A stretch of DNA of 64,000 nt. It comes from Syntrophomonas sp. DTU019. GTDB taxonomy: Bacteria > Bacillota > Syntrophomonadia > Syntrophomonadales > Syntrophomonadaceae. The DNA lies in assembly GCA_913757435.1 (NCBI GenBank), contig CAJYDM010000005.1, positions 124,001 to 188,000 of the forward strand, written 5' to 3'. The notes below the pieces were generated by a model. It saw only the letters and a list, made by a program, of their open reading frames with translations. It did not search any database and was not told the origin of the DNA. Positions 1 through 64,000 of this stretch are shown one piece after another (position 1 is the first letter of the stretch; the number at the start of each line of letters is the position of its first letter). Position numbers and translations under genes: made by a program.

Positions 1-2528
1 TTACCATCACTGCCGAGGCCTGCAACGAATACTCGGCCGCAGGAGAGCAATTGCCCGCAGGCTTGCTGGATGATGCCTATCAGGCGATGAGAACACTGGA
101 ACAGAAGACCGGTAAAATATTCGGCAGCAGGGAAAACCCCCTCCTGGTTTCGGTGCGTTCCGGAGCGGCGGTATCGATGCCGGGCATGATGGACACCATC
201 CTTAACCTGGGCTTGAATGACCAAACCGTGCAGGGTTTGGCGGCATTGACCGGAGACATGCGCTTTGCCTATGATTGTTACCGACGCTTCATACAAATGT
301 TCAGCAACGTGGTTCTGGATGTCGAGCATCATCTGTTTGATAATATCGTGGACAAGTACAAGCGTAAACTGAGCCTGATATTCGACTATGAGATACCTGC
401 GGTTGAATTGCAGGGGATAATAAATGATTATAAAAACCTGATCAGGATGGAGAAGGGCTTTGATTTCCCTCAGGATGCCAATGAGCAATTGTCCCGGGCC
501 ATAGAAGCGGTATTTAAATCCTGGAACAACCAGCGTGCCATCATTTACCGCCGTCTCAACAAGATCCCTGATTCTCTGGGAACAGCTGTGAACATTCAGA
601 GCATGGCCTTCGGCAATATGGGTTTAGACTGCGGTACCGGGGTGGCTTTTACCCGCAATCCCTCCACCGGAGAACGCGAGCTGTACGGCGAATTCTTGGT
701 CAATGCCCAGGGTGAAGACGTAGTGGCTGGAATCCGCACCCCGACTCCCATCGCCAAGCTGAAAGACGAACTGCCTGCTGTATACGATCAGTTCGTGGAA
801 ACTTGCATGAAACTGGAGCGTCATTATCGCGATATGCAGGATATAGAATTCACCGTGGAAAAAGGCAAGCTGTATATGCTGCAGACCCGCAACGGCAAGC
901 GCACCGCCAAAGCCTCAGTGAAAATAGCAGTGGACATGGTCAACGAAGGCTTGATTTCCATTGAAGAAGCTTTGCTGCGGGTTGATGCCGAGCAGATTAA
1001 TCAGCTGCTGCACCGCCAGATCGACAGCAGTTATAAGGTTGAGCCGATTGCTACCGGCCTGCCAGCATCCCCTGGCGCTGCCAGTGGCAAGGTATTATTC
1101 GATGCCGACCAGGCTCAAAAACTCGGCGAAGCCGGTGAAAAAGTGGTCCTGGTTCGCAGTGAGACTACCCCCGATGACATCCATGGCATCATTTTTGCTC
1201 AGGGCATATTGACCTCACGCGGAGGCATGACCTCACATGCCGCAGTGGTGGCACGGGGTATGGGCAAACCGTGTGTATGCGGCTGCGAGGCTATTACAAT
1301 CAATACTGAGCAGGGCTGTTTTGCAGTGTCCAACTTAATGGTCAAAGAAGGGGATATAATCACCATCGACGGGGCTACCGGCAATGTTATGCTCGGTGAA
1401 GTACCCATGATCGAACCGACTCTTTCAGAGGAATTTGAAACCTTGTTAGGCTGGGCGGATGAGCATAAGAGGCTGGCAGTCCGGGCCAATGCGGACACCC
1501 CTGAAGATGCCGCCAGGGCTCGCCAGTTTGGGGCCGCCGGGATCGGCCTGTGCCGCACTGAGCATATGTTCATGGCCCAGGAGAGGCTGCCGGTAGTACA
1601 AGAGATGATTATGGCGGAGAGCCTGGCCGACCGTGAAAAGGCTTTACTCAAACTCCTGCCCTTCCAGCGCGAGGATTTCTATGGCATCTTAAAAGCCATG
1701 TCCCCATATCCCGTAACAGTTCGGCTCCTAGACCCGCCATTGCATGAATTTTTACCTGACCGCGAAGCTCTGCTGGTAGAGATCGTGGAGATGAAACATC
1801 AGGGCATAACTGACAGCCGGTTGCTGGACAAAGAGGATTTGCTGAAAAAGATACATAGCCTCTCAGAGGCCAATCCCATGCTGGGCCATCGCGGCTGCCG
1901 CCTGGGAATGACTTACCCGGAGATCTATCGTATGCAAGTAAGGGCAATATTTGAAGCCATGGTTTTGTTGAAAAATGAGAATATCCCCACCTGCGTGGAG
2001 ATCGAAATACCATTGGTAATCGATCAGGCCGAACTGGTAATACTGAAAGAAGAGATTGCTTCGGTGCATCGCCAGGTGTGCGCTGAGGCCGGTCTGGAAC
2101 TGGAATACATGTTGGGCACCATGCTGGAACTGCCCCGGGCTTGTGTGATGGCAGACGAACTGGCAATGGATGCGGAGTTCTTCTCCTTTGGCACCAATGA
2201 CCTTACTCAGACCACGCTGGGATTCAGCCGCGACGATGCTGAAGGCAAATTCATTCCGGTTTACCTGGAAAAAAAGATATTAAAAGATAATCCCTTTGCG
2301 GTTTTAGACCGAAAAGGGGTCGGAACATTGATGAGAATCGCAGTGGAGAAAGCCCGCAAGACCCGGCCTGATATTCTAATGGGCATTTGCGGAGAGCATG
2401 GCGGGGAGCCGAGTTCAGTGGAATTCTGCCATCTAATCGGACTGGATTATGTGAGTTGTTCCCCTTACCGCATTCCGGTAGCCAGATTGGCCGCCGCACA
2501 AGCCGCCATTAACAACAAGCCGGTGTAG
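1..2528 (+). CDS. ppdK: pyruvate, phosphate dikinase (5' end outside window)
   Basis: Interconverts pyruvate, ATP and phosphate with PEP, AMP and pyrophosphate in the cytoplasm. The reading frame is already open at base 3 (TITAEACNEY, part of the N-terminal nucleotide-binding domain), so about 40 N-terminal residues lie upstream of the window. The visible 841 residues match the usual length of about 880. The phosphohistidine swivelling motif GGMTSHAAVVARGMGKP sits near base 1220, and the C-terminal PEP/pyruvate barrel ends with the catalytic-cysteine motif GICGEHGGEP near base 2390. In syntrophic anaerobes this enzyme usually serves gluconeogenesis or pyrophosphate-linked glycolysis; that role is inference here. 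No regulator is visible. Confidence 0.97.
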   Translation, partial: TITAEACNEYSAAGEQLPAGLLDDAYQAMRTLEQKTGKIFGSRENPLLVSVRSGAAVSMPGMMDTILNLGLNDQTVQGLAALTGDMRFAYDCYRRFIQMFSNVVLDVEHHLFDNIVDKYKRKLSLIFDYEIPAVELQGIINDYKNLIRMEKGFDFPQDANEQLSRAIEAVFKSWNNQRAIIYRRLNKIPDSLGTAVNIQSMAFGNMGLDCGTGVAFTRNPSTGERELYGEFLVNAQGEDVVAGIRTPTPIAKLKDELPAVYDQFVETCMKLERHYRDMQDIEFTVEKGKLYMLQTRNGKRTAKASVKIAVDMVNEGLISIEEALLRVDAEQINQLLHRQIDSSYKVEPIATGLPASPGAASGKVLFDADQAQKLGEAGEKVVLVRSETTPDDIHGIIFAQGILTSRGGMTSHAAVVARGMGKPCVCGCEAITINTEQGCFAVSNLMVKEGDIITIDGATGNVMLGEVPMIEPTLSEEFETLLGWADEHKRLAVRANADTPEDAARARQFGAAGIGLCRTEHMFMAQERLPVVQEMIMAESLADREKALLKLLPFQREDFYGILKAMSPYPVTVRLLDPPLHEFLPDREALLVEIVEMKHQGITDSRLLDKEDLLKKIHSLSEANPMLGHRGCRLGMTYPEIYRMQVRAIFEAMVLLKNENIPTCVEIEIPLVIDQAELVILKEEIASVHRQVCAEAGLELEYMLGTMLELPRACVMADELAMDAEFFSFGTNDLTQTTLGFSRDDAEGKFIPVYLEKKILKDNPFAVLDRKGVGTLMRIAVEKARKTRPDILMGICGEHGGEPSSVEFCHLIGLDYVSCSPYRIPVARLAAAQAAINNKPV

Positions 2529-2673
2529 GGGGGACCGCAGACCTTGTGAAGACTGAACCATGCAACGGTGGCACAATACCAATCATTCATTATTCGTCCA
2601 TGTTATCCTTAACCTTGCGTAGCTTTGCTGTGCATCAACTGTTAACGCAATTTAATGACGGAGGAAATGATCT

Positions 2674-3012
2674 GTGAAGAAAGTAGTTATGTTTACTACC
2701 CAGACTTGACCCCATTGCAAGCCGGCCAAGGAGTTCCTTGCGCAGAACAAAATAAGCTTCGTCGAAAAGGATGTCAATACTGATCTAGAGGCCCAGGCGG
2801 AATTCACCCGGCGCGGTCTGCGCGGAGTACCCTCATTTCTGATAGGGGATGACGTAGTGGTCGGACTTGATAGGAACCGCATACTGCAACTGGTTGATCA
2901 CCGGGTGGTGGAGTGCTCGCAGTGTCATGCCAAACTCCGGGTTCCCACCGATCGCGGCCCAATCAAAGTGACCTGTCCCCAATGCAAGGATGTTTTTGAC
3001 TGGGCTCCTTGA
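2674..3012 (+). CDS. glutaredoxin-like selenoprotein with C-terminal zinc ribbon (in-frame TGA = Sec)
   Basis: A GTG start follows a good ribosome binding site (GGAGG at 2660-2664). The frame runs 112 codons if the TGA at 2707-2709 is read as selenocysteine. The protein begins MKKVVMFTTQT-U-PHC, so Sec is residue 12 and Cys is residue 15, exactly the CxxC of a glutaredoxin/NrdH fold. The fold continues with the cis-proline motif RGVPSFLIG (Pro53). Residues 81-104 add a zinc-ribbon pattern (Cys81, Cys84, Cys101, Cys104), which glutaredoxins normally lack. A short hairpin lies 22 nt past the UGA as a bacterial SECIS would. Likely role: cytoplasmic thiol/selenol redox exchange. Alternatives are a nonsense pseudogene or a sequence error, but the rest of the frame is intact and the TGA falls on the catalytic position. 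Confidence 0.8.
2727..2740 (+). promoter_or_regulatory. candidate bacterial SECIS hairpin
   Basis: CAAGG (2727-2731) pairs with CCTTG (2736-2740) around the tetraloop AGTT. The loop starts 22 nt after the UGA at 2707-2709 and has a G among its first two bases. Both fit the general rules for bacterial SECIS elements bound by SelB. A competing pairing GCAAG/CTTGC (2717-2721 with 2737-2741) is possible. Function is inferred from position and shape only. Confidence 0.5.
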
Positions 3013-3568
3013 TACGCGGCAGCGCAGTATGACTGTGGACCATTATGGAACTGTCGTACGATATCCTGACGCAATCTGGGGCCGGGCGCTGCCCGCCCGC
3101 GTATAGAATAACCCGCAATTTGGCGTAAGGGCAGGTTTCCATGCCTGCCCGTTTAATCTGAAAATGTGTACCGAGTCTGGTATCATATATAGGAAAATTC
3201 ATATGATAGGTTTTATAAGGTTGGCAGTCTTTGCAAAGCACTGGTCTGGGACGAGATAAAACGCACAGTTCAACTGTGAACACGGAAGGATAAAAGCCTG
3301 GGAGATATTAAATATTTTCCGGGCTTTTGTATTTTCAATTCAGGAGAGAAAAAAATATGGAATGGTGTCATTACTTATAGCTGGAATTGTAAAATCGTTT
3401 GGGCTGTGAGCCTGAAGTTGTCTGAGCCACGCCCTGCCAGATTCAGGTCATCGGGTGACAAGCAGAGAAACCGCCTCTGTCGCACGGTGTCGCATTGATT
3501 AAAGGATTAGCCTGGGTGGTTGTAGTAATAGTAAAGACAGGGTATGGAGAGATTTAAACAGGAGGTGG
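3013..3568. other. intergenic region of about 550 bp
   Basis: No convincing gene on either strand. It holds a GGGCAGG/CCTGCCC hairpin (3129-3150) and a good rightward terminator at 3292-3330. The stretch 3150-3290 between them could be a short transcript, but I recognise no RNA family. Confidence 0.4.
3292..3335 (+). terminator. rho-independent terminator
   Basis: A stem of about 12 pairs formed by AAAGCCTGGGA and TTTTCCGGGCTTT, an A/T-rich loop and a T-rich tail. It lies downstream of the selenoprotein gene and upstream of dgt. Confidence 0.7.
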
Positions 3569-3571
3569 ATG

Positions 3572-4648
3572 GTGTTGATACGTCAGGAAATAGAAGCGCG
3601 GGAAAGAGACTGGTTGGGGTCACATGCTACACTGGCGGTTAATTCGCAGGGGCGGATGCGAAGTGAAGCTCCTGATCCGATTCGAACCTGTTTCATGGTG
3701 GATCGCGACCGGGTAGTCCATTCTAAGTCGTTTCGCCGCCTCAAACATAAGACCCAGGTGTTCATTGCACCTCGGGGAGATCACTACCGCAGCCGTCTGA
3801 CCCATACCCTGGAAGTCAACCAGATCGCCAAAACCATTGGAGCGGGATTAAACCTCAATGTGGATTTGATCGAGGCTACAGCACTGGCCCACGATGTGGG
3901 ACATACCCCATTCGCCCACGCCGGGGAAGAAATCCTTGACCAGCTGCTGCCCGGAGGATTCCGCCACAACGAGAACAGCATCCGTGTTTTGACCAGGGTG
4001 GAACAACACCGTCTGGGACCGGGATTAAACCTGTCCGCTGAGGTCTTAGACGGGGTTTTGCATCACAGTGGTTATGGCACGCAGGGACACCTGGCCCAGA
4101 CTGCAGAGGGACGGGTCATACGCCTTAGCGATAAAATCGCTTATGTACAGCACGATATTGATGATAGCATTCGCGGTGGGTTGCTGCGCCTGGAGGAACT
4201 GCCGAGGCAGTATATCGATGTCTTAGGGGAGAGCCACAGCCAGCGCATCGCCACGCTGGTTATCGACACCATAGAATACAGCCGCAGCAAACTAAAGGCC
4301 GGAGAGGTGCCGGCAATTGAGCCTTCGCCGCCGGTTGAAGCCGCACTTAAAGGCTTAAGAGAATTTATGTTTGAGGCCATTTATAACGGTCCGGTCTGCC
4401 AGGCGGAGCGCAGACGGGCCAGCTTTGTGATCGAGCACCTATTCAATTATTTTCGGAAAAACCCCCAACGCATGACTCCATTGTATTTGGAAATTGCCGA
4501 ACAGGAAGGATTGGAAAGGGCGGTTGCGGACTACATCGCCGGTATGAGCGACGAGTATTGCATCGGCATTTTCGAAAACGTTTATATCCCCCAATCCCTG
4601 GTGCCGGAACAGTTTCCAATAATACACCGAGATGAGGTTGACAAATAG
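3572..4648 (+). CDS. dgt: deoxyguanosinetriphosphate triphosphohydrolase-like protein
   Basis: HD-domain phosphohydrolase expected to cleave dNTPs to deoxynucleoside plus triphosphate in the cytoplasm. The N-terminus has the family block FRRLKHKTQVF, then the metal-binding HD motif ALAHDVGHTPFAHAGE near residue 110. The length of about 358 residues fits the short Gram-positive class. AGGAGG at 3560-3565 lies only 3 nt before an ATG at 3569, so the GTG at 3572 (6 nt) or TTG at 3575 (9 nt) is the more natural start. It is the first gene of the dgt-dnaG-rpoD block, an arrangement common in Clostridia. Confidence 0.93.
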   Translation: MLIRQEIEARERDWLGSHATLAVNSQGRMRSEAPDPIRTCFMVDRDRVVHSKSFRRLKHKTQVFIAPRGDHYRSRLTHTLEVNQIAKTIGAGLNLNVDLIEATALAHDVGHTPFAHAGEEILDQLLPGGFRHNENSIRVLTRVEQHRLGPGLNLSAEVLDGVLHHSGYGTQGHLAQTAEGRVIRLSDKIAYVQHDIDDSIRGGLLRLEELPRQYIDVLGESHSQRIATLVIDTIEYSRSKLKAGEVPAIEPSPPVEAALKGLREFMFEAIYNGPVCQAERRRASFVIEHLFNYFRKNPQRMTPLYLEIAEQEGLERAVADYIAGMSDEYCIGIFENVYIPQSLVPEQFPIIHRDEVDK

Positions 4649-4713
4649 TCTGGGTCAAATTTCGCTAAAATCAGGCAGGATTTTGCAAGTTGAAAGAGAA
4701 TAAAGGTGAAACT

Positions 4714-6498
4714 ATGGGTGCTTATTATGATGATAATACACTGGCGGAGATAAACCACCGCGTGGATATATTAGATGTGGTCGCAGACACTGTGAAATTA
4801 ACCCGCAAAGGCGATCGCTACTGGGGGCTGTGCCCGTTCCATGCTGAGAAAACTCCATCCTTCAGTGTGACCCCGGGAAAAAACATGTTTTATTGCTTCG
4901 GCTGCCACGCCGGCGGTAATTTGTTTACATATATTATGAAACGGGATGGTATGGATTTTCCTGAAGCAGTGCAAATGCTGGCCAGCCGCGCCGGTATCCA
5001 ACTCCACCACACTCAGGTCAACAAAGCAGTTGACCGGTTTAGGAGAGTGGTAGAGGTGAATAAGGCGGCTGCATCCTGGTTTCAAGGCATCCTGGAAGAA
5101 GATCCTGCTGCGACTAAAGCACGGCAATATTTAGCCAAACGGCATCTGAAAGAAGACACCATCAAACGTTTTCAGCTTGGCTATTCCCCCAATGAATGGA
5201 ACCGGATCTCCAATTATTTGTTGGGAAAAGGTTTTGATCTGGAATGGGTGAAAGAATCCGGGTTGATTAAACGCAGTAAGAATGGAGATGCTTATTATGA
5301 TCTATTCAGGGATCGAGTGATTTTCCCGATATTTGATTATCAGGGCAGCATCGTGGGTTTCGGGGGCCGCACGGTGGAGGAAGCCTTGCCCAAATATCTC
5401 AATACCCCGGAAACCGAGGTTTATGTTAAACGAAACCACTTATTTGGGCTGTACCAGGCTCGCGAAACCATACGCAAGAGCAATCAGGCCATCCTGGTGG
5501 AAGGCTACATGGATTGCTTGAAGCTGCACCAGCATGACATACAGAATGCGGTGGCATCATTAGGCACCGCTTTAACCAGGGAGCAAGCCTTGCTCTTAAG
5601 GCGCTATAGCGAAAACATACTGGTCTTATACGATGGAGATGAAGCCGGTCAGAGAGAAACCTTGCGAGCTGTGGAAATCTTGGCCGAACAGGGCTTGAAT
5701 GTGGAAGTCCTGACCCTGCCAGGGGGCCTTGATCCTGACGACTATCTGGATCAATACGGAAAAGAGGAATTCCTACAATATATCCAGAATAATAGAGTGA
5801 GTTATATAGAATTCAAGGTGAAAAGATCAATAGCTGCTGAAAATTCCCTGAATTTGCAAGCTAAAATCAGAGTGATCAATGCAGTCAAACCGGATATTGG
5901 ACGATTGGAAAGTACCATTTTGCGTGATAATTATGTGAAGATGCTTTCCAGATTATTAAAGATTGAAGAAAACTTGATATTGAAAGAGATTGAGAGCAAT
6001 ATCGGGCAGAGAATGCAGCATCCCAAGAATAAAAGTCCAGTTAACAGGGATAATATACAGTACGGTAATTATAGTATGGAAGAGAAAATACTGGCAAACA
6101 TGCTGCAAAATTCGGATATTGCGGATACCATAGCATCACAGATCGGAGTTCAATGCTTTACTTCCAGGCATTACAACCGCCTGGCTGCAATATGCTATGA
6201 AATGGGTGGCGATTTGCAGGCTAATCCTGTAGCTTGGCAGCAGGCTGTCCAGAAAGAAGGATTAGAAGCATTGTTGGCCAGACTGGAAAGCAGATGGCAT
6301 GAAGGAATTCGCATAAATGATGCCGAATTATGGTATTTTATCCGCAGTGTACAGCGGGGGCGTCAAAAGGCCAAATGGAGGAAATTGCATCAACGGTTGG
6401 ATCAACTTCGCAATGACGGAGGGTTTCATTCTGTTCTGCGTTTAATATTAGATCTTGATACATTCCTACACCAGACCCGGGAAGGGGGGATACAATGA
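4714..6498 (+). CDS. dnaG: DNA primase
   Basis: Synthesises RNA primers for replication. The CHC2 zinc finger is complete (Cys40, His43, Cys61, Cys64; [11 protein letters not shown] then [11 protein letters not shown]). It is followed by the primase core and a Toprim domain with ILVEGYMD and [11 protein letters not shown]. The C-terminal part would bind DnaB helicase. I place the start at the ATG at 4714 (AAAGGTG ribosome binding site); a TTG at 4690 would add only eight residues of non-family sequence. Its last codon overlaps the rpoD start (ATGA), indicating translational coupling. Confidence 0.97.
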
Positions 6499-7577
6499 AA
6501 ATGGACAGAAAATTAGCAGAAGCGGTTGGTGTTCTGGCCGAAAAAGGGAAAAAGAAAAAGAATCTAACCTATGATGAAATCATCGACGACTTGCAGGGCT
6601 TTAACCTGGAGTCTGACAGTATGGATGACATCCTAGAACACCTCCAATCTCTGGGTATTGGTGTGGGAACCGACTCGGAGCTGGAAGGCGAAGAAGAACT
6701 GGAAGGCGAGAGCCTGGAAACCGAAGAAATCACAGTGCCTGACGGTATTGAGATAGATGACCCGGTGCGTATGTACCTCAAGGAAATCGGCCGCGTGAGG
6801 CTGTTGTTGGCGGAAGAGGAAATCGACCTGGCCCAACGTATTGAGGCCAGCGATGAAGATGCCAAGCGGCAGTTGGTAGAAGCTAACCTCAGGCTGGTAG
6901 TTAGTATCGCCAAGCGCTACGTAGGCCGGGGCATGCTTTTCCTGGATCTTATTCAGGAAGGCAACCTGGGATTGATGAAAGCGGTTGAGAAATTTGACTA
7001 CCGCAAAGGCTATAAATTCAGTACTTATGCTACCTGGTGGATCAGGCAGGCCATAACCAGGGCCATCGCTGACCAGGCTCGTACCATAAGGATCCCGGTA
7101 CACATGGTGGAAACCATAAACAAACTCTCCCGGGTGCAACGCAACCTGTTGCAGACCCTGGGCCGGGAACCCACCCCGCTGGAAGTGGCGGATGAGATGG
7201 ATATTCCGGTAGATCGGGTGATCGAAATCATGAAAGTCGCCCAGGAACCGGTTTCATTGGAAACGCCCATAGGAGAAGAAGATGATAGTCATCTGGGTGA
7301 TTTTATCACTGATGAAGACGCTGAATCCCCAGAAGAATCAGCCTCCTTCGTACTGTTGCGCGAGCACCTGGACGGCATTTTAAATACTCTTACCGACCGT
7401 GAAGAAAAGGTGTTGCGACTTCGTTTCGGCCTGGATGACGGGCGCCCCCGTACACTGGAAGAGGTTGGGCAGGAATTCGGGGTAACCCGTGAACGCATCC
7501 GGCAGATCGAAGCCAAGGCTTTGCGTAAGCTCAGACATCCGTCGCGCAGCAAAAAGCTGAAAGACTACATCGAATAG
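6495..7577 (+). CDS. rpoD: RNA polymerase primary sigma factor (sigma-70/SigA)
   Basis: Housekeeping sigma factor, 360 residues, typical of Firmicutes. An acidic N-terminal region 1.1 (residues 1-80) is followed by region 1.2 ([12 protein letters not shown]), region 2 ([20 protein letters not shown], then [17 protein letters not shown]), region 3, and region 4 with a helix-turn-helix ending [18 protein letters not shown]. The start ATG overlaps the dnaG stop. Together with dgt and dnaG it forms a macromolecular synthesis operon. No hairpin follows; the tRNA-Asn promoter lies directly downstream. Confidence 0.98.
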
Positions 7578-7591
7578 ATCTTGTCTTTCGG

Positions 7592-7620
7592 TTGACAACT
7601 GCCTTGCAGCAATATATAAT
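7592..7620 (+). promoter_or_regulatory. sigma-A promoter of tRNA-Asn
   Basis: TTGACA (7592-7597), a 17-nt spacer and TATAAT (7615-7620) make a perfect consensus promoter 17 nt upstream of the mature tRNA-Asn 5' end. Confidence 0.85.
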
Positions 7621-7637
7621 AATTCCTGTTGGGATGG

Positions 7638-7712
7638 TCCTCGATAGCTCAACGGTAGAGCATCCGGCTGTTAACCGGAGGGTTGTAGGTTCGAATCCTA
7701 CTCGGGGAGCCA
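7638..7712 (+). tRNA. tRNA-Asn (GTT)
   Basis: Complete cloverleaf: acceptor TCCTCGA pairs with TCGGGGA, anticodon GTT at 7670-7672, TTCGAAT in the T loop and encoded CCA. Length is 75 nt. Confidence 0.97.
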
Positions 7713-7723
7713 AAGAATACTAC

Positions 7724-7754
7724 AGGCGGCTACCAAAAAGGGAACCGCCTTTTG
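7724..7754 (+). terminator. terminator after tRNA-Asn
   Basis: AGGCGG pairs with CCGCCT and is followed by TTTTG, shortly after the tRNA-Asn CCA end. Confidence 0.6.
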
Positions 7755-7814
7755 TATGCCCTTGACGGTTTAAGGGAAAGCTTAAAAATCGGCACCAGAA
7801 TACGATTATTTTCC

Positions 7815-7843
7815 TTGACCTTTGATAGGATATTTTATATACT
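7815..7843 (+). promoter_or_regulatory. sigma-A promoter of tRNA-Met
   Basis: TTGACC (7815-7820), a 17-nt spacer and TATACT (7838-7843) lie 25 nt upstream of tRNA-Met. Confidence 0.8.
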
Positions 7844-7868
7844 AACTCTTGCGGGGTTGCCGCACCAC

Positions 7869-7944
7869 GGGCCTATAGCTCAGTTGGTAGAGCTACCGGC
7901 TCATAACCGGTTGGTCCCAGGTTCGAGTCCTGGTAGGCCCACCA
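7869..7944 (+). tRNA. tRNA-Met (CAT), elongator type
   Basis: Cloverleaf with acceptor GGGCCTA/TAGGCCC, anticodon CAT at 7902-7904 and encoded CCA, 76 nt. The first acceptor pair is G-C, so it is not the initiator. A CAT anticodon could also belong to a lysidine-modified tRNA-Ile; the anticodon arm does not fully decide this, but the acceptor stem resembles clostridial elongator tRNA-Met. Confidence 0.88.
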
Positions 7945-8053
7945 TATTCAGTAATCAGAGATCAGAGGGCGGAAGTCGGATTTATTTCAACCATCACCGC
8001 AACAAACAGGTAATTTTTTTGCTATCCGACATCCGTCGTCCGACATCTGCTAA

Positions 8054-8128
8054 GGCCCCTTGGTCAAGCGGTTAAGACACCGGCCTTTCACGCCGGTAAC
8101 AGGGGTTCGAGTCCCCTAGGGGTCACCA
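8054..8128 (+). tRNA. tRNA-Glu (TTC)
   Basis: Acceptor GGCCCCT/AGGGGTC, anticodon TTC at 8087-8089 and encoded CCA, 75 nt. The next tRNA starts at the following base. Confidence 0.96.
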
Positions 8129-8204
8129 GGGCGATTAGCTCAGTTGGGAGAGCACCTGCCTTACAAGCAGGGGGTCGGCAGTTCGAGCCTGTCATCGCCC
8201 ACCA
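8129..8204 (+). tRNA. tRNA-Val (TAC)
   Basis: Acceptor GGGCGAT/ATCGCCC, anticodon TAC at 8162-8164 and encoded CCA, 76 nt. It directly abuts tRNA-Glu with no spacer, so both must come from one precursor. Confidence 0.96.
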
Positions 8205-8215
8205 TAGAGAGCTAG

Positions 8216-8247
8216 AAGAGCTGCGAGTATTCGCAGTTCTTTTTTTT
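8216..8247 (+). terminator. terminator after the tRNA cluster
   Basis: An 11-pair stem (AAGAGCTGCGA with TCGCAGTTCTT), a GTAT loop and a run of T. Confidence 0.9.
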
Positions 8248-8503
8248 GTCCGCCCATCTGTATTCTGGACTGTGCCACCCAATATGTATAGAATTGATTC
8301 AAGCCACTAGTGAAGCCCATGGGAGATATTTTAAGTTAATGCCAGGCGTGATATGGGATAATGGATGTAGATACCTGGCTGGCTAATATCACCCTGGCTT
8401 CTGGTTATGATCAAACCCGGGCTTTTATCACAGAATAAAGGCAGAGCCTGCCCGAGCGTCTAGGTAAGAGCTGACACCGCCAATATATTCACAAGGAGTA
8501 AAG

Positions 8504-9811
8504 ATGCAGGCAAAGATAATCAAGGAAATATGTGCATCTTTCGGCACCGCTTCAGTGCCGGGGATTGCCAGGGCTTTTGCAGCAGAACTGGACCTGGCCT
8601 TGAACCATAAGCCCAGTTCGCTGAAGATTCTGCCATCATTCCTGTCCCGATCCAGCGGTCAGGAGCAGGGCAAGTACATCGCGGTTGACTTTGGCGGCAC
8701 CAATATTCGAGTAATGGCGGTTAATCTTCTCGGTCAGGGACATTTCCAGGTTTCTGCCCAGATCAGCCGCCCCCTGGCTGATGACAAATTGGGTTATGAT
8801 CTGACCAGGGCTTCGGCTACCGGGAGGGACCTGTTTGATTTCGTGGCCGCGTTGGTGGAAGCTGTTGCGATTCCGGGAGAGGACTGCGCTTTGGGACTGA
8901 CCTTTTCCTATCCTATGCATCAGCAGGCGATAGATCGGGCCACGCTCCTGGAGTGGACCAAAGAGATCGAGACCAGTGCTACCGTAGGCCGGGATATAAA
9001 AGGCCTCTTTTGCGACGGTCTGCGGAAGCGGGGCCTTAGCCATGTTGCGCCGGTTGCCATAATTAATGACACGGTAGCCGCTTGCTTGGCCGGAGCTTAC
9101 TCACAACCTGCGGTATGCGCAGGGTCCATATGCGGCACCGGACATAACAGCTGCTATGTGGAGCCAGCCTTGAAAACGGCTTTGGGGCTGCCCATGGTGG
9201 TGAATACTGAGGCCGGCAACTTTTCGCTGACCGAGGACAATATCTATGATCAACGCCTGGACAGTCAAAGCATGGACCCGGGCCGGCAACTTCTGGAAAA
9301 AAAGGTCTCCGGCAAGTATATGGGCGAGCTGTTTCGTCTGGTTATAGCGGATCTGTGGGAACGGGGGCTCTTGCCTTCAACAGATAAAAGCCTCATCAGG
9401 CTGAGCCAGCCTTATACGGTGGGGTCAGAGGTGCTAAACTGGCTCAGTGCGGAAAAACCTTTGCGCAACGAACAAATAGATAATTGGCTGCATCAGCAGG
9501 GTTTAGACTTAATCAGCAATGAAGACCTCATGATCATGAGAGCGGTGGCGCAGGCCATTATTGACCGGGCTCAGCATTTGATAGCCGCCAGCTATATAGC
9601 CTTGTGCAAACCTACCGGCGCAAACGGACAGCGGCAAGCGGTGGCTGTAGATGGCAGCGTATTTCTAAAAATACCAGGGTTTATCAACGGGGTGGAGAGA
9701 ATTATCAATCAGCACCTTGAAATCCCTGCTACGGTTAAGCTCATACCAGTAAGCAATGGTTCGATTTTGGGTGCGGCGTTGGCCGCAGCCCAGGTTAGCC
9801 CAAATAGTTAG
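8504..9811 (+). CDS. hexokinase-family sugar kinase (eukaryote-type fold)
   Basis: ATP-dependent phosphorylation of glucose or a related hexose is expected. The 435 residues carry hexokinase signatures: the phosphate loop AVDFGGTNIRVMAV near residue 62, the sugar-binding block FSYPMHQQAIDRATLLEWTK near residue 130, INDTVAACLAGAY near residue 188 and CGTGHNSCYVE near residue 210. These match the eukaryotic hexokinase family, not the short bacterial ROK kinases. AAGGAG precedes the ATG. Only 23 bp separate its stop from the next gene, so the two are probably co-transcribed. The substrate cannot be assigned. Confidence 0.85.
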   Translation: MQAKIIKEICASFGTASVPGIARAFAAELDLALNHKPSSLKILPSFLSRSSGQEQGKYIAVDFGGTNIRVMAVNLLGQGHFQVSAQISRPLADDKLGYDLTRASATGRDLFDFVAALVEAVAIPGEDCALGLTFSYPMHQQAIDRATLLEWTKEIETSATVGRDIKGLFCDGLRKRGLSHVAPVAIINDTVAACLAGAYSQPAVCAGSICGTGHNSCYVEPALKTALGLPMVVNTEAGNFSLTEDNIYDQRLDSQSMDPGRQLLEKKVSGKYMGELFRLVIADLWERGLLPSTDKSLIRLSQPYTVGSEVLNWLSAEKPLRNEQIDNWLHQQGLDLISNEDLMIMRAVAQAIIDRAQHLIAASYIALCKPTGANGQRQAVAVDGSVFLKIPGFINGVERIINQHLEIPATVKLIPVSNGSILGAALAAAQVSPNS

Positions 9812-9834
9812 AATCAGCAGTGCGGAGGCTAAAT

Positions 9835-11151
9835 ATGCAGTACATTCTTCCCCAGCATGTCGAATATGTTCTCGACCGACTTCGCAGTCAAGGATTTAAG
9901 GCCGTGGTAGTGGGCGGCGCAGTGCGCGATCTGGTCATGCAGCTCAAACCACGGGATTTTGATGTGGTCTGCACCGCGCAGCCCAGCCAAATCAAGGCTC
10001 TGTTTGAGAGATCTATCCCGTTGGGTGAAAAATATGGTACTGTCCGAGTAATGGTGCAGGAACACGGTGTGGAGGTAAGCAGCTGCCGGGGATGCCCTGG
10101 ACTTGGTCTGGATTGGGAAGCGATCTTGAAAGCGGATCTGCTCTGCCGGGATTTCACCATCAATGCCATGGCTCTGGATGGTTCGGGCCGCTTATACGAT
10201 CCCTGGGGAGGACAAGAAGATATAGTGCGGCGATTGATCCGGGCGCCGGAGAATCAGGCTGAGGAGCGTTTTAGCGAAGATCCGCTGCGTATACTGCGGG
10301 CAATCCGCCTGGCAACAGTGCTTGGCTACGATCTTGACCGTTCTCTGATCCCTGCCATAAGGAAATGTCTGCCGCTGTTAGAACAAGTTGCGGTCGAGCG
10401 GATAAGAGGGGAACTGGAAGCGATTCTGGTTTCTGAGCATCCGGCCCGGGGATTGCGGCTTATGGTTGCAAGCGGTGTGATGCAGGAGTGTTTTCCCGAG
10501 TTGATGGTTATGGTGGGTTTCGAACAGCACAACCCGGCCCACATCAATGATGTGTTCAACCATTCCCTGGCGGTGGTGGAAGGCGTGCCGCCTCAGTTGG
10601 AGATCAGGTTGGCAGCCCTCCTGCACGATATCGGCAAGCCGGCCACGTTTACTATGGACAGCAACGGAGTGGGCCATTTCTATCACCATCAGGAAGAGAG
10701 CCAGCGTCAGACCATACAGCTTCTCAACCGCCTCAAATTCAGCCGGGTGGTTATCGATAAGGTCAGTACCCTGGTGGGCAATCATATGTACTGGTTGAAA
10801 AGGCCTGATCGGGAGACGGTCAGCAGACTGCTTCTGCAGGTGGGCGAGGAGAACTTGCCTGATCTCTTCACCCTGCAAAAAGCAGACATTCAGGGCAGCG
10901 CTTCCTTCCATGACAGCTCTTTTATTGATCAGGCTAAGGCCATCTATCAACATATCAAGGAAAATAATATACCGATTAGTATTAAGGATCTGCAGGTGGA
11001 TGGGAATGATCTGTTGGCAATGGGATATCCGCCCGACGCCAGACTGGGGCAGGCCTTACAGCACTTGCTGGATATGGTCTTAAAAGATCTAGACGAAAAC
11101 AAAAGAGAGCGTCTTTTGGAGGCAGCCCGGCGGTTAATGCCGGATCTCTGA
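9835..11151 (+). CDS. CCA-adding-type tRNA nucleotidyltransferase with HD domain
   Basis: Class II polynucleotide adenylyl/cytidylyltransferase, 438 residues. The catalytic head has VVGGAVRDLVM followed by PRDFDVV (two metal-binding aspartates near residues 40-43), then the neck motif RFSEDPLRILRAIRLAT, and an HD domain (ALLHDIGKP, near residue 265). All tRNAs in this window already encode CCA, so repair or poly(A)-type activity is possible. The ATG at 9835 has GGAGG six nt upstream; a GTG at 9820 is less likely. Confidence 0.9.
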   Translation: MQYILPQHVEYVLDRLRSQGFKAVVVGGAVRDLVMQLKPRDFDVVCTAQPSQIKALFERSIPLGEKYGTVRVMVQEHGVEVSSCRGCPGLGLDWEAILKADLLCRDFTINAMALDGSGRLYDPWGGQEDIVRRLIRAPENQAEERFSEDPLRILRAIRLATVLGYDLDRSLIPAIRKCLPLLEQVAVERIRGELEAILVSEHPARGLRLMVASGVMQECFPELMVMVGFEQHNPAHINDVFNHSLAVVEGVPPQLEIRLAALLHDIGKPATFTMDSNGVGHFYHHQEESQRQTIQLLNRLKFSRVVIDKVSTLVGNHMYWLKRPDRETVSRLLLQVGEENLPDLFTLQKADIQGSASFHDSSFIDQAKAIYQHIKENNIPISIKDLQVDGNDLLAMGYPPDARLGQALQHLLDMVLKDLDENKRERLLEAARRLMPDL

Positions 11152-11193
11152 CCTAGACAAACCGGAAATGGAGTATGGCGATATTTATTGGGT

Positions 11194-11219
11194 AGCGGGC
11201 CAGAATCGGCCCGCTTTTT
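11194..11219 (+). terminator. terminator after the nucleotidyltransferase gene
   Basis: AGCGGGCC and GGCCCGCT form an 8-pair stem followed by TTTTTG. Confidence 0.85.
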
Positions 11220-11584
11220 GTACGCTAATGGTCCTGAGCATAATCCCGAAATTATTTAACTTAATACGAGACTATAATACTAATACTTTTGGGCGAGAAG
11301 TATTATAAACCCGGATTAGACTAGTCCTGGGTCTTTATGCCATTAAAATAACATCGACAATTGTCGTATTTGCAGTAGATATTTTAAAAAGGCTCGAATC
11401 TTTGTCGGTCGAATGAAGGGGGAATCGCGCTTCAGATCGAAAAGTGGCGGGAAAAGTCTTAAACAAGGCTTAGATATACTGGAAAAGACTTAGCTTGGCT
11501 TTGCTACTTGGGGTGAATAGAAGGTTAGAAGCAGGCATTGTATTATTGAAATGTACTTCATTACATAGAGTGGAAATTGTGCAA
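11220..11584. other. intergenic region upstream of the two-component system
   Basis: A/T-rich in its first half with a weak ACCC/GGGT hairpin near 11310-11335. No consensus promoter or known RNA motif is evident. A TTG-started extension of the kinase frame reaches back to 11495. Confidence 0.3.
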
Positions 11585-13381
11585 ATGACTGCATTCACCT
11601 CTGAGAACAAAAAGCGAGCCGATGCTTATCCGTGGTGGGAGAAGTTGTGCCAGGATATATTAGCTTCCGGGCGATATGGCGACTTTCGTACCCTGGACCA
11701 CGTTGCTCTGATCAATCAATTCCTCTATTATGCCCGTTGGGTGCTGCTGCTCTTCAGCGCATCATTATACCTGGTAGGCCCTTTCAATTTCCCCTGGATA
11801 ATAAAACTGCTGGTTATAGCCACCATGTTGGTGGCCACCGTGTTGGCCATAAGTTTGTACAACAGCGATGATATCAAACAGGTAATGTCGTCATTCGCTA
11901 ATTTTGATCCGAATGAATCGACTGCAGAGCGGATGCTCAAGCTCTCCCCGCTGCGCACCCTTATAGCCACAGAGACCATGGGAATCGCGCTGTTGATCCT
12001 GCCCACCGGGGGCATACAGAGTCCCTTTGTGTGGTATGCGGTGAATCCTCTGCTGGTGGCCTCCATTTTTCTGCCCTGGAGCTATTGCTGGAAGATGTTG
12101 CTGCTGTTTCTGTCCACAGCTGTCGGTGCCACCTTGGTATACCCTGGTTTGCCGGGTGCCATGCTCAGCTTCCTGCTGCAACAGGCGGTAATCTTCGCAG
12201 CTCTGATATTCGTGACTGCATTGCTGCAACTGACCGCCTACCTCTTGCGCCGACTGATAACAGCATGTATGGGTTTGGAGGAAGCTCATGAGCGCAGCAG
12301 TGCCGCTCTGGCACAGATTTCCTCAATACATCAAGCCCTGCAGTCTCTGTCCGAACAGGAGGATGGGAACTCGGCGGCTCAGCTCTTGGCAGAGTATACT
12401 ATGAAACTCTGCTCTGGCCCGGGTCTCTGCGTTTTGATCGCTCCCGTCGAAAACCACCATCAGCAAATCAGTGAGCCTACACGAATAATCCAGGCTTCAG
12501 AGTCTTTCCCCCAGCTAATAGTCCAGCTCATAGCCGATCGACCCTTTGAGAATTTGAATTGCGGAGTCGGCATTATTAAGGAAGAGATTCCAGAGTTGGA
12601 TGCAGTCCTGGTAATGACACCAGTATGTCATTATGCCGAATACTTCGGCTGGCTGGCTTATCTGCAATCGGACCGGGACAATTCTGTGCATGAGGATTCG
12701 CTGGTATACCTGGCCCGGCTGGGGGGTATGACACTGGGACGCTTGAGGGCCAGAGACCTTTGGGGGCGCATTCTGGTCACTGAGGAGCAGAACCGCATTG
12801 CCAATGAGATACATGATGGGGTGGCACAATACCTGTTCAGCATGGTTTGTTCACTGCACAGCCTTTCCAAGCAGGATCTGCCCCTGCAGAACTATAGAGT
12901 ACAGGAACAACTGCAACTGTTGACCGATACCGCTCAGCGCGCCTTCCGTGAACTGCGGGATTCCATTTATCAATTGAGTCCCCGGCAGCGCGGGGACCAG
13001 GTCTTCTTAAACAATCTGGCCTTATATCTCGACGACCTGGGGCGCTTGCATCGTGTCCGGGTGGATTTGCAGTATGAAGGCCAGGAGGACAACCTCAGTC
13101 CGGTATTGCGCCAGGCTTTGCACCGGGTGGTGCGGGAGGCGGCCAGCAACGCCCTGCGGCATGGCGGCTGCAGCAACCTACAGGTCAAGCTCCGCATGCA
13201 TCCGGGCAAAACTGAACTATCGGTGGAGGACAACGGTAAAGGTTTTAATAACCGCAGTAAAGAGGCACCGGGAATGGGATTCGCCAATATGCGGCAATTG
13301 GCGGAACGCTTCGATGGGGTTTTGAACATAGAGAGTGAACCGGGCAAAGGAACCCGGGTTCATTTGAGCATTCCCCGCTAA
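11585..13381 (+). CDS. membrane sensor histidine kinase (HisKA_3/NarX-LiaS type)
   Basis: About 598 residues. The N-terminal third has several hydrophobic helices (residues about 40-235) and would sit in the membrane. A middle region of about 170 residues could be a GAF-like sensor. The dimerisation box RIANEIHDGVAQYLFSM places the phosphoacceptor at His410. The ATPase domain has VREAASNALRHGG (N box), DNGKGF and GMGFANMRQLA. It pairs with the response regulator 65 bp downstream and lies just before the secretion locus. The start is uncertain: ATG 11585 is chosen, and an in-frame TTG at 11495 has no better ribosome binding site. Confidence 0.9.
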   Translation: MTAFTSENKKRADAYPWWEKLCQDILASGRYGDFRTLDHVALINQFLYYARWVLLLFSASLYLVGPFNFPWIIKLLVIATMLVATVLAISLYNSDDIKQVMSSFANFDPNESTAERMLKLSPLRTLIATETMGIALLILPTGGIQSPFVWYAVNPLLVASIFLPWSYCWKMLLLFLSTAVGATLVYPGLPGAMLSFLLQQAVIFAALIFVTALLQLTAYLLRRLITACMGLEEAHERSSAALAQISSIHQALQSLSEQEDGNSAAQLLAEYTMKLCSGPGLCVLIAPVENHHQQISEPTRIIQASESFPQLIVQLIADRPFENLNCGVGIIKEEIPELDAVLVMTPVCHYAEYFGWLAYLQSDRDNSVHEDSLVYLARLGGMTLGRLRARDLWGRILVTEEQNRIANEIHDGVAQYLFSMVCSLHSLSKQDLPLQNYRVQEQLQLLTDTAQRAFRELRDSIYQLSPRQRGDQVFLNNLALYLDDLGRLHRVRVDLQYEGQEDNLSPVLRQALHRVVREAASNALRHGGCSNLQVKLRMHPGKTELSVEDNGKGFNNRSKEAPGMGFANMRQLAERFDGVLNIESEPGKGTRVHLSIPR

Positions 13382-13452
13382 GTCTGATACGGCCCCGTTG
13401 CGGTGCAGATTTTCTTGCGGTAAAGAGAGGGCAAAGAGAGGGAGGAATGAGC

Positions 13453-14088
13453 ATGAGACTGGTGCTGGTAGACGATCATCCCCTGGTGTTGCATGGCTTG
13501 CAGGCTATACTGCAGCTGCAGGGAGACATGGAAGTAGTGGATACTGCAGCCAGTGGAGAGGAGGCCTGCAGATCCCTTGAGTTGCATCAACCGGACATCG
13601 CTCTGGTAGATTTACATCTGAACGGGGAATACGGTCTGGATATCATTAAGCGGGGGCGTTATTTAGCACCCCATTGCCGATTCATCATCCTGACCTCATT
13701 CAGCAACCGCTGCGACGTAAAACAAGCCCTGACAGAGAAAGTGGACGGATATGTGCTTAAAGAAGCCCTGCCTGATGAACTGGTGACCGCCATCCGCATG
13801 GCCGTCAAGGGCAGAACCTACATCGATCCCGGCATAATGCAGTTACTGGTGGAGCCTCAGAACAGCGACCCTTTAGAACAGCTCACCCCGCGCGAGCTGG
13901 AGGTTCTCGCCGCACTGTCCCATGGTATGTGCAATCGGGATATTGCTGCCGATCTTTATGTCACTGAATATACCGTCAAAAAACACGTCAGCCAAATACT
14001 CGAGAAACTGAATCTGGCCGACCGCACCCAGGCGGCCTTATATGCTTATTCGCGAGGTTTGGGCAAACCCAACTTTCTGTGCAGTTGA
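13453..14088 (+). CDS. response regulator, NarL/FixJ family
   Basis: 211 residues. The receiver domain starts MRLVLVDDHPLVLHG, with the phosphorylated aspartate at about residue 53 in ALVDLHLNGE, followed by a LuxR-type helix-turn-helix (LTPRELEVLAALSHG then VTEYTVKKHVSQILEKL, residues about 145-205). GGAGG at 13441-13445 lies too close to an ATG at 13447, so the ATG at 13453 is the likelier start. Expected to be phosphorylated by the kinase upstream and to bind DNA. The adjacent surface-protein locus is a natural target, which is inference. Confidence 0.93.
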   Translation: MRLVLVDDHPLVLHGLQAILQLQGDMEVVDTAASGEEACRSLELHQPDIALVDLHLNGEYGLDIIKRGRYLAPHCRFIILTSFSNRCDVKQALTEKVDGYVLKEALPDELVTAIRMAVKGRTYIDPGIMQLLVEPQNSDPLEQLTPRELEVLAALSHGMCNRDIAADLYVTEYTVKKHVSQILEKLNLADRTQAALYAYSRGLGKPNFLCS

Positions 14089-14289
14089 AGCCGCTCAATC
14101 CTTCTGACCGATGTGATATTTGAAGGCATGGTACAAAAGTATACCTTGAGAAGTGTGTTTTAGGTTATGCGAACAATAGACTGCGGGGTGTAGGGGCGAT
14201 CACAGGCAGCCTTTATACTGATGATGTAGCCCCAAAGCTTTATACTCAGGCTGCTGATAACCCTGAAACACGCGGGAAGGAGGTTGGTT

Positions 14290-14916
14290 TTGATTAAAAG
14301 CAAAAGGTTCGGGGGCGGCAAATGGCCGGTTATCCTGGTCTGCTTCGCTCTGGTAACAGGGTTGGGTGTTATCGGACCGGCGATGGCTCAATGGGGCGTA
14401 AGTCTACATATATTTGAAGATGTTGAGTTGGGTCATATCAGTCTCGGTTTCAGCAGGATCGATAATGATTGGTATGATTCGGGTCTGGCATCTGTAGAAG
14501 CCACTGATTACGGAGATTTGGAAAACGGCAAGCTGGTGATCGAAAGCCAGTCGCTGCCGTTGAACGAATCAACCGGAGACTGGACCGGTGAGGTGGTATG
14601 GGACTTCAAATATACCATCACCAATAACGGCACTGTTCCAGTTATATTGGAAGACCTGAATACAGTGGAAAGAAATGATTCCTGCGGGGGCATAATCTTC
14701 AATCCAGACTCGACAAACAGTTTGGATGAAGAAATAGACCCGGGACAATCGACCAGCGGGGTTATAAGAATCACCTTCTGGGGACCGATCGAGGCAGGGG
14801 TCAACCGCTGGGAGTTCGAACTTCCTTATCATCAGTGGAACCTCAAAGATCCTTTTGCCGGATGGCATGATGAGCTTCAGGTGGAAGTTATCATCTATGT
14901 AGGAGACAACAGTTAA
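14290..14916 (+). CDS. secreted protein with SipW-dependent-type N-terminus
   Basis: About 208 residues. A positively charged N-terminus and a hydrophobic helix end in GPAMAQWGVSLHIFEDVELG, the pattern A-x-W-x3-L-x-I-x-E-x-V-x2-G seen at the mature N-terminus of TasA/camelysin-like SipW substrates. The rest is beta-rich with YTITNNGTVPVILED and a DPGQS turn, as in TasA-like folds. AAGGAGG at 14277-14283 fits the TTG at 14290 (6 nt). It is probably processed by the signal peptidase two genes downstream. Exact function is unknown; a fibre or surface subunit is inference. Confidence 0.7.
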   Translation: MIKSKRFGGGKWPVILVCFALVTGLGVIGPAMAQWGVSLHIFEDVELGHISLGFSRIDNDWYDSGLASVEATDYGDLENGKLVIESQSLPLNESTGDWTGEVVWDFKYTITNNGTVPVILEDLNTVERNDSCGGIIFNPDSTNSLDEEIDPGQSTSGVIRITFWGPIEAGVNRWEFELPYHQWNLKDPFAGWHDELQVEVIIYVGDNS

Positions 14917-14993
14917 GGGGGTAGACCCCAAAACTGCAAGCGAGTGTCTTGCTCTTCAAGCAGGCACCGCAGGAGAAGAGGAGGATTTAACCC

Positions 14994-15824
14994 ATGAAGA
15001 AAATGAGAGTACTGGCATTAGTTCTGGTATTCGCTTTCGCCGCCCTGGGCGGAGCGTATGCCATGTGGTCCGATACCCTGATAGTTGATGAGACGGTTAA
15101 GACCGGTAAGTTGAATGTCAGGTGGGATACTGATATGCATATTCCGGATCCAAGTCCGAATTATTTAGGTTACGAGGGTAATGTTTACGGTACAGATGGT
15201 TTGGAAGGCCTAGATGAATTGGACCCCGGCAATCCTAATGACGCCAAAAATATTGGTTTCATGGATGCTAAAGTCGTTAATCAAAAGACTGATGATGATG
15301 GTGCTTTCTCCAATAAAGACGACAGTTTAGTAATTACACTGGGTAATGGTTATCCTGGATATCAGGAACGCATCTATACTAAGATTATCAATGATGGCAC
15401 AGTACCAGCCAAGTTTGACATCGATGCAATAGGAATTCCACCATGGTGCCTGGTGGAAATCTGGTTTGACGCCGATCCCACCAAAGTGAAAGATAACGGT
15501 GAAGATTATATGGTCTGGAGCAGCGAGGAAGGTGCTCAATCCATACTGCCCCTGCAGGGCTATCAGATTGATCCTAATGAGGAGATTGCGGTAGCAATAT
15601 ACACCCGTGTTCTGCAGTCAGCTCCTCAAAAGACCACCGAGGCCTTTACAATCAATTTGAAAGCTATTCAGTGGAATGAATTCGGACTCCCTAATGAGGG
15701 CATTTATACAAACCCGGATGGAGATAGCGGAATTCTTCCCAGTCAGATAATCACTGAAAATAGAAAAGACCCTAATTACGATGGATCCAGTGGACAGGAA
15801 CCCGACCCCAAATATACTCCTTAA
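14994..15824 (+). CDS. TasA/camelysin-like secreted protein with SipW-type signal peptide
   Basis: 276 residues. The signal peptide ends ALGGAYAMWSDTLIVDETV, followed by KTGKLNV, the classic SipW-dependent motif. The mature part contains LDPGNPNDAKNIG and GNGYPGYQERI, then TKIINDGTVPAKFDI, a beta-sandwich typical of TasA-like matrix fibre proteins. The DPGNPN...PGYQ pair recurs in the LPKTG protein four genes on. AGAGGAGG precedes the ATG. A strong terminator follows at 15855, so it may be the most abundant product of the locus. Confidence 0.8.
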   Translation: MKKMRVLALVLVFAFAALGGAYAMWSDTLIVDETVKTGKLNVRWDTDMHIPDPSPNYLGYEGNVYGTDGLEGLDELDPGNPNDAKNIGFMDAKVVNQKTDDDGAFSNKDDSLVITLGNGYPGYQERIYTKIINDGTVPAKFDIDAIGIPPWCLVEIWFDADPTKVKDNGEDYMVWSSEEGAQSILPLQGYQIDPNEEIAVAIYTRVLQSAPQKTTEAFTINLKAIQWNEFGLPNEGIYTNPDGDSGILPSQIITENRKDPNYDGSSGQEPDPKYTP

Positions 15825-15854
15825 AACGTAGAATGATCAGACTGCAAAATGGCG

Positions 15855-15889
15855 GGGAGAAGTAAAACTTCTCCCTATTCTCTTTTCCC
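15855..15889 (+). terminator. terminator after the TasA-like gene
   Basis: GGGAGAAGT and ACTTCTCCC pair around an AAA loop, followed by a T/C-rich tail. Confidence 0.7.
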
Positions 15890-15983
15890 TGTAAGGCAAT
15901 TAGCCAGTGATGAAGGCGAAGCAAGAGCGAATTGCCATTTACTTCCGTTTATCGGATAATATACTAAAAATGCAGGCTCGAAT

Positions 15984-17153
15984 ATGGATATTTCTAATAA
16001 ATTGATCAAGAGAAAATCTGCCCGATATACTATTTCTTTCGCGATAATAATGGTCGCGGCCTTCGTGTTGGATAATTTCCTGTTCGGGCCGCGAATCAAG
16101 GGTATGCTCGGTAATTATGTATATCCCACCATAATGTGGCTCCTGGTAATTCTGTTTATGCGCTTGCTTCCAGGTGCCAGTCCCGGATTATCCACCCGTC
16201 TGCGCAAACTGATAAACAGCCTGGCAGTGGTCTGTGTCTTTATCGGTATTCTGGGGGCCATGATTCAGGGCATGATGGACGGATTCGGGAAAAGCCCTTT
16301 TGACCACAGCCTTCTGGGCATGACCGTAAATGTCATCAGTGTGGGGACTTTTGTTGCTGCAATTGAGTTGACCCGGAGCTGGTTGATGCAGCGCCATTTC
16401 AAACACCGGCCAGCAATGGGAGTCACTCTCATAGGCCTGCTCTATTCGGCTTTCTCCATACCTATGGCCAAATTAATGAACCTGGAGGGACTAAAGAACA
16501 TTCTTGAATTTGCAGGCTCCACCGCCTTGCCGGAGATATCGGCCAGTGTGCTTACTTCTTACCTGGCTCTTGCGGGTGGATTCTGGCCGGCATTTATTTA
16601 CCATGGCGGTTCCAGCCTTTTTGAGTATTTATCTCCGGTGTTGCCTAATGTGGGGGTGGTCAGTTCCACTTTGATCGGTACAGTTACTCCTATCCTCACC
16701 CTTATCCTGGTGCAGCAGATTTTTACAGAAGAGAAAGGATATAACAAAGCCCGCAGAGAAGAAAATCATTTAGGCTGGGCGGTGGGCAGCGTAACCGCCA
16801 TTGTCTTGATATGGTTCTGTATGGGGGTTTTCAGCTTTGTGCCCCGGGTAATAGTCAGCGGCAGCATGGTTCCCACCATCGATATCGGCGACATAATTGT
16901 AGTCAAAAAAATGCCCGGGGAAATGGTGGAATACGGCGATATAATCATGTTCCAGCTGGGCAGTATGAAGGTCGCGCATCGCATTGTAAGTGTTAAAGAG
17001 GAGGAGGGGCGGCGGGTGTTCACCACCCAAGGGGATGCTTATGACAGTCCCGATGCAGATCCGGTGACTGAAAAGGCAGTAATCGGCAAAGTGGTCGTGG
17101 TGATCCCCAAGGCAGGCTGGATTACCATGGCCTTGAGGGGCTGGATAAGTTGA
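15984..17153 (+). CDS. SipW-like (ER/archaeal-type) signal peptidase I with large N-terminal membrane domain
   Basis: 389 residues. The C-terminal domain of about 110 residues has the signal-peptidase Ser box VSGSMVPTIDIGD (Ser294) and a His in place of the bacterial Lys (KVAHRIV, His332), plus TQGDAYDSPD. This is the S26B type that cleaves SipW substrates. Unusually, residues 1-280 form a polytopic membrane domain with about seven or eight hydrophobic segments, while typical SipW is about 190 residues. It lies between its presumed substrates and the DUF5305-like gene. The start is not backed by a clear ribosome binding site. Confidence 0.85.
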   Translation: MDISNKLIKRKSARYTISFAIIMVAAFVLDNFLFGPRIKGMLGNYVYPTIMWLLVILFMRLLPGASPGLSTRLRKLINSLAVVCVFIGILGAMIQGMMDGFGKSPFDHSLLGMTVNVISVGTFVAAIELTRSWLMQRHFKHRPAMGVTLIGLLYSAFSIPMAKLMNLEGLKNILEFAGSTALPEISASVLTSYLALAGGFWPAFIYHGGSSLFEYLSPVLPNVGVVSSTLIGTVTPILTLILVQQIFTEEKGYNKARREENHLGWAVGSVTAIVLIWFCMGVFSFVPRVIVSGSMVPTIDIGDIIVVKKMPGEMVEYGDIIMFQLGSMKVAHRIVSVKEEEGRRVFTTQGDAYDSPDADPVTEKAVIGKVVVVIPKAGWITMALRGWIS

Positions 17154-17317
17154 CCTGATGTCATCGATAATTTATGAACCTGCTTGCAACGTATCTTAAG
17201 CGGAATTCAACCTTTGTGCTTCTGCATGAGCTTTGGGTCAAATCAACTGCGAGAGTTGAGTCAGATAGATAATTACCAATACACATATTCTTTCCATTTC
17301 AGAAGAGGAGGTCAATA

Positions 17318-18412
17318 ATGCGCAGGATATCCGTATCGACCCGCACTCGCACAATCATTGTCATCACTCTGGCGGCTTTGATATTGCTATCAGCCGTCTA
17401 CAGTATAAAAAGTTTCTTAAATCCTACCTACACAGAGGGCCAGACCGAACTGTATAAAAGCATTCATAAAGCTCAACTAGACTACAGAGTGATACTTGCT
17501 CCCAACAACTTCTTCCCGGAACCTTCCGCCGGGCCGGGCCGGGCTTACCTATTGCCTTTGACCAGTTACATCGAGACCAACCTGGTCTATCAGTTTGAGG
17601 GCCAGTCTGCGGCGGAATTGTCAGGCAATTACCGGGTCGTGGCCACCATGACAGGCTACGTTTTGAAGGACATTAAAGGTGTTCAAGGGACTGAAAGACA
17701 GCGTGTCATGGTCTGGGAAAAAAGCAATGAACTGCTGCCTGCGACTCCATTTAAAACCCAGGATAAATCTTTTGTCTTGCGGCAGACGGTGCCGGTGGTA
17801 TTAATAGATTACGTTAATTTCGTAAACAGCCTGCGGGAAACCTACCGAGTAGGGGTAGACATTGTGGAACTGGTGGTGCGCTACCATGTCAACGCCAACA
17901 CTACAACTGCTGAAGGCAGCGCAGAGACCCAGCTGGCCCCTGCTATCGTTATTCCCATCGGCGAGGAGGCCTTTATGGTGGAAGGCAATTTAACTGACCA
18001 GAAGCCTGCCAACATCACTCAGGTTACAAGTGTTCCGGTGCCCGGGGCTATGATGAAACGCATCATCGGTGTAGCGGTTACGGTATTTTTGCTGCTGGCC
18101 CTGCTGGCTGTGCTTAAATACACCGAAGCCGCTGCAAGCAATAAATCGGAAAAAGAGCTGGTCAATATCATCAACAAGCATGGCAGCCGCATGATAGAGT
18201 TGCAGTCTGTATTGCCGCATGATCTGCTGGCCAGCATGCTTAAAGTGGCCAGCTTCGATGATCTGATCAAACTGGCCGATGAGACCAGTCAACCGATTCT
18301 CTATGAGAATCTCACTCCCCGCAGACACTGCTTCTATGTGCGTCACCTTGAGACTCTGTATGGTTATCAAATGGAAGTTGAAGAGCAATTCGACTCCTAC
18401 TTGCCGGTATAG
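17318..18412 (+). CDS. DUF5305-like two-pass membrane protein
   Basis: 364 residues. An N-terminal membrane helix (IIVITLAALILLSAVYSI, about residues 13-32) is followed by an extracytoplasmic beta-rich domain, a second helix (GVAVTVFLLLALLAVL, about residues 250-267) and a cytoplasmic tail of about 95 residues. The outside domain with YRVVATMTGYVL resembles DUF5305 proteins, which in archaea and some Firmicutes accompany SipW-like peptidases and TasA-like proteins. The family assignment is by pattern only. AGAGGAGG lies upstream of the ATG. A role in anchoring or assembling the secreted proteins is inference. Confidence 0.6.
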   Translation: MRRISVSTRTRTIIVITLAALILLSAVYSIKSFLNPTYTEGQTELYKSIHKAQLDYRVILAPNNFFPEPSAGPGRAYLLPLTSYIETNLVYQFEGQSAAELSGNYRVVATMTGYVLKDIKGVQGTERQRVMVWEKSNELLPATPFKTQDKSFVLRQTVPVVLIDYVNFVNSLRETYRVGVDIVELVVRYHVNANTTTAEGSAETQLAPAIVIPIGEEAFMVEGNLTDQKPANITQVTSVPVPGAMMKRIIGVAVTVFLLLALLAVLKYTEAAASNKSEKELVNIINKHGSRMIELQSVLPHDLLASMLKVASFDDLIKLADETSQPILYENLTPRRHCFYVRHLETLYGYQMEVEEQFDSYLPV

Positions 18413-18587
18413 AGGCCGTGCCGGGTATATATGGTACTTTAGTGTAGGCTCTGACTATCCTCCAGACTAGGCTTAAAATAGACTCGCGAACCTCGCCAGG
18501 TCTGAAGGCTAACAGTATATTTAAGGTAGCACTATTATGTCGGTTGACAATGTCGGCTCCATGAGGACTAAAGGAGGTGGGTATCGA

Positions 18588-19373
18588 TTGAAGGCTGTTA
18601 GGTATTTATTGCTGATTACCGTTATGCTCTTGCTGTTGACAGGAACAGCTATGGCGACGGATGAGTATAAAAACCTGATAGAATGGGCGGGAATTCCCAG
18701 TTCCAGTGATCCGCCCGGAACATTAGATTACATGGACCCGGGTAATCCCAACAGCGCTGATCGCAGGGATATTGGCACTACCAGCTGCGAGGTCAATGCT
18801 GCCGGAGACCTGGTATGTACCATGACCGGCACCTACCCCGGCTATCAGGCCTATATCGCTGCCACACTGGCTAATGTGACCCGCCACCCGGTTAAGATTA
18901 CTGCGGTCAGAATAGTTGATAAGCCAGAGGCCTTGATTGTAGATGCCGGAAACCTGGAAGGCCACTCTTTAGTGGGAAAAATCATACCGAAGAACAGCAG
19001 CATTGATATCCGCATAATCACCCGCATGGGTGATATTGAGCAGGACAGCAGCTATCGCTTTAAAATTATCATCGAAGCCGTACAGGAGATGTCAGACGAT
19101 AATGGCAACGGAGATGGCGGCAACGGCGACAATGGTGACGGTAGTAACGGAGAGACTTTACATGACGAAGACAGAAATGATGAACCCGCCCAGCGGGAGG
19201 AGGTCCAGGTTGAAGAACCTCCGGTGAGCAAGCCCCCGGTGAAACTCCTGGAAACCATCAAGCTCCCCATAGAACTGCCTGAATTGCCCAAAACCGGCGC
19301 CGATATGCTGGCATTCATGGGAGCAGGCTTAGCCCTGGGAGGCATTGGTTATATGCTGAGGCGCTTCTTCTAA
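18588..19373 (+). CDS. LPKTG-anchored surface protein with TasA-like repeat motif
   Basis: About 261 residues. A signal peptide (YLLLITVMLLLLTGTAMA) leads into a domain with YMDPGNPNSADRRDIG and GTYPGYQAYI, paralogous to the TasA-like protein at 14994. A low-complexity Gly/Asn/Asp linker (residues about 185-205) and an acidic/proline stretch follow. The C-terminus is LPELPKTGADMLAFMGAG, a hydrophobic helix and RRFF, a sortase signal. AGGAGG at 18572-18577 supports the TTG start at 18588. No sortase gene is in the window. It probably displays or caps a fibre at the wall, which is inference. Confidence 0.75.
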   Translation: MKAVRYLLLITVMLLLLTGTAMATDEYKNLIEWAGIPSSSDPPGTLDYMDPGNPNSADRRDIGTTSCEVNAAGDLVCTMTGTYPGYQAYIAATLANVTRHPVKITAVRIVDKPEALIVDAGNLEGHSLVGKIIPKNSSIDIRIITRMGDIEQDSSYRFKIIIEAVQEMSDDNGNGDGGNGDNGDGSNGETLHDEDRNDEPAQREEVQVEEPPVSKPPVKLLETIKLPIELPELPKTGADMLAFMGAGLALGGIGYMLRRFF

Positions 19374-19406
19374 ATCTGCGATGAATCGCAACCATAGAAG
19401 GCATTA

Positions 19407-19440
19407 AAGACCGGTCAGCCAGGCTGCCGGTCTTATTATT
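19407..19440 (+). terminator. terminator closing the secretion locus
   Basis: AAGACCGG pairs with CCGGTCTT, with inner CAGCC/GGCTG, followed by ATTATTATT. Confidence 0.75.
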
Positions 19441-19576
19441 ATTCATTCAACTGTACGCCTGCATTGTTCACTGCAGATGCCAATATGCTGGAGCCTGGGG
19501 GAACAGGTTGTGCACGGCATTGGTTGCTAAGGCACTCCAATTCTGAATTCCAACTTCCGAATGGTATTATTTATAT

Positions 19577-20104
19577 CTATTGTTCACTCAGGCATAAATC
19601 TGCTATCTTCCATTGTCCATCGGTAAAATGTTGGGTCACTTGATAGATGTAGCGGTCGCCAGGCTGGTAACAGTCTGTGAGCGGGACCATGATCACAGTA
19701 CTTTCCCCATGACGGGTGATAGCTGCCTTTTCCCGGTGGGCTGCGGTGAGGTAAGGGATGCCTTCGCAAGGAATGATGCGCAAATTACCCTGATCATCGG
19801 TAAAGGTGTAGGCCTCAAGAATATCCGCTGCCAGGGAGGCTTCAAATCCTCCTGACAAATAATCGTAAGCATCGGCATAGCTGCGGCCATGGCTGGAAAC
19901 TGGATAAACCTCTGCGGCCTCGATATCAGCGAAGAATGATGCTAATAGATCGAACGAATTGACGGCCTGGTTATATGCGTCAACAGGCGGTTCCGGCTTC
20001 TCTTTGCCCATATCAAATGAGCGGGCGTTTGTACCCATTACCAGGCTGCTCCACCACAGAAACAACAGCAGTGTAAACCCCAAAGCTCGGTGGACATTGT
20101 ACAA
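19577..20104 (-). CDS. secreted or lipid-free exported protein of unknown function
   Basis: About 175 residues. A hydrophobic N-terminal helix (LGFTLLLFLWWSSLVMG) acts as signal peptide or anchor. The remainder has a helix-rich start (YNQAVNSFDLLASFFADIEA) and a beta-rich end (YIYQVTQHFTDGQWKIADL), suggesting an NTF2-like or DUF3993-like fold, but I do not recognise the family. On this strand GAGAGG touches an ATG at 20113, so the TTG at 20104 is better spaced. It converges with the secretion locus across the terminator at 19407. Confidence 0.6.
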   Translation of the reverse strand: MYNVHRALGFTLLLFLWWSSLVMGTNARSFDMGKEKPEPPVDAYNQAVNSFDLLASFFADIEAAEVYPVSSHGRSYADAYDYLSGGFEASLAADILEAYTFTDDQGNLRIIPCEGIPYLTAAHREKAAITRHGESTVIMVPLTDCYQPGDRYIYQVTQHFTDGQWKIADLCLSEQ

Positions 20105-20113
20105 GTGCCCCAT

Positions 20114-20568
20114 CCTCTCTATAATGGCTCATAAATATCATTATAAGAAAATGGTGCGCTTCCACAAGCACAGCTTTCCGCCGCTATTCCCCATTTGTCG
20201 GGAATGCAGCGAATCGGGTCGAAGGTACTGAGGCCACAAGAAGATGCCTGGCGATAAGTGCCTTTAGCTGTACAAATTGGATGACTCGATCATTCCCAGC
20301 TGGATATGAGCGGGCCAGTCAAGCGTTGGAGAATAGGCCTGTTAGGCCGATGCTTATCACCTTGTGGCTATTCTGGGGAGAAAATAGGTCTGCTTTCGTA
20401 AAATATGTCATAGTTCAACAAGGGCTTTAGCACCTGGCGTCGATGCTATACTGTTCTCCCAGGTCGGAGCAGCTAGCCCCCACTTATCCGCCCACCTTAT
20501 GTTCAGATCTTTGTCAAGAGTTCACTGCGTGCTGCTGCAATACTTAGGAAAAGCAAGGTTATTGTACA
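20114..20568. other. intergenic region of about 450 bp
   Basis: No gene, promoter consensus or hairpin with a T-run that I can support. It separates two leftward genes. Confidence 0.3.
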
Positions 20569-21546
20569 TCAGTCCGGTATGTGTTTAAGCTTTAAATACC
20601 GTTGATAGACCTCATCGTAGCTCAATTTGGTAAAGGTGCATTCTTTTATGCATATTGTGCAGCCTTGCTGTTTTACGAAGACCGGCAGGCATCTCTCCCT
20701 GACTATATGCGTCTTTCGCCCGGAATGATGTTGAATCGGTTGCTCCAGAATGGCCTTTGACGGACAGGACTTGATGCATTTTCCGCAGCTCTGACAAAAC
20801 TCGGCGATCCAGTCATGATCATTACCAGTGGTGATGGGGAGATTGTCGATGTTGACGAATATGGCTGCAATCCTCTGAAGGGCACCGAATTGGGGGGTTA
20901 TCAACAGCCCATGTCGGCCAAACCAGCCCATTCCGGCGGCGACCGCCAGGGCCGGGTATATAACCAGGCCCCCCAGAGGATGACTGGCCTGGGCTTGAAA
21001 CCCCATGCTTCTTAGATGATCTGTCAACAGGTTGGTAGTCCGGCCCAGGGTATCATAGGTGGACATCACCATTTTGAAAGTCTCCACACTGGGAGCTTTC
21101 ATTATGGCAGTCTTATCCATTTCCGAAAGCAGTACGATAGCCTTATCATACAGGACCGCCCGGTCCTTAAATATTAGATTAGGGGCTAGTTGAGTGTATC
21201 CAATAGCGCCGATTCCAAGTGAACAGGCCAATTCCTCTAGTTCCCTCAACTGGCCTTCGGAAATGGTGTGCTTACTGGTGGGGGGATTACTGTTGATGCT
21301 CTTAATAGCTTTTACGCCCTGGCTAATACAAGAACTGAGGCTGGGGCCGACCACAGGCAGGTTATTCAGACTAAAGGGCACCTCTCCCCCACCTGGAATT
21401 CTATCTGGATTGGGCCAGCTTTTTTCAGGGGAGTCTGGGCTGGCCTGATATGCATTATTTAAAGAAGTCAGACTGCGCTCTAAAGCAAACCAATTAGAAA
21501 CCCGGTGCTGAATAATCTTGAGTATGGCCTTTTCAATAAAATTCAT
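20569..21546 (-). CDS. QueG/epoxyqueuosine-reductase-like iron-sulfur protein
   Basis: 325 residues. The central part has HPLGGLVIYPALAVAAGMGWFG and RHGLLITPQFGALQR, the block shared by QueG and reductive-dehalogenase-related proteins. It is followed by two 4Fe-4S clusters: CQSCGKCIKSCPSKAI and the later Cys pattern GCTICIKECTF. The N-terminal 90 residues differ from QueG, so tRNA queuosine function is not assured. A cytoplasmic reductase, possibly corrinoid-binding, is the family-based expectation. AGGGGG lies five nt before the ATG. No partner gene is adjacent. Confidence 0.7.
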   Translation of the reverse strand: MNFIEKAILKIIQHRVSNWFALERSLTSLNNAYQASPDSPEKSWPNPDRIPGGGEVPFSLNNLPVVGPSLSSCISQGVKAIKSINSNPPTSKHTISEGQLRELEELACSLGIGAIGYTQLAPNLIFKDRAVLYDKAIVLLSEMDKTAIMKAPSVETFKMVMSTYDTLGRTTNLLTDHLRSMGFQAQASHPLGGLVIYPALAVAAGMGWFGRHGLLITPQFGALQRIAAIFVNIDNLPITTGNDHDWIAEFCQSCGKCIKSCPSKAILEQPIQHHSGRKTHIVRERCLPVFVKQQGCTICIKECTFTKLSYDEVYQRYLKLKHIPD

Positions 21547-21647
21547 TGCAACCCCCTATGGCATGACTGCAGGCAGCGGAACACAACCTGATTTACCACC
21601 TGAGGATAGTCAGCATCTTGATTCTTCGCCAGTATGGCCTCCACATA

Positions 21648-22493
21648 TTATATCTCGTAAAAACAGACCCCTAGAAGCCCCGGTCCTGTGTGTACTCCCA
21701 ATACCGGGGATATCTGCGAGCCGGTAATCTCCTTGATATTGGGCAGCTTTTTGAAACGCTCCACCAGGAGGGCATGCTCCTGGGGAGCACCGCCGTGGAC
21801 CACGGCGAGATTTATTTCTCGGTCTTTAACGGCCTGCTCTACGATTTCCACTAATTTCTCAATGGACTTACGACGTCCTTTGGCTTTACAGAAGGTGTAA
21901 TACTCTCCATCGGAATTTACCGAGATCACCGGCTTCAAGTGCAGGAATTCGCCGATCATACCCGCCACTTTTCCGATGCGCCCGCCTCTGCGCAGATACT
22001 CCAGGGTTTCCAGTATATAATATACCCGGGCCTTTTCCTGTAAGGCCTGAATGTTCTCCAGTATGTTGTCAAATTTCCATCCCGCCTTAATATTGCGGGC
22101 GGCATTGATGACCATCCATCCGGTTCCCATGGAAAGGGTGCGGGTATCGATCACCTGTATCTTGAGATTCTTTATCTCGTCAGCCACCATTTTTACTGAA
22201 TCATAGGTGCCGGACAGGGCGCTGGAAATATGCAGGGCGATGCAGTGAGTAAAGCCTTCCTGTATGATTTCTTCGAAGGCGGTACGAATATCATGCGGGG
22301 AGGGCATGGAAGTAGTAGGTATCTCTTTAGGCATACGACCGTATACCTCGTCAGGTTGAATGTCGATCCGGTCTGCATATTCGCGGTCGGGATAGATTAC
22401 CCTCGCCGGTAACACCTTAATACCGTTTTCTTCGACGAAATCAGGGGGCAGGTCACTCATGCTGTCACATACCAGGGCTATTTTTTCCGCCAT
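21648..22493 (-). CDS. DegV family fatty-acid-binding protein
   Basis: 281 residues. It begins MAEKIALVCDSMSDLPPDF, the DegV signature, and has TTSMPSPHDI and HISSALSGTYDSVKM, whose serine/threonine residues bind the fatty-acid carboxylate in this family. DegV/FakB proteins present fatty acids to the FakA kinase. No fakA is visible here. On this strand GGAGGAG lies 7 nt upstream of the ATG at 22493; an upstream start at 22529 is not supported. It is divergent from ylxM. Confidence 0.93.
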   Translation of the reverse strand: MAEKIALVCDSMSDLPPDFVEENGIKVLPARVIYPDREYADRIDIQPDEVYGRMPKEIPTTSMPSPHDIRTAFEEIIQEGFTHCIALHISSALSGTYDSVKMVADEIKNLKIQVIDTRTLSMGTGWMVINAARNIKAGWKFDNILENIQALQEKARVYYILETLEYLRRGGRIGKVAGMIGEFLHLKPVISVNSDGEYYTFCKAKGRRKSIEKLVEIVEQAVKDREINLAVVHGGAPQEHALLVERFKKLPNIKEITGSQISPVLGVHTGPGLLGVCFYEI

Positions 22494-22575
22494 TATTAGC
22501 TCTCCTCCGCATTTATTTGTTGTATCCATTGTAGAATATTGCCATCCTGCGGTAAAGCAAGTTTAAAGCTTTAGG

Positions 22576-22604
22576 TTGACATTTAAACCCTTAGCCTTTA
22601 CAAT
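22576..22604 (+). promoter_or_regulatory. sigma-A promoter of the ylxM-ffh operon
   Basis: TTGACA (22576-22581), a 17-nt spacer and TACAAT (22599-22604), about 45 nt upstream of ylxM. Confidence 0.8.
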
Positions 22605-22648
22605 TTAACGGGTAAAGCATTTTTACTTTACACTAGAGGTGCAAGACT

Positions 22649-22987
22649 ATGCTGGAAAAAATGGAACGGGTCATCATGCTCAAGGACGTTTACGGCCCGC
22701 TATTGACAGATAAGCAAGCCCAGGTATTATCCTGGTATTATGAACAGGACTTATCCTTGACCGAGATCGCGGAATTGTTGGATATCAGCAAACAGGCGGT
22801 ATACGATCTTTTGAGACGCAGCGAGAAAACCCTGCAGGAATATGAGAAGCGACTCGGTTGGCTGCAACGGTTCGGTGTAATGCGTCAGGAGTTGGAAGGG
22901 GTCTGTGCTTTACTTGCAGGCCCTTGTGACGATGAGATCCGCCATCAAGCGGTAAAGACCCTGCGGACTCTGTTGGAGTCCCTGTAA
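22649..22987 (+). CDS. ylxM: YlxM family helix-turn-helix protein
   Basis: 112 residues. A sigma-region-4-like helix-turn-helix (LTDKQAQVLSWYYEQDLSL, then AELLDISKQAVYDLLRR) fills residues about 15-60. The family sits directly upstream of ffh in Firmicutes and is thought to modulate the SRP pathway. The gap to ffh is 12 bp. GAGGTG precedes the ATG. Confidence 0.93.
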   Translation: MLEKMERVIMLKDVYGPLLTDKQAQVLSWYYEQDLSLTEIAELLDISKQAVYDLLRRSEKTLQEYEKRLGWLQRFGVMRQELEGVCALLAGPCDDEIRHQAVKTLRTLLESL

Positions 22988-22999
22988 AGGAGAGATACT

Positions 23000-24343
23000 G
23001 TGGCTTTTGAAGGTTTATCGGATAGGCTGCAAGACATTTTTAAGAAACTGCGCGGCAAAGGCAAGATCAGCGAAGAAGACGTCAAAGTGGCTATGCGTGA
23101 GATCCGACTGGCCCTTTTGGAGGCTGATGTCAACTTCAAAGTGGTCAAAGACTTTGTCAGCCGGATCCGCGAGCGTGCCGTCGGTCAGGAGGTTCTGCAG
23201 AGCCTGACCCCGGGACAACAGATAGTAAAAATCGTCCACGATGAAATGACTGCCCTGATGGGCGGTTCAGAGACCAAATTGAATCTCTCTTCCCGCAATC
23301 CCACCGTATTGATGGCCGTGGGGCTGCAGGGTGCTGGTAAAACCACCACCGTAGCCAAACTGGGCAAAACCCTGGTCAAGCAGGGCAGGCGGCCGCTCCT
23401 GGTTGCCTGTGATATATACCGGCCCGCGGCCATTAAACAGTTGCAAGTCTTGGGGGAACAGACCGGCATTCCGGTATACAGCCAGGGTCAGACGAATCCG
23501 GTAGACATCGCCCAATCTTCCCTGGAATATGCCCGCAGCAACAACCGGGACATAGTCATCCTGGATACTGCCGGGAGGCTGCATATAAATGAAGAAATGA
23601 TGGATGAACTGAAGAACATCCAGAACACTGTCAATCCAGATGAAATCATGCTGGTGGTCGATGCTATGACCGGTCAGGATGCGGTCAATGTAGCGGAAAA
23701 CTTTAATGCCCAACTGCACTTGACAGGTGTCATCCTCACCAAACTGGACGGTGACACCAGGGGCGGGGCAGCCTTATCTGTAAAAGCGGTCACCGGCTGT
23801 CCCATCAAATTCGTGGGCATGGGTGAGAAGTTGGATGCACTGGAGATTTTCCATCCCGACCGGATGGCTTCCCGTATTCTGGGTATGGGAGATGTGCTCA
23901 GCCTGGTTGAAAAGGCTCAGGCCAGCATCGACCGCGACAAAGCCCTGGAGATGGAGCGCAAGATCCGTCAGCAGGAGTTTACCCTGGAGGATTTCAAGGA
24001 GCAGATGCAGCAGGTCAAATCCATGGGGCCATTGGATGAACTCTTAGGTATGATACCGGGTATGGGCAAACAGCTTAAAAACATGCAGATCAGTGTGGAT
24101 GAAAAGGACATCGCCCATATAGAAGCCATCATCAGTTCAATGACTCCTAAGGAGCGCCGCAACCCGGATATTTTAAACGGCAGTCGCAAAAAGCGTATTG
24201 CCCGCGGCAGCGGCACCCGGGTCCAGGATGTGAACCGGCTGGTCAAGCAGTTTGAAGAATCCCGCAAACTGATGAAGCAGTTTTCGGATATGGGCAAGAA
24301 GGCTAAAAAAGGTGGCCTGCCACCTTTTAAGTTACCATTCTAA
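23000..24343 (+). CDS. ffh: signal recognition particle protein Ffh
   Basis: GTPase subunit of the signal recognition particle, 447 residues. The N-domain four-helix bundle (1-85) is followed by a G domain with GLQGAGKTTTVAKLG, DTAGR and TKLDGDTRGG. A methionine-rich M domain (residues about 300-440, with SMGPLDELLGMIPG and RIARGSGT) binds 4.5S RNA and signal peptides. AAAGGAGAG precedes the GTG start. Second gene of the operon; the C-terminus GLPPFKLPF is typical. Confidence 0.98.
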   Translation: MAFEGLSDRLQDIFKKLRGKGKISEEDVKVAMREIRLALLEADVNFKVVKDFVSRIRERAVGQEVLQSLTPGQQIVKIVHDEMTALMGGSETKLNLSSRNPTVLMAVGLQGAGKTTTVAKLGKTLVKQGRRPLLVACDIYRPAAIKQLQVLGEQTGIPVYSQGQTNPVDIAQSSLEYARSNNRDIVILDTAGRLHINEEMMDELKNIQNTVNPDEIMLVVDAMTGQDAVNVAENFNAQLHLTGVILTKLDGDTRGGAALSVKAVTGCPIKFVGMGEKLDALEIFHPDRMASRILGMGDVLSLVEKAQASIDRDKALEMERKIRQQEFTLEDFKEQMQQVKSMGPLDELLGMIPGMGKQLKNMQISVDEKDIAHIEAIISSMTPKERRNPDILNGSRKKRIARGSGTRVQDVNRLVKQFEESRKLMKQFSDMGKKAKKGGLPPFKLPF

Positions 24344-24390
24344 TACACCGTGGGTTAACGCCTGCGGCGAATATTTAAGGAGGTTAAGAA

Positions 24391-24657
24391 ATGGCAACTA
24401 AGATCAGGTTGAGAAGAATGGGGGCCAAAAAAAGACCTTTCTATCGCGTGGTAGTGGCAGATTCACGCTCTCCTCGTGATGGCAGGTTTATTGAGGAACT
24501 GGGTTACTATGATCCCAACACCGACCCGGCTACCGTCAAGATAGATGAGGCCAAAACCCTGGAATGGCTCGCCAGTGGGGCCCGGCCTTCAGATACAGCC
24601 AAGTCCCTGTTGAAAAAACAAGGTATCCTGGCCAAGTACAATGAAAGCCGCAAGTAG
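24391..24657 (+). CDS. rpsP: 30S ribosomal protein S16
   Basis: 88 residues, starting [24 protein letters not shown], the complete S16 signature. A strong GGAGG lies upstream. It sits between ffh and khpA as in most Clostridia. Confidence 0.98.
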
Positions 24658-24679
24658 CCGATACGGGGGGTGAAGCTAC

Positions 24680-24910
24680 ATGAAGGAACTTGTGGATTAT
24701 ATCGCTAGGCTTCTGGTAGATAAACCAGAAGATGTGGTGGTTAACGAAACCGAGGACGACAAAGCCGTTCTCATCGAACTTCGGGTAGCCCCGGAAGATA
24801 TGGGTAAGGTGATCGGCAAACAGGGTAAAATCGCCAAATCGATACGCACCCTGACCAAAGCTGCCGCCGCCAAAGAAGGCAAAAAAGTAGTGGTGGAAAT
24901 TATTCGATAG
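24680..24910 (+). CDS. khpA: KH-domain RNA-binding protein KhpA (YlqC)
   Basis: 76 residues with a single KH domain: VIGKQGKIAKSIRTL carries the GxxG loop. In Firmicutes it pairs with KhpB and acts in RNA binding and cell division or elongation control. GGGGGTG precedes the ATG. Its stop codon lies inside a hairpin that may attenuate transcription into rimM. Confidence 0.95.
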   Translation: MKELVDYIARLLVDKPEDVVVNETEDDKAVLIELRVAPEDMGKVIGKQGKIAKSIRTLTKAAAAKEGKKVVVEIIR

Positions 24911-24932
24911 GGCAAGAGCGCCCTATCGTTTT
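24905..24932 (+). terminator. intra-operon terminator or attenuator hairpin
   Basis: CGATAGGGC (including the khpA stop codon) pairs with GCCCTATCG, followed by TTTTCC. Because rimM follows closely, partial read-through is likely. Confidence 0.55.
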
Positions 24933-24976
24933 CCTTCCCCGGCGGGGAAAATACCCGATCCGGAGGTTGTTAAAAC

Positions 24977-25516
24977 ATGGATGACAGACTGGTGAGTATT
25001 GGAAAAATCACAGGAACCTACGGAATCAAAGGATGGGTGAAAGTAGCTCCTCTGAGCGATTTCCCAGAGCGCTTTGCTTCCTTGACGGAAGTTGCCGTGA
25101 ACAGCCGCGGGGTGGTTACAGTGATGCCAGTTGAAGCTTCCAAACCACATCAGCATGGTTATCTGCTTAAACTTGAGGGCATCGACAGCCCTGAACAGGC
25201 TCAAACCTTAAATAGATCCCTCTTGCAGATAGATGAAAGCGAACTTCATCCGTTGCCAGAAGGGGTCTACTATCATTTCCAGCTAAAGGGACTTGAGGTC
25301 TATGACAGCAGATTGGGTCGGCTGGGGTTCTTGACCGAGATTCTGGAAACCGGAGCCAATGATGTTTATGTGGTTGATTCACCACACTATGGGGAGATTC
25401 TCATTCCGGCCTTAAAAGAAGTTATACTGCAGGTGGATTTAGAGACGGGTCGCATGGAAGTAGCCTTGCTGCCCGGACTGCTGGCTGAGCGGGAAAAACC
25501 CCTGAATGAGGAATGA
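24977..25516 (+). CDS. rimM: ribosome maturation factor RimM
   Basis: 179 residues. It starts [19 protein letters not shown], the RimM N-terminal domain, with a PRC-barrel domain after residue 95 ([21 protein letters not shown]). It assists 30S maturation by binding S19. GGAGG lies 11 nt upstream. It overlaps the possible long form of trmD. Confidence 0.96.
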
Positions 25517-25541
25517 TCAGCCTGAAATGGAGAGTATCAAA

Positions 25542-26276
25542 TTGCAAATTGATATTTTGACTCTTTTTCCGGCTATGTTCTCTGCGCCATTCGCCGAGAG
25601 CATTATCAAAAGAGCGGTTGAAAAGGGTATACTGCAAATTACCATCACCGACATACGCAGCTTTGCTGAAGGCAGACACCTGCAGGTGGATGATTACCCC
25701 TATGGAGGTGGGGCGGGGATGGTAATGAAAGCGGATGTAGCAGGCCGGGCCTTAGCCGCCCGCAAGACCCCTGGCTGCCATACCATTTATCTCTCGCCGC
25801 GGGGAAAGCAGCTGGACCAGAATAAGGTCCAGGAGTTGTCCGGCTTTGATCATCTGGTGTTGTTGTGCGGCCATTACGAAGGCATCGACGAGCGGGTCAT
25901 GAAATATATCGATGAGGAAATATCCATTGGCGATTATGTGCTGACCGGCGGAGAACTGCCGGCTATGGTCCTGGTAGATGCGGTGGCCCGCCTCTTGCCG
26001 GGTGTATTAGGCGATGATTACTCCAGCCAAGAGGAGTCATTCAGCTCCGGGCTTCTGGAATATCCCCATTACACACGCCCGGCAGTCTATAATGGAGAGG
26101 AGGTCCCGGAGGTGCTGATTTCCGGGCACCATGAGAACATCCGCCGTTGGCGGCTGCAGGAGAGCCTGCGCCAGACCCTGCTGAAAAGGCCCGACCTGTT
26201 GTTACAGCGCAGCTTTAGCGCCGAGGAGCGTAAACTCCTGGAAGCCATCCTTTTTGACCGGAAAGAGGTGGACTGA
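25542..26276 (+). CDS. trmD: tRNA (guanine-37-N1)-methyltransferase
   Basis: SPOUT methyltransferase modifying G37 of tRNAs, about 244 residues. It begins [20 protein letters not shown] and has [26 protein letters not shown] and the trefoil-knot block [15 protein letters not shown]. The TTG at 25542 has GGAGAG 7 nt upstream and gives the canonical N-terminus; earlier ATGs at 25506 and 25527 overlap or abut rimM and add non-family residues. Its stop overlaps the next ATG (TGATG). Confidence 0.95.
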
Positions 26277-26854
26277 TGGAAGGCGATCGGGTCTATGTGG
26301 CCTTGATGCATTATCCTATGTACAACAAGCGCATGGAAGTGGTGGCCACTTCGATCACCAATCTGGATTTGCATGATATATCCCGGGCCTGCCGCACCTT
26401 CCAGGTGAAGCGCTTTTTTGTGGTCCATCCCTCCAAGAATCAGCAGCAGCTGATCGAGGATATCCTGAGTTACTGGCAAGAGGGCTTTGGCGGGGAATAC
26501 AATCCTGACCGACGTGAGGCCATGAACACAGTAATGCTATGCAGCGACCTGCAGGAGGTTTTAATGCATATCGGACGGGATACAGTTCAAGAGGTAAAAA
26601 CCGTGGCAACCGATGCCAGGACCTATCCCAACACTGTGACCTATCGCGATTTGCGCGCTCAGATCGGCTGTCATGACAAAACCTGGCTGCTGCTGTTCGG
26701 CACCGGCTGGGGGATGAGCCGAGAAATGATGGCTATGTGCGATTATGTTTTAGAGCCTATTGGTATGGTTTCTGACTACAACCATCTATCAGTGCGCAGT
26801 GCGGTTTCCATCATCCTGGATCGGCTTTTAGGGGAAGCCTGGTATGAAGCTTGA
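26276..26854 (+). CDS. SPOUT-type RNA methyltransferase (COG4752-like)
   Basis: 192 residues. Begins RVYVALMHYPMYNKR, and ends with LLFGTGWGMSREM and YNHLSVRSAVSIILDRLLG, which resembles the knot of TrmH/TrmD-type enzymes. This protein follows trmD in many Clostridia and is still poorly characterised; substrate unknown. Translation is coupled to trmD through TGATG. Confidence 0.82.
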   Translation: MEGDRVYVALMHYPMYNKRMEVVATSITNLDLHDISRACRTFQVKRFFVVHPSKNQQQLIEDILSYWQEGFGGEYNPDRREAMNTVMLCSDLQEVLMHIGRDTVQEVKTVATDARTYPNTVTYRDLRAQIGCHDKTWLLLFGTGWGMSREMMAMCDYVLEPIGMVSDYNHLSVRSAVSIILDRLLGEAWYEA

Positions 26855-26903
26855 TTGACCAGCAGGGGCCAACAGGGCCATTAACACATTTTTAGCGGCG
26901 TGC

Positions 26904-26932
26904 TTGTAGGAACCGTTTAATAATGATATAAT
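26904..26932 (+). promoter_or_regulatory. promoter of rplS
   Basis: TTGTAG (26904-26909), a 17-nt spacer and TATAAT (26927-26932). The leader of about 75 nt could hold autoregulatory structure, but I see no clear L19 leader motif. Confidence 0.65.
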
Positions 26933-27015
26933 CACTTTGTTCTATGTAAACAAAGGTGGTCCGCTGCATTGATAAGATGATAATGTATGAACACCTTGTA
27001 TAAGGAGGTAAAACC

Positions 27016-27366
27016 GTGCAGGACATCATTAGATCCATTGAGGAAGAACAGCTCAAAAAAGACCTTCCTGATTTCAGACCGGGAGACACTGTCAAAGTCC
27101 ATGTCAAGGTTGTGGAAGGCAATCGGGAGAGAATCCAGATATTCGAAGGCACCGTCTTAAAAATCAGAGGGGCCGGGCTTTCGAGAACATTCACCGTGCG
27201 CCGTATCACTTACGGGGTGGCTGTGGAGAGAACATTCCTGATCAATTCACCGCGCATCGCCAAGGTGGAGATCACCCGCCGCGGTAAGGTGCGCCAGGCC
27301 AGACTGTTCTATCTGCGGGGTTTGACCGGCAAGAAAGCCCGTGTCAAAGAAAAACGCAGATTCTAA
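27016..27366 (+). CDS. rplS: 50S ribosomal protein L19
   Basis: 116 residues, with [20 protein letters not shown] and the C-terminal block [27 protein letters not shown] precedes the GTG start. It has its own promoter and terminator. Confidence 0.98.
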
Positions 27367-27398
27367 AGCGGCACATAGTATATAATGAAGTAAGCGGA

Positions 27399-27430
27399 GA
27401 GAATACCAACAGGTATTCTCTTTAATTTTA
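27399..27430 (+). terminator. terminator after rplS
   Basis: GAGAATACC pairs with GGTATTCTC around AACA, then TTTAATTTTA. Confidence 0.85.
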
Positions 27431-27446
27431 GCTGGGAGGCGGCACA

Positions 27447-28280
27447 TTGATACAATGGTTTCCAGGGCACATGGTCAAAGCCCGTCGGGAGATAGAAGAA
27501 AACCTTAAACTGGTGGACGTAGTGATAATGCTTTTAGATGCCCGTGCCCCTATGGCCTGCCGCAACCCGGAACTGGAGAAAATGATCCGCCATAAAAGCC
27601 TAATTTTAGTCCTGAATAAAATCGACCTGGCTGAATCGAGGCGCACTGCGCGCAGCAAACAGCTGTTGAAGAAACAGGGCTATCGGGTGGCGGCCATGGA
27701 CTCGGTACATTGCCGGGGCAGCAAACAGCTGCTGAATCTGGTGCAAGAGGCTTATGCTCCCCAGGCTGAGGCTATGCTGAAAAAAGGCCGCCGTGTCCGT
27801 CCGGTGAGGGTCATGGTGGTAGGGGTCCCCAATGTTGGCAAATCCACCTTTTTGAACTGCCTGGCAGGACGAAAAATGGCCCGGGTAGGGGAAAAACCCG
27901 GGGTTACCCGTGGCAAGCAGTGGCTTAGGATCCGGGAGGACATTGAACTGCTTGATACACCTGGATTAATGTGGCCTAAAATTGAAGATGAAAAGCAGGG
28001 TTTAAAACTAGCCTTGTTGAATATAATAGGTGAGAATGCGTACCAGGAATATGATGTCGCCTTTTATCTGGTTGAATACCTCAAAGAGAAACACCCGGAG
28101 GTCCTGCAAGAGCGTTACCGGGTGAAAGATGTGGATCAGCCGACAGAGGATATCATGGCAGCCATCGCTGCTGCCAGAGGCCTTTTACTTAAAGGCGGCG
28201 AAGCTGATCTGGACAAGGTCAGCCGCCTGGTTTTGCAGGAGTACCGTCGTGGCACCATGGGTTCTATAAGTCTGGAGTAA
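27447..28280 (+). CDS. rbgA: ribosome biogenesis GTPase RbgA (YlqF)
   Basis: 277 residues, a circularly permuted GTPase needed for late 50S assembly. The G4 motif (VLNKIDLAE, near residue 52) precedes G1 (GVPNVGKSTFLN, near residue 128) and G3 (DTPGLMWP). It starts MIQWFPGHMVKARR, the typical RbgA N-terminus, from a TTG with GGGAGG upstream. In related genomes rnhB follows closely, but here about 17 kb intervene. Confidence 0.97.
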   Translation: MIQWFPGHMVKARREIEENLKLVDVVIMLLDARAPMACRNPELEKMIRHKSLILVLNKIDLAESRRTARSKQLLKKQGYRVAAMDSVHCRGSKQLLNLVQEAYAPQAEAMLKKGRRVRPVRVMVVGVPNVGKSTFLNCLAGRKMARVGEKPGVTRGKQWLRIREDIELLDTPGLMWPKIEDEKQGLKLALLNIIGENAYQEYDVAFYLVEYLKEKHPEVLQERYRVKDVDQPTEDIMAAIAAARGLLLKGGEADLDKVSRLVLQEYRRGTMGSISLE

Positions 28281-28900
28281 GTCATAGAATCTGAGGGAGA
28301 GAGATATACAAAGCCGATTGTAATGCCTGTTACAAAAGATATAAAAAATGAATTTACACACTGTAGCAACTGATATATAATATACATTAATATAGTTGGG
28401 ATACAAACAAAATCCCGCCACACCTCAGAGATATCAGACCTACTTAAAAAAAATTAATAAGCAAGCCAACATAATATTCATCTTACACCAATCTCTGCAC
28501 AATCCTACATTACGGCTGGTTTATTCAGCGAGAGCCTTGAGCCCCTGCGGATCTTAGTTATCATGTCCATTGTTAACGAGGGGGGGTGAACGGCAGGCCG
28601 TTATGTCAAACCAGGCCGGTACGGGTTTTGTACCTATCCGTACACAAGTGATTTCTCTTTATCAAACTTTCTCTTTATCGTGGAAACAGAATCTGCCTAA
28701 TATGCTCACTGTTGTTGTATAGCGAGCAATGCACCAGTAATGGTATTTCTGTTTACCGCCATGGGGTATAGCCCTTGGGGTATAGCCCTTGGGGTATAGT
28801 CGTAATCAATAAACACCCATAACGGGCAATGGGATGTTAAAGGGACGGCCATCTCTGTTGACCGTATCGCTAGCAGACCATTGGAAGAGGGGACCTTGAC
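28281..28900. other. 620-bp intergenic region at the left edge of the accessory block
   Basis: A/T-rich with no supportable gene. It contains a short tandem repeat (28763-28798). I looked for a cobalamin riboswitch before the adenosyltransferase gene and found no B12 box. No consensus promoter was found. Confidence 0.4.
28763..28798. repeat. 14-bp tandem repeat, about 2.6 copies
   Basis: Unit GGGGTATAGCCCTT occurs at 28763 and 28777, with a partial third copy at 28791. Confidence 0.85.
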
Positions 28901-29452
28901 ATGTCAATTGAAGTAAAAGCAGACAACTTAGCCAAACAAGGCCTGATTATGGTGTTTACGGGTGACGGCAAGGGCAAGACTACCGCAGCTTTTGGCCAGG
29001 CTTTAAGAGCTGTAGGCCACGGCTACCGGGTTTGCATCATCCAATTTATGAAAGGTCGGCTTTATGGGGAAGTCCTGGCCATTCAAAAATCTTTGCCCGA
29101 TATTGATTTGTACCAATACGGGTTGGACAGTTTTGTGATGCGTGACAAGCCGGCACCGATCGATGTGGAGTTGGCCCAGCAAGGGTTGGAGAAAGCCAAA
29201 GAGCTAGTTGCGAGCGGCAGGTATGACATGATTATCCTGGACGAAATCATTGTAGCATTGGACTTCAAGCTTATTTCCGAGGATGAGCTCCTGAACCTGC
29301 TGTCAGGAAAACCAGCGGAGATGGATATCATTCTTACTGGGAGATACGCTTCCCCAAGAATTCTGGAAAAAGCTGATATGGTTAGTGAGGTTAGGGAAAT
29401 CAAACACCATTACAATGCCGGGGTGAGAAATCAAACCGGGATTGAGTATTGA
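28901..29452 (+). CDS. cobO: cob(I)yrinic acid a,c-diamide adenosyltransferase (CobO/BtuR type), copy 1
   Basis: 183 residues. Transfers the adenosyl group of ATP to cob(I)alamin, making adenosylcobalamin. The P-loop is GDGKGKTTAAFGQALRA near residue 21, followed by IIQFMKG and YDMIILDEIIVAL, all CobO family blocks. It lies just upstream of the AdoCbl-dependent mutase genes and probably supplies or repairs their cofactor. A second copy is at 50154. Confidence 0.95.
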   Translation: MSIEVKADNLAKQGLIMVFTGDGKGKTTAAFGQALRAVGHGYRVCIIQFMKGRLYGEVLAIQKSLPDIDLYQYGLDSFVMRDKPAPIDVELAQQGLEKAKELVASGRYDMIILDEIIVALDFKLISEDELLNLLSGKPAEMDIILTGRYASPRILEKADMVSEVREIKHHYNAGVRNQTGIEY

Positions 29453-29503
29453 TCCAAGCGAGTTGGATAAGGGGTAATTAAAACTAATTTGAGGAGGGGT
29501 AAC

Positions 29504-31189
29504 ATGTTATTTACCCAAGAATTGTTGGACAAATCAAGTCTGCTGCGTAAAAAATGGGAAGATGAAGTAAAACGCGTCGTCGCTAAGAATCCGGATCAGA
29601 AAGCCAATTGGAGTACCGTTTCCGACCTGGATATCAAACGCATCTATGGTCCCGAAGATATCGCTGGTATGGACTTTGAAAAAGACATCGCATATCCGGG
29701 CCAATACCCGTTTCTCCGTGGTGTCCAGGCTACCGGCTACAGAGGCAAATACTGGACTTTCCGTATGTTCTCCGGGATGGGTACTGCTGTAACCACCAAT
29801 GAAAGATGGCATTATCTGTTAAACAATGGTCAAACCGGTCTTTCCACCGCTTTTGACTTCCCCACCCTGATGGGCTATGACACCGACTCCCCCAAGGCCA
29901 AAGGCGAATGCGGCAAATGCGGCGTGGCCATTGACACCATCGAAGACTTTTTCGACCTCACCAGGGGAATTCCCTTAGGCAAAGTTTCCACTTCCATGAC
30001 CATCAACCCGCCCGCTACCATTCTATGGGCTATGTATTGCGCCACTGCTGATATTCAGGGCATTCCTCTGACCCAGCTGTCTGGTACCATCCAGAACGAC
30101 ATGTTGAAGGAATTTATTGCCCAGAAGACCCTGATGTGCCCGCCCGATCCCTCAGTCAAGCTGATTTCGGATACTATTGAATTCGGCACCAAATATGTTC
30201 CCAAGTGGAACACCGTCAGCATCAGCGGCTACCACATCCGTGAAGCCGGCGCTACCGCTGTTCAGGAATTAGCCTTCACCCTGCGTGATGGCATGGAATA
30301 TGTTGAAGACGTAATCAGAAGAAAAGGCCTGCCGGTTGACAGCTTTGCACCGCGTCTGTCTTTCTTCTTCAACTCCCACATAGACTTCTTTGAAGAAATC
30401 GCTAAAATGCGTGCTGCCAGAAGGATCTGGGCCAAAGGTATGCGTGAACGTTACGGCTCCACCGATGAGAGATCCTGGTGGCTGCGCTTCCACACCCAGA
30501 CTGCTGGCTGCTCACTGACCGCACAGCAGCCTTACAACAACGTAGTAAGAACTGCTACCGAAGCTCTGGCTGCAGTACTTGGCGGAACCGCATCACTGCA
30601 CACCAACTCCCTGGATGAAGTGCTCTGCCTGCCTTCCGACCATGCGGTACAGATCGCACTCCGGACCCAGCAGATCATCGCTGAGGAAACCGGCGTAGTC
30701 AACACCATCGACCCCTTGGCAGGCTCCTACTTCGTAGAAGCTCTGACCAACGAAATGGAAGAAAAAGCTTGGGAATACATCCACAAGATAGACGAACTAG
30801 GCGGCATGGTCGCAGCTATCGAAAAGGGCTTCCCGCAGCTTGAGATCTCCGACGCAGCTTACAAGTTCCAGCGCCAGATCGATGCCGGCGAAAAGGTGAT
30901 GATCGGTGTCAACAAGTACAATGTCGAGAATGAAGAAGTTGATATTCCGCTGGTTGAAATCGATGAAACCGTTGAAAAAGAACAGCTCGAAAGACTGGCT
31001 GCTGTTAAGAGAAACCGTGACAGCAAGAGAGTCAAAGAGTGCCTGGAAGACATCAAGAAAGCCTGCGAAAAAGGCGAGAATGTTATGCCTTATTGCATCG
31101 AGGCGGTTAAAGCCCGGGCCAGTGTTCAGGAAATCTGCGACGTTTATCGGGAAGTTTACGGCGAATACCGTGACCCCGGCATATACTAG
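29504..31189 (+). CDS. AdoCbl-dependent acyl-CoA mutase large subunit, isobutyryl-CoA mutase-like
   Basis: 561 residues, the size of separate large subunits of isobutyryl- and 2-hydroxyisobutyryl-CoA mutases, without the B12 domain. The N-terminal blocks YPFLRGVQATGYRG and STAFDFPTLMGYDTDSP belong to the TIM barrel. Counting from the ATG at 29504, Phe89 (FRMFSGMGT) and Gln207 (FIAQKT) occupy the sites of Tyr89 and Arg207 of methylmalonyl-CoA mutase. Phe/Gln is the known isobutyryl-CoA mutase pattern, so a substrate without the second carboxylate is expected. Ala116 argues against the 2-hydroxyisobutyryl type (Asp there). GAGGAGGGG precedes the start. Isobutyryl/butyryl-CoA interconversion is the best inference. 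Confidence 0.85.
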   Translation: MLFTQELLDKSSLLRKKWEDEVKRVVAKNPDQKANWSTVSDLDIKRIYGPEDIAGMDFEKDIAYPGQYPFLRGVQATGYRGKYWTFRMFSGMGTAVTTNERWHYLLNNGQTGLSTAFDFPTLMGYDTDSPKAKGECGKCGVAIDTIEDFFDLTRGIPLGKVSTSMTINPPATILWAMYCATADIQGIPLTQLSGTIQNDMLKEFIAQKTLMCPPDPSVKLISDTIEFGTKYVPKWNTVSISGYHIREAGATAVQELAFTLRDGMEYVEDVIRRKGLPVDSFAPRLSFFFNSHIDFFEEIAKMRAARRIWAKGMRERYGSTDERSWWLRFHTQTAGCSLTAQQPYNNVVRTATEALAAVLGGTASLHTNSLDEVLCLPSDHAVQIALRTQQIIAEETGVVNTIDPLAGSYFVEALTNEMEEKAWEYIHKIDELGGMVAAIEKGFPQLEISDAAYKFQRQIDAGEKVMIGVNKYNVENEEVDIPLVEIDETVEKEQLERLAAVKRNRDSKRVKECLEDIKKACEKGENVMPYCIEAVKARASVQEICDVYREVYGEYRDPGIY

Positions 31190-31219
31190 AAATTGTAGTT
31201 TAGAAGGAGGTTATTGTTA

Positions 31220-31621
31220 ATGGCTAAGAAAATCCGTATACTACTCGCTAAACCTGGACTTGATGGACACGACCGCGGAGCCAAGGTTTTAGCTCGGTGT
31301 TTCCGTGATGCAGGCTTTGAAGTAATCTATACCGGCTGCCACAACACCCCGGAACAGATTGTGAATGCCGCTATTCAAGAAGACGTTGACATGGTAGGCT
31401 TGAGCTGCCTGTCAGGTGCACATACCTATCTATATCCTGAAGTAGTGCAACAGTTGAGAGACCGTGGCGTAACTGACATACCCGTAGTCGGCGGCGGCAT
31501 CATTCCTGATCGTGATATGCAGCCCCTGTATGATGCAGGCTTGAAAGCTATATTTACCCCTGGTGCTACATTAGATTCCATTGTGGACTGGATCAACAAT
31601 AATATCGCTGCTAAGGAGTAA
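31220..31621 (+). CDS. cobalamin-binding small subunit of acyl-CoA mutase
   Basis: 133 residues with the complete base-off B12 motif: D15-x-H17-x-x-G20 (LDGHDRG), GLSCLSGAH and VVGGGIIPD. His17 would ligate cobalt. AAGGAGG at 31203-31209 supports the ATG at 31220. It follows the large subunit by 30 bp and precedes meaB by 5 bp, so the three form an operon and a heteromeric enzyme. Confidence 0.95.
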   Translation: MAKKIRILLAKPGLDGHDRGAKVLARCFRDAGFEVIYTGCHNTPEQIVNAAIQEDVDMVGLSCLSGAHTYLYPEVVQQLRDRGVTDIPVVGGGIIPDRDMQPLYDAGLKAIFTPGATLDSIVDWINNNIAAKE

Positions 31622-31626
31622 ATGCC

Positions 31627-32586
31627 ATGGAAGAACTAGGTAAAAGGGCGTTGACGGGAGACATTCGGGCTGTCTCCCGCCTCATCCGCAACATTGAAGA
31701 CCAGGTCCCGAACACCCATGAAGCCATCAAGCATATTTTTCCTTTTACTGGCAGGGCACATGTGGTGGGGATTACCGGTGCGCCGGGAGCTGGAAAGAGC
31801 ACCCTGACCGACCAACTGATCTGCAGCATCAGAGCACAGAATAAGACTGTGGGCGTTATGGCGGTTGATCCGAGCAGCCCCTTTACCGGTGGAGCCTTGC
31901 TGGGAGACAGGATTAGAATGCTGCGTCATGCCGACGATCCTGGTGTATTCGTACGCAGCCTGGCCACCCGCGGCGCTATGGGAGGGCTTTCCAAAGCGGT
32001 GGGGGATGGTATTCACGTCCTTGATGTGATGGGCAAAGATGTGATCATTGTGGAAACTGTTGGCGTGGGACAGCAGGAAGTCGACATTATCAACCACGCC
32101 CATACCGTCCTGGTTGTCTTGGTGCCGGGGATGGGCGACGAGGTGCAGGCCATCAAGGCAGGCCTTATGGAAGTTGCCGACATTTTCATCATCAACAAGG
32201 CGGACCGTGAAGGAGCGCGCAAGCTCTACAAGGAAACCCTGAGCATGATGGATATGGGTAAATTCCCCAGTGGCTGGAGGCCGCCCATCGTTATGGTTGA
32301 GAGCAATTTGGAACCGCACACCTTCGCCAAGAGTGTTGATGAACTGTATGAGAAGATCAATGAACACTATGTGTTCCTCAAAGAACACAATCTCTTACAG
32401 GAAAGGGCTCAGCTCAAAGTGCAGACTGAGATCAACGACGCCTTGAGATCGGCTATTTTAGAACCGGTTCTAAGCAGGCTGGTCGAATCAGGCGAATTTG
32501 ATCAGATGGTGCAAAAGCTTATGAAGAAAGAGACTGACCCTTATACCCTGGCTGACGAAGTTGCCGCTAAGTATTTGATCAAATAA
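31627..32586 (+). CDS. meaB: MeaB/ArgK-type GTPase, mutase chaperone
   Basis: 319 residues, G3E family. The P-loop GITGAPGAGKSTLTDQL is near residue 52, followed by VDPSSPFTGGALLGDRIRM, VETVGVGQQEVDI and the guanine-specificity motif INKAD. MeaB gates adenosylcobalamin loading and removes damaged cofactor from acyl-CoA mutases. Immediately downstream of the mutase small subunit. Confidence 0.96.
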   Translation: MEELGKRALTGDIRAVSRLIRNIEDQVPNTHEAIKHIFPFTGRAHVVGITGAPGAGKSTLTDQLICSIRAQNKTVGVMAVDPSSPFTGGALLGDRIRMLRHADDPGVFVRSLATRGAMGGLSKAVGDGIHVLDVMGKDVIIVETVGVGQQEVDIINHAHTVLVVLVPGMGDEVQAIKAGLMEVADIFIINKADREGARKLYKETLSMMDMGKFPSGWRPPIVMVESNLEPHTFAKSVDELYEKINEHYVFLKEHNLLQERAQLKVQTEINDALRSAILEPVLSRLVESGEFDQMVQKLMKKETDPYTLADEVAAKYLIK

Positions 32587-32606
32587 TTCAGAGGCATTGA
32601 GGAGCC

Positions 32607-33002
32607 ATGAGCCAAGTAAAAGTATTGCTGGCTATGACCGGTTTGGATCCGAACAATAAGAGAATACGGCTGCTGGCACGGACGATTAAGGAGACCAGCG
32701 GGATCGAGGTGCATTATTCCGGTATGTACAAGAGTCTGGAGGATAATGCCGCTGAAGCCGTAAGGCTGCAGGTCGACATGGTGGGCTTGAGCATATATAC
32801 CGGATTGCACCTGACCGTATTCCCCGATATGCGCCGGGCACTAGACGCCGCAGGTGGTGCTGATATAGTCCTCTTCGGCGAGGGACTGATCCCAGCGCAG
32901 GATGCGGAGGCTTTGGTGGGAAGTGGTGCCGCAGATGCCATTTTCCCCTCGACGGCACCGATCAAAAGTATTATTGAATGGATACTACATCGGCCGGGCT
33001 GA
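32607..33002 (+). CDS. degenerate B12-binding-domain paralogue lacking the cobalt ligand
   Basis: 131 residues, clearly homologous to the mutase small subunit (VKVLLAMTGLD, VDMVGLSIYTGLH, FGEGLIPAQDAEALVGSGA). The DxHxxG motif has become D14-P-N16-N-K-R-I20, so the cobalt-ligating histidine and the glycine are both gone, and the GG nucleotide-tail turn is EG. It is intact and has a good start (GAGG) 20 bp after meaB, so it looks maintained and not decaying. Possible roles are a decoy or regulatory subunit, or binding of another ligand; none is shown. Confidence 0.85.
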   Translation: MSQVKVLLAMTGLDPNNKRIRLLARTIKETSGIEVHYSGMYKSLEDNAAEAVRLQVDMVGLSIYTGLHLTVFPDMRRALDAAGGADIVLFGEGLIPAQDAEALVGSGAADAIFPSTAPIKSIIEWILHRPG

Positions 33003-33062
33003 TAGGAGTAACAGACCATAGAGAGAAACTTATAGTGCTGATGACGCCGGGAGGTACCGGGT

Positions 33063-34094
33063 GTGAAACAACCGTTGTTAATGCATATAAACAGCACAGT
33101 ATTTCTGCGTGACGGCAAACTGGTTATCATGGACCGACGCCTTTTTCCGCGCAGTATCGAAGCAGTGATATGCAATAACTATGAGGATGTGGCACACGGT
33201 ATTGAGGTGATGGCAGTACAGGGAGCTGGTGACATCGCGATCACCGCGGCGTATGGCCTTTATATGGCAGCATACGATTTGGAATGCCAGCATCTCAGCC
33301 CGGAACAAGTCAGAGAATCACTTTCCGCCGTTAAGGAGCGCCTGTTTAAAACCCGTCCCACCGGGTTTCACCTTGGTGCTCTGCTTGATAAGATCTGGAG
33401 CCGCATTGTATGGGAACGAGGGGACATTGCGCAACAGATCATGGCTTTTATCGATACAGCGGTGGAGAGGCAGCAGAAGCGTTCTGAGCTGACTGGCAAA
33501 TGGGCAGAGCAGGTTCTGGAGGATGGTGACACGGTTTTGACTCACTGCTTTCCAGGACCTGCTTTGCTCTATATGCTTTATTATGCCAGGCAGAAGGGGA
33601 AAAGGCTGTCTGTCATTGCCACTGAGACCAGGCCATACCTGCAAGGCGCCCGCCTTACAGCCTGGTCGGTATCTCAATTGGACATCCCGGTAACTCTGAT
33701 AACCGACAATATGGCAGCTTATTGTATGAACCGGCAAATGATCACCAAGGTGTTCACCGCTGCTGACCGGGTGGCTATGGATGGTACTGTGGCCAACAAA
33801 GTGGGGACATTCCAGTTGGCTATCGCCGCCAGGTACCATGAGTTGCCGTTTTATATTCTGGGTTACGGGGGACCTGACCGAACCTGTGCCAAGGGGGAGC
33901 ACATCCCTATCGAGTATCGCGACCCCGAAGAAGTCACCAGTTTCTCAGGAGTAAAGATCACCGGGGATTTGGTCCAGGGGATTTATCCAGCTTTTGACCT
34001 GACACCACCCCATCTCATTACAGGAGTTATTACTGATCGTGGCATTTTTCAACCTGAGCATGTAGCGGAATACTGGGAACGCAGATATCCATGA
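33063..34094 (+). CDS. MtnA/eIF2B-family sugar-phosphate isomerase-like protein
   Basis: 343 residues. It resembles methylthioribose-1-phosphate isomerase: THCFPGPALLYML (catalytic Cys site), LITDNMAAY (catalytic Asp site), AADRVAMDGTVANKVGTF and PAFDLTPPHLITGVIT. However the substrate-binding motif RGAPAIG is replaced by QGAGDIA near residue 53, so the substrate may differ. No methionine-salvage genes are nearby. It lies in the AdoCbl mutase operon. Salvage of 5-deoxyribose phosphate from 5'-deoxyadenosine released by damaged cofactor is an attractive guess. GGGAGG precedes the GTG start. Confidence 0.75.
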   Translation: MKQPLLMHINSTVFLRDGKLVIMDRRLFPRSIEAVICNNYEDVAHGIEVMAVQGAGDIAITAAYGLYMAAYDLECQHLSPEQVRESLSAVKERLFKTRPTGFHLGALLDKIWSRIVWERGDIAQQIMAFIDTAVERQQKRSELTGKWAEQVLEDGDTVLTHCFPGPALLYMLYYARQKGKRLSVIATETRPYLQGARLTAWSVSQLDIPVTLITDNMAAYCMNRQMITKVFTAADRVAMDGTVANKVGTFQLAIAARYHELPFYILGYGGPDRTCAKGEHIPIEYRDPEEVTSFSGVKITGDLVQGIYPAFDLTPPHLITGVITDRGIFQPEHVAEYWERRYP

Positions 34095-34151
34095 AGCTGC
34101 GTGCCGGGCACACCAAGATTATTACAGGCCAACTGCAAAGGGGGTTATATA

Positions 34152-34352
34152 ATGGCCATTATCAAAGAAGATTATCTGCTTCCTCTGGGCAGGCAGCTTT
34201 TTATCCCCAAAGAAGGAGCTGTCACCAGTAAAGACGATCTTATCATCGAGACCGAAGGTGACTATATCCTAATCGAAAGGCCGGACTGCGTCATTGTTAA
34301 GAACGATGACTGCTGCCGGAGCATCAAGATGACTATCAAGACCAAAGAATAA
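34152..34352 (+). CDS. small conserved-looking hypothetical protein
   Basis: 66 residues, MAIIKEDYLLPLGRQLFIP..., predicted mostly beta strand, with a Cys-Cys pair near the C-terminus (NDDCCRS). Family not recognised. GGGGG lies 7 nt upstream of the ATG at 34152. It follows the MtnA-like gene and is closed by a strong terminator, so it is the last gene of the mutase operon. Confidence 0.65.
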   Translation: MAIIKEDYLLPLGRQLFIPKEGAVTSKDDLIIETEGDYILIERPDCVIVKNDDCCRSIKMTIKTKE

Positions 34353-34373
34353 TCAATGTGCAGATTGTCGATA

Positions 34374-34403
34374 AACCTCCCGGGTAATGCGGGAGGTTGT
34401 ATT
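34374..34403 (+). terminator. terminator of the mutase operon
   Basis: AACCTCCCG pairs with CGGGAGGTT, then GTATTTT. Confidence 0.9.
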
Positions 34404-34608
34404 TTAAAGATCTTTTTTGCAGGTTTACCTTCAGTAAACAGCGAATTAGAAATTAATTAAATCTGAGCCCTCTCCCGGTGGAGGTGCTGAAAGGTTTGTC
34501 TGATTCAGATACTGGAGGCTCTGTGAATAGCCGGTCGACCGGTGCGGAGGGTTTGGTATTACATGAGCAAAATGTAGATTCCCTTTAATGAAGAGAGGAG
34601 GAACACAC

Positions 34609-35361
34609 ATGGCAACGATGGATAAGTGGGATGAGGGATTTTCCCAAGAAGAACTGGCCCGGTTGGCCATTGACATGATGCACCGCACCGTGGTTCACCA
34701 TGTCATGTGGTTTAAAGAGGTTGAGCATCAGATGGGCACCGAAGAGGCCATGAAGATTTTCGACGCTGCTTATAAGAGAAGTTATGATACACAGATGAAA
34801 CGCCTGGGCAAATTCTTCGGTTTTGAGATGACAGAAGGTGTTCCCAAACCTCTGCTGGAAATGCCCCGGGAAAAGCTTTTGAAATTGCTCAATGAATTGG
34901 GCATCAATTGGCTGGCCGGTGACGGCATCTGGTTCCAGGCCGTAGAATTCAAACATGGCATGTATGACGCCAAACGCTGCAATGATACCTGTTGGGCCAA
35001 GTTTTCTCCTTTTGAAGCCTGGTCTATCAAACGTTTTCTCAATCTTCCCGAAAACCCCGGTGTCGAAGGTGTCAAACAGGCCCTGCAATTAAGAATGTAT
35101 GCACGCATAAATGTGCAGTCCATCATAGACGAGGGACCCAACAGCATTGTCTTCCAGATGAATGACTGCCGGGTGCAGTCAGCCCGTAAACGCCAGGGGC
35201 TGGAGGACTATCCCTGCAAATCGGCCGGTCTGGTGGAATACAGTTCATTTGCCAGAACCATTGATTCACGGGTGAAAACCGAATGTATAGGCTGCCCGCC
35301 GGATGAACATCCTGAAGAATGGTTTTGCGCTTGGCGCTTCTATATACCAGAAGAAGCATAA
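34609..35361 (+). CDS. DUF6125-like cytosolic protein
   Basis: 250 residues, no signal peptide or membrane helix. Cysteine-rich in its second half: RCNDTCW near residue 125, and CIGCPPDEHPEEWFCAW near the C-terminus. It looks like the DUF6125 / L-2-amino-thiazoline-4-carboxylate hydrolase-like proteins of anaerobes, a pattern-based assignment. Helix-rich N-terminus with HHVMWFKEVEHQMG. GAGAGGAGG lies 7 nt before the ATG at 34609; the ATG at 34588 lies upstream of that site. A transcription unit of its own between the mutase operon and the IS element. Substrate and metal content unknown. Confidence 0.6.
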   Translation: MATMDKWDEGFSQEELARLAIDMMHRTVVHHVMWFKEVEHQMGTEEAMKIFDAAYKRSYDTQMKRLGKFFGFEMTEGVPKPLLEMPREKLLKLLNELGINWLAGDGIWFQAVEFKHGMYDAKRCNDTCWAKFSPFEAWSIKRFLNLPENPGVEGVKQALQLRMYARINVQSIIDEGPNSIVFQMNDCRVQSARKRQGLEDYPCKSAGLVEYSSFARTIDSRVKTECIGCPPDEHPEEWFCAWRFYIPEEA

Positions 35362-35406
35362 CCATAAATACCAAACACCCTGCCAAGGCAGGGTGTTTTG
35401 GCGCCA

Positions 35407-35430
35407 GGGGAGAGGCATGGGGAGAGGCAT
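35407..35430. repeat. 12-bp tandem duplication
   Basis: GGGGAGAGGCAT occurs twice in a row, followed by a third GGGG that begins the palindrome. Confidence 0.8.
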
Positions 35431-35484
35431 GGGGACGGTTCTTTTGCCTGTTTTTTCTCAAAAAAACAGGCAAAAGAACCGTCC
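35426..35484. repeat. long palindrome interrupted by the IS element
   Basis: GGACGGTTCTTTTGCCTG plus six T (35433-35456) is the perfect complement of 35461-35484, with loop CTCA: 24-bp arms. If the IS at 35485 and one 9-bp repeat are removed, the arms extend to 31 bp (GGCATGGGGACGG... / ...CCGTCCCCATGCC). Confidence 0.9.
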
Positions 35485-37154
35485 GAGACCACTGAAAAAG
35501 TCCAATAAAAACATAAAAAGCATACCCACCTGCGGTATAATTAAGTCACCACAACAAAATAAACCAAACGGAGGGAATGCTTTTTATGTTAGTCGAAAAC
35601 ACCTTTAAACAAAGCAGCTTCTACTACGCATTATACCAAATGATACCCGATGATCACATTCTAAAACGGATAAACGCAGCTATCTCCCTCAGTTTTGTTA
35701 ATGAACTATTAGCAGACCGGTATTGCAGACATTTTGGCAGACCCGCCAAAGAACCGGAAATGATGCTAAGAATCCAGATACTGAAATACCTGTATAACCT
35801 GTCAGATGAACAACTGATTCAGGACTTAAGCGTAAATCTAGCCTACAAATGGTTCATCGGACTTAATCCCGAGGACCCCCTACCCGAAACCAGCCTACTT
35901 ACTAAATTTCGCACCCAACGCCTTAAGGATATTAGTATGGATACCATCATTACCGAGATTGTACGGCAATGCGTGGAAAGAGGCATTATTAAAAGCAGCA
36001 ACGGTGTCGTAATAGACACCACTCATATCGAAGCCAACACCAGTAAAAAGGTGCCGGAGCGAGTTATGAAGCATCTGGCCAGGAACATATTTAAAGCATT
36101 GGGCCAGCAAGAACCTGAAATACCCGATTACACGCAAATAGAAGACCATGTTAAAGCCAAACAAGTTATGAAGGATTATCTGGAAGAACTGATAGAACAA
36201 GTTAGCGACGATACCTCAGAAGAAGTCCTTCATGCCGTAGAGGAAGCCCAGGAGATCTTAGCCAGTGACCTGTTCATAGAACAAAAGGGCATACGTTCCC
36301 TGGTTGATAAAGACGCCCGGGTAGGCTACAAAAGCAAGACCCAATCGTTTTATGGCTACAAGGCAGAGCTATGCCAGACCACTGACGGTGGTTTAATAAC
36401 CAGCATGATCGTGGAACCGGGTAACTATGTGGACGGTTTCCACTTTAAAGATCATCTTAATGAGTTCCTGCGATCAGGACTAACCGTGACTGGAGTATAT
36501 GGTGATAAAGCCTATTTCCGCGCTGATATCCTTAATCTGATCAAGGAAAATGGAGCTTCAGCCTACATACCGGTAAGTGCCAGCGCCTACAAAATCGATG
36601 AAGAACTGTTTAGCTACAACAAGGATAGCGACCAGTGGTTTTGTGTTATGGGGAACGAAACGGTAAAAGTAAAATCCAAAACCCGAGAACGGAACGGCAA
36701 AAAGCAGAAACTACTGGACTACAGCTTTGAACGTGAGCGCTGCCGAAACTGCCCCCGTCGGACTGAGTGTATAGGCAAGAGCAAAAAAATAGCCCGAATC
36801 TTATCCATCAGTATCAATACCCCTGAGTTATATGAATACAGCCAAAGGGCAAAAACCAAGGAATTCCTTGACGAATACCGCAAGCGAGCGAAGATCGAAC
36901 CCAAAAACGCAGAACTAAAAAGAATCCACGGATTAGACCGTGCTAAAGGCTACGGTCTACGAAGTATCCGCATTCAGGCCAAACTAACGGCCCTAGCGGT
37001 AAATTTAAAGCGGATAGCCAAGCTGGTATCCGCTTCACAGAGCCTAAATATTACTTTTGCACAGTTGATGCAACGCAGATTATTGATTAACCGAAAGGGA
37101 TGGTTCAAAAAGTACTCAGTAGCGGCTTAATAAGGGTACTTTTTCAGTGGTCTC
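35485..37154 (+). mobile_element. IS1182-family insertion sequence, complete
   Basis: Perfect 17-bp terminal inverted repeats: GAGACCACTGAAAAAGT (35485-35501) and its complement (37138-37154). It is flanked by the 9-bp direct repeat GAACCGTCC (35476-35484 and 37155-37163). It contains one intact transposase gene. The insertion is inside the arm of a long palindrome, a known taste of IS1182 relatives. Confidence 0.92.
35586..37130 (+). CDS. IS1182-family transposase
   Basis: 514 residues, apparently intact. The N-terminal domain (YRYCRHFGRPAKEPEMM-like block and LSDEQLIQDLSVNLAYKWF) is followed by the DDE core: VVIDTTHIEAN, VTGVYGDKAYF and a C-terminal glutamate in the region EPKNAELKRIHGLDRAKGYG. 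A four-Cys knuckle CRNCPRRTEC lies between. GGAGGG fits the ATG at 35586; the ATG at 35577 is too close. It moves the surrounding element by DDE transposition. Confidence 0.95.
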   Translation: MLVENTFKQSSFYYALYQMIPDDHILKRINAAISLSFVNELLADRYCRHFGRPAKEPEMMLRIQILKYLYNLSDEQLIQDLSVNLAYKWFIGLNPEDPLPETSLLTKFRTQRLKDISMDTIITEIVRQCVERGIIKSSNGVVIDTTHIEANTSKKVPERVMKHLARNIFKALGQQEPEIPDYTQIEDHVKAKQVMKDYLEELIEQVSDDTSEEVLHAVEEAQEILASDLFIEQKGIRSLVDKDARVGYKSKTQSFYGYKAELCQTTDGGLITSMIVEPGNYVDGFHFKDHLNEFLRSGLTVTGVYGDKAYFRADILNLIKENGASAYIPVSASAYKIDEELFSYNKDSDQWFCVMGNETVKVKSKTRERNGKKQKLLDYSFERERCRNCPRRTECIGKSKKIARILSISINTPELYEYSQRAKTKEFLDEYRKRAKIEPKNAELKRIHGLDRAKGYGLRSIRIQAKLTALAVNLKRIAKLVSASQSLNITFAQLMQRRLLINRKGWFKKYSVAA

Positions 37155-37181
37155 GAACCGTCCCCATGCCTCCGAAAAGCA

Positions 37182-37205
37182 GGCAAAAGAACCGTCCCCA
37201 TGCCT
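37182..37205. repeat. extra partial copy of the palindrome arm
   Basis: AGGCAAAAGAACCGTCCCC followed by ATGCC repeats the right arm of the IS target palindrome, just downstream of the IS. Confidence 0.8.
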
Positions 37206-37355
37206 CTTTGCCTGTTGACCAGCGACCATGTTCACCCATTTCTGCTGTAGTTGGCAGTATCATTTTTGGGGCCAGTCCATTATTATAAAACATACCAGGG
37301 CTAAAGAACTCTGGAACTTATACTGTTCGAGGTATTCAACGGAAGGAGACTTGCA

Positions 37356-38534
37356 GTGCGTAAACTGGCGATTGTGTTAGTGGCTGTTCTACTAATGATG
37401 GCCGGATGGTATCTTTATAGCTGGTATCATGGTCCGCTCTGGGATAAGCCCACAGTGCCGGTTGCGGTGCAGCCTGAAGCGCCGGTAAAACCACACCTCA
37501 CCATCACTGCTGCGGGAGACTGTCTGATGCATAATACTCAGATCTGGGCCGGACAGGAGGGTGATAGCTTCAACTTCGACCATTTCTTCGAGGATATCAA
37601 ACCATACCTGGAACAAGGTCAGATCACCAGCACCTGCTTTGAAGCTCCCATGGCAGGAGCACAGGCTGTATATACTGGTTATCCCTTGTTCAACAGTCCG
37701 GATGCCATGGCAGATACTTTTAAAAATGCCGGATTTGACATCGTGGTAACCGCCCATAACCACATTCTGGACCGTGGTGTAAACGGGGCCGTGCGCACTA
37801 TGGAGGTTTTGAAGAGCCGCGGTCTGGATGCATTGGGTACATACTCAACCCCCACCGATAGCCGAAAACCGGTCATAAAGGAGGTAAACGGCATTAAGGT
37901 GGGATATATTGCCTATACCTATAGCACCAATGGCATCCCCTTGCCGGATGATTATAAATATATGGTCAATTTCTTGGAGCGGGAAAAAATCGTAGCCGAC
38001 ATCAAGACGCTGCGCCCACAGGTGGATGTCGTAGTTCTGGTGCTGCACTGGGGTGTAGAATACACTCCCAAACCCACCAAGGAGCAACAGGCAATGGCCA
38101 GGCTGTTTCTCGAATCAGGGGCCGACGTTATACTAGGGAGCCACCCCCATGTGATTCAAACCATGGAAGTGGTCGAAGTCGCAGGTAAACCCAAATTCGT
38201 CATCTACGGTATGGGCAATTTCATCAGCCACCAGAATGGCCAGGAACGCAACAGCGGAATTGTTTTAAAAATGGATTTCAGCAAGGATTCCTCCACCAAT
38301 CAAACCCGGCTGGAGAGCGTCGATTATACCCCGACCTTTTCGCATCATTATCAACTTAACGGCAAAACCCGTTTTCGGGTGGTAGCGGTGGAAGATACCA
38401 TACAGCGCATCCGCGATGGAGAGGAGAAGGTGTTTACCAGCCAGGATATACCCATGCTGCAGTCAGTGGCAGATGATACCAAGAGCCGCCTGGGACCTGG
38501 ATGGAAAAACCCTACCAGTTCGGATAAGAGATGA
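37356..38534 (+). CDS. CapA-family metallophosphatase-like exported protein
   Basis: 392 residues. A membrane anchor or signal (LAIVLVAVLLMMAGWYLYSW) is followed by the CapA/PgsA domain: ITAAGDCLMHN near residue 53, VTAHNHILDRG, VVLVLHWGVEY and ILGSHPHVIQ, the histidine/aspartate motifs of the calcineurin-like fold. CapA relatives act in poly-gamma-glutamate or capsule assembly, but many have no such partner genes and none are seen here. AAGGAG precedes the GTG start. Confidence 0.88.
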   Translation: MRKLAIVLVAVLLMMAGWYLYSWYHGPLWDKPTVPVAVQPEAPVKPHLTITAAGDCLMHNTQIWAGQEGDSFNFDHFFEDIKPYLEQGQITSTCFEAPMAGAQAVYTGYPLFNSPDAMADTFKNAGFDIVVTAHNHILDRGVNGAVRTMEVLKSRGLDALGTYSTPTDSRKPVIKEVNGIKVGYIAYTYSTNGIPLPDDYKYMVNFLEREKIVADIKTLRPQVDVVVLVLHWGVEYTPKPTKEQQAMARLFLESGADVILGSHPHVIQTMEVVEVAGKPKFVIYGMGNFISHQNGQERNSGIVLKMDFSKDSSTNQTRLESVDYTPTFSHHYQLNGKTRFRVVAVEDTIQRIRDGEEKVFTSQDIPMLQSVADDTKSRLGPGWKNPTSSDKR

Positions 38535-38808
38535 AGTCTGCTCTAAAGTACTTGTTGCATAATTGCACCGTATCCTGCATAATGAGAAGAAGGATAATAG
38601 AATCATAGAGGAAATGGGCACCCACATAGAGATATAAAAGCCTAATTATATTCTGTCAACATATCAACAATTAAATGTATTTTTTCCGGCACTACACTAC
38701 TTAGCGTAATGTATAATAGTTGACTATTGCGGTATTAGGGTACATGTTGCCAAGCAGGCCACATAGATAGAAAACCTGCGGTAAGATGGTAAGGGGTGGA
38801 GAATAGTA
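38535..38808. other. A/T-rich intergenic region
   Basis: About 270 bp with no supportable gene or clear promoter. Confidence 0.3.
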
Positions 38809-39000
38809 ATGAACGATCTGCGCTGCAAGAAATGCAACAAGTTGCTTTGTCGTTTTCGGGATTGTGGCGAGTTGGAGATCAAATGCCCCCGTTGTGGAAC
38901 GGTCAACAGCCTTACTAATTATGTCCACATCACCAAACCGAAAGCAGTCAAAGACGACAGGGCGGTAAGAAAGGTCCGGTCAGACACTCACGTCGGATAA
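38809..39000 (+). CDS. Com-like zinc-finger protein
   Basis: 63 residues: MNDLRCKKCNKLLCR, then IKCPRCGTVNSL. The two CxxC knuckles match the phage Mu Com translational regulator family, found as single genes in many bacteria. No phage genes surround it. GGGGTGG lies upstream of the ATG. Likely binds nucleic acid; target unknown. Confidence 0.8.
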   Translation: MNDLRCKKCNKLLCRFRDCGELEIKCPRCGTVNSLTNYVHITKPKAVKDDRAVRKVRSDTHVG

Positions 39001-39064
39001 ATCCTGAATACATAGCATTAAAGATTTCTAATTCTTCATGATTAGAAACAGAGCGCCTTGGAGC

Positions 39065-39096
39065 ACCGGTAAAGAGCTTGCCGGTCTTGTTTTTTA
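39065..39096 (+). terminator. terminator after the Com-like gene
   Basis: ACCGGTAA pairs with TTGCCGGT, then CTTGTTTTTT. Confidence 0.7.
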
Positions 39097-39483
39097 TAGT
39101 GGTTTTTATTTTATAGTATATCTGAACATGGCCAAATACCCCGGTCATGTTCTGAACTGATAATGGTGTTCCTTAAAATCCCTAACCAACAAATCCTCAT
39201 TTGAGGAGGGCCGCCGAGCCCCGTCGATTATGACGGGGCTTTTATCATGTAAGGGGGTGGCAGCAAGCAACAGCATATAAGACACTGGTTCTGTTCGAAA
39301 CTAGCGCTCAGAAGCCAATTGATAGCCGCGTCTCATGGCTCAGCCAGACATGCTGACCCAGTTGTATTCTGTAGCCTTTTCTGTTGCATGTGGGCCGGGT
39401 ATCATCCCGGAAACCTGCCTCAATCATCACATGTAACATGTCATTTTACGTAAAAAGTCGTGAACAAGAGGAGGAGGAGAGTA
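39097..39483. other. intergenic region before the CoA-transferase genes
   Basis: It holds a second terminator-like hairpin (39217-39243) and otherwise no recognised RNA or gene. The hairpin could be the expression platform of an unrecognised leader or simply another terminator. Confidence 0.35.
39217..39243 (+). terminator. terminator-like hairpin
   Basis: AGCCCCGTC and GACGGGGCT form a perfect 9-pair stem followed by TTTTAT. Confidence 0.8.
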
Positions 39484-40461
39484 ATGGGTACCATAAACCA
39501 ACTTTCTCTGCAAGAAGCGGTCGCGCTTATTCAAGACGGCGATTGCCTGGCATTTAGCGGTTTTACTATCTGGCGTCGGCCCACAGCCATGTGCTATGAA
39601 ATCCTGCGTCAGGGGAAAAAGAATTTGCACCTGTTTGAAGTGCAGGGTGGATTCCACAGTGAGGTGTTAGTCGGTGGCGGTGCTGTCAGGCTGTGGGAAG
39701 GCAGCTGGATGGGCCAGGAGATCTTGGGCAAAACCGGCGTCAACCTGTCCAGGAAACAGGTTTCCGGAGAGGTTATAGTTGACGACCTGAGCCACGGCCA
39801 CGCGGTTGCCCGGGCAATGGCAGGTGCGGTCAACGTTCCATTCTTCCCCACCGCGCTGGCCATGGGCACAGACATCTTAAACCCTGAATATGATGGCTTT
39901 GCTAAAGCTGGACTGCGCGATGGCAAAAATCCTAAGATCCCGAAAGAGAAATATGTTGTCTACAAAGACCCCTTCTATGATATGGGCGAAATGCTGTTAA
40001 TGCCCTCTATCAAACCGAATTGGGGACTTATTTACGCCCCCATGGTAGGGAATGAGGGGACTGTGCGTGTGCTTGCTCAGAGCTATAACGATCAGGATAT
40101 TTTTAAAGCTTGTGACAAAGTAATAGTAATCACGGAAGAAATCGTTCCTGATGAATACCTGCGTCGCGACCCTGCTGCCAATATCGCCACCGGCTATGAG
40201 GTCGATTATGTGGTAGTGTGCCCCTGGGCAGCTCATCCCACCGGATCTCAGTTCTATTATGATACCGATGCTGATTTCCTCAGAAGCTTCAATGCCAGCA
40301 CCAAGACACAGGATGGCTTTGACAAATTCGCTGAAGAGTGGATTTATGGGGTAAAAGATCATTGGGAATACCTTGAAAAGCTTGGTGTTAAACGTCTGGA
40401 GACTTTGAGAGCCAGCCAAGCCACCGGGTATTCCAGCAGGGTGAAAAGGGGGACGAGATAA
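39484..40461 (+). CDS. CoA-transferase subunit A (glutaconate/IpdA type)
   Basis: 325 residues. It carries DGDCLAFSGFTIWRRPTAM near the N-terminus, the GxG-type CoA-binding region, and YAPMVGNEGTVRVLAQS. It belongs to family I two-subunit CoA-transferases of the glutaconate/IpdA group. GGAGGAGGAG lies just before the ATG at 39484. It directly abuts subunit B (stop TAA then ATG). It would transfer CoA from a donor such as acetyl-CoA to a free acid. The acid is unknown; context suggests a short branched acid. Confidence 0.88.
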   Translation: MGTINQLSLQEAVALIQDGDCLAFSGFTIWRRPTAMCYEILRQGKKNLHLFEVQGGFHSEVLVGGGAVRLWEGSWMGQEILGKTGVNLSRKQVSGEVIVDDLSHGHAVARAMAGAVNVPFFPTALAMGTDILNPEYDGFAKAGLRDGKNPKIPKEKYVVYKDPFYDMGEMLLMPSIKPNWGLIYAPMVGNEGTVRVLAQSYNDQDIFKACDKVIVITEEIVPDEYLRRDPAANIATGYEVDYVVVCPWAAHPTGSQFYYDTDADFLRSFNASTKTQDGFDKFAEEWIYGVKDHWEYLEKLGVKRLETLRASQATGYSSRVKRGTR

Positions 40462-41274
40462 ATGACTGCAAGCAATGAATACGCAAAAGTTGGAGAGTTC
40501 AAACCAATGGACTTGCTGGCTGCTGCTGCTGCCAGAGAAGTAATCGACGGCGACGTGGTATTCGCAGGTACAGGTCTCCCCATGCTGGCCATTGCCCTGG
40601 CTCAGAACGAACATGCCCCCAATGCTGCATGTATCTATGAGGCCGGCAGCATCGATGGCAGACCGATTGATTTGCCGACTTCAGTGGGAGATGCCCGCTG
40701 TGCTTATCAAGCGGCTAAATGTGGCGGTTTGTTCGAAACCTTCTATGGTCAGCTCCACGCTGGTTATGTGACCCTGGGTTTCCTGGGCGGTGCCGAAATT
40801 GATAAGTACGGCAGCTTAAATACCACTTATGTGGGCACCCATGCCAGCCCCAAACAGCGTTTTACCGGTAGCGGCGGCAATGCCGACATCCTCTCTTTCG
40901 CACAGCGGACGGTTTTGATCATGGTGCAGGAAAAACGCCGTTTCAGCGAGCGCCTGGAATATGTGACTTCCCCCGGGTGGATGGTGAGGAACTGGCCGAA
41001 AAATGAATATGTGCCAAAAAAGCAAGTCTACGGTAAATATAGTTATGGCGGTCCCACTGCCTGTATTACTGACATGGCCATATTCAGATTTGACGAAAAC
41101 GGCATAATGTATCTGGATACGGTACATCCCGGGTTCAGCGCAGAAGATGTCAGGAACAACGTCGACTTCGATTTAGACATTTCCAAGTGCAAAGGTGAGA
41201 CTAGGCCACCCACCTACAAACAGTTGGAGATACTCTACAAAGTAGTAGACCCTGAAGGCATCTTTTTGCCCTAA
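40462..41274 (+). CDS. CoA-transferase subunit B (glutaconate/IpdB type)
   Basis: 270 residues. The catalytic glutamate is probably Glu60 in CIYEAGSIDGRP. Other family blocks are LGFLGGAEIDKYGSLNTT and RFTGSGGNADI. The partner of the gene directly upstream, with no intervening base. A terminator follows. The adjacent mutase block makes activation of isobutyrate or butyrate possible, but this is inference. Confidence 0.88.
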   Translation: MTASNEYAKVGEFKPMDLLAAAAAREVIDGDVVFAGTGLPMLAIALAQNEHAPNAACIYEAGSIDGRPIDLPTSVGDARCAYQAAKCGGLFETFYGQLHAGYVTLGFLGGAEIDKYGSLNTTYVGTHASPKQRFTGSGGNADILSFAQRTVLIMVQEKRRFSERLEYVTSPGWMVRNWPKNEYVPKKQVYGKYSYGGPTACITDMAIFRFDENGIMYLDTVHPGFSAEDVRNNVDFDLDISKCKGETRPPTYKQLEILYKVVDPEGIFLP

Positions 41275-41295
41275 CCAAGGCATTACATTTCCCGC

Positions 41296-41330
41296 AAAAA
41301 GACCCAGCCATACAGCGGGGTCTTTTTGTT
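41296..41330 (+). terminator. terminator after the CoA-transferase
   Basis: AAAAAGACCC pairs with GGGTCTTTTT. Confidence 0.85.
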
Positions 41331-41554
41331 TGTCGACAATGGGACAACGCAAACGTCCCCCTGCCCTCCTGCAAGTAATTCAAATCTTTTGAGTAAATAC
41401 ATATATAGGCTCTTGAGGATGAAAACAGAAAGGGGGATCAACTTAAGGCTTTTTACCCGGAATAATCCGGATTGCTACAAAAATTCCATCAATGTATAAT
41501 TATGAAAATCGCGCGTTTCATTAACATGTATATGTCAAAGGAGGGACAGGCTTC

Positions 41555-43186
41555 ATGAAGAAAACCCGTAGATCCAGAATTGCAGTCTTGTTGGGCTGCG
41601 CTTTTTTGTTGTGGACTTTATGTGCAGGTGCGGGTGTAGCGTTGGCTGCTGTGGAAAAACCTGAGGTGAGCGTATACTTTGCTGAAGTAGAGGATGATTA
41701 TGTTATTCTGGAGGGTGTCGTCGATTACGACGGAGGAGATGATATAACCGAGTATGGTTTCTATTACGGTGAAGATGAAGATGATATGGATAAGGTCAGG
41801 GTTGGCTACGAAATCGGAGAAGGCCGTGACTTTTCCAAACGTTTGTATGTTGACGATGAACTCGAGCCAGACACCACCTATTACTTTGCTGCCTATGCAA
41901 AGAACTCTGCCGGAACCAGTTACAGCAGGGTCAGGACCTTTGAGACCGGCAGCAGTTCCAGCAGAGATTTGCCCACCGTAATAACTGAAGATGCCGATGT
42001 GTATGGCACTGAAGTAGTATTGTACGGCAGTATTGATGACGATGGTGGTTACGACATTACGGAACATGGGTTTTATTATGGCACCAGCCAGAGTTCGATG
42101 ACCAAGAAGGCTCGGGCCGGATACTACATTGATGAGGGCGACGACTTTGATTATGAACTTGATGGCCTTGAGGAGGATACCAAATACTATTATAAGGCCT
42201 ACGCCAGAAACTCTGAGGGAATTGCTTACGGTCAAACAAGAAGCTTTACCACCGATGAAGACGAGGGTGGCAGCGGAAGATACAGCGACCGCCCCGAAGT
42301 GACCACCAAGACGCCATTAGCTGGTAAGGATTTTGTTGAATTCTATGGCGTCGTTGATGACAGGGGTCGTTCTGATATCAGGGAGTATGGATTCTACTGG
42401 GGCTATAACTCCGATCCCTCAAATAAGGAACAGGTAGGAACGAAAATCGATGAGGATCGCACCTTTAGCTTTGAACTTGACGATTATGATCCCGCCCGGA
42501 CTTACTATGTAAAAGCTTATGCCCGGAATTCTTCCGGCACCTCCTATGGCAATACAGTAAAGGTGGCAGCCAGCCAAACCGGAAACCTGGCCACCCTAAC
42601 CGTCCAGGCCAATAATGTCATCTCCGGTGCTGCGACCCTGATGGGAACAGTAGTATCCAATGGCGGCAGCACTATCACTGAATATGGTTTCTTATATCAA
42701 CCGCTGGGCGGTGCCGAGAAACAGGTTCGCTTTTTCGGCAGCATTCCCCCCAATGCACCGTTTCAGTATTATCTGGGCGGATTGACAAACGGCAACTATT
42801 CGTTGAGATCCTACGCCGTCAATAGTGCAGGTACTGCATACAGCCAGCCGCTTACTTTTACTGTCGGCAGCGGCGGTTCAGTAGTAACCCCGCCTCCTAC
42901 CGTGCCTGTCGGCAAGGCTCCGGTAGTCCTGGTCAGTACTCCTGTACAGGGAATGACTATTTCCCGGGGACAGACGATGGAAATCGCCTCTAGTTCTACT
43001 GATGATGTCAAGGTTGAAGCCATGGGATTATATATAAATGGGGTTCAACGGTTCCGCTGCACCGGTTCCAGTTTCCAATACTGGTGGAACACCGCCGGGG
43101 TGGCCCCAGGGACTTACACCATCCGCATCACATCCTGGGATGGCATCCTGGTAGGTGAACGCCTGTTGAGTGTTAACGTAATTTAA
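41555..43186 (+). CDS. secreted protein with four fibronectin-III-like repeats
   Basis: 543 residues. A signal peptide (IAVLLGCAFLLWTLCAGAG ... ALA) precedes four repeats of about 95 residues, each with ITEYGFYYG (or EHGFYYG, REYGFYWG, TEYGFLYQ) and a TYYxKAYARNSxGTxYG ending. A proline linker (PPPTVPVGKAP) leads to an Ig-like C-terminal domain of about 90 residues. Strongly acidic repeats may bind calcium. No anchor motif is seen, so it is released or held by interaction. AAAGGAGGG precedes the ATG. Ligand unknown. Confidence 0.8.
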   Translation: MKKTRRSRIAVLLGCAFLLWTLCAGAGVALAAVEKPEVSVYFAEVEDDYVILEGVVDYDGGDDITEYGFYYGEDEDDMDKVRVGYEIGEGRDFSKRLYVDDELEPDTTYYFAAYAKNSAGTSYSRVRTFETGSSSSRDLPTVITEDADVYGTEVVLYGSIDDDGGYDITEHGFYYGTSQSSMTKKARAGYYIDEGDDFDYELDGLEEDTKYYYKAYARNSEGIAYGQTRSFTTDEDEGGSGRYSDRPEVTTKTPLAGKDFVEFYGVVDDRGRSDIREYGFYWGYNSDPSNKEQVGTKIDEDRTFSFELDDYDPARTYYVKAYARNSSGTSYGNTVKVAASQTGNLATLTVQANNVISGAATLMGTVVSNGGSTITEYGFLYQPLGGAEKQVRFFGSIPPNAPFQYYLGGLTNGNYSLRSYAVNSAGTAYSQPLTFTVGSGGSVVTPPPTVPVGKAPVVLVSTPVQGMTISRGQTMEIASSSTDDVKVEAMGLYINGVQRFRCTGSSFQYWWNTAGVAPGTYTIRITSWDGILVGERLLSVNVI

Positions 43187-43496
43187 ATTGTAGCCAAATA
43201 CAGAAAAGGGCTTTTCCCAGTTTTTTCGTAATAATGTTATAAAATCTAATTGAAGCGAATTATTGCCGCGCATCACGGCGGCAGTGTCCAGGGGCAGGCC
43301 CAGAGCCTGCCCCTAAAGTCTGTTTTACACCCCAGATACAGTAAAACGCTGCTGGTAGTTACGGTTTTTAGCGAATAGGAGGGAGATTTCGCATTTCTAT
43401 GTGATTCGGGAAGGAAATAGATGGTTTAAGAGAGAAAAATCATATAATATCAGAGGCCACAAAATATAGACAGGCCATAGGAGGAAGGGGTAAGTG
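43187..43496. other. intergenic region with a strong hairpin
   Basis: AGGGGCAGGC (43290-43299) pairs with GCCTGCCCCT (43305-43314). The tail is not T-rich, so termination is uncertain. No other feature supported. Confidence 0.4.
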
Positions 43497-45482
43497 ATGG
43501 GTTGCTATCCGAATTTGTTTTCTGAACTGCGTGTCGGGCAGATTACACTGAAAAACCGTGTTGTAATGGGGCCGATGTTGGTCGGCTATGCTGACCAAAA
43601 CGGCAGGGTGAATGAAAATGTCATTAAGTACTATGAGGCCAGGGCTCGGGGGGGAGCAGGTCTTATAGTAGTTGAGGCCAGCTGTGTAGATGTTCCTACC
43701 GGAAAAGAGGGCGTTGGACAGATACACATTGATGAACCCGGTTGTATTCCCGGCCTGACCAGCCTGGCCAAAGCCATCAAGAAGCATGACTGCAAAGCCC
43801 TTATACAGCTTTTCCATGCCGGGCGGCAGACCTCCAGCCAGATAACCGGAGTACCTCCGGTAGCTCCGACCCGACAGGGGCTGACTCCAAGCCGGGAAGT
43901 ACCCAGAGAACTAAGCCGCAGTGAAATAAAACATCTGATCGCGCAATTTGTGCAGGCGGCTGATTTTGCCCACCGGGCCGGAATGGACGGGGTCGAGCTG
44001 CATGCCGCTCACGGCTATTTGTTAAATGAGTTTCTTTCACCGAAGATGAACACCCGTCAGGATGAATACGGAGGTTCTCTAGAGAACCGCATGCGCATTC
44101 TGCTGGAGATAATCAGCGGGATCAAAGCTCAGCACAGTGATCTGGTGATTTCAGTGCGCCTCAACGTAGATGATTTCACCCCAGGAGGGTTGCAGCCCGA
44201 TCAGAGCGCAATTATCGCCAGCGAGCTGGAAAAGCGGGGTGCAGACATTATTAATTGCACCTGCGGCACCTATGAATCCGGGCTCACCAGTATTGAACCG
44301 GCGTCTTACCCGGAGGGCTGGCGGGTCTATTTGGCTGAGAAGATAAAACAGTATGTGCGTATCCCGGTGGTTACCGGAGGCATGATACACAACCCGGCTT
44401 TTGCTGAACAGGTGGTGGCTGAGGGGCGCTCCGACCTGGTGTTTTTGGGACGCAGCTTGCTAGCCGATCCCAAATGGCCTGCCAAGGCGCTGCGGGGCAG
44501 GGTCCACGAGATTAGGCCTTGTATTCGCTGCAACGGCTGCATTAATCTACATTTTGCAGGGATGCCGGTGAGCTGCACGGTCAACCCGGCTACCGGCAGG
44601 GAAAAACAGTATAATTCCCGGATAGCCAAGGTGGCGGCGAAATCCAGGGTGGACATCGTGGGTGCCGGCCCGGCAGGGATACAGGCAGCCCTTACCCTTG
44701 ATAAAATGGGATTTGAAGTAGCGCTTTTTGAAAAATCATCTTGCCCCGGCGGCCTGTTGGGCTTTGCAGCTACACCGCCGCACAAAGACCGCCTTAAAGA
44801 TTTTCACCAGTATCTGGCCAGCCAATTGAATAACAGCGGGGTAAAGCAGATTTATGAACATCAATACCTGATAGGCGATCTGCAAAACCGCCAGCCCGAT
44901 CATCTCATCATCTCCACCGGCTCCAGGCCTCAGACTCCTAAGCTGCCCGGCATTGATCGCTGCCTGGGCTTGGAGGCTGTCCTCTCCGGCCAAGTTGAAG
45001 TTGCCGGGGAAGAAGTGGTGATTATAGGTGGGGGCAGCAACGGTTGTGAAGTGGCTGATTTCCTGCTGCAGCATGGCAAGCACCGTATCACCATCGTGGA
45101 GGGACGCTCTCGGTTGGCTGCCGACATGGAAAGAAAAAATCGCCGTGATCTGTTGAATCGCCTGGAAGCAGGCGGTGTAATGATGCTGGTGAAACATAAA
45201 GTGCTGGAAATTACCCCGACCGGAGTGGTGATCGCGGATGCGACCCAGCAGCCTCGAGAAATCTCGGCGCAAGCGGTCATTGCGGCCACGGGCTACAGGT
45301 CTGTCAACCAGCTGTATCATCAGGCGCGGCGCATGATGTCATCGGTATATGTGATTGGCGATGCTTTGCGGGTCAGGGGATTTAAAAGCGCTATCCTGGA
45401 GGGTCACATGACCGCTTATATGATATACCAAGAAGAGTTGAAATCAAAAAGGAGCTACAGCATTGACTCCCGAGGATGTTAA
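43497..45482 (+). CDS. old-yellow-enzyme family NADH:flavin oxidoreductase / enoate reductase-like
   Basis: 661 residues in the 2,4-dienoyl-CoA reductase (FadH)/enoate reductase layout. An FMN TIM barrel (KNRVVMGPMLVGYADQNG, ELHAAHGYLLNEFLSPK) is followed by the 4Fe-4S cysteines CIRCNGCINLHF and SCTVNPATG, then an FAD/NAD domain with VDIVGAGPAGIQAAL and VVIIGGGSNGCEVADFL. It likely reduces or oxidises an alpha,beta-unsaturated acid or acyl-CoA. AGGAGG lies upstream of the ATG at 43497. Its end overlaps rnhB by 20 bp, so it has been joined to the housekeeping block. Confidence 0.9.
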   Translation: MGCYPNLFSELRVGQITLKNRVVMGPMLVGYADQNGRVNENVIKYYEARARGGAGLIVVEASCVDVPTGKEGVGQIHIDEPGCIPGLTSLAKAIKKHDCKALIQLFHAGRQTSSQITGVPPVAPTRQGLTPSREVPRELSRSEIKHLIAQFVQAADFAHRAGMDGVELHAAHGYLLNEFLSPKMNTRQDEYGGSLENRMRILLEIISGIKAQHSDLVISVRLNVDDFTPGGLQPDQSAIIASELEKRGADIINCTCGTYESGLTSIEPASYPEGWRVYLAEKIKQYVRIPVVTGGMIHNPAFAEQVVAEGRSDLVFLGRSLLADPKWPAKALRGRVHEIRPCIRCNGCINLHFAGMPVSCTVNPATGREKQYNSRIAKVAAKSRVDIVGAGPAGIQAALTLDKMGFEVALFEKSSCPGGLLGFAATPPHKDRLKDFHQYLASQLNNSGVKQIYEHQYLIGDLQNRQPDHLIISTGSRPQTPKLPGIDRCLGLEAVLSGQVEVAGEEVVIIGGGSNGCEVADFLLQHGKHRITIVEGRSRLAADMERKNRRDLLNRLEAGGVMMLVKHKVLEITPTGVVIADATQQPREISAQAVIAATGYRSVNQLYHQARRMMSSVYVIGDALRVRGFKSAILEGHMTAYMIYQEELKSKRSYSIDSRGC

Positions 45483-46155
45483 GAAAGAGAAAAAACGGCT
45501 GGCGGCGATGATGAAGTATGAACGCCAGGCTTACCGGAACGGTCATCATATCATCGCCGGCCTTGATGAAGTGGGGCGCGGCCCTCTGGCGGGGCCAGTG
45601 GTGGCTGCGGCGGTAATCCTGCCGAGCCGCTTTTTCCTGGCTGGCATCAATGATTCCAAACAACTGAGTGCGATCAAGCGCAATCGTCTGGCCGCCGAGA
45701 TCAAACAGCATGCCATTGCCTGGACGGTGGCCAGCGTATACCCCACCCGCCTCGATGAAGTGAACATACTCAATGCCACTCGTGAAGCCATGAGCCATTG
45801 CATTACCCACCTCAATCCGCGACCGGATTTTCTGCTCATCGATGCCCTCCGTCTCCCTAACCTGGAAATTGAGCAAATGGCACTGGTGCAAGGTGACAGT
45901 CTAAGCGCCTCCATTGCCTGTGCTTCTATTTTAGCCAAAGTGGAACGCGACATGGCGATGGAGGGATTTAACCAGCTTTATCCCGGCTATGGGCTGGACA
46001 AGCACAAAGGCTACGCCACCCGGGAACATATAGAAGCCTTGTGGCGGCTGGGACCATGCGATATCCACCGCAGGAGTTTCGATCCTATAAAAACCTGGTT
46101 TAGCGGAGGAAATGATGTACAACAACCCGCTCTATTTGAACAGGACGAGTCTTGA
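45463..46155 (+). CDS. rnhB: ribonuclease HII
   Basis: 230 residues, cleaves RNA in RNA-DNA hybrids. IAGLDEVGRGPLAGPVVAAAV carries the first catalytic Asp-Glu, LLIDALRLP the second Asp, and DSLSASIACASILAKV the third. The C-terminal extension QQPALFEQDES is typical of clostridial proteins. The TTG start has AAAGGAG upstream. It normally follows rbgA; here the accessory block lies between. Confidence 0.97.
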   Translation: MTPEDVKKEKKRLAAMMKYERQAYRNGHHIIAGLDEVGRGPLAGPVVAAAVILPSRFFLAGINDSKQLSAIKRNRLAAEIKQHAIAWTVASVYPTRLDEVNILNATREAMSHCITHLNPRPDFLLIDALRLPNLEIEQMALVQGDSLSASIACASILAKVERDMAMEGFNQLYPGYGLDKHKGYATREHIEALWRLGPCDIHRRSFDPIKTWFSGGNDVQQPALFEQDES

Positions 46156-47572
46156 ACTGGCTCACCTGCCAGTTGAAGGCGATATTGTATTCCGTCAGGG
46201 GGAGTTGCTGCAGGGTGTGGTAAAATCCGTCAACCCAGATGGAATAGTCCTGCTGTCGTTGAAAGGGCGGGTCATAGAGGCGGCTGCTCAGGTCCCGGTG
46301 GCAGTCGGGCAGCACCTGTTGCTGGCTGTGGACCAAATAGATGCCAGGGGGGTGAGGCTGAAAGTAATGACCCCTGCAGAGGCGCAGCATAGTCAAGACC
46401 AGTTTATCGCTGATCGGTTGATGGAGATGGGAATTCCGCCCAAGCCCGGCCATGTCAACATGGCAAAACATTTATTGAGTTATGACCTGATTCTCAACCG
46501 CCCTAATATGGAGGCCTTGATAAAGAGCACCGCTCTGTTGGGTGCTGCTACCCAGGAAAATATCAATTTAGCGGCCTTTCAAACCGCCTGCGGATTTCCC
46601 CGGGACAGTGTGCTCTTACAGGCCCTGGCGCAATATGCCAGCCCGGGCTCAGATCTGAATATGCTCATTAAAGATGTATTGAGGGCACTGTCTGATTGGA
46701 ATAATGCGAAAGGACCCGGGCAGCAGCCTGGATCCACGCCTAGCCCTGCTCCTGCCGTCAATACAGCCATGCTCACCCCGGATGCGGCTGCCGCGGCAGA
46801 CAGCCTTCGGGTCGGCTCTGCCATCGAAGCCTCTCCGGCTCCGGCTGTAATCCAACCTGCAGTACAGAGCCTTTTACCCGAAGAGGCTCTGAAAAGGCTG
46901 CTTGCGTTGGTAAAGCAGGAATTGGCCTCCCTCTCCCTGAATCTTGGAGAGGCATCCCCGGATGTTGCCACGCGCCTAGAAAAAATCCTGCGCTCCCAAC
47001 CTGATGTGCTGCGAGGGCTGTTGCTTCTGGAAGAGACCCTCAAACATAATCAAAGCCTGGCTTCAGACCGGGCCGGTATTACCGTAATGAATAAGCTGGA
47101 AAGCTTAAGCCGCGAGATGTTGGGACAACACCTCATCAACCTCACTGCTTCCACAACTGACGAGGCGCCGCAGTATTATTTTTCCCTGCCGTTGCAGTGG
47201 GGCCTTGACACACAGCCATGTGAAGTCCGCATTAGCGGAGATGCTGCAAGATCTGGATTGAGAGAACAGGAGCAGATCACAGTGGCGGTGGCCCTAGAGA
47301 CCCCCCGGTTGGGAGCGGTATTGTTCCATGTCACCTGGCACCGCAGCCAACAAATCGAAATACGCGGCGTCATAGACAGCCAGCTGGGCTTAAAGCGGCT
47401 GCGTCCTTATATGCAGGAATTAGAACAGGCGCTGCAGGAATTAGGCTATACGGTAAAGGACTATGGCCTTAAAGTCATACCTGCCCTAGAAAGCGACAGC
47501 CTGAAAATCGCACCCCAACCCCCGGTCAAAGCAGGGCGGGGAGGATGGCTGAAGGTTGACATCCAGATATAG
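46115..47572 (+). CDS. FliK-like (YlqG-type) protein
   Basis: About 485 residues. A linker rich in Pro/Ala (residues about 200-250) separates two domains. The C-terminal region with IEIRGVIDSQLGLKRLRPYM and LEQALQELGYTVKDYGLKV resembles the C-terminal domain of hook-length control protein FliK. In B. subtilis a similar gene pair (ylqG, ylqH) follows rnhB. The GGAGG fits the ATG at 46115 and not the one at 46112. Function outside the flagellum is unknown; no flagellar genes are in the window. Confidence 0.65.
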   Translation: MYNNPLYLNRTSLELAHLPVEGDIVFRQGELLQGVVKSVNPDGIVLLSLKGRVIEAAAQVPVAVGQHLLLAVDQIDARGVRLKVMTPAEAQHSQDQFIADRLMEMGIPPKPGHVNMAKHLLSYDLILNRPNMEALIKSTALLGAATQENINLAAFQTACGFPRDSVLLQALAQYASPGSDLNMLIKDVLRALSDWNNAKGPGQQPGSTPSPAPAVNTAMLTPDAAAAADSLRVGSAIEASPAPAVIQPAVQSLLPEEALKRLLALVKQELASLSLNLGEASPDVATRLEKILRSQPDVLRGLLLLEETLKHNQSLASDRAGITVMNKLESLSREMLGQHLINLTASTTDEAPQYYFSLPLQWGLDTQPCEVRISGDAARSGLREQEQITVAVALETPRLGAVLFHVTWHRSQQIEIRGVIDSQLGLKRLRPYMQELEQALQELGYTVKDYGLKVIPALESDSLKIAPQPPVKAGRGGWLKVDIQI

Positions 47573-47625
47573 AAGTGCAATTGATTAGTTGGGCGGTACC
47601 CGGCATCAACTCGGAGGGAAAGGCT

Positions 47626-47895
47626 ATGGAAGAAAAGACGGCTTTGAATCAGGCAGTGGCCCTGTACTACGATCAGGAAAAAAATATGGCCCCGGTGGTA
47701 GTGGCCAAAGGACAGGGGTATATCGCTGACACCATAAAAGCCCTGGCTGCAGAACACCACATTCCGGTGGAGGAAAACCAGACCCTGGTCAAATACCTCA
47801 TGGCCTTGCAATTATATGAGGAGATACCGCCTCAGTTGTATCAGGTGGTAGCGGAAATACTGGCTTTCATTTACCGCGTTGACCGGCGTTATTGA
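47626..47895 (+). CDS. FlhB C-terminal-domain homologue (YlqH-type)
   Basis: 89 residues resembling the cytoplasmic domain of the export switch FlhB: AVALYYDQEKNMAPVVVAKG, GYIADTIKALAAEHHIPVEEN and YQVVAEILAFIYRVDR. The autocleavage motif NPTH is absent (LNQAVAL at its place), so it cannot self-cleave. The ATG at 47626 has GGAGGGAA upstream. It follows the FliK-like gene and couples to yraN through TGATG. Confidence 0.85.
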   Translation: MEEKTALNQAVALYYDQEKNMAPVVVAKGQGYIADTIKALAAEHHIPVEENQTLVKYLMALQLYEEIPPQLYQVVAEILAFIYRVDRRY

Positions 47896-48251
47896 TGGTG
47901 GTCACTATGGTCAATACCTTAGGCAAGCACGGCGAGAATATAGCAGACGCATATCTGCAGCGAAAAGGCTATCATATCCTGGAACGCAACTATCGCAGCC
48001 CCTACGGGGAGATCGATATCATCTGCTCGATTCAGCAGGAACTGGTCTTTGTGGAGGTCAAAACCCGGCGGGGGACCGGGTTCGGAGTACCGCAGGCAGC
48101 CGTCACCCGCCGGAAACAGGATCATATCAGGAAATCGGCCTTATACTATCTGGCCACGGTTGATCGGGCCTACTCCAATATCCGTTTTGATGTGATCGCC
48201 ATACTGCTAAAGTCCTCCCCGCTGATAAATCATATTGAAGCGGCTTTTTAA
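47895..48251 (+). CDS. yraN: YraN family (UPF0102) nuclease-like protein
   Basis: 118 residues with a restriction-endonuclease-like fold: GENIADAYLQRKGYHIL, YGEIDIICS and VFVEVKTRRG hold the D-ExK type residues. The start ATG overlaps the previous stop. Its biological role is unsettled; proximity to rnhB is common. Confidence 0.92.
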   Translation: MVVTMVNTLGKHGENIADAYLQRKGYHILERNYRSPYGEIDIICSIQQELVFVEVKTRRGTGFGVPQAAVTRRKQDHIRKSALYYLATVDRAYSNIRFDVIAILLKSSPLINHIEAAF

Positions 48252-48327
48252 ACCGCCATTATTATCGCTCAAGCGGTTTAAGCGCAGCCCCGACGCTCAT
48301 ACTAACAAAGATCGAGGAGGTACGAGC

Positions 48328-49176
48328 ATGGGTTCGATCGGAGCACATATGGGCATTGGCCGGGGCTTGAAAAACACTGCTGATCAAGCCCTGGACCTGG
48401 AACTGGAATGCCTGCAGATTTTTTTGCGCAATCCCCGTGGCAGCAAAGCCCGCCAGTTGAAAGACAGTGAGCTGAGCTACTTCAAAAGCATGATGGCGGC
48501 GCATAGCATCAGCCCGCTGGTAGTGCATGTCAGCTATATTTGCAACCCGGCCGCAGCAGACCCGCATTTGTACGATCTGGCTGGCGCCATTGTGGCCGAG
48601 GACCTTATGCGCTGTGCCCAAATCGGGGCCGATTATCTGGTTCTCCATCCCGGCTCATTCACCAGTAGCTCAGCACCCCAAGCCATCACCCGGGTGGCGC
48701 ATCTGCTCAATCAGGTGCTAAAACAGGATTCGAGCCTGGTTACTATACTTCTGGAGACCATGTCCGGGCAGGGCACCGAAGTGGGCAGGGATTTTACCGA
48801 ATTACATGAAATAGTGGAGATGGTCGAACTAAAGGATAGAATAGGGATATGCTATGACACCTGCCATACTTATGCAGCAGGTTATGATTGCAGTAACAGA
48901 GCTGGCCTGGAGCAGATCCTCCACGACATAGATTGCAGCTTTGGCCGTGAGCGCATCAAGTTGTTGCATGCCAATGACTGCCAGACTGCCCTGGGGTCGC
49001 ATCGCGACCGGCACGCCCATGTGGGACAAGGATTTATCGGCCTGGATGGTTTTGCTGAATTGTTGTCCCATCCCTTCTGGGGTCAACTGCCTATGATCGT
49101 GGAGACACCGCTTGAAGGACTGCAGGAAGATATCATAAAATTGAAAAGACTACGTCAACAACAGTGGAGAGGATGA
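48328..49176 (+). CDS. nfo: deoxyribonuclease IV (endonuclease IV)
   Basis: 282 residues, zinc-dependent AP endonuclease of base excision repair. Family blocks: SIGAHMGIGRGL, VLHPGSFTS, ILLETMSGQGTEVG, GICYDTCHTYAAGYD and LHANDCQTALGSHRDRHAHVG. The ATG at 48328 follows GAGGAGG; the earlier frame at 48235 overlaps yraN and is not conserved-looking. Confidence 0.96.
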   Translation: MGSIGAHMGIGRGLKNTADQALDLELECLQIFLRNPRGSKARQLKDSELSYFKSMMAAHSISPLVVHVSYICNPAAADPHLYDLAGAIVAEDLMRCAQIGADYLVLHPGSFTSSSAPQAITRVAHLLNQVLKQDSSLVTILLETMSGQGTEVGRDFTELHEIVEMVELKDRIGICYDTCHTYAAGYDCSNRAGLEQILHDIDCSFGRERIKLLHANDCQTALGSHRDRHAHVGQGFIGLDGFAELLSHPFWGQLPMIVETPLEGLQEDIIKLKRLRQQQWRG

Positions 49177-49181
49177 CAGAA

Positions 49182-50003
49182 ATGCTGGTATACGGCAAGG
49201 AATTGCGCGAACAGATGAAAGCCCGCATCAAAGCTCAGGCTGAAATGCTTCCTATGCAGATGGCGATATTGAAGATCGGCGACGATAAGGCGTCGCAATC
49301 ATATGTAAACAGCTTGGTCAACTTCGGCAGAGATACCGGCATCCCGGTAGAGGTAATTCGCCTGGATGAACAGTGTACCCAGGCCGAGGCCTGCCGGGTG
49401 ATTCAGGAATTGAACAGCAACCCTGATATTACCGGGATAATGATACAGAAACCCCTGCCCCCGCATATCGATGACAACAGACTGATGCATACCATCGATT
49501 ATAATAAAGATGTGGAAGGGCTGCATTACTATAATCTGGGAAAGTTGTTGACCAAAGCGCCTGGAGTGAGACCATCGACTCCTAAAGCGGTGATGAGCAT
49601 GCTGGCAGCCAATGGAGTCGAAATCAGCGGCAAAAAGGTCACCATAGTGGGGCGCAGCATCATCGTGGGCCATCCCCTTGCGGCAATGATGACCGCACAA
49701 GATGCCACTGTGACCCTGTGTCACACTCGCACCCGTGACCTGGCTGCGGAGACCAGGGCTGCAGATATCATCGTTGCCGCGGTAGGCCAAGCCAATCTAA
49801 TAACTGCCGAAATGGTGAGTGCAGGCTGCGTTATAATGGACGCCGGCATCAATGTGGATGACAGCGGCGCTATCCTGGGCGATGTCCACCCCGAGGCTAA
49901 AGGCAAGGCCAGCATAGCCAGCGCTGTGCCAGGGGGCATCGGGATGATCACTGTGGGCGAATTATTCGACAACCTGCTAACCCTAAAGCTGCAAAATGTA
50001 TGA
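49182..50003 (+). CDS. folD: FolD-like methylenetetrahydrofolate dehydrogenase, cyclohydrolase lysine missing
   Basis: 273 residues. FolD blocks are present: KIGDDKASQSYVNSL, QKPLPPHID, DVEGLHYYNLGKL, RPSTPKAV and VTIVGRSIIVGHPLAAM. The catalytic lysine of the YVxxK motif is Leu45 here, the following conserved Lys is Asn, and the usual KDVDG is KDVEG. In characterised enzymes that lysine is essential for the cyclohydrolase step but less so for the dehydrogenase. So this copy may be dehydrogenase only or have a new substrate. GGAGAGG lies 10 nt before the ATG at 49182. Confidence 0.88.
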   Translation: MLVYGKELREQMKARIKAQAEMLPMQMAILKIGDDKASQSYVNSLVNFGRDTGIPVEVIRLDEQCTQAEACRVIQELNSNPDITGIMIQKPLPPHIDDNRLMHTIDYNKDVEGLHYYNLGKLLTKAPGVRPSTPKAVMSMLAANGVEISGKKVTIVGRSIIVGHPLAAMMTAQDATVTLCHTRTRDLAAETRAADIIVAAVGQANLITAEMVSAGCVIMDAGINVDDSGAILGDVHPEAKGKASIASAVPGGIGMITVGELFDNLLTLKLQNV

Positions 50004-50153
50004 TGTATTTTGGCACTGATCAGCGGGGATTTAATTTCTGTACAAAATAAATGGGTCAGCAAAGCAGGATTTTGGAGCCGGTATATAAAATACATGGGTA
50101 AATAGAATTAGATGCGAGTAGATAGCAAAATTAGATAAGGAGAGGGGTAAACC

Positions 50154-50696
50154 ATGAACGAAGAACTACTTAAAAGGGGCTATGTGCAGGTATATACCGG
50201 CAACTGCAAAGGAAAAACCACGGCTGCCTTGGGATTGGCCTTTCGGGCTATGGGCAAAGGCTTAAAGACCTATGTGGGGCAGTTCATGAAAGGCGGGGAA
50301 TATGCTGAACTGGATTCAGCCAGAATGGTCAGCCCTTATATAACCATCGAACAGTATGGCAAAAAGGGCTTCATAAAGCTGACCAACCCGCCGCCACAGG
50401 AAGCTGTCGACCTGGCCATGGCAGGCCTGGAAAAGGCTAAACAGGCCATAGCCTCGGGGCAATACGATATCATCGTGCTGGACGAGATCAACACCGCCAA
50501 CTATTTTCACCTCATTCCGGTTGAGGCCATATTGGACCTCATCGCCAGCAAACCTGAAGGTTTAGAACTGGTATTGACCGGCGGCCCTCAGGCTCATGAC
50601 CGGGTCATCGAGGCTGCCGACTTGGTCACACAGATGGTAGAGGTCAAACATTATTATCAGCAAGGAGTGCCGGCCCGGGAAGGTATTGAGAAATAA
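50154..50696 (+). CDS. cobO: cob(I)yrinic acid a,c-diamide adenosyltransferase, copy 2
   Basis: 180 residues. GNCKGKTTAALGLAFRAMG is the P-loop, followed by VGQFMKGGEYAEL and YDIIVLDEINTANYF. A clear paralogue of the gene at 28901 but diverged throughout. AGGAGAGGGG precedes the ATG. It follows folD by 150 bp and ends in a terminator. It may serve a different AdoCbl enzyme. Confidence 0.95.
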   Translation: MNEELLKRGYVQVYTGNCKGKTTAALGLAFRAMGKGLKTYVGQFMKGGEYAELDSARMVSPYITIEQYGKKGFIKLTNPPPQEAVDLAMAGLEKAKQAIASGQYDIIVLDEINTANYFHLIPVEAILDLIASKPEGLELVLTGGPQAHDRVIEAADLVTQMVEVKHYYQQGVPAREGIEK

Positions 50697-50883
50697 AAGG
50701 GCTGCTTGCTCACCATCACCAATGGAAATAGTTAAAGACTTGCTTTAGTTGCTGATCAACCAGGATACAGTTGTTGTCAAGTAAGCCTTGTTCCAGCACC
50801 ACTTTCTGAGGTGCGGGCATAACGTATAATAAGGTCAACAGCCAGAGCTTTTAAAAACATAATCATAGCACAGCGTACATCAA

Positions 50884-50926
50884 GGTCGGGGTGATAAGGT
50901 AACTTAATACGCCCCGGCCTGTTTTA
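50884..50926 (+). terminator. terminator after cobO copy 2
   Basis: GGTCGGGGTG pairs with CGCCCCGGCC over ten positions, then TGTTTTA. Confidence 0.75.
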
Positions 50927-51171
50927 TATGTCTTCAGGCTAAGTTGAGTTCGGTACGGGTTATGATCTTTCTTAAGGCAGTGGTCAATTCTGGCAGTACT
51001 TTGGGGTCACATTGAGTTTGTAGCCTTTTTAGGTCCAAGGCGATACTATTCACCAAACCCTAAAAGTGGTTTACTGCATGCGAGTCTGATGTATTTACCG
51101 GATCTTACTGATAAAACCTTGTTTTACTTCATCAAACCGGAGCCCGCCCCCATTCTTCAGTTGGGCGAACC

Positions 51172-51204
51172 CCAAAAAAGAAGATTCCCGCAGTAAGCGG
51201 GAAC
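51172..51204 (-). terminator. leftward terminator-like hairpin
   Basis: TTCCCGC pairs with GCGGGAA; on the minus strand it is followed by TCTTCTTTTTT. Confidence 0.6.
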
Positions 51205-51254
51205 AAAAAAAATGGGATCATATGTTAGAGCTCGTCAAGAGCCGGCAACCGAAA

Positions 51255-51283
51255 TAAAAAAACCATACCCGTACAGGTATGGC
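51255..51283 (-). terminator. leftward terminator-like hairpin
   Basis: On the minus strand CCATACC pairs with GGTATGG and is followed by TTTTTTTA. It could end the comM transcript or a small RNA. Confidence 0.7.
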
Positions 51284-51539
51284 TACCGTGCCTTATTGAC
51301 ACCATGGAAGAACCAGGCATCACAAACATCTGAATCCTGGGCTGAATTGAATCATTACACCCATCAGGATTAAGAGGGCACAATAAACTCCTTTCCAAAA
51401 ATACGGGGAGGCACGACCGTTTCCAGCCATACCCACAGGCCTAACACTCATAACCGAAGCTTTAGACTGAAAGGCTCGGAGTTATATGCAATTGTCATAT
51501 TAGTCATATTATCATACTTTATGACATCCGGATAGTATT

Positions 51540-51662
51540 TTATAGAACAAGATTCAGCTTTAGCAGGAAAAAAATCAGCATGGCGACTAAAAGAATGGTA
51601 AAGCTGCCAAATACTATAGCAGCTTTATGTTTTTCCCAGACAGATGCCGGTTTTTCCGGCAT
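51540..51662 (-). CDS. possible 40-residue single-pass membrane protein
   Basis: A short leftward frame with a good upstream GGGGGTGG. A charged N-terminus (MPEKPASVWEKHK) is followed by one hydrophobic helix (AAIVFGSFTILLVAMLIFFLL) and LNLVL. Size and layout fit small membrane proteins that are commonly missed. It lies about 95 bp downstream of comM on the same strand. No family recognised. Confidence 0.4.
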   Translation of the reverse strand: MPEKPASVWEKHKAAIVFGSFTILLVAMLIFFLLKLNLVL

Positions 51663-51756
51663 AACACCACCCCCACCGGTCTTTCTAGTCAATCCTGACC
51701 ACTTTATCTTATTTTATACGGCCGGGGTGCGCAGTCCAAGTGATAAAATCTCCAGA

Positions 51757-53289
51757 TCAGTGATTCCAATATTTTCGATCCAGGCTGCGATACTGTATGG
51801 CTTCAGCGAGGTGATGAGGCTTTATTGCCTGACTCTGCTCCAGGTCGGCAATGGTGCGCGCCAATTTAAGAACTCGGTCATAAGCCCGGGCACTCATGTG
51901 CAGATGTTTAAAGGCCATTTTTAACATTCGGTCGGCTTCGTCACCGAGGCGGCAATAGGCCTTTATTTCTCTGCTGCCCATGGTTGCATTCAGCATTCCG
52001 GGATGGTCCCGGAAACGGCGGGCTTGAACATCCCGGGCAGCGACGATAGCCACTTTCATCTCCGCAGTGGTAAGGCCGGGTGATAGGCCGGTCAAATCCT
52101 CGTATTGCACCTGAGGCACTTCCAGATGGATATCCATGCGGTCTAATAACGGGCCGCTGATGCGACTCAAATAACGCTGCACCTGCAGGGGGGTACAGTG
52201 GCATTCGCGGTCGCTTCCCAAAAGGCCGCACAGGCAGGGATTCATGGAAGCGATCAGGCAGAAGCGGGCCGGATAAGTATAGGTAGCCTGGGCCCGGGCT
52301 ACAGTCACTGTGCGGTCCTCCAGCGGCTGCCGCAAGGCCTCCAGTACATCGCGATTGAATTCAGGCAATTCGTCCAGGAACAGCACCCCGTTGAGGGCCA
52401 AGCTGATCTCACCGGGGCGGGGCACCTTGCCGCCTCCGATTATGCTGGCTGCGGAGGCATTCTTATGCGGACTGCGGAAGGGACGGTTTAGAATCAAGGG
52501 CTGGTCAGTGCTCAGCAGGCCGGCAACCGAATAAATACGAGTGGTGTCAAGGATCTCCTCCCGGCTCATGGGAGGCATAATGGCAGGAAAACGGCGTGCC
52601 AGCATAGTTTTACCGCCTCCTGGAGGGCCGATCATGAGAACGTTGTGCATCCCGGCGGCCGCGGTGAGCAGAGCCCGTTTGGCGCTTTCCTGCCCGCGCA
52701 CTTCCTCAAAATCCGGGCAGAACCGAGATGCATGCAGTACGTCGATATCAATTGGCGGGGTGGCAGCGATAAGCGCCGTGCCTTCTAGGTGAGCGCAGAC
52801 CTGTTTCAGGTCGCCAGCCGCAATCACGGTGATGCCGTCAACCACGGCAGCTTCGACTTTATTGCTGTCCGGCACCACAAAAGCTGTACCGGGCACCTCT
52901 TTGGCCAGGCTCAAGGACATGGGCAGTATACCCGGAACGGGGCGCAAGCTGCCGTCCAGGGACAGTTCGCCGGCCAGAAAAACCGGTTCTGAGCAGGGCA
53001 AATCCAGTTGCCCTGACGCTGCCAGAATGCCGACCGCAATGGCCAGGTCAAAATGGCTGCCTTCTTTTCTAATATCAGCAGGAGCCAGATTGACTGTCAA
53101 ACGCTGGTTGGGGAACTTGTAGCCGGCATTCTTGATAGCGGCTCTGACCCTCTCCCGGGCCTCTTTAATGGCGGTCGAGGCCAGACCAACCACATCGAAG
53201 GCCGGCAACCCGGAGTGAATGTCGCACTCCACCTTCACCGGTAAGGCATCGACACCGGCTATCACCAGGGTATTCACGCTTGCCAGCAT
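51757..53289 (-). CDS. comM: ComM/YifB family Mg-chelatase-like AAA+ ATPase
   Basis: 510 residues. The N-terminal Lon-like fold (LPAFDVVGLASTAIKEARER, NLAPADIRKEGSHFDLAIA) is followed by an AAA+ domain with MIGPPGGGKTMLARR (Walker A), GVLFLDELPEF (Walker B) and a C-terminal lid. In transformable species ComM drives branch migration during recombination. On this strand AAAGGGG precedes the ATG at 53289; the upstream start at 53334 adds 15 non-family residues. Confidence 0.95.
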   Translation of the reverse strand: MLASVNTLVIAGVDALPVKVECDIHSGLPAFDVVGLASTAIKEARERVRAAIKNAGYKFPNQRLTVNLAPADIRKEGSHFDLAIAVGILAASGQLDLPCSEPVFLAGELSLDGSLRPVPGILPMSLSLAKEVPGTAFVVPDSNKVEAAVVDGITVIAAGDLKQVCAHLEGTALIAATPPIDIDVLHASRFCPDFEEVRGQESAKRALLTAAAGMHNVLMIGPPGGGKTMLARRFPAIMPPMSREEILDTTRIYSVAGLLSTDQPLILNRPFRSPHKNASAASIIGGGKVPRPGEISLALNGVLFLDELPEFNRDVLEALRQPLEDRTVTVARAQATYTYPARFCLIASMNPCLCGLLGSDRECHCTPLQVQRYLSRISGPLLDRMDIHLEVPQVQYEDLTGLSPGLTTAEMKVAIVAARDVQARRFRDHPGMLNATMGSREIKAYCRLGDEADRMLKMAFKHLHMSARAYDRVLKLARTIADLEQSQAIKPHHLAEAIQYRSLDRKYWNH

Positions 53290-53376
53290 ACAAAAACCCC
53301 TTTGGACTGATTGCAATCTGCAGTGTATACCCAAATATTACCATAAACAACCCGGATTCGCCTAATAATTAGCAAA

Positions 53377-53401
53377 TGTCAAGGGGACGGGGTTGTTGAC
53401 A
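53377..53401. repeat. short palindrome with GGGGACGG core
   Basis: TGTCAA (53377-53382) pairs with TTGACA (53396-53401) around AGGGGACGGGGTTG-type sequence. It lies 42 bp upstream of the REP-type transposase fragment and shares the GGGGACGG core with the palindrome at 35426. Confidence 0.5.
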
Positions 53402-53442
53402 ATATTATCAATCTAAGGCTAGCCTTAATCAGGTGTGTTTTT

Positions 53443-53661
53443 ATGCCAAGAAAGGCCCGGCAAAAAAGTAGTAGCGGAATCTATCATGTAATGATGAGAG
53501 GAATAAACCGGCAGACGATATTTGAAGACGAAGAAGATTATGGAAAATTTCTTCAGACCATATTGAAGTGCAAAGCAAAATGCGGCTATACAATTCATGC
53601 ATATTGTTTGATGAGCAATCATGTTCATCTGTTGATAAAGGTTGGAAAAGAATCCTTCTGA
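53443..53661 (+). pseudogene. truncated REP-associated tyrosine (Y1) transposase
   Basis: 72 residues: MPRKARQKSSSGIYHVMMRGINRQTIFEDEEDYGKF-type start and YCLMSNHVHLLIKVGKESF. It has the HUH metal motif (HVH) but stops before the catalytic tyrosine domain; full proteins are about 200-250 residues. No continuation is found in other frames, and the next gene begins 20 bp later. A remnant of a single-strand transposase. Confidence 0.85.
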
Positions 53662-53681
53662 CACCTACGGGAGAATAAGCT

Positions 53682-54599
53682 ATGTACATAACAGATTCGG
53701 GGCCCATAACAGATAATCTGCATATATTCGGACCGGGCGGTTTTCGCGCCTACCTTTGCGACGCGCCTGTTGCGGCGCTGTTTGAAGGGGGCATTACCTG
53801 TTTGGGGAAGGTGTACGTTAACGCCATCAGGACCATTATGAACCCCCGCCAACCACAAATGCTGTTTCTCAGCCATGGACACTGGGACCATTGCGGAGCG
53901 GCGGCCTACCTAAAAGAGGCCTTCCCGGGATTAAAGATAGCGGCTTCTGCGCAGACAACACAAATCCATTCCAGGGCTAACGCGGTGAAACTTATCAGTG
54001 AACTGAATCGCGAGACCGCAGCGGTTGTGGCCGCAAGTGGTGAGTTTGAGGTCTCGGATTTAATAATGCAGCCTTATGAAGGTTTCAGGGTGGATTTGGA
54101 GGTGCGAGACGGGGACAGAATCGAACTGGGGGCTGGGATTACGGTAGAGATTATGGCGACGCCTGGCCACACCCGCGATCATCTCTGCTATTATATGCCA
54201 CTACAAAGGATCCTCATGGCAGGGGAAGCCGCCGGACTATTGTACCCGTCTGGGGTACTAAACTGTGAATTCGTTTCCGATTTTCAGCAATATCTGGACT
54301 CGCTGCAACGGCTGGCAGCACTGCCGGTCGAGATCCTCTGTCAGGGACATCTAATGGTGGTGATGGGCAGGGAGACGGTCAAGTCCTTTTTCCAGCGCTC
54401 CATACAGGCCACTCTCAACCTCCGGGATGAAATCTACCTTCTCCTCGATGAAGAGCATGGCTCTGTGGAAAACACTGTCAAGCGTTTGAAAAGCGCTCAT
54501 TATGATCCTATGCCTTACCCTAAACAGCCTGAAGCTGCCTATCTGATAAACGCCACTGCGCGAGTTGCCCATCTGGCCAGGCATCGCTATGAAGCCTAG
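53682..54599 (+). CDS. MBL-fold metallo-hydrolase
   Basis: 305 residues. The metal-binding motif LFLSHGHWDHCGAAAYL (HxHxDH) is near residue 67, a further His in TPGHTRDHLCYY near residue 168, and a later GHL. It belongs to the glyoxalase II/RNase Z-like superfamily; substrate not predictable. CGGGAG lies upstream of the ATG. It stands alone between a transposase remnant and a convergent membrane-protein gene. Confidence 0.85.
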   Translation: MYITDSGPITDNLHIFGPGGFRAYLCDAPVAALFEGGITCLGKVYVNAIRTIMNPRQPQMLFLSHGHWDHCGAAAYLKEAFPGLKIAASAQTTQIHSRANAVKLISELNRETAAVVAASGEFEVSDLIMQPYEGFRVDLEVRDGDRIELGAGITVEIMATPGHTRDHLCYYMPLQRILMAGEAAGLLYPSGVLNCEFVSDFQQYLDSLQRLAALPVEILCQGHLMVVMGRETVKSFFQRSIQATLNLRDEIYLLLDEEHGSVENTVKRLKSAHYDPMPYPKQPEAAYLINATARVAHLARHRYEA

Positions 54600-54620
54600 C
54601 GCACAGCGATTGTAGTGTGC

Positions 54621-54854
54621 TTAGAACCTCTGCTTGGGGATCAGAATATCCAGTCTGCCCATCTGATAGAGCTGGAACAGGACTATAAGCAGGAAAATCA
54701 CCACTCCGGTAAACCATACTACCCAGAAATATTTAAATATGTTGGCATGTCTCTCCTTGAAAGGCGTTTTTTGGGGCTGAGATTTCTTTTGCTTTTTCTC
54801 TTCTCTTTTTGCTTCTTTTAATGCCCGGCGTTCTTTCACTTTAGCTTTGGACAC
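54621..54854 (-). CDS. small membrane protein with charged N-terminus
   Basis: About 77 residues. A highly basic coiled N-terminal region (KAKVKERRALKEAKREEKKQ) is followed by one membrane helix (FWVVWFTGVVIFLLIVLFQL). GAGGAG lies two nt before an ATG at 54860 and eight nt before the GTG at 54854, so the latter is preferred. Function unknown. Confidence 0.65.
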   Translation of the reverse strand: MSKAKVKERRALKEAKREEKKQKKSQPQKTPFKERHANIFKYFWVVWFTGVVIFLLIVLFQLYQMGRLDILIPKQRF

Positions 54855-55022
54855 CGTCATAACTCCTCTTTTTGAATTTTTACATAATTATATTTTTGAC
54901 TTCTTTGGATATGAATGCAAGCACAATGTGGATTACGATAAGTCTGCATATTTTCGCTTCCAGGAGGGGAATTATATATTAGCACAACAAGCTTTTAATC
55001 TTAAAATAAAGGAGGATTCAGT

Positions 55023-55364
55023 ATGAAAGGGAATTGGATAGGCACCATTGTACGCTTTATCGTCTCTGCAATCGTTCTATTGCTGATTGCTTATCTATTG
55101 CCGGGAATCAGAGTGGCAGGCTTTACGGGAGCTTTAATTGCGGCCTTAGTTATTGCGGCTATCGGCTACATCGTTGAGTCTGTAATGGGTGACAAAATCT
55201 CGCCGCGCTCCAGAGGGCTGGTTGGCTTCTTAACCGCAGCAGTGGTTATCTATGTCGCTCAATTCCTTATCCCCAACTGGTTATCGGTGTCGGTTTTAGG
55301 CGCTCTGCTGGCTGCACTGGTGATAGGAATCGTGGATGCCTTTGTACCTACCGAACTGAGATAG
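55023..55364 (+). CDS. YvlD/phage-holin-4 family membrane protein
   Basis: 113 residues with four hydrophobic helices (FIVSAIVLLLIAYLL, FTGALIAALVIAAIGYIV, GLVGFLTAAVVIYVAQFLI, VLGALLAALVIGIVDAF). It matches the holin-superfamily-4 membrane proteins, which in most bacteria are not phage lysis genes. AAAGGAGG precedes the ATG. Confidence 0.85.
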   Translation: MKGNWIGTIVRFIVSAIVLLLIAYLLPGIRVAGFTGALIAALVIAAIGYIVESVMGDKISPRSRGLVGFLTAAVVIYVAQFLIPNWLSVSVLGALLAALVIGIVDAFVPTELR

Positions 55365-55395
55365 TTACGCGCTAAAAAACTTAACGGCAGTAATG

Positions 55396-55428
55396 AAAAT
55401 CGGGTCGGGTTCATCGACCTGATTTTTT
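55396..55428 (+). terminator. terminator after the holin-like gene
   Basis: AATCGGGTCG pairs with CGACCTGATT (one G-T), then TTTTTT. Confidence 0.85.
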
Positions 55429-55612
55429 ATGGGTGGTCTTGGTATTGTCATTTTACCTTAAGGCCGGATAAAACATGGGCACAGCCGGGGATTAACCTGA
55501 TCTTGCCCGGAGAGCCGGCCTCAAAAACCATTGCCAAGCGCAGCAAAGACAAGTAAAATGTACTGAGATGATAAGCCCTAGGTTTTAACACTAAAGAATC
55601 AGAGGTGTATTG

Positions 55613-55882
55613 ATGTTTAACATCGGTCCCTGGGAATTGATCTTGATTCTGGTCGTGGCCTTGATAGTAGTCGGGCCGGGCAAGCTCCCTGAAGTTGCCA
55701 AATCATTAGGCAAGGCTACTCGCGAGTTCAAGAAGGCCACTACTGGAATAAAAAAGGAATTTGATGAAGCCATCAAATCAGTAGACGAACCGGCTGCTCC
55801 TCCCAAAGCAGAGAGCCAGCCGTCGATAGTTGCGGGCCAAACCGCCCCGTCTGAGACTGAGGCTGAAGAAGGCTCGAAATAA
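55613..55882 (+). CDS. tatA: twin-arginine translocase subunit TatA
   Basis: 89 residues: one N-terminal membrane helix ([20 protein letters not shown]), the hinge [19 protein letters not shown] and an amphipathic helix, then a charged tail. No tatC is nearby. AGAGGTG precedes the ATG at 55613; a TTG at 55610 is less likely. Confidence 0.94.
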
Positions 55883-55893
55883 CGGCCTGCGTA

Positions 55894-55922
55894 TGTGACG
55901 ACAGCATCGAATTTAATATACT
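55894..55922 (+). promoter_or_regulatory. probable promoter of the methionine operon
   Basis: TATACT at 55917-55922 with a weak -35 (TGTGAC, 55894-55899) 17 nt upstream. Transcription would begin right at the riboswitch 5' end. Confidence 0.5.
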
Positions 55923-55926
55923 CAAA

Positions 55927-56036
55927 TCTTATCAAGAGTGGTTGAGGGACGGGCCCGATGAAACCCGGCAACCGCCTCCTTTATGGAGGTATGGTGCTAA
56001 ATCCTGCAGGAGTAGTACTCCTGAAAGATGAGAGAG
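55927..56036 (+). ncRNA. SAM-I (S-box) riboswitch
   Basis: The conserved core is complete: CTTATCAAGAGTGGTTGAGG, then GACGGGCCCGATGAAACCCG, GCAACC, GGTGCTAA and the closing GAAAGATGAGAG. It binds S-adenosylmethionine and, through the terminator just downstream, turns off the metH operon when SAM is high. Confidence 0.97.
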
Positions 56037-56045
56037 CTTTCCACG

Positions 56046-56069
56046 CCCTCTCGATTAGAGGGTTTTTTT
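56046..56069 (+). terminator. riboswitch-controlled terminator
   Basis: CCCTCT pairs with AGAGGG, followed by seven T. Its 5' side lies just after the aptamer, as in S-box expression platforms. Confidence 0.92.
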
Positions 56070-56112
56070 ACTTTGAGTTGGCATTGATTTTATATATAAG
56101 GGAGGATTAACA

Positions 56113-58605
56113 ATGGCTGCATGGGATGTATCTGCATTACTGAAAAAGAGATGCTTGATTATGGATGGTGCTATGGGCACCATGTTGCAGAAACACGGTA
56201 TGCAGCCGGGTATGTGTCCGGAATTGTTCGCCATACAGAATGAAGCCCTTCTGGAGGACATCCATTATCAATATGTAAATGCCGGGGCTGACATCATCGA
56301 GACCTTCAGCTTCGGTGCCAATTACTATAAATTGCAGGCTTACGGCCTGGAAGATATGGTGGCAGAACTGAATCAAGAGGCGGTCCGGGTGGCCAGGCAG
56401 GCCAGCGCTGGCAAAGCCCTGGTGGCAGCTTGCATAGGCCCTACCGGGCAGCTCTTAAAACCCATGGGTGCAGTCGATTTTGATGACCTGTTTAAGGTCT
56501 TTACCCAGCAGATCATCGCCTGTGAAAAGGCAGGAGCAGATCTCATCTGCATCGAGACCATGACTGACATAGGGGAACTGCGGGCTGCGGTGATAGCCGC
56601 GCAGGACTGCTCTAAGCTGCCCATCATCGCGCATATGAGCTTCGAAAACGGAGGCCGCACCATGATGGGCACCGATGCTGCCACCGCACTGTATATCCTG
56701 GAAGCCCTGAGCCCTCTGGCTATCGGGGCTAACTGTTCTGGCGGAGCCAGGGAGTTATTGCCGGTCATTGCAGCCATGGGACAATTGAGTGACATATACC
56801 TATCGGTAGAGCCCAATGCCGGGCTGCCGTTGCTGGTTGATGGTAATACAGTGTTTCCTGAGTCTCCTGAAGAGATGGCCGAACAGGCCTTGCGCCTGCG
56901 CCAGGTGGGGGCCAATATCATCGGCGGTTGCTGCGGAACCACCCCGGAGCATATACAGGCTATGGCAGCGGCCTTGCGCGGTATGGCCCCGGTCAAGCGG
57001 ATCTCAGCTCACAGCCGAGCCCTGGCTTCACGTTCTCGGGCGGTTTTAATCGGTGACAGCAATGAATTGGCCTTTATCGGTGAACGCATCAATCCCACCG
57101 CCCGCAAGAAACTAGCCGCAGATATCAAGGCCGGGCAGATGAACCTGGTAGTGGAGGAGGCCCGTCTGCAGGTGGAGAGCGGAGCTCCCATTTTGGATGT
57201 GAACATGGGGGTCCCCGGTATTGACGAAGCTGAGGCTATGACCCGTGCGGTCCTAGAGATACAGGCGGCGGTCGACCGGCCCATTTCGATTGATTCCACC
57301 CGCCCGGCGGCCATTGAGGCCGGGCTCAAGAACTATGTAGGGAGGCCGTTGATAAACTCTACCACGGCTGAAGATAAACAATTGGATGTGATCCTGCCCC
57401 TGGCTAAAAAATACGGGGCCGCCGTTTTAGGCTTGTGCCTGGATGAGAAAGGCATACCCCCCAAGGCTGAGGACAGACTGGAACTGGCCAGGAAGATATA
57501 TCAGCGGGCCAGGTTTTACGGCTTAAGGAATCAGGACATCTATATCGACTGCCTGGTTACCACTGCCGGAGCTGAGCAAGCCCGCGTCATGGAGACCCTG
57601 AAAACCATGCAAATGGTCAAACAAGAGCTGGGAGTGGGCACAGTCCTGGGGGTGAGCAATGTTTCCCACGGGCTGCCGCAGCGAGAAGTGCTGACTTCCA
57701 CCTTCCTGGCCATGGCCTGGGCTGCAGGGCTGGATCTGCCCATTATGAACCCGTTCGACGACAGAGTGCGGGATGCTACCCGGGCGGCGGCAGTGCTCTT
57801 GAACCGGGATCCCGGAGCTGGGGCATATATCGAGCATTATCAAAACCAGCCGAGATCCGCCAATACATCAGTAAGGCACCAGCTGTGCCAGAGCTGCAAC
57901 ATACCCGATCTGCTCATAGCGGCTGCACCCGAAAAAGGTATGCCAGTGCCTGAAAAAAGTGCGCCAGCACTTCCCCAGGAGGGCCTGAGCAGGTTGGGCC
58001 GGGCAGTTCTGGAGGGGGATCAGCAGAACATCATCCACCTGCTAAAGGAAGCATTGCCCGGCCGCGATCCTATGGCGGTGGTCAATCAGGATCTCATCCC
58101 GGGCATTGAGGAGGCCGGTTTGCGTTATGATCAAAAGGTGTACTTCCTGCCCCAGCTGATGATGGCGGCTGAGACCATGAAAAAGGCTTTCGGTTATTTG
58201 AAACCGCTCCTCACCGAGGGTGCTCTGCATTCCCGGGGTACCGTGGTGTTGGCCACTGTGGAGGGGGATATTCACGACATCGGCAAAAACATCGTGGCTA
58301 TAATGTTGGAGAACTATGGCCTTAAGGTGATAGACCTGGGCAAAGACGTGCCGGCAGCAGCCATTCTGCAAGAGGCTGAACGCCACCAGGCTGATATAAT
58401 CGGGTTGAGCGCCCTGATGACCACCACCATGCCGCGCATGGCAGAAGTCATCGCCGGGGTGCGAGAGCAGGGTCTGAGATGCAAGGTGATGGTGGGAGGA
58501 GCAGTATTGACCCAGGAATATGCCGACTTGATCGGCGCTGATGGATTTGCAGCAGACGCCCGCAAAGCAATCACGGTTGCCACCGGGCTGGTGGATATAA
58601 ACTAA
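56113..58605 (+). CDS. metH: cobalamin-dependent methionine synthase, short form without reactivation domain
   Basis: 830 residues. Domain order: homocysteine-binding barrel (1-300; zinc ligands in ANCSGG near residue 206 and GGCCGTTPEH near 272), pterin-binding barrel (about 310-590; INPTARKKL, DVNMGVPGIDE), B12 cap and B12 domain (about 640-830) with DIHDIGKN, whose His ligates cobalt. The AdoMet-binding reactivation domain of E. coli MetH is absent, so reactivation must come from another protein. AAGGGAGGA precedes the ATG. First gene after the SAM riboswitch. Confidence 0.95.
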   Translation: MAAWDVSALLKKRCLIMDGAMGTMLQKHGMQPGMCPELFAIQNEALLEDIHYQYVNAGADIIETFSFGANYYKLQAYGLEDMVAELNQEAVRVARQASAGKALVAACIGPTGQLLKPMGAVDFDDLFKVFTQQIIACEKAGADLICIETMTDIGELRAAVIAAQDCSKLPIIAHMSFENGGRTMMGTDAATALYILEALSPLAIGANCSGGARELLPVIAAMGQLSDIYLSVEPNAGLPLLVDGNTVFPESPEEMAEQALRLRQVGANIIGGCCGTTPEHIQAMAAALRGMAPVKRISAHSRALASRSRAVLIGDSNELAFIGERINPTARKKLAADIKAGQMNLVVEEARLQVESGAPILDVNMGVPGIDEAEAMTRAVLEIQAAVDRPISIDSTRPAAIEAGLKNYVGRPLINSTTAEDKQLDVILPLAKKYGAAVLGLCLDEKGIPPKAEDRLELARKIYQRARFYGLRNQDIYIDCLVTTAGAEQARVMETLKTMQMVKQELGVGTVLGVSNVSHGLPQREVLTSTFLAMAWAAGLDLPIMNPFDDRVRDATRAAAVLLNRDPGAGAYIEHYQNQPRSANTSVRHQLCQSCNIPDLLIAAAPEKGMPVPEKSAPALPQEGLSRLGRAVLEGDQQNIIHLLKEALPGRDPMAVVNQDLIPGIEEAGLRYDQKVYFLPQLMMAAETMKKAFGYLKPLLTEGALHSRGTVVLATVEGDIHDIGKNIVAIMLENYGLKVIDLGKDVPAAAILQEAERHQADIIGLSALMTTTMPRMAEVIAGVREQGLRCKVMVGGAVLTQEYADLIGADGFAADARKAITVATGLVDIN

Positions 58606-58617
58606 GGGGGAGGAGCC

Positions 58618-59853
58618 ATGACCTACAAGAAGTCTTATGAAGAAATCAATGAAAAGATCCGCCGGGGGGAAGCCGTAGTGGTTACCGCTGAAGAAGTGAT
58701 TGATGTGGTGGCGGAAAAAGGCTATGCCCAAGCGGCCAAGGAAATCGATGTAGTCACCACCGGAACCTTCGGACCGATGTGTTCATCAGGGGTATTCATA
58801 AATTTTGGCCACGCTAAACCACGCATCCGCATGCAGAAGGTATGGCTCAATGGGGTCGAGGCCTACGGCGGCATCGCTGCTGTCGATGCCTATATCGGAG
58901 CCGCCCAGGTGGCGGAGAATGATCCCGAAAATAAAGTGTATCCGGGCCGGTTCATGTATGGCGGCGGGCATGTCATCCATGACCTGGTGGCCGGCAAGGA
59001 GATACGTCTGGAGGCCATTTCCTATGGCACTGATTGCTATCCCAATAAAAGCGTGGATACAGTCATAACCCTGGCCGATGTTAATGAGGCGTTCATGTTT
59101 AATCCGCGCAACGCTTATCAGAATTATAACTGCGCGGTCAACCTGGGCGACAAAACCATTTACACCTACATGGGGGTCTTAAAACCCAAGATGGGAAATG
59201 CGGCTTATTCGACCTCCGGGCAACTGAGCCCCTTATTCAATGATCCGCATTACCGCACCACTGGGATCGGCACCCGCATTTTCCTGGGTGGGGGCATAGG
59301 TTATGTGGCTTGGAACGGCACCCAGCATCATCCCAACGTGCAGCGTGGGGAAAACGGTGTTCCCATGGTAACTGCGGGGACGTTGTCGCTGATTGGCGAC
59401 CTGAAACAGATGGACCCCAACTGGCTGGTGGGCTTAAGCTATCTCGGATATGGACCTACCCTGGCGGTGGGCGTGGGCATCCCCATTCCCATCCTGGATG
59501 AGGAAATGCTGCGCTATACAGCGGTTGAAGATAAGGACATTTTCCTGCCGGTGGTGGATTACCATCAGGGCTATCCTTATGGCAATCATACTGACCTGGG
59601 CTTTGTCAGTTTTAGAGATCTCAAGAGCGGCCGGGTAAATATCCAGGGCAAGGAAGTAGTGACCACACCGCAGTCCAGCTATCCGAGGGCTAGACAGATC
59701 GCAGCCATCCTCAAAGCCTGGATACAGGCCGAAAAATTCGAACTCACCCAGCCGGTGGCAAGTCTGCCCGGAGCGGATAGCCCGATAGATTTCAAATCAC
59801 TCCCTGATCGCCAGCCCAATGGGGTTATTTCCATGATCAGGAACAGGAGGTAG
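58618..59853 (+). CDS. COG1900/DUF39 homocysteine biosynthesis protein (aspartate-semialdehyde sulfurtransferase)
   Basis: 411 residues. Resembles the archaeal protein that, with a NIL-ferredoxin, makes homocysteine from aspartate semialdehyde and sulfide. Conserved-looking cysteines occur in GPMCSSGVFIN (near residue 56) and GTDCYPNKS (near residue 141); Gly-rich blocks RFMYGGGHVIHDLVAG and FLGGGIGYVAWNGTQHH follow. GGGGGAGGAG precedes the ATG, 12 bp after metH. Its place under a SAM riboswitch between metH and the partner ferredoxin strongly supports the role. Confidence 0.9.
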   Translation: MTYKKSYEEINEKIRRGEAVVVTAEEVIDVVAEKGYAQAAKEIDVVTTGTFGPMCSSGVFINFGHAKPRIRMQKVWLNGVEAYGGIAAVDAYIGAAQVAENDPENKVYPGRFMYGGGHVIHDLVAGKEIRLEAISYGTDCYPNKSVDTVITLADVNEAFMFNPRNAYQNYNCAVNLGDKTIYTYMGVLKPKMGNAAYSTSGQLSPLFNDPHYRTTGIGTRIFLGGGIGYVAWNGTQHHPNVQRGENGVPMVTAGTLSLIGDLKQMDPNWLVGLSYLGYGPTLAVGVGIPIPILDEEMLRYTAVEDKDIFLPVVDYHQGYPYGNHTDLGFVSFRDLKSGRVNIQGKEVVTTPQSSYPRARQIAAILKAWIQAEKFELTQPVASLPGADSPIDFKSLPDRQPNGVISMIRNRR

Positions 59854-59858
59854 CGGAA

Positions 59859-60281
59859 ATGAAAAACAGAGTGGTTTTGTATTTTTCAGCGGCACAATCA
59901 GAACGGCCCATTATATACCAGTTGATAAAGAATACCGACTTGATCGTCAATATCCTCAAGGCCGACATCAATCCGCAAAAAGAAGGCTATCTGGTGGTTG
60001 AATTGGAAGGGGAAAAAGACTGCTATGAGGCTGGCATAAAATTTCTGAAAAACCTGGGGGTTATCGTAGAGCCCTTAAGCCAGACGGTGGTCTGGCATGA
60101 TGAATTATGCATCCAATGCGGCGCCTGTGCATCCTTCTGTCCTACTCAGGCCCTGGCCATTGAAAGAGATAGCATGATCGTCTCCTTCGACAACTCCCGC
60201 TGTGTGGTTTGTGGCATGTGTCTGGACTGCTGTCCCACCCTGGCCATCAAACTGCACTTTGAAGTCAAGGAGGCGGTTTAA
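59859..60281 (+). CDS. NIL-domain ferredoxin, homocysteine synthesis partner
   Basis: 140 residues. The N-terminal NIL domain (residues 1-78, as in methionine transporters) is followed by two 4Fe-4S motifs, CIQCGACASFCPTQAL and CVVCGMCLDCCPTLAI. In methanogens the equivalent protein reduces or carries sulfur for the COG1900 partner. GGAGG lies just before the ATG. The gene starts 5 bp after its partner. Confidence 0.93.
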   Translation: MKNRVVLYFSAAQSERPIIYQLIKNTDLIVNILKADINPQKEGYLVVELEGEKDCYEAGIKFLKNLGVIVEPLSQTVVWHDELCIQCGACASFCPTQALAIERDSMIVSFDNSRCVVCGMCLDCCPTLAIKLHFEVKEAV

Positions 60282-60287
60282 GTCCAG

Positions 60288-61058
60288 ATGAAGCGTCAGC
60301 GGGGATATGTACAGCGGGACTACCGCGCCTGGCACGAAGGACACAATCTGCACTATTTTACCGTGCAGGTCAAACAGAGCGACTTGGCTATCGGGGTAGA
60401 CGAACAGAGCTACCTTGATAGCCTCATGTCTTTATGCAGAAACCAGCTGATTAAGCTGCGCAGTGAGTTGGAAGAATATATCAAACTGCAGCCCCTTTTT
60501 CAGACTACTCTGCTGCCCATAAAACTGCGCAGTGATGCGCCGGAGATCGCCAAAAGGATGAGCCGGGCCGCACACCTGGCCCGGGTCGGGCCAATGGCAG
60601 CGGTAGCTGGGACTATCGCTGAGATGGTGGGTGAGAAGCTTACAGAGCGCTGCCAGGAAGTAGTGGTAGAAAATGGCGGAGACATCTACTTAAAGAGCAG
60701 TGTGGAAAGGGTTGTGGCAGTATTTGCAGGTGAGTCTGATTTCAGTTATCGTATTGGTATAAAGATTCCCGTCAGTAGTCAAGGTTTGGGTATCTGCACC
60801 TCTTCAGGGACGGTGGGACATAGTCTGAGCCTGGGAAGAGCCGATGCAGTAGTCATCAAAGCCACCTCTGCAGCCCTGGCTGATGCAGTTGCTACCGGGG
60901 CCGGCAACATGGTTAGCAGCAAGGCCGAACTGGTCAAGGCCATCGATTTTGCTCGGGATATACCCGGAGTAACTGGAGTTTTGGCTATAAAAGGCGATCA
61001 GCTGGCAGCCTGGGGCGAGATGGAGATAGTGCCGCTTAAGCGGACTGAACCGTCTTAA
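60288..61058 (+). CDS. UPF0280/COG2122 (ApbE-like) family protein
   Basis: 256 residues. Blocks PMAAVAGTIAEMVGE, ENGGDIYLKS and GTVGHSLSLGRADAVV mark the UPF0280 family, related to the flavin transferase ApbE. In anaerobes it clusters with the COG1900 and NIL-ferredoxin genes and has been linked to homocysteine formation. It is the last gene of the riboswitch operon. A catalytic role is not shown. Confidence 0.9.
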   Translation: MKRQRGYVQRDYRAWHEGHNLHYFTVQVKQSDLAIGVDEQSYLDSLMSLCRNQLIKLRSELEEYIKLQPLFQTTLLPIKLRSDAPEIAKRMSRAAHLARVGPMAAVAGTIAEMVGEKLTERCQEVVVENGGDIYLKSSVERVVAVFAGESDFSYRIGIKIPVSSQGLGICTSSGTVGHSLSLGRADAVVIKATSAALADAVATGAGNMVSSKAELVKAIDFARDIPGVTGVLAIKGDQLAAWGEMEIVPLKRTEPS

Positions 61059-61305
61059 TGCCGGGTTAAAAGACCGGAATGATTATAAAACGGTGAATAC
61101 CGGAGTGGGCAGGATTCAGCATAAGAGTGTGGAATTCTGTATTTGTTATTACAATTCTGTTAAAATCGACATCGAGAGCTGGTATTGGCCAACATGGGCC
61201 GTAAAGGCATGTCGACAACAGCCGCTGGCACAGTGAATCCAATCGGGTCAAGGCCTGCAGGCCTTTAATGGAAGCATGCAGTACTTCTTAAAGGGGTGTA
61301 AAACC
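61059..61305. other. intergenic region before nadE
   Basis: About 245 bp. No strong hairpin or promoter recognised. Confidence 0.3.
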
Positions 61306-62055
61306 ATGAACCCAGAGGCAGTGGTAGACTATCTGGTAGAGTGGCTGCAGTCTGAAGTGGCAGCAGCCGGGAAATCCGGAGTGGTGATGGGGGTAAGCGG
61401 CGGGGTCGATTCTGCAGTGGCGGCTTTAATAGCCAAAAAGGCCTTCCCCGAAAATATGCAGGCTTTGCTGCTGCCCTGTGAAAGCGATCTGACCGACCTG
61501 TGGCATGGCCAGTTGCTGGCCGAGCAAAATGACATCCCTTATCAGATCGTGGATCTGGACAATCCTTATCTCCTCCTGGTAGCTCAATTTGAAGCCTACT
61601 TAAAGGTGGATGCTGATTCGGGACGGCTCTTAAAAGCCAATATGAAACCGCGCCTGCGTATGTTGACCCTGTACTATGCAGCCCAGGCCAGGAATTACCT
61701 GGTGGTAGGTACCAGCAACAAGAGTGAGATCAGTGTGGGCTACAGCACCAAGCATGGGGATAATGCAGTCGATCTGCAGATCTTAGGCGATCTTCTCAAA
61801 CAGGATGTTTATGCTCTGGCCCGTTATTTACAGGTGCCGGATCTAATCATCAACAAGCCTCCTTCAGGCGGCCTATGGGTGGGACAGACCGATGAGGCCG
61901 AGATGGGCTTCACCTACCAGCAATTGGATGCCTACCTGAGCAGCGGTCAGGGTGATGCAGAAGTTATCGCCAGAATCGAGGCGATGATGAAAGCCAACCA
62001 GCATAAACAGCATTTGCCCAAGGTGGCGGTGCTTCCTGACCGGTTAAAGCAGTAA
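61306..62055 (+). CDS. nadE: NAD(+) synthase
   Basis: 249 residues, ammonia-type (no glutaminase domain). The PP-loop is GVSGGVDSAVAALIAKK near residue 29, followed by GTSNKSEISVGYSTKHGD and DLLKQDVYALARYL, the NadE blocks. AAAGGGG precedes the ATG at 61306. It makes NAD from deamido-NAD, ATP and ammonia. Confidence 0.95.
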   Translation: MNPEAVVDYLVEWLQSEVAAAGKSGVVMGVSGGVDSAVAALIAKKAFPENMQALLLPCESDLTDLWHGQLLAEQNDIPYQIVDLDNPYLLLVAQFEAYLKVDADSGRLLKANMKPRLRMLTLYYAAQARNYLVVGTSNKSEISVGYSTKHGDNAVDLQILGDLLKQDVYALARYLQVPDLIINKPPSGGLWVGQTDEAEMGFTYQQLDAYLSSGQGDAEVIARIEAMMKANQHKQHLPKVAVLPDRLKQ

Positions 62056-62097
62056 ACCAGGGCTAATATCAACAGGGGATCAGAAAGGGATGGTGTT

Positions 62098-62784
62098 TTG
62101 AATTCCAGGCAAAAGAGCGTATTGATCCGTATCACGCTGGCGGTCTTGGTATTTCTGTATGTAGCTTATGTGGCTAACAATTATGTATTGAGCGGGCGCC
62201 TGCCCCGATTTGATTTTAATGTCATAACATCGTTCGTGGGCATTTACTTCATCTGGACCATCATATCTGAAACGGTCTTATACCAAGACCCGGATGTATT
62301 TGTAACCGAAGACGAAGATCAATGGTCATACGCCTACCTGCAGTTGGCGTCCATGATCGCGCTGTTTTACGCGGCCATAGATTTTGTCTCTACTCACTGG
62401 ACCCGCATTTATGCTCTGGAGCCAGGCATCATTTATGTCGGCATGGCTCTGTTCCTTTTCTCATGCTTCTATCGGGGGTGGGGTTTAAGGGCTATCGGCA
62501 AATATTTTAACCCTCGCATCGCGGTTTATGAGGGGCATCAATTGGTCACCAGCGGTCCTTACCGGTCGGTGCGGCACCCTCTCTACCTGGGGGTTTTTAT
62601 CAGCCTGATCGGCATCGATTTGATATTTAGCTCCTGGGGAGCCTTGCTTATCACCGTTTTAGGTATCCTACCCCTGTTGATCTATCGTATCAACCTTGAA
62701 GAAGCCTTCATGCAGAAGCACTTCGGGGAGCAGTATAGGGATTATATGAAGACGAGCAAAAAGCTGATACCGGGGTTATGGTAA
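62098..62784 (+). CDS. isoprenylcysteine carboxyl methyltransferase-like membrane protein
   Basis: 228 residues with about five hydrophobic helices. The C-terminal motif GPYRSVRHPLYLGVFISLIG and the later LEEAFMQKHFGEQYRDYM match the ICMT/PEMT family. Bacterial members methylate unknown lipids or small molecules. The start is a TTG with AAAGGGATGG upstream. Confidence 0.82.
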   Translation: MNSRQKSVLIRITLAVLVFLYVAYVANNYVLSGRLPRFDFNVITSFVGIYFIWTIISETVLYQDPDVFVTEDEDQWSYAYLQLASMIALFYAAIDFVSTHWTRIYALEPGIIYVGMALFLFSCFYRGWGLRAIGKYFNPRIAVYEGHQLVTSGPYRSVRHPLYLGVFISLIGIDLIFSSWGALLITVLGILPLLIYRINLEEAFMQKHFGEQYRDYMKTSKKLIPGLW

Positions 62785-62808
62785 CAATCGTTAGTAAGGG
62801 GGTTTTTT

Positions 62809-63564
62809 ATGTCAGGACATTCAAAATGGGCCAATATCAAACACAAGAAAGCCAAATCCGATGAGAAACGCGGCAAGGAATTCACCAAAGTGGCCAAAGA
62901 GATCACTATTGCAGTGAAAAGTGGCGGAGGCGGAGACCCGGAGAGCAACGCCAAGCTGAAATTGGCCATACAGAAGGCCAAGAGCATCAATATGCCCAAT
63001 GACAATATCACCCGGGCCATCAAGAAAGGCACCGGGGAGATTCAGAGCGAGGCCATCGAAGAGTTTTGCTATGAAGGCTACGCCCCTGCCGGGGTAGCGG
63101 TGATGCTGGATATAGCCACCGACAACCGCAATCGCACGGCGCCGGATATCCGCCATCTGTTTTCCAAACATAATGGCAATCTGGGTGAGGCCGGCTGTGT
63201 TAGCTGGATGTTCAAGAGGGTAGGTCTGATCAGCATAGAAAAAGAAAAAGCCCCCGATGAGGAAGAACTGATACTCTTAGCCCTGGAATACGGAGCCGAC
63301 GATGTGCGCGACGAAGGGGACACATTTGATATCATAACCAGCGTGGAGAACTTCCTGGAGGTCAAAGAAGCCCTGGAAAAGGCAGGGGTCAGCGTTGCAG
63401 AGGCGGACCTGGACATGCTCCCTGAAAACCAGGTGGAAATCAATGACGTGGAAACGGCTTTGAAGATCATTAAACTGATCGACCTCTTAGAAGACCATGA
63501 TGATGTGCAGCGGGTGTATACCAATATGAACCTGAGTGATGAGGTCCTGGCCAAACTCAGCTAA
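62809..63564 (+). CDS. yebC: YebC/PmpR family protein (translation or transcription factor)
   Basis: 251 residues, beginning MSGHSKWANIKHKKAKSD and with GYAPAGVAVMLDIATDNRNR, the full YebC signature. Long described as a DNA-binding regulator, more recently linked to translation of proline-rich stretches. AAGGGGG precedes the ATG. Confidence 0.97.
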   Translation: MSGHSKWANIKHKKAKSDEKRGKEFTKVAKEITIAVKSGGGGDPESNAKLKLAIQKAKSINMPNDNITRAIKKGTGEIQSEAIEEFCYEGYAPAGVAVMLDIATDNRNRTAPDIRHLFSKHNGNLGEAGCVSWMFKRVGLISIEKEKAPDEEELILLALEYGADDVRDEGDTFDIITSVENFLEVKEALEKAGVSVAEADLDMLPENQVEINDVETALKIIKLIDLLEDHDDVQRVYTNMNLSDEVLAKLS

Positions 63565-63591
63565 AGAACCCAACAGAGAATCCAATAGAAT

Positions 63592-63649
63592 CCAACAGAG
63601 GGATGTTCTTTGTTGGCTTAGAAGCCAACAAAGAACATCCCTCTGTTGG
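63592..63649. repeat. perfect palindrome with 28-bp arms
   Basis: 63592-63619 (CCAACAGAGGGATG...GGCTT) is the exact complement of 63622-63649, with AG between. No T-run follows, so it is not a typical terminator. It is preceded by two degenerate CCAACAGAG/CCAATAG copies. It resembles the palindrome at 35426 in its GTTCTTT core. Confidence 0.9.
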
Positions 63650-63698
63650 GTATAAATCGGCATAATTTGGCAATAATAAGCCGAAAGAGGTGATAACC

Positions 63699-64000
63699 GT
63701 GAAACACAAAGCCGTGACCGTCGTGCTATTGACAGCTATGCTGCTGCTAAGTCTGGGACTGGTGTTCTTTGTTACCGGGGGAGAGACCTTCGATAGACTG
63801 GTCAATGAACGTAAACCACTGCTCGAGGTCCAGCCTGTACAGAGCAGGGTGGACAATAATACGCAGGTGATATATGAACGGGAATATCAGCAATGCGGTC
63901 ATGTAGTCATTTCTGACTTTCCTAATGCCTTGGAACTGATTGGGAAGACCATAGATGAAATCCGGGCACTTTATAACGAACAGAACGGTTATCAGATCAG
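63699..64000 (+). CDS. BofC-like exported protein (3' end outside window)
   Basis: 100 residues visible. A signal anchor (AVTVVLLTAMLLLSLGLVFFV) is followed by VIYEREYQQCGHVVIS and IGKTIDEIRALYNEQNGY, resembling BofC C-terminal-type domains found near yebC in spore-formers. AGAGGTG precedes the GTG start. The frame remains open at the window end. Confidence 0.6.
   Translation, partial: MKHKAVTVVLLTAMLLLSLGLVFFVTGGETFDRLVNERKPLLEVQPVQSRVDNNTQVIYEREYQQCGHVVISDFPNALELIGKTIDEIRALYNEQNGYQI

Follow-up and report, generated by a model that had tools for sequence, protein, structure and literature searches.

Gene organization

The window, which is the whole 64-kb stretch of DNA analysed, contains on its plus strand a short gene that very probably encodes a selenoprotein composed of a glutaredoxin (Grx) domain and a C-terminal zinc ribbon (Table 1). 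Direct reading of positions 2674-3012 confirmed several observations of a preliminary description of this DNA: a single internal TGA (2707-2709) falls on the position of the first active-site cysteine of a Grx, the frame is open on both sides of this codon, a good ribosome binding site precedes the start codon, and a four-cysteine ribbon follows the Grx domain. When the internal TGA is read as selenocysteine (Sec), the product has 112 residues (VKKVVMFTTQTUPHCKPAKEF...CSQCHAKLRVPTDRGPIKVTCPQCKDVFDWAP). The frame ends in a second TGA (3010-3012). This codon is replaced by TAG in two relatives (G018 and G001), so that the terminal TGA is a true stop and only the codon at 2707 is recoded. TGA also terminates 15 of the 46 long open reading frames (ORFs) of the 64-kb window, which shows that the codon is not reassigned genome-wide.

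Table 1. Features of the predicted selenoprotein gene (window positions).
Feature	Position	Strand	Basis or remark
Predicted selenoprotein gene, Grx domain and C-terminal zinc ribbon, 112 residues	2674..3012	+	GTG start, TGA stop
Ribosome binding site GGAGGA	2660..2665	+	Read directly; 8 bases 5' of GTG
Predicted Sec codon UGA, residue 12 of TUPHC	2707..2709	+	TGA/TGT/TGC alignment across 38 Sec and 5 Cys genes
Predicted resolving Cys15	2716-2718	+	
Glutaredoxin domain, residues 4-74	2683..2895	+	PF00462, TIGR02196; model pLDDT 93; 7c10 Z 15.2
Predicted zinc ribbon, residues 77-112, CxxC (81, 84) and CPxC (101, 104)	2902..3009	+	Conserved Cys; sub-threshold ribbon matches
bSECIS-like hairpin, apical loop AGUU (2732-2735), 22 nt past UGA	2725..2743	+	

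Elsewhere in the window, a molybdenum/tungsten cofactor riboswitch (51372-51493, minus strand, 78.7 bits), a SAM riboswitch immediately 5' of a long ORF at 56113 (55926-56034, plus strand, 97 bits) and a cluster of four tRNA genes for Asn, Met, Glu and Val (7638-8204, plus strand) were observed.

Conservation of the UGA codon and distribution of the fusion

TGA occupies the same codon, within an open frame, in 34 of 34 further Sec-form fused homologues, which come from seven coded families and from Sedimentibacter/UBA6113. The preliminary description had proposed a search for homologues aligned at residue 12, and both Sec-aligned and Cys-aligned relatives were found: codon 12 is TGA in 38 Sec genes, of which 35 are fused and 3 single-domain, and TGT or TGC in 5 Cys-form fusions. 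Comparison of the window gene with its two nearest relatives gave a dN/dS of ~0.1 for the region 3' of the UGA, which indicates purifying selection on this region and on the two-domain protein as a whole.

A scan of named genomes yielded five loci. The same two-domain protein with the TGA is found in a Syntrophomonadaceae MAG, two Sedimentibacter genomes and UBA6113, while one locus (L027), in another phylum, encodes a Cys-form Grx of a single domain; the protein is the same in L023 and G018. Of 398 genomes sampled evenly across the phylum, 13 contain the full-length fusion, each with one TGA. The fusion occurs in 6 of the 63 genomes of the window's own class, and the 83 genomes of the class of G166 contain 20 Sec fusions and 4 fusions without an in-frame stop, the latter with an intact ribbon and with codon 12 as TGT or TGC. 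In the class of G091, four genomes were covered. The fifth Cys-form fusion is that of Acetoanaerobium noterae (NZ_CP154629.1, 422743-423066). The preliminary description had regarded the fusion as apparently unusual for so small a selenoprotein. It is indeed much rarer than the single-domain Grx, but it is not unique, given the 13 of 398 phylum genomes and the ~24 genes among 83 genomes in one class.

Relatives with the Grx domain alone are common in the phylum in both Sec and Cys forms. Within genus g32, single-domain Sec forms occur in two genomes (G048 and G196), and several other genomes carry the fused and the short copy together. A genome from the window's own family (G012; L087, G012:C186:62163-62420) retains the Sec Grx part, followed by two TAG codons at the start of the ribbon, so that the ribbon has apparently been lost there. 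Sec and Cys copies coexist in two genomes (L130 and L132 in G454; L131 and L133 in G449), and the Cys copy is devoid of the downstream hairpin. In a tree of 43 rows, many of whose inner branches are weakly supported for so short a protein, the Cys rows lie at two separate places among the Sec rows, which requires two Sec/Cys changes. Subject to the position of the root, this pattern agrees with Sec having been replaced by Cys twice.

A hairpin downstream of the UGA

Each Sec gene contains a hairpin around a core GAGUUU, with the loop starting ~22 to 24 nt past the UGA. The 27 nt spanning the hairpin were compared with randomly recoded versions in which synonymous codons leave the protein unchanged. 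All 38 Sec genes have z values below zero (mean -1.96; mean MFE -7.2 kcal/mol), whereas a hairpin is virtually lacking in all five Cys genes (mean -0.3 kcal/mol). The difference is significant (Mann-Whitney p 2e-6), with the p values counting related sequences as independent and the hairpin overlapping coding sequence. Apart from the one that overlaps the hairpin, other windows along the gene average -0.5 to +0.4 in the first 21 Sec genes. The stem columns 21-35, 22-34 and 23-33 are changed on both sides in 8 cells, a count reached by none of 500 shuffles, and an alternative register of the hairpin shows fewer two-sided changes.

The signal varies among members. For the window gene alone, in which the register is slightly shifted, the hairpin is marginal against synonymous recodings (p 0.05), and when folded as a single sequence it does not stand out from dinucleotide shuffles (z -0.3 to +1). 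Three Sedimentibacter-type sequences have a weak hairpin (-3.2 kcal/mol, z ~-0.7), and that of G012 is little better than chance. Judged from the excess of stability over synonymous recodings, its absence from Cys forms and some compensatory changes, the family as a whole carries a bSECIS-like element, for which the evidence in the window gene by itself is marginal.

Sec machinery of the host

The host genome (3.2 Mb, recorded as 100% complete) contains selA, selB, selC and selD, the four genes that the preliminary description had named as a check. selA and selB are adjacent (C1:723665 and C1:725117), tRNA-Sec is located at C1:735624 (72 bits; cut-off 47) and selD at C1:740746. Among the genomes tested that encode a Sec-form protein, selB scores above its curated cut-off in 17 of 17. 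The host SelD (L018, G000:C1:740746-741669) is itself a selenoprotein, with an in-frame TGA in AAGUASKIGPG. Decoding of the UGA at 2707 by SelB and Sec-tRNA, which would be aided by the hairpin that starts ~16 nt later, is strongly supported by these sequence comparisons.

Domain structure and fold

The window protein matches the Grx profile PF00462 with 52.8 bits, well above the gathering cut-off of 22.9, and is thus a member of this family. The best NCBIfam model, TIGR02196 (YruB family), scores 63.0 bits against a curated cut-off of 88.55, and NF041212 (Uxx-star) scores 42.2 bits against 66. The window protein stays below the cut-offs of all NCBIfam models, every matching Grx model included, so standard annotation probably truncates such genes at the UGA or misses them. 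Its scores with Pfam ribbon models are likewise all below the cut-offs (Zn_ribbon_4, 20.7 versus 30.3 bits), and sub-threshold zinc-ribbon matches are found in most members. The residues invariant in 18 fused forms include residue 12, P13, C15, P53 and G64 of the Grx domain and C81, C84, C101 and C104 of the ribbon; the latter form the two conserved CxxC knuckles expected of a zinc ribbon.

An AlphaFold2 model calculated with 18 fused relatives has a mean pLDDT of 93. The Grx half superimposes best on cGrx1 of Clostridium oremlandii (Z 15.2, rmsd 1.2 over 75 residues, 43% identity), followed by Bacillus cereus BC3987 and NrdH redoxins; Grx3 is also among the matches. The rows of the structural alignment (VIA-align) cover residues 1-76 almost alone.

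Ribbons of similar sequence (CPxC...LRVP..KG....TCPxC) also close other, Sec-free frames of Firmicutes, among them L038, L040 and L043, and the ribbon tail is probably a recruited module. Zinc ribbons of the LRVP/LRLP type terminate the Sec-free frames of L038, L039, L040 and L043 (~135-170 residues), with hydrophobic stretches upstream. These ribbons are a possible source of the fused one.

Predicted function

We conclude, with a probability of about 0.85, that the window gene encodes a selenoprotein, a dithiol redoxin of the Grx/NrdH fold in which the UGA at 2707 is predicted to be decoded as Sec. The protein most likely shuttles electrons to other proteins. By analogy with C. oremlandii Grx1, the selenolate of Sec12 would attack a disulfide, a sulfenic acid or another oxidised target, and Cys15 would resolve the mixed selenosulfide. 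The ribbon probably binds Zn and, as in the zinc domain of thioredoxin 2, may act as a structural or target-docking module.

A search for one ligase family, the GshA/GshF-type PF04262, detected no member in 18 host genomes, with a positive E. coli control, which makes a classical dependence on glutathione doubtful and its synthesis by the usual GshA/GshF enzyme unlikely. Since no GshA-type enzyme was found in the hosts, the oxidised form would probably be returned to the reduced state by a system resembling thioredoxin reductase or by another low-molecular thiol, and not by glutathione of the host's own making. No conserved operon or partner gene was found across 21 loci; the gene stands alone, which points to a general reductant that serves several clients and not to a single dedicated partner.

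Thirteen of the 18 hosts possess MsrA, which can therefore be one client, not the only one. An in-frame TGA is found in five of these MsrA genes (G129:C3:84444, G017:C37:17796, G091:C22:21354, G388:C77:7065 and G346:C1:2251303), which probably encode Sec MsrA alongside the zinc-ribbon Sec Grx. MsrA as a dedicated client was rejected: it is missing from five of the 18 hosts, and the MsrA gene of the window genome contains no in-frame TGA.

A cooperation of the Sec site with the ribbon, in which oxidation would pass between the selenosulfide and the ribbon cysteines to form a selenium-dependent zinc redox switch, is a speculation to which we assign a low probability. If true, oxidation would release zinc or alter client binding in anaerobes that lack the usual glutathione synthesis, and the protein would be more than a simple reductant whose tail is structural.

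Alternative explanations

The TGA could in principle be an ordinary stop, either in a decaying pseudogene or through a sequencing artefact of a TGC or TGT Cys codon. The standard code reads an in-frame stop here, TGA is one base away from the Cys codons, and real Cys-form fusions exist. The recurrence of this TGA in 34 further fused genes of independent genomes, the dN/dS of ~0.1 downstream and the confinement of the hairpin to TGA genes render this explanation extremely improbable. A chance TGA is excluded, since every other Sec-form homologue has the same codon in an open frame and the sequence beyond it is constrained, and an error at 2707, which the preliminary description had raised as a possible refutation, is very unlikely given the independent occurrences of TGA at that codon. 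A UGA decoded in another way, by insertion of Cys or Trp or by general read-through, has nothing specific in its favour. It would have to be reconciled with the complete Sec machinery including tRNA-Sec, with SelB in every tested carrier, with UGA acting elsewhere as a normal stop and with a hairpin tied to the UGA, and we regard it as highly unlikely.

The same selenoprotein might instead function mainly in metal or metalloid handling, with UxxC and the ribbon cysteines binding or passing Hg, As, Cu or Zn and redox activity being secondary. Six soft-metal ligands (Sec12, Cys15 and the four ribbon Cys) lie within 112 residues, and a review ties most of a recent, largely transporter- or metal-related set of prokaryotic selenoproteins to heavy metal and metalloid resistance (PMC13188914). 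However, no metal-resistance gene was recognised among the inspected neighbours, the fold and the UPxC motif match those of disulfide reductases, and single-domain relatives exist without the ribbon. Metal handling as the main role is improbable, and the Sec-dependent redoxin is the reading that we retain.

Relation to known proteins and implications

The closest characterized counterpart of this redoxin is Grx1 of Clostridium (Alkaliphilus) oremlandii OhILAs (PDB 7c10, 7c12 and 7c13), which shares the fold and a UPxC motif with native Sec and also comes from an anaerobic Firmicute. In contrast to the window protein, cGrx1 (an 84-residue construct) has no zinc ribbon. Both cGrx1 and MsrA, the partner that it reduces, contain Sec natively (PMC7642778, PMC4479559). 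The window protein likewise resembles YruB (TIGR02196) and Uxx-star (NF041212), both among its best profile matches, whereas these models span residues 3-74 only. In thioredoxin 2 (TrxC), too, a redox domain of thioredoxin fold is combined with a zinc domain, which has two CxxC motifs (PMC8945050). TrxC differs in that the zinc domain is N-terminal and the Cys motif is WCGPC, and it matches with 16 bits only, in the ribbon part. A modulating effect on activity has been proposed for the additional zinc domain of thioredoxin 2 (PMC8945050).

A catalogue of 2006 lists selenoprotein glutaredoxins of Alkaliphilus, Moorella and Geobacter (PMC1794560), and such proteins also appear in reviews of 2022 and 2026 (PMC9312934, PMC13188914). 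The zinc-ribbon form was not found described in the open literature, although some of the catalogued selenoprotein Grx may themselves carry the ribbon. No paper was found there that combines glutaredoxin, zinc ribbon and selenocysteine, or selenoprotein, Desulfosporosinus and glutaredoxin. The fused proteins, which occur in many anaerobic bacteria, apparently constitute an unnamed, Sec-dominated subfamily of a known protein type.

Comparison of Sec copies with Cys copies, which are devoid of the hairpin, tests the bacterial SECIS signal clearly. Where one genome contains both copies, they form a natural pair with which the retention of Sec can be studied. With this fusion, the prokaryotic selenoproteome apparently gains a Sec-dominated domain architecture that is as yet unnamed.
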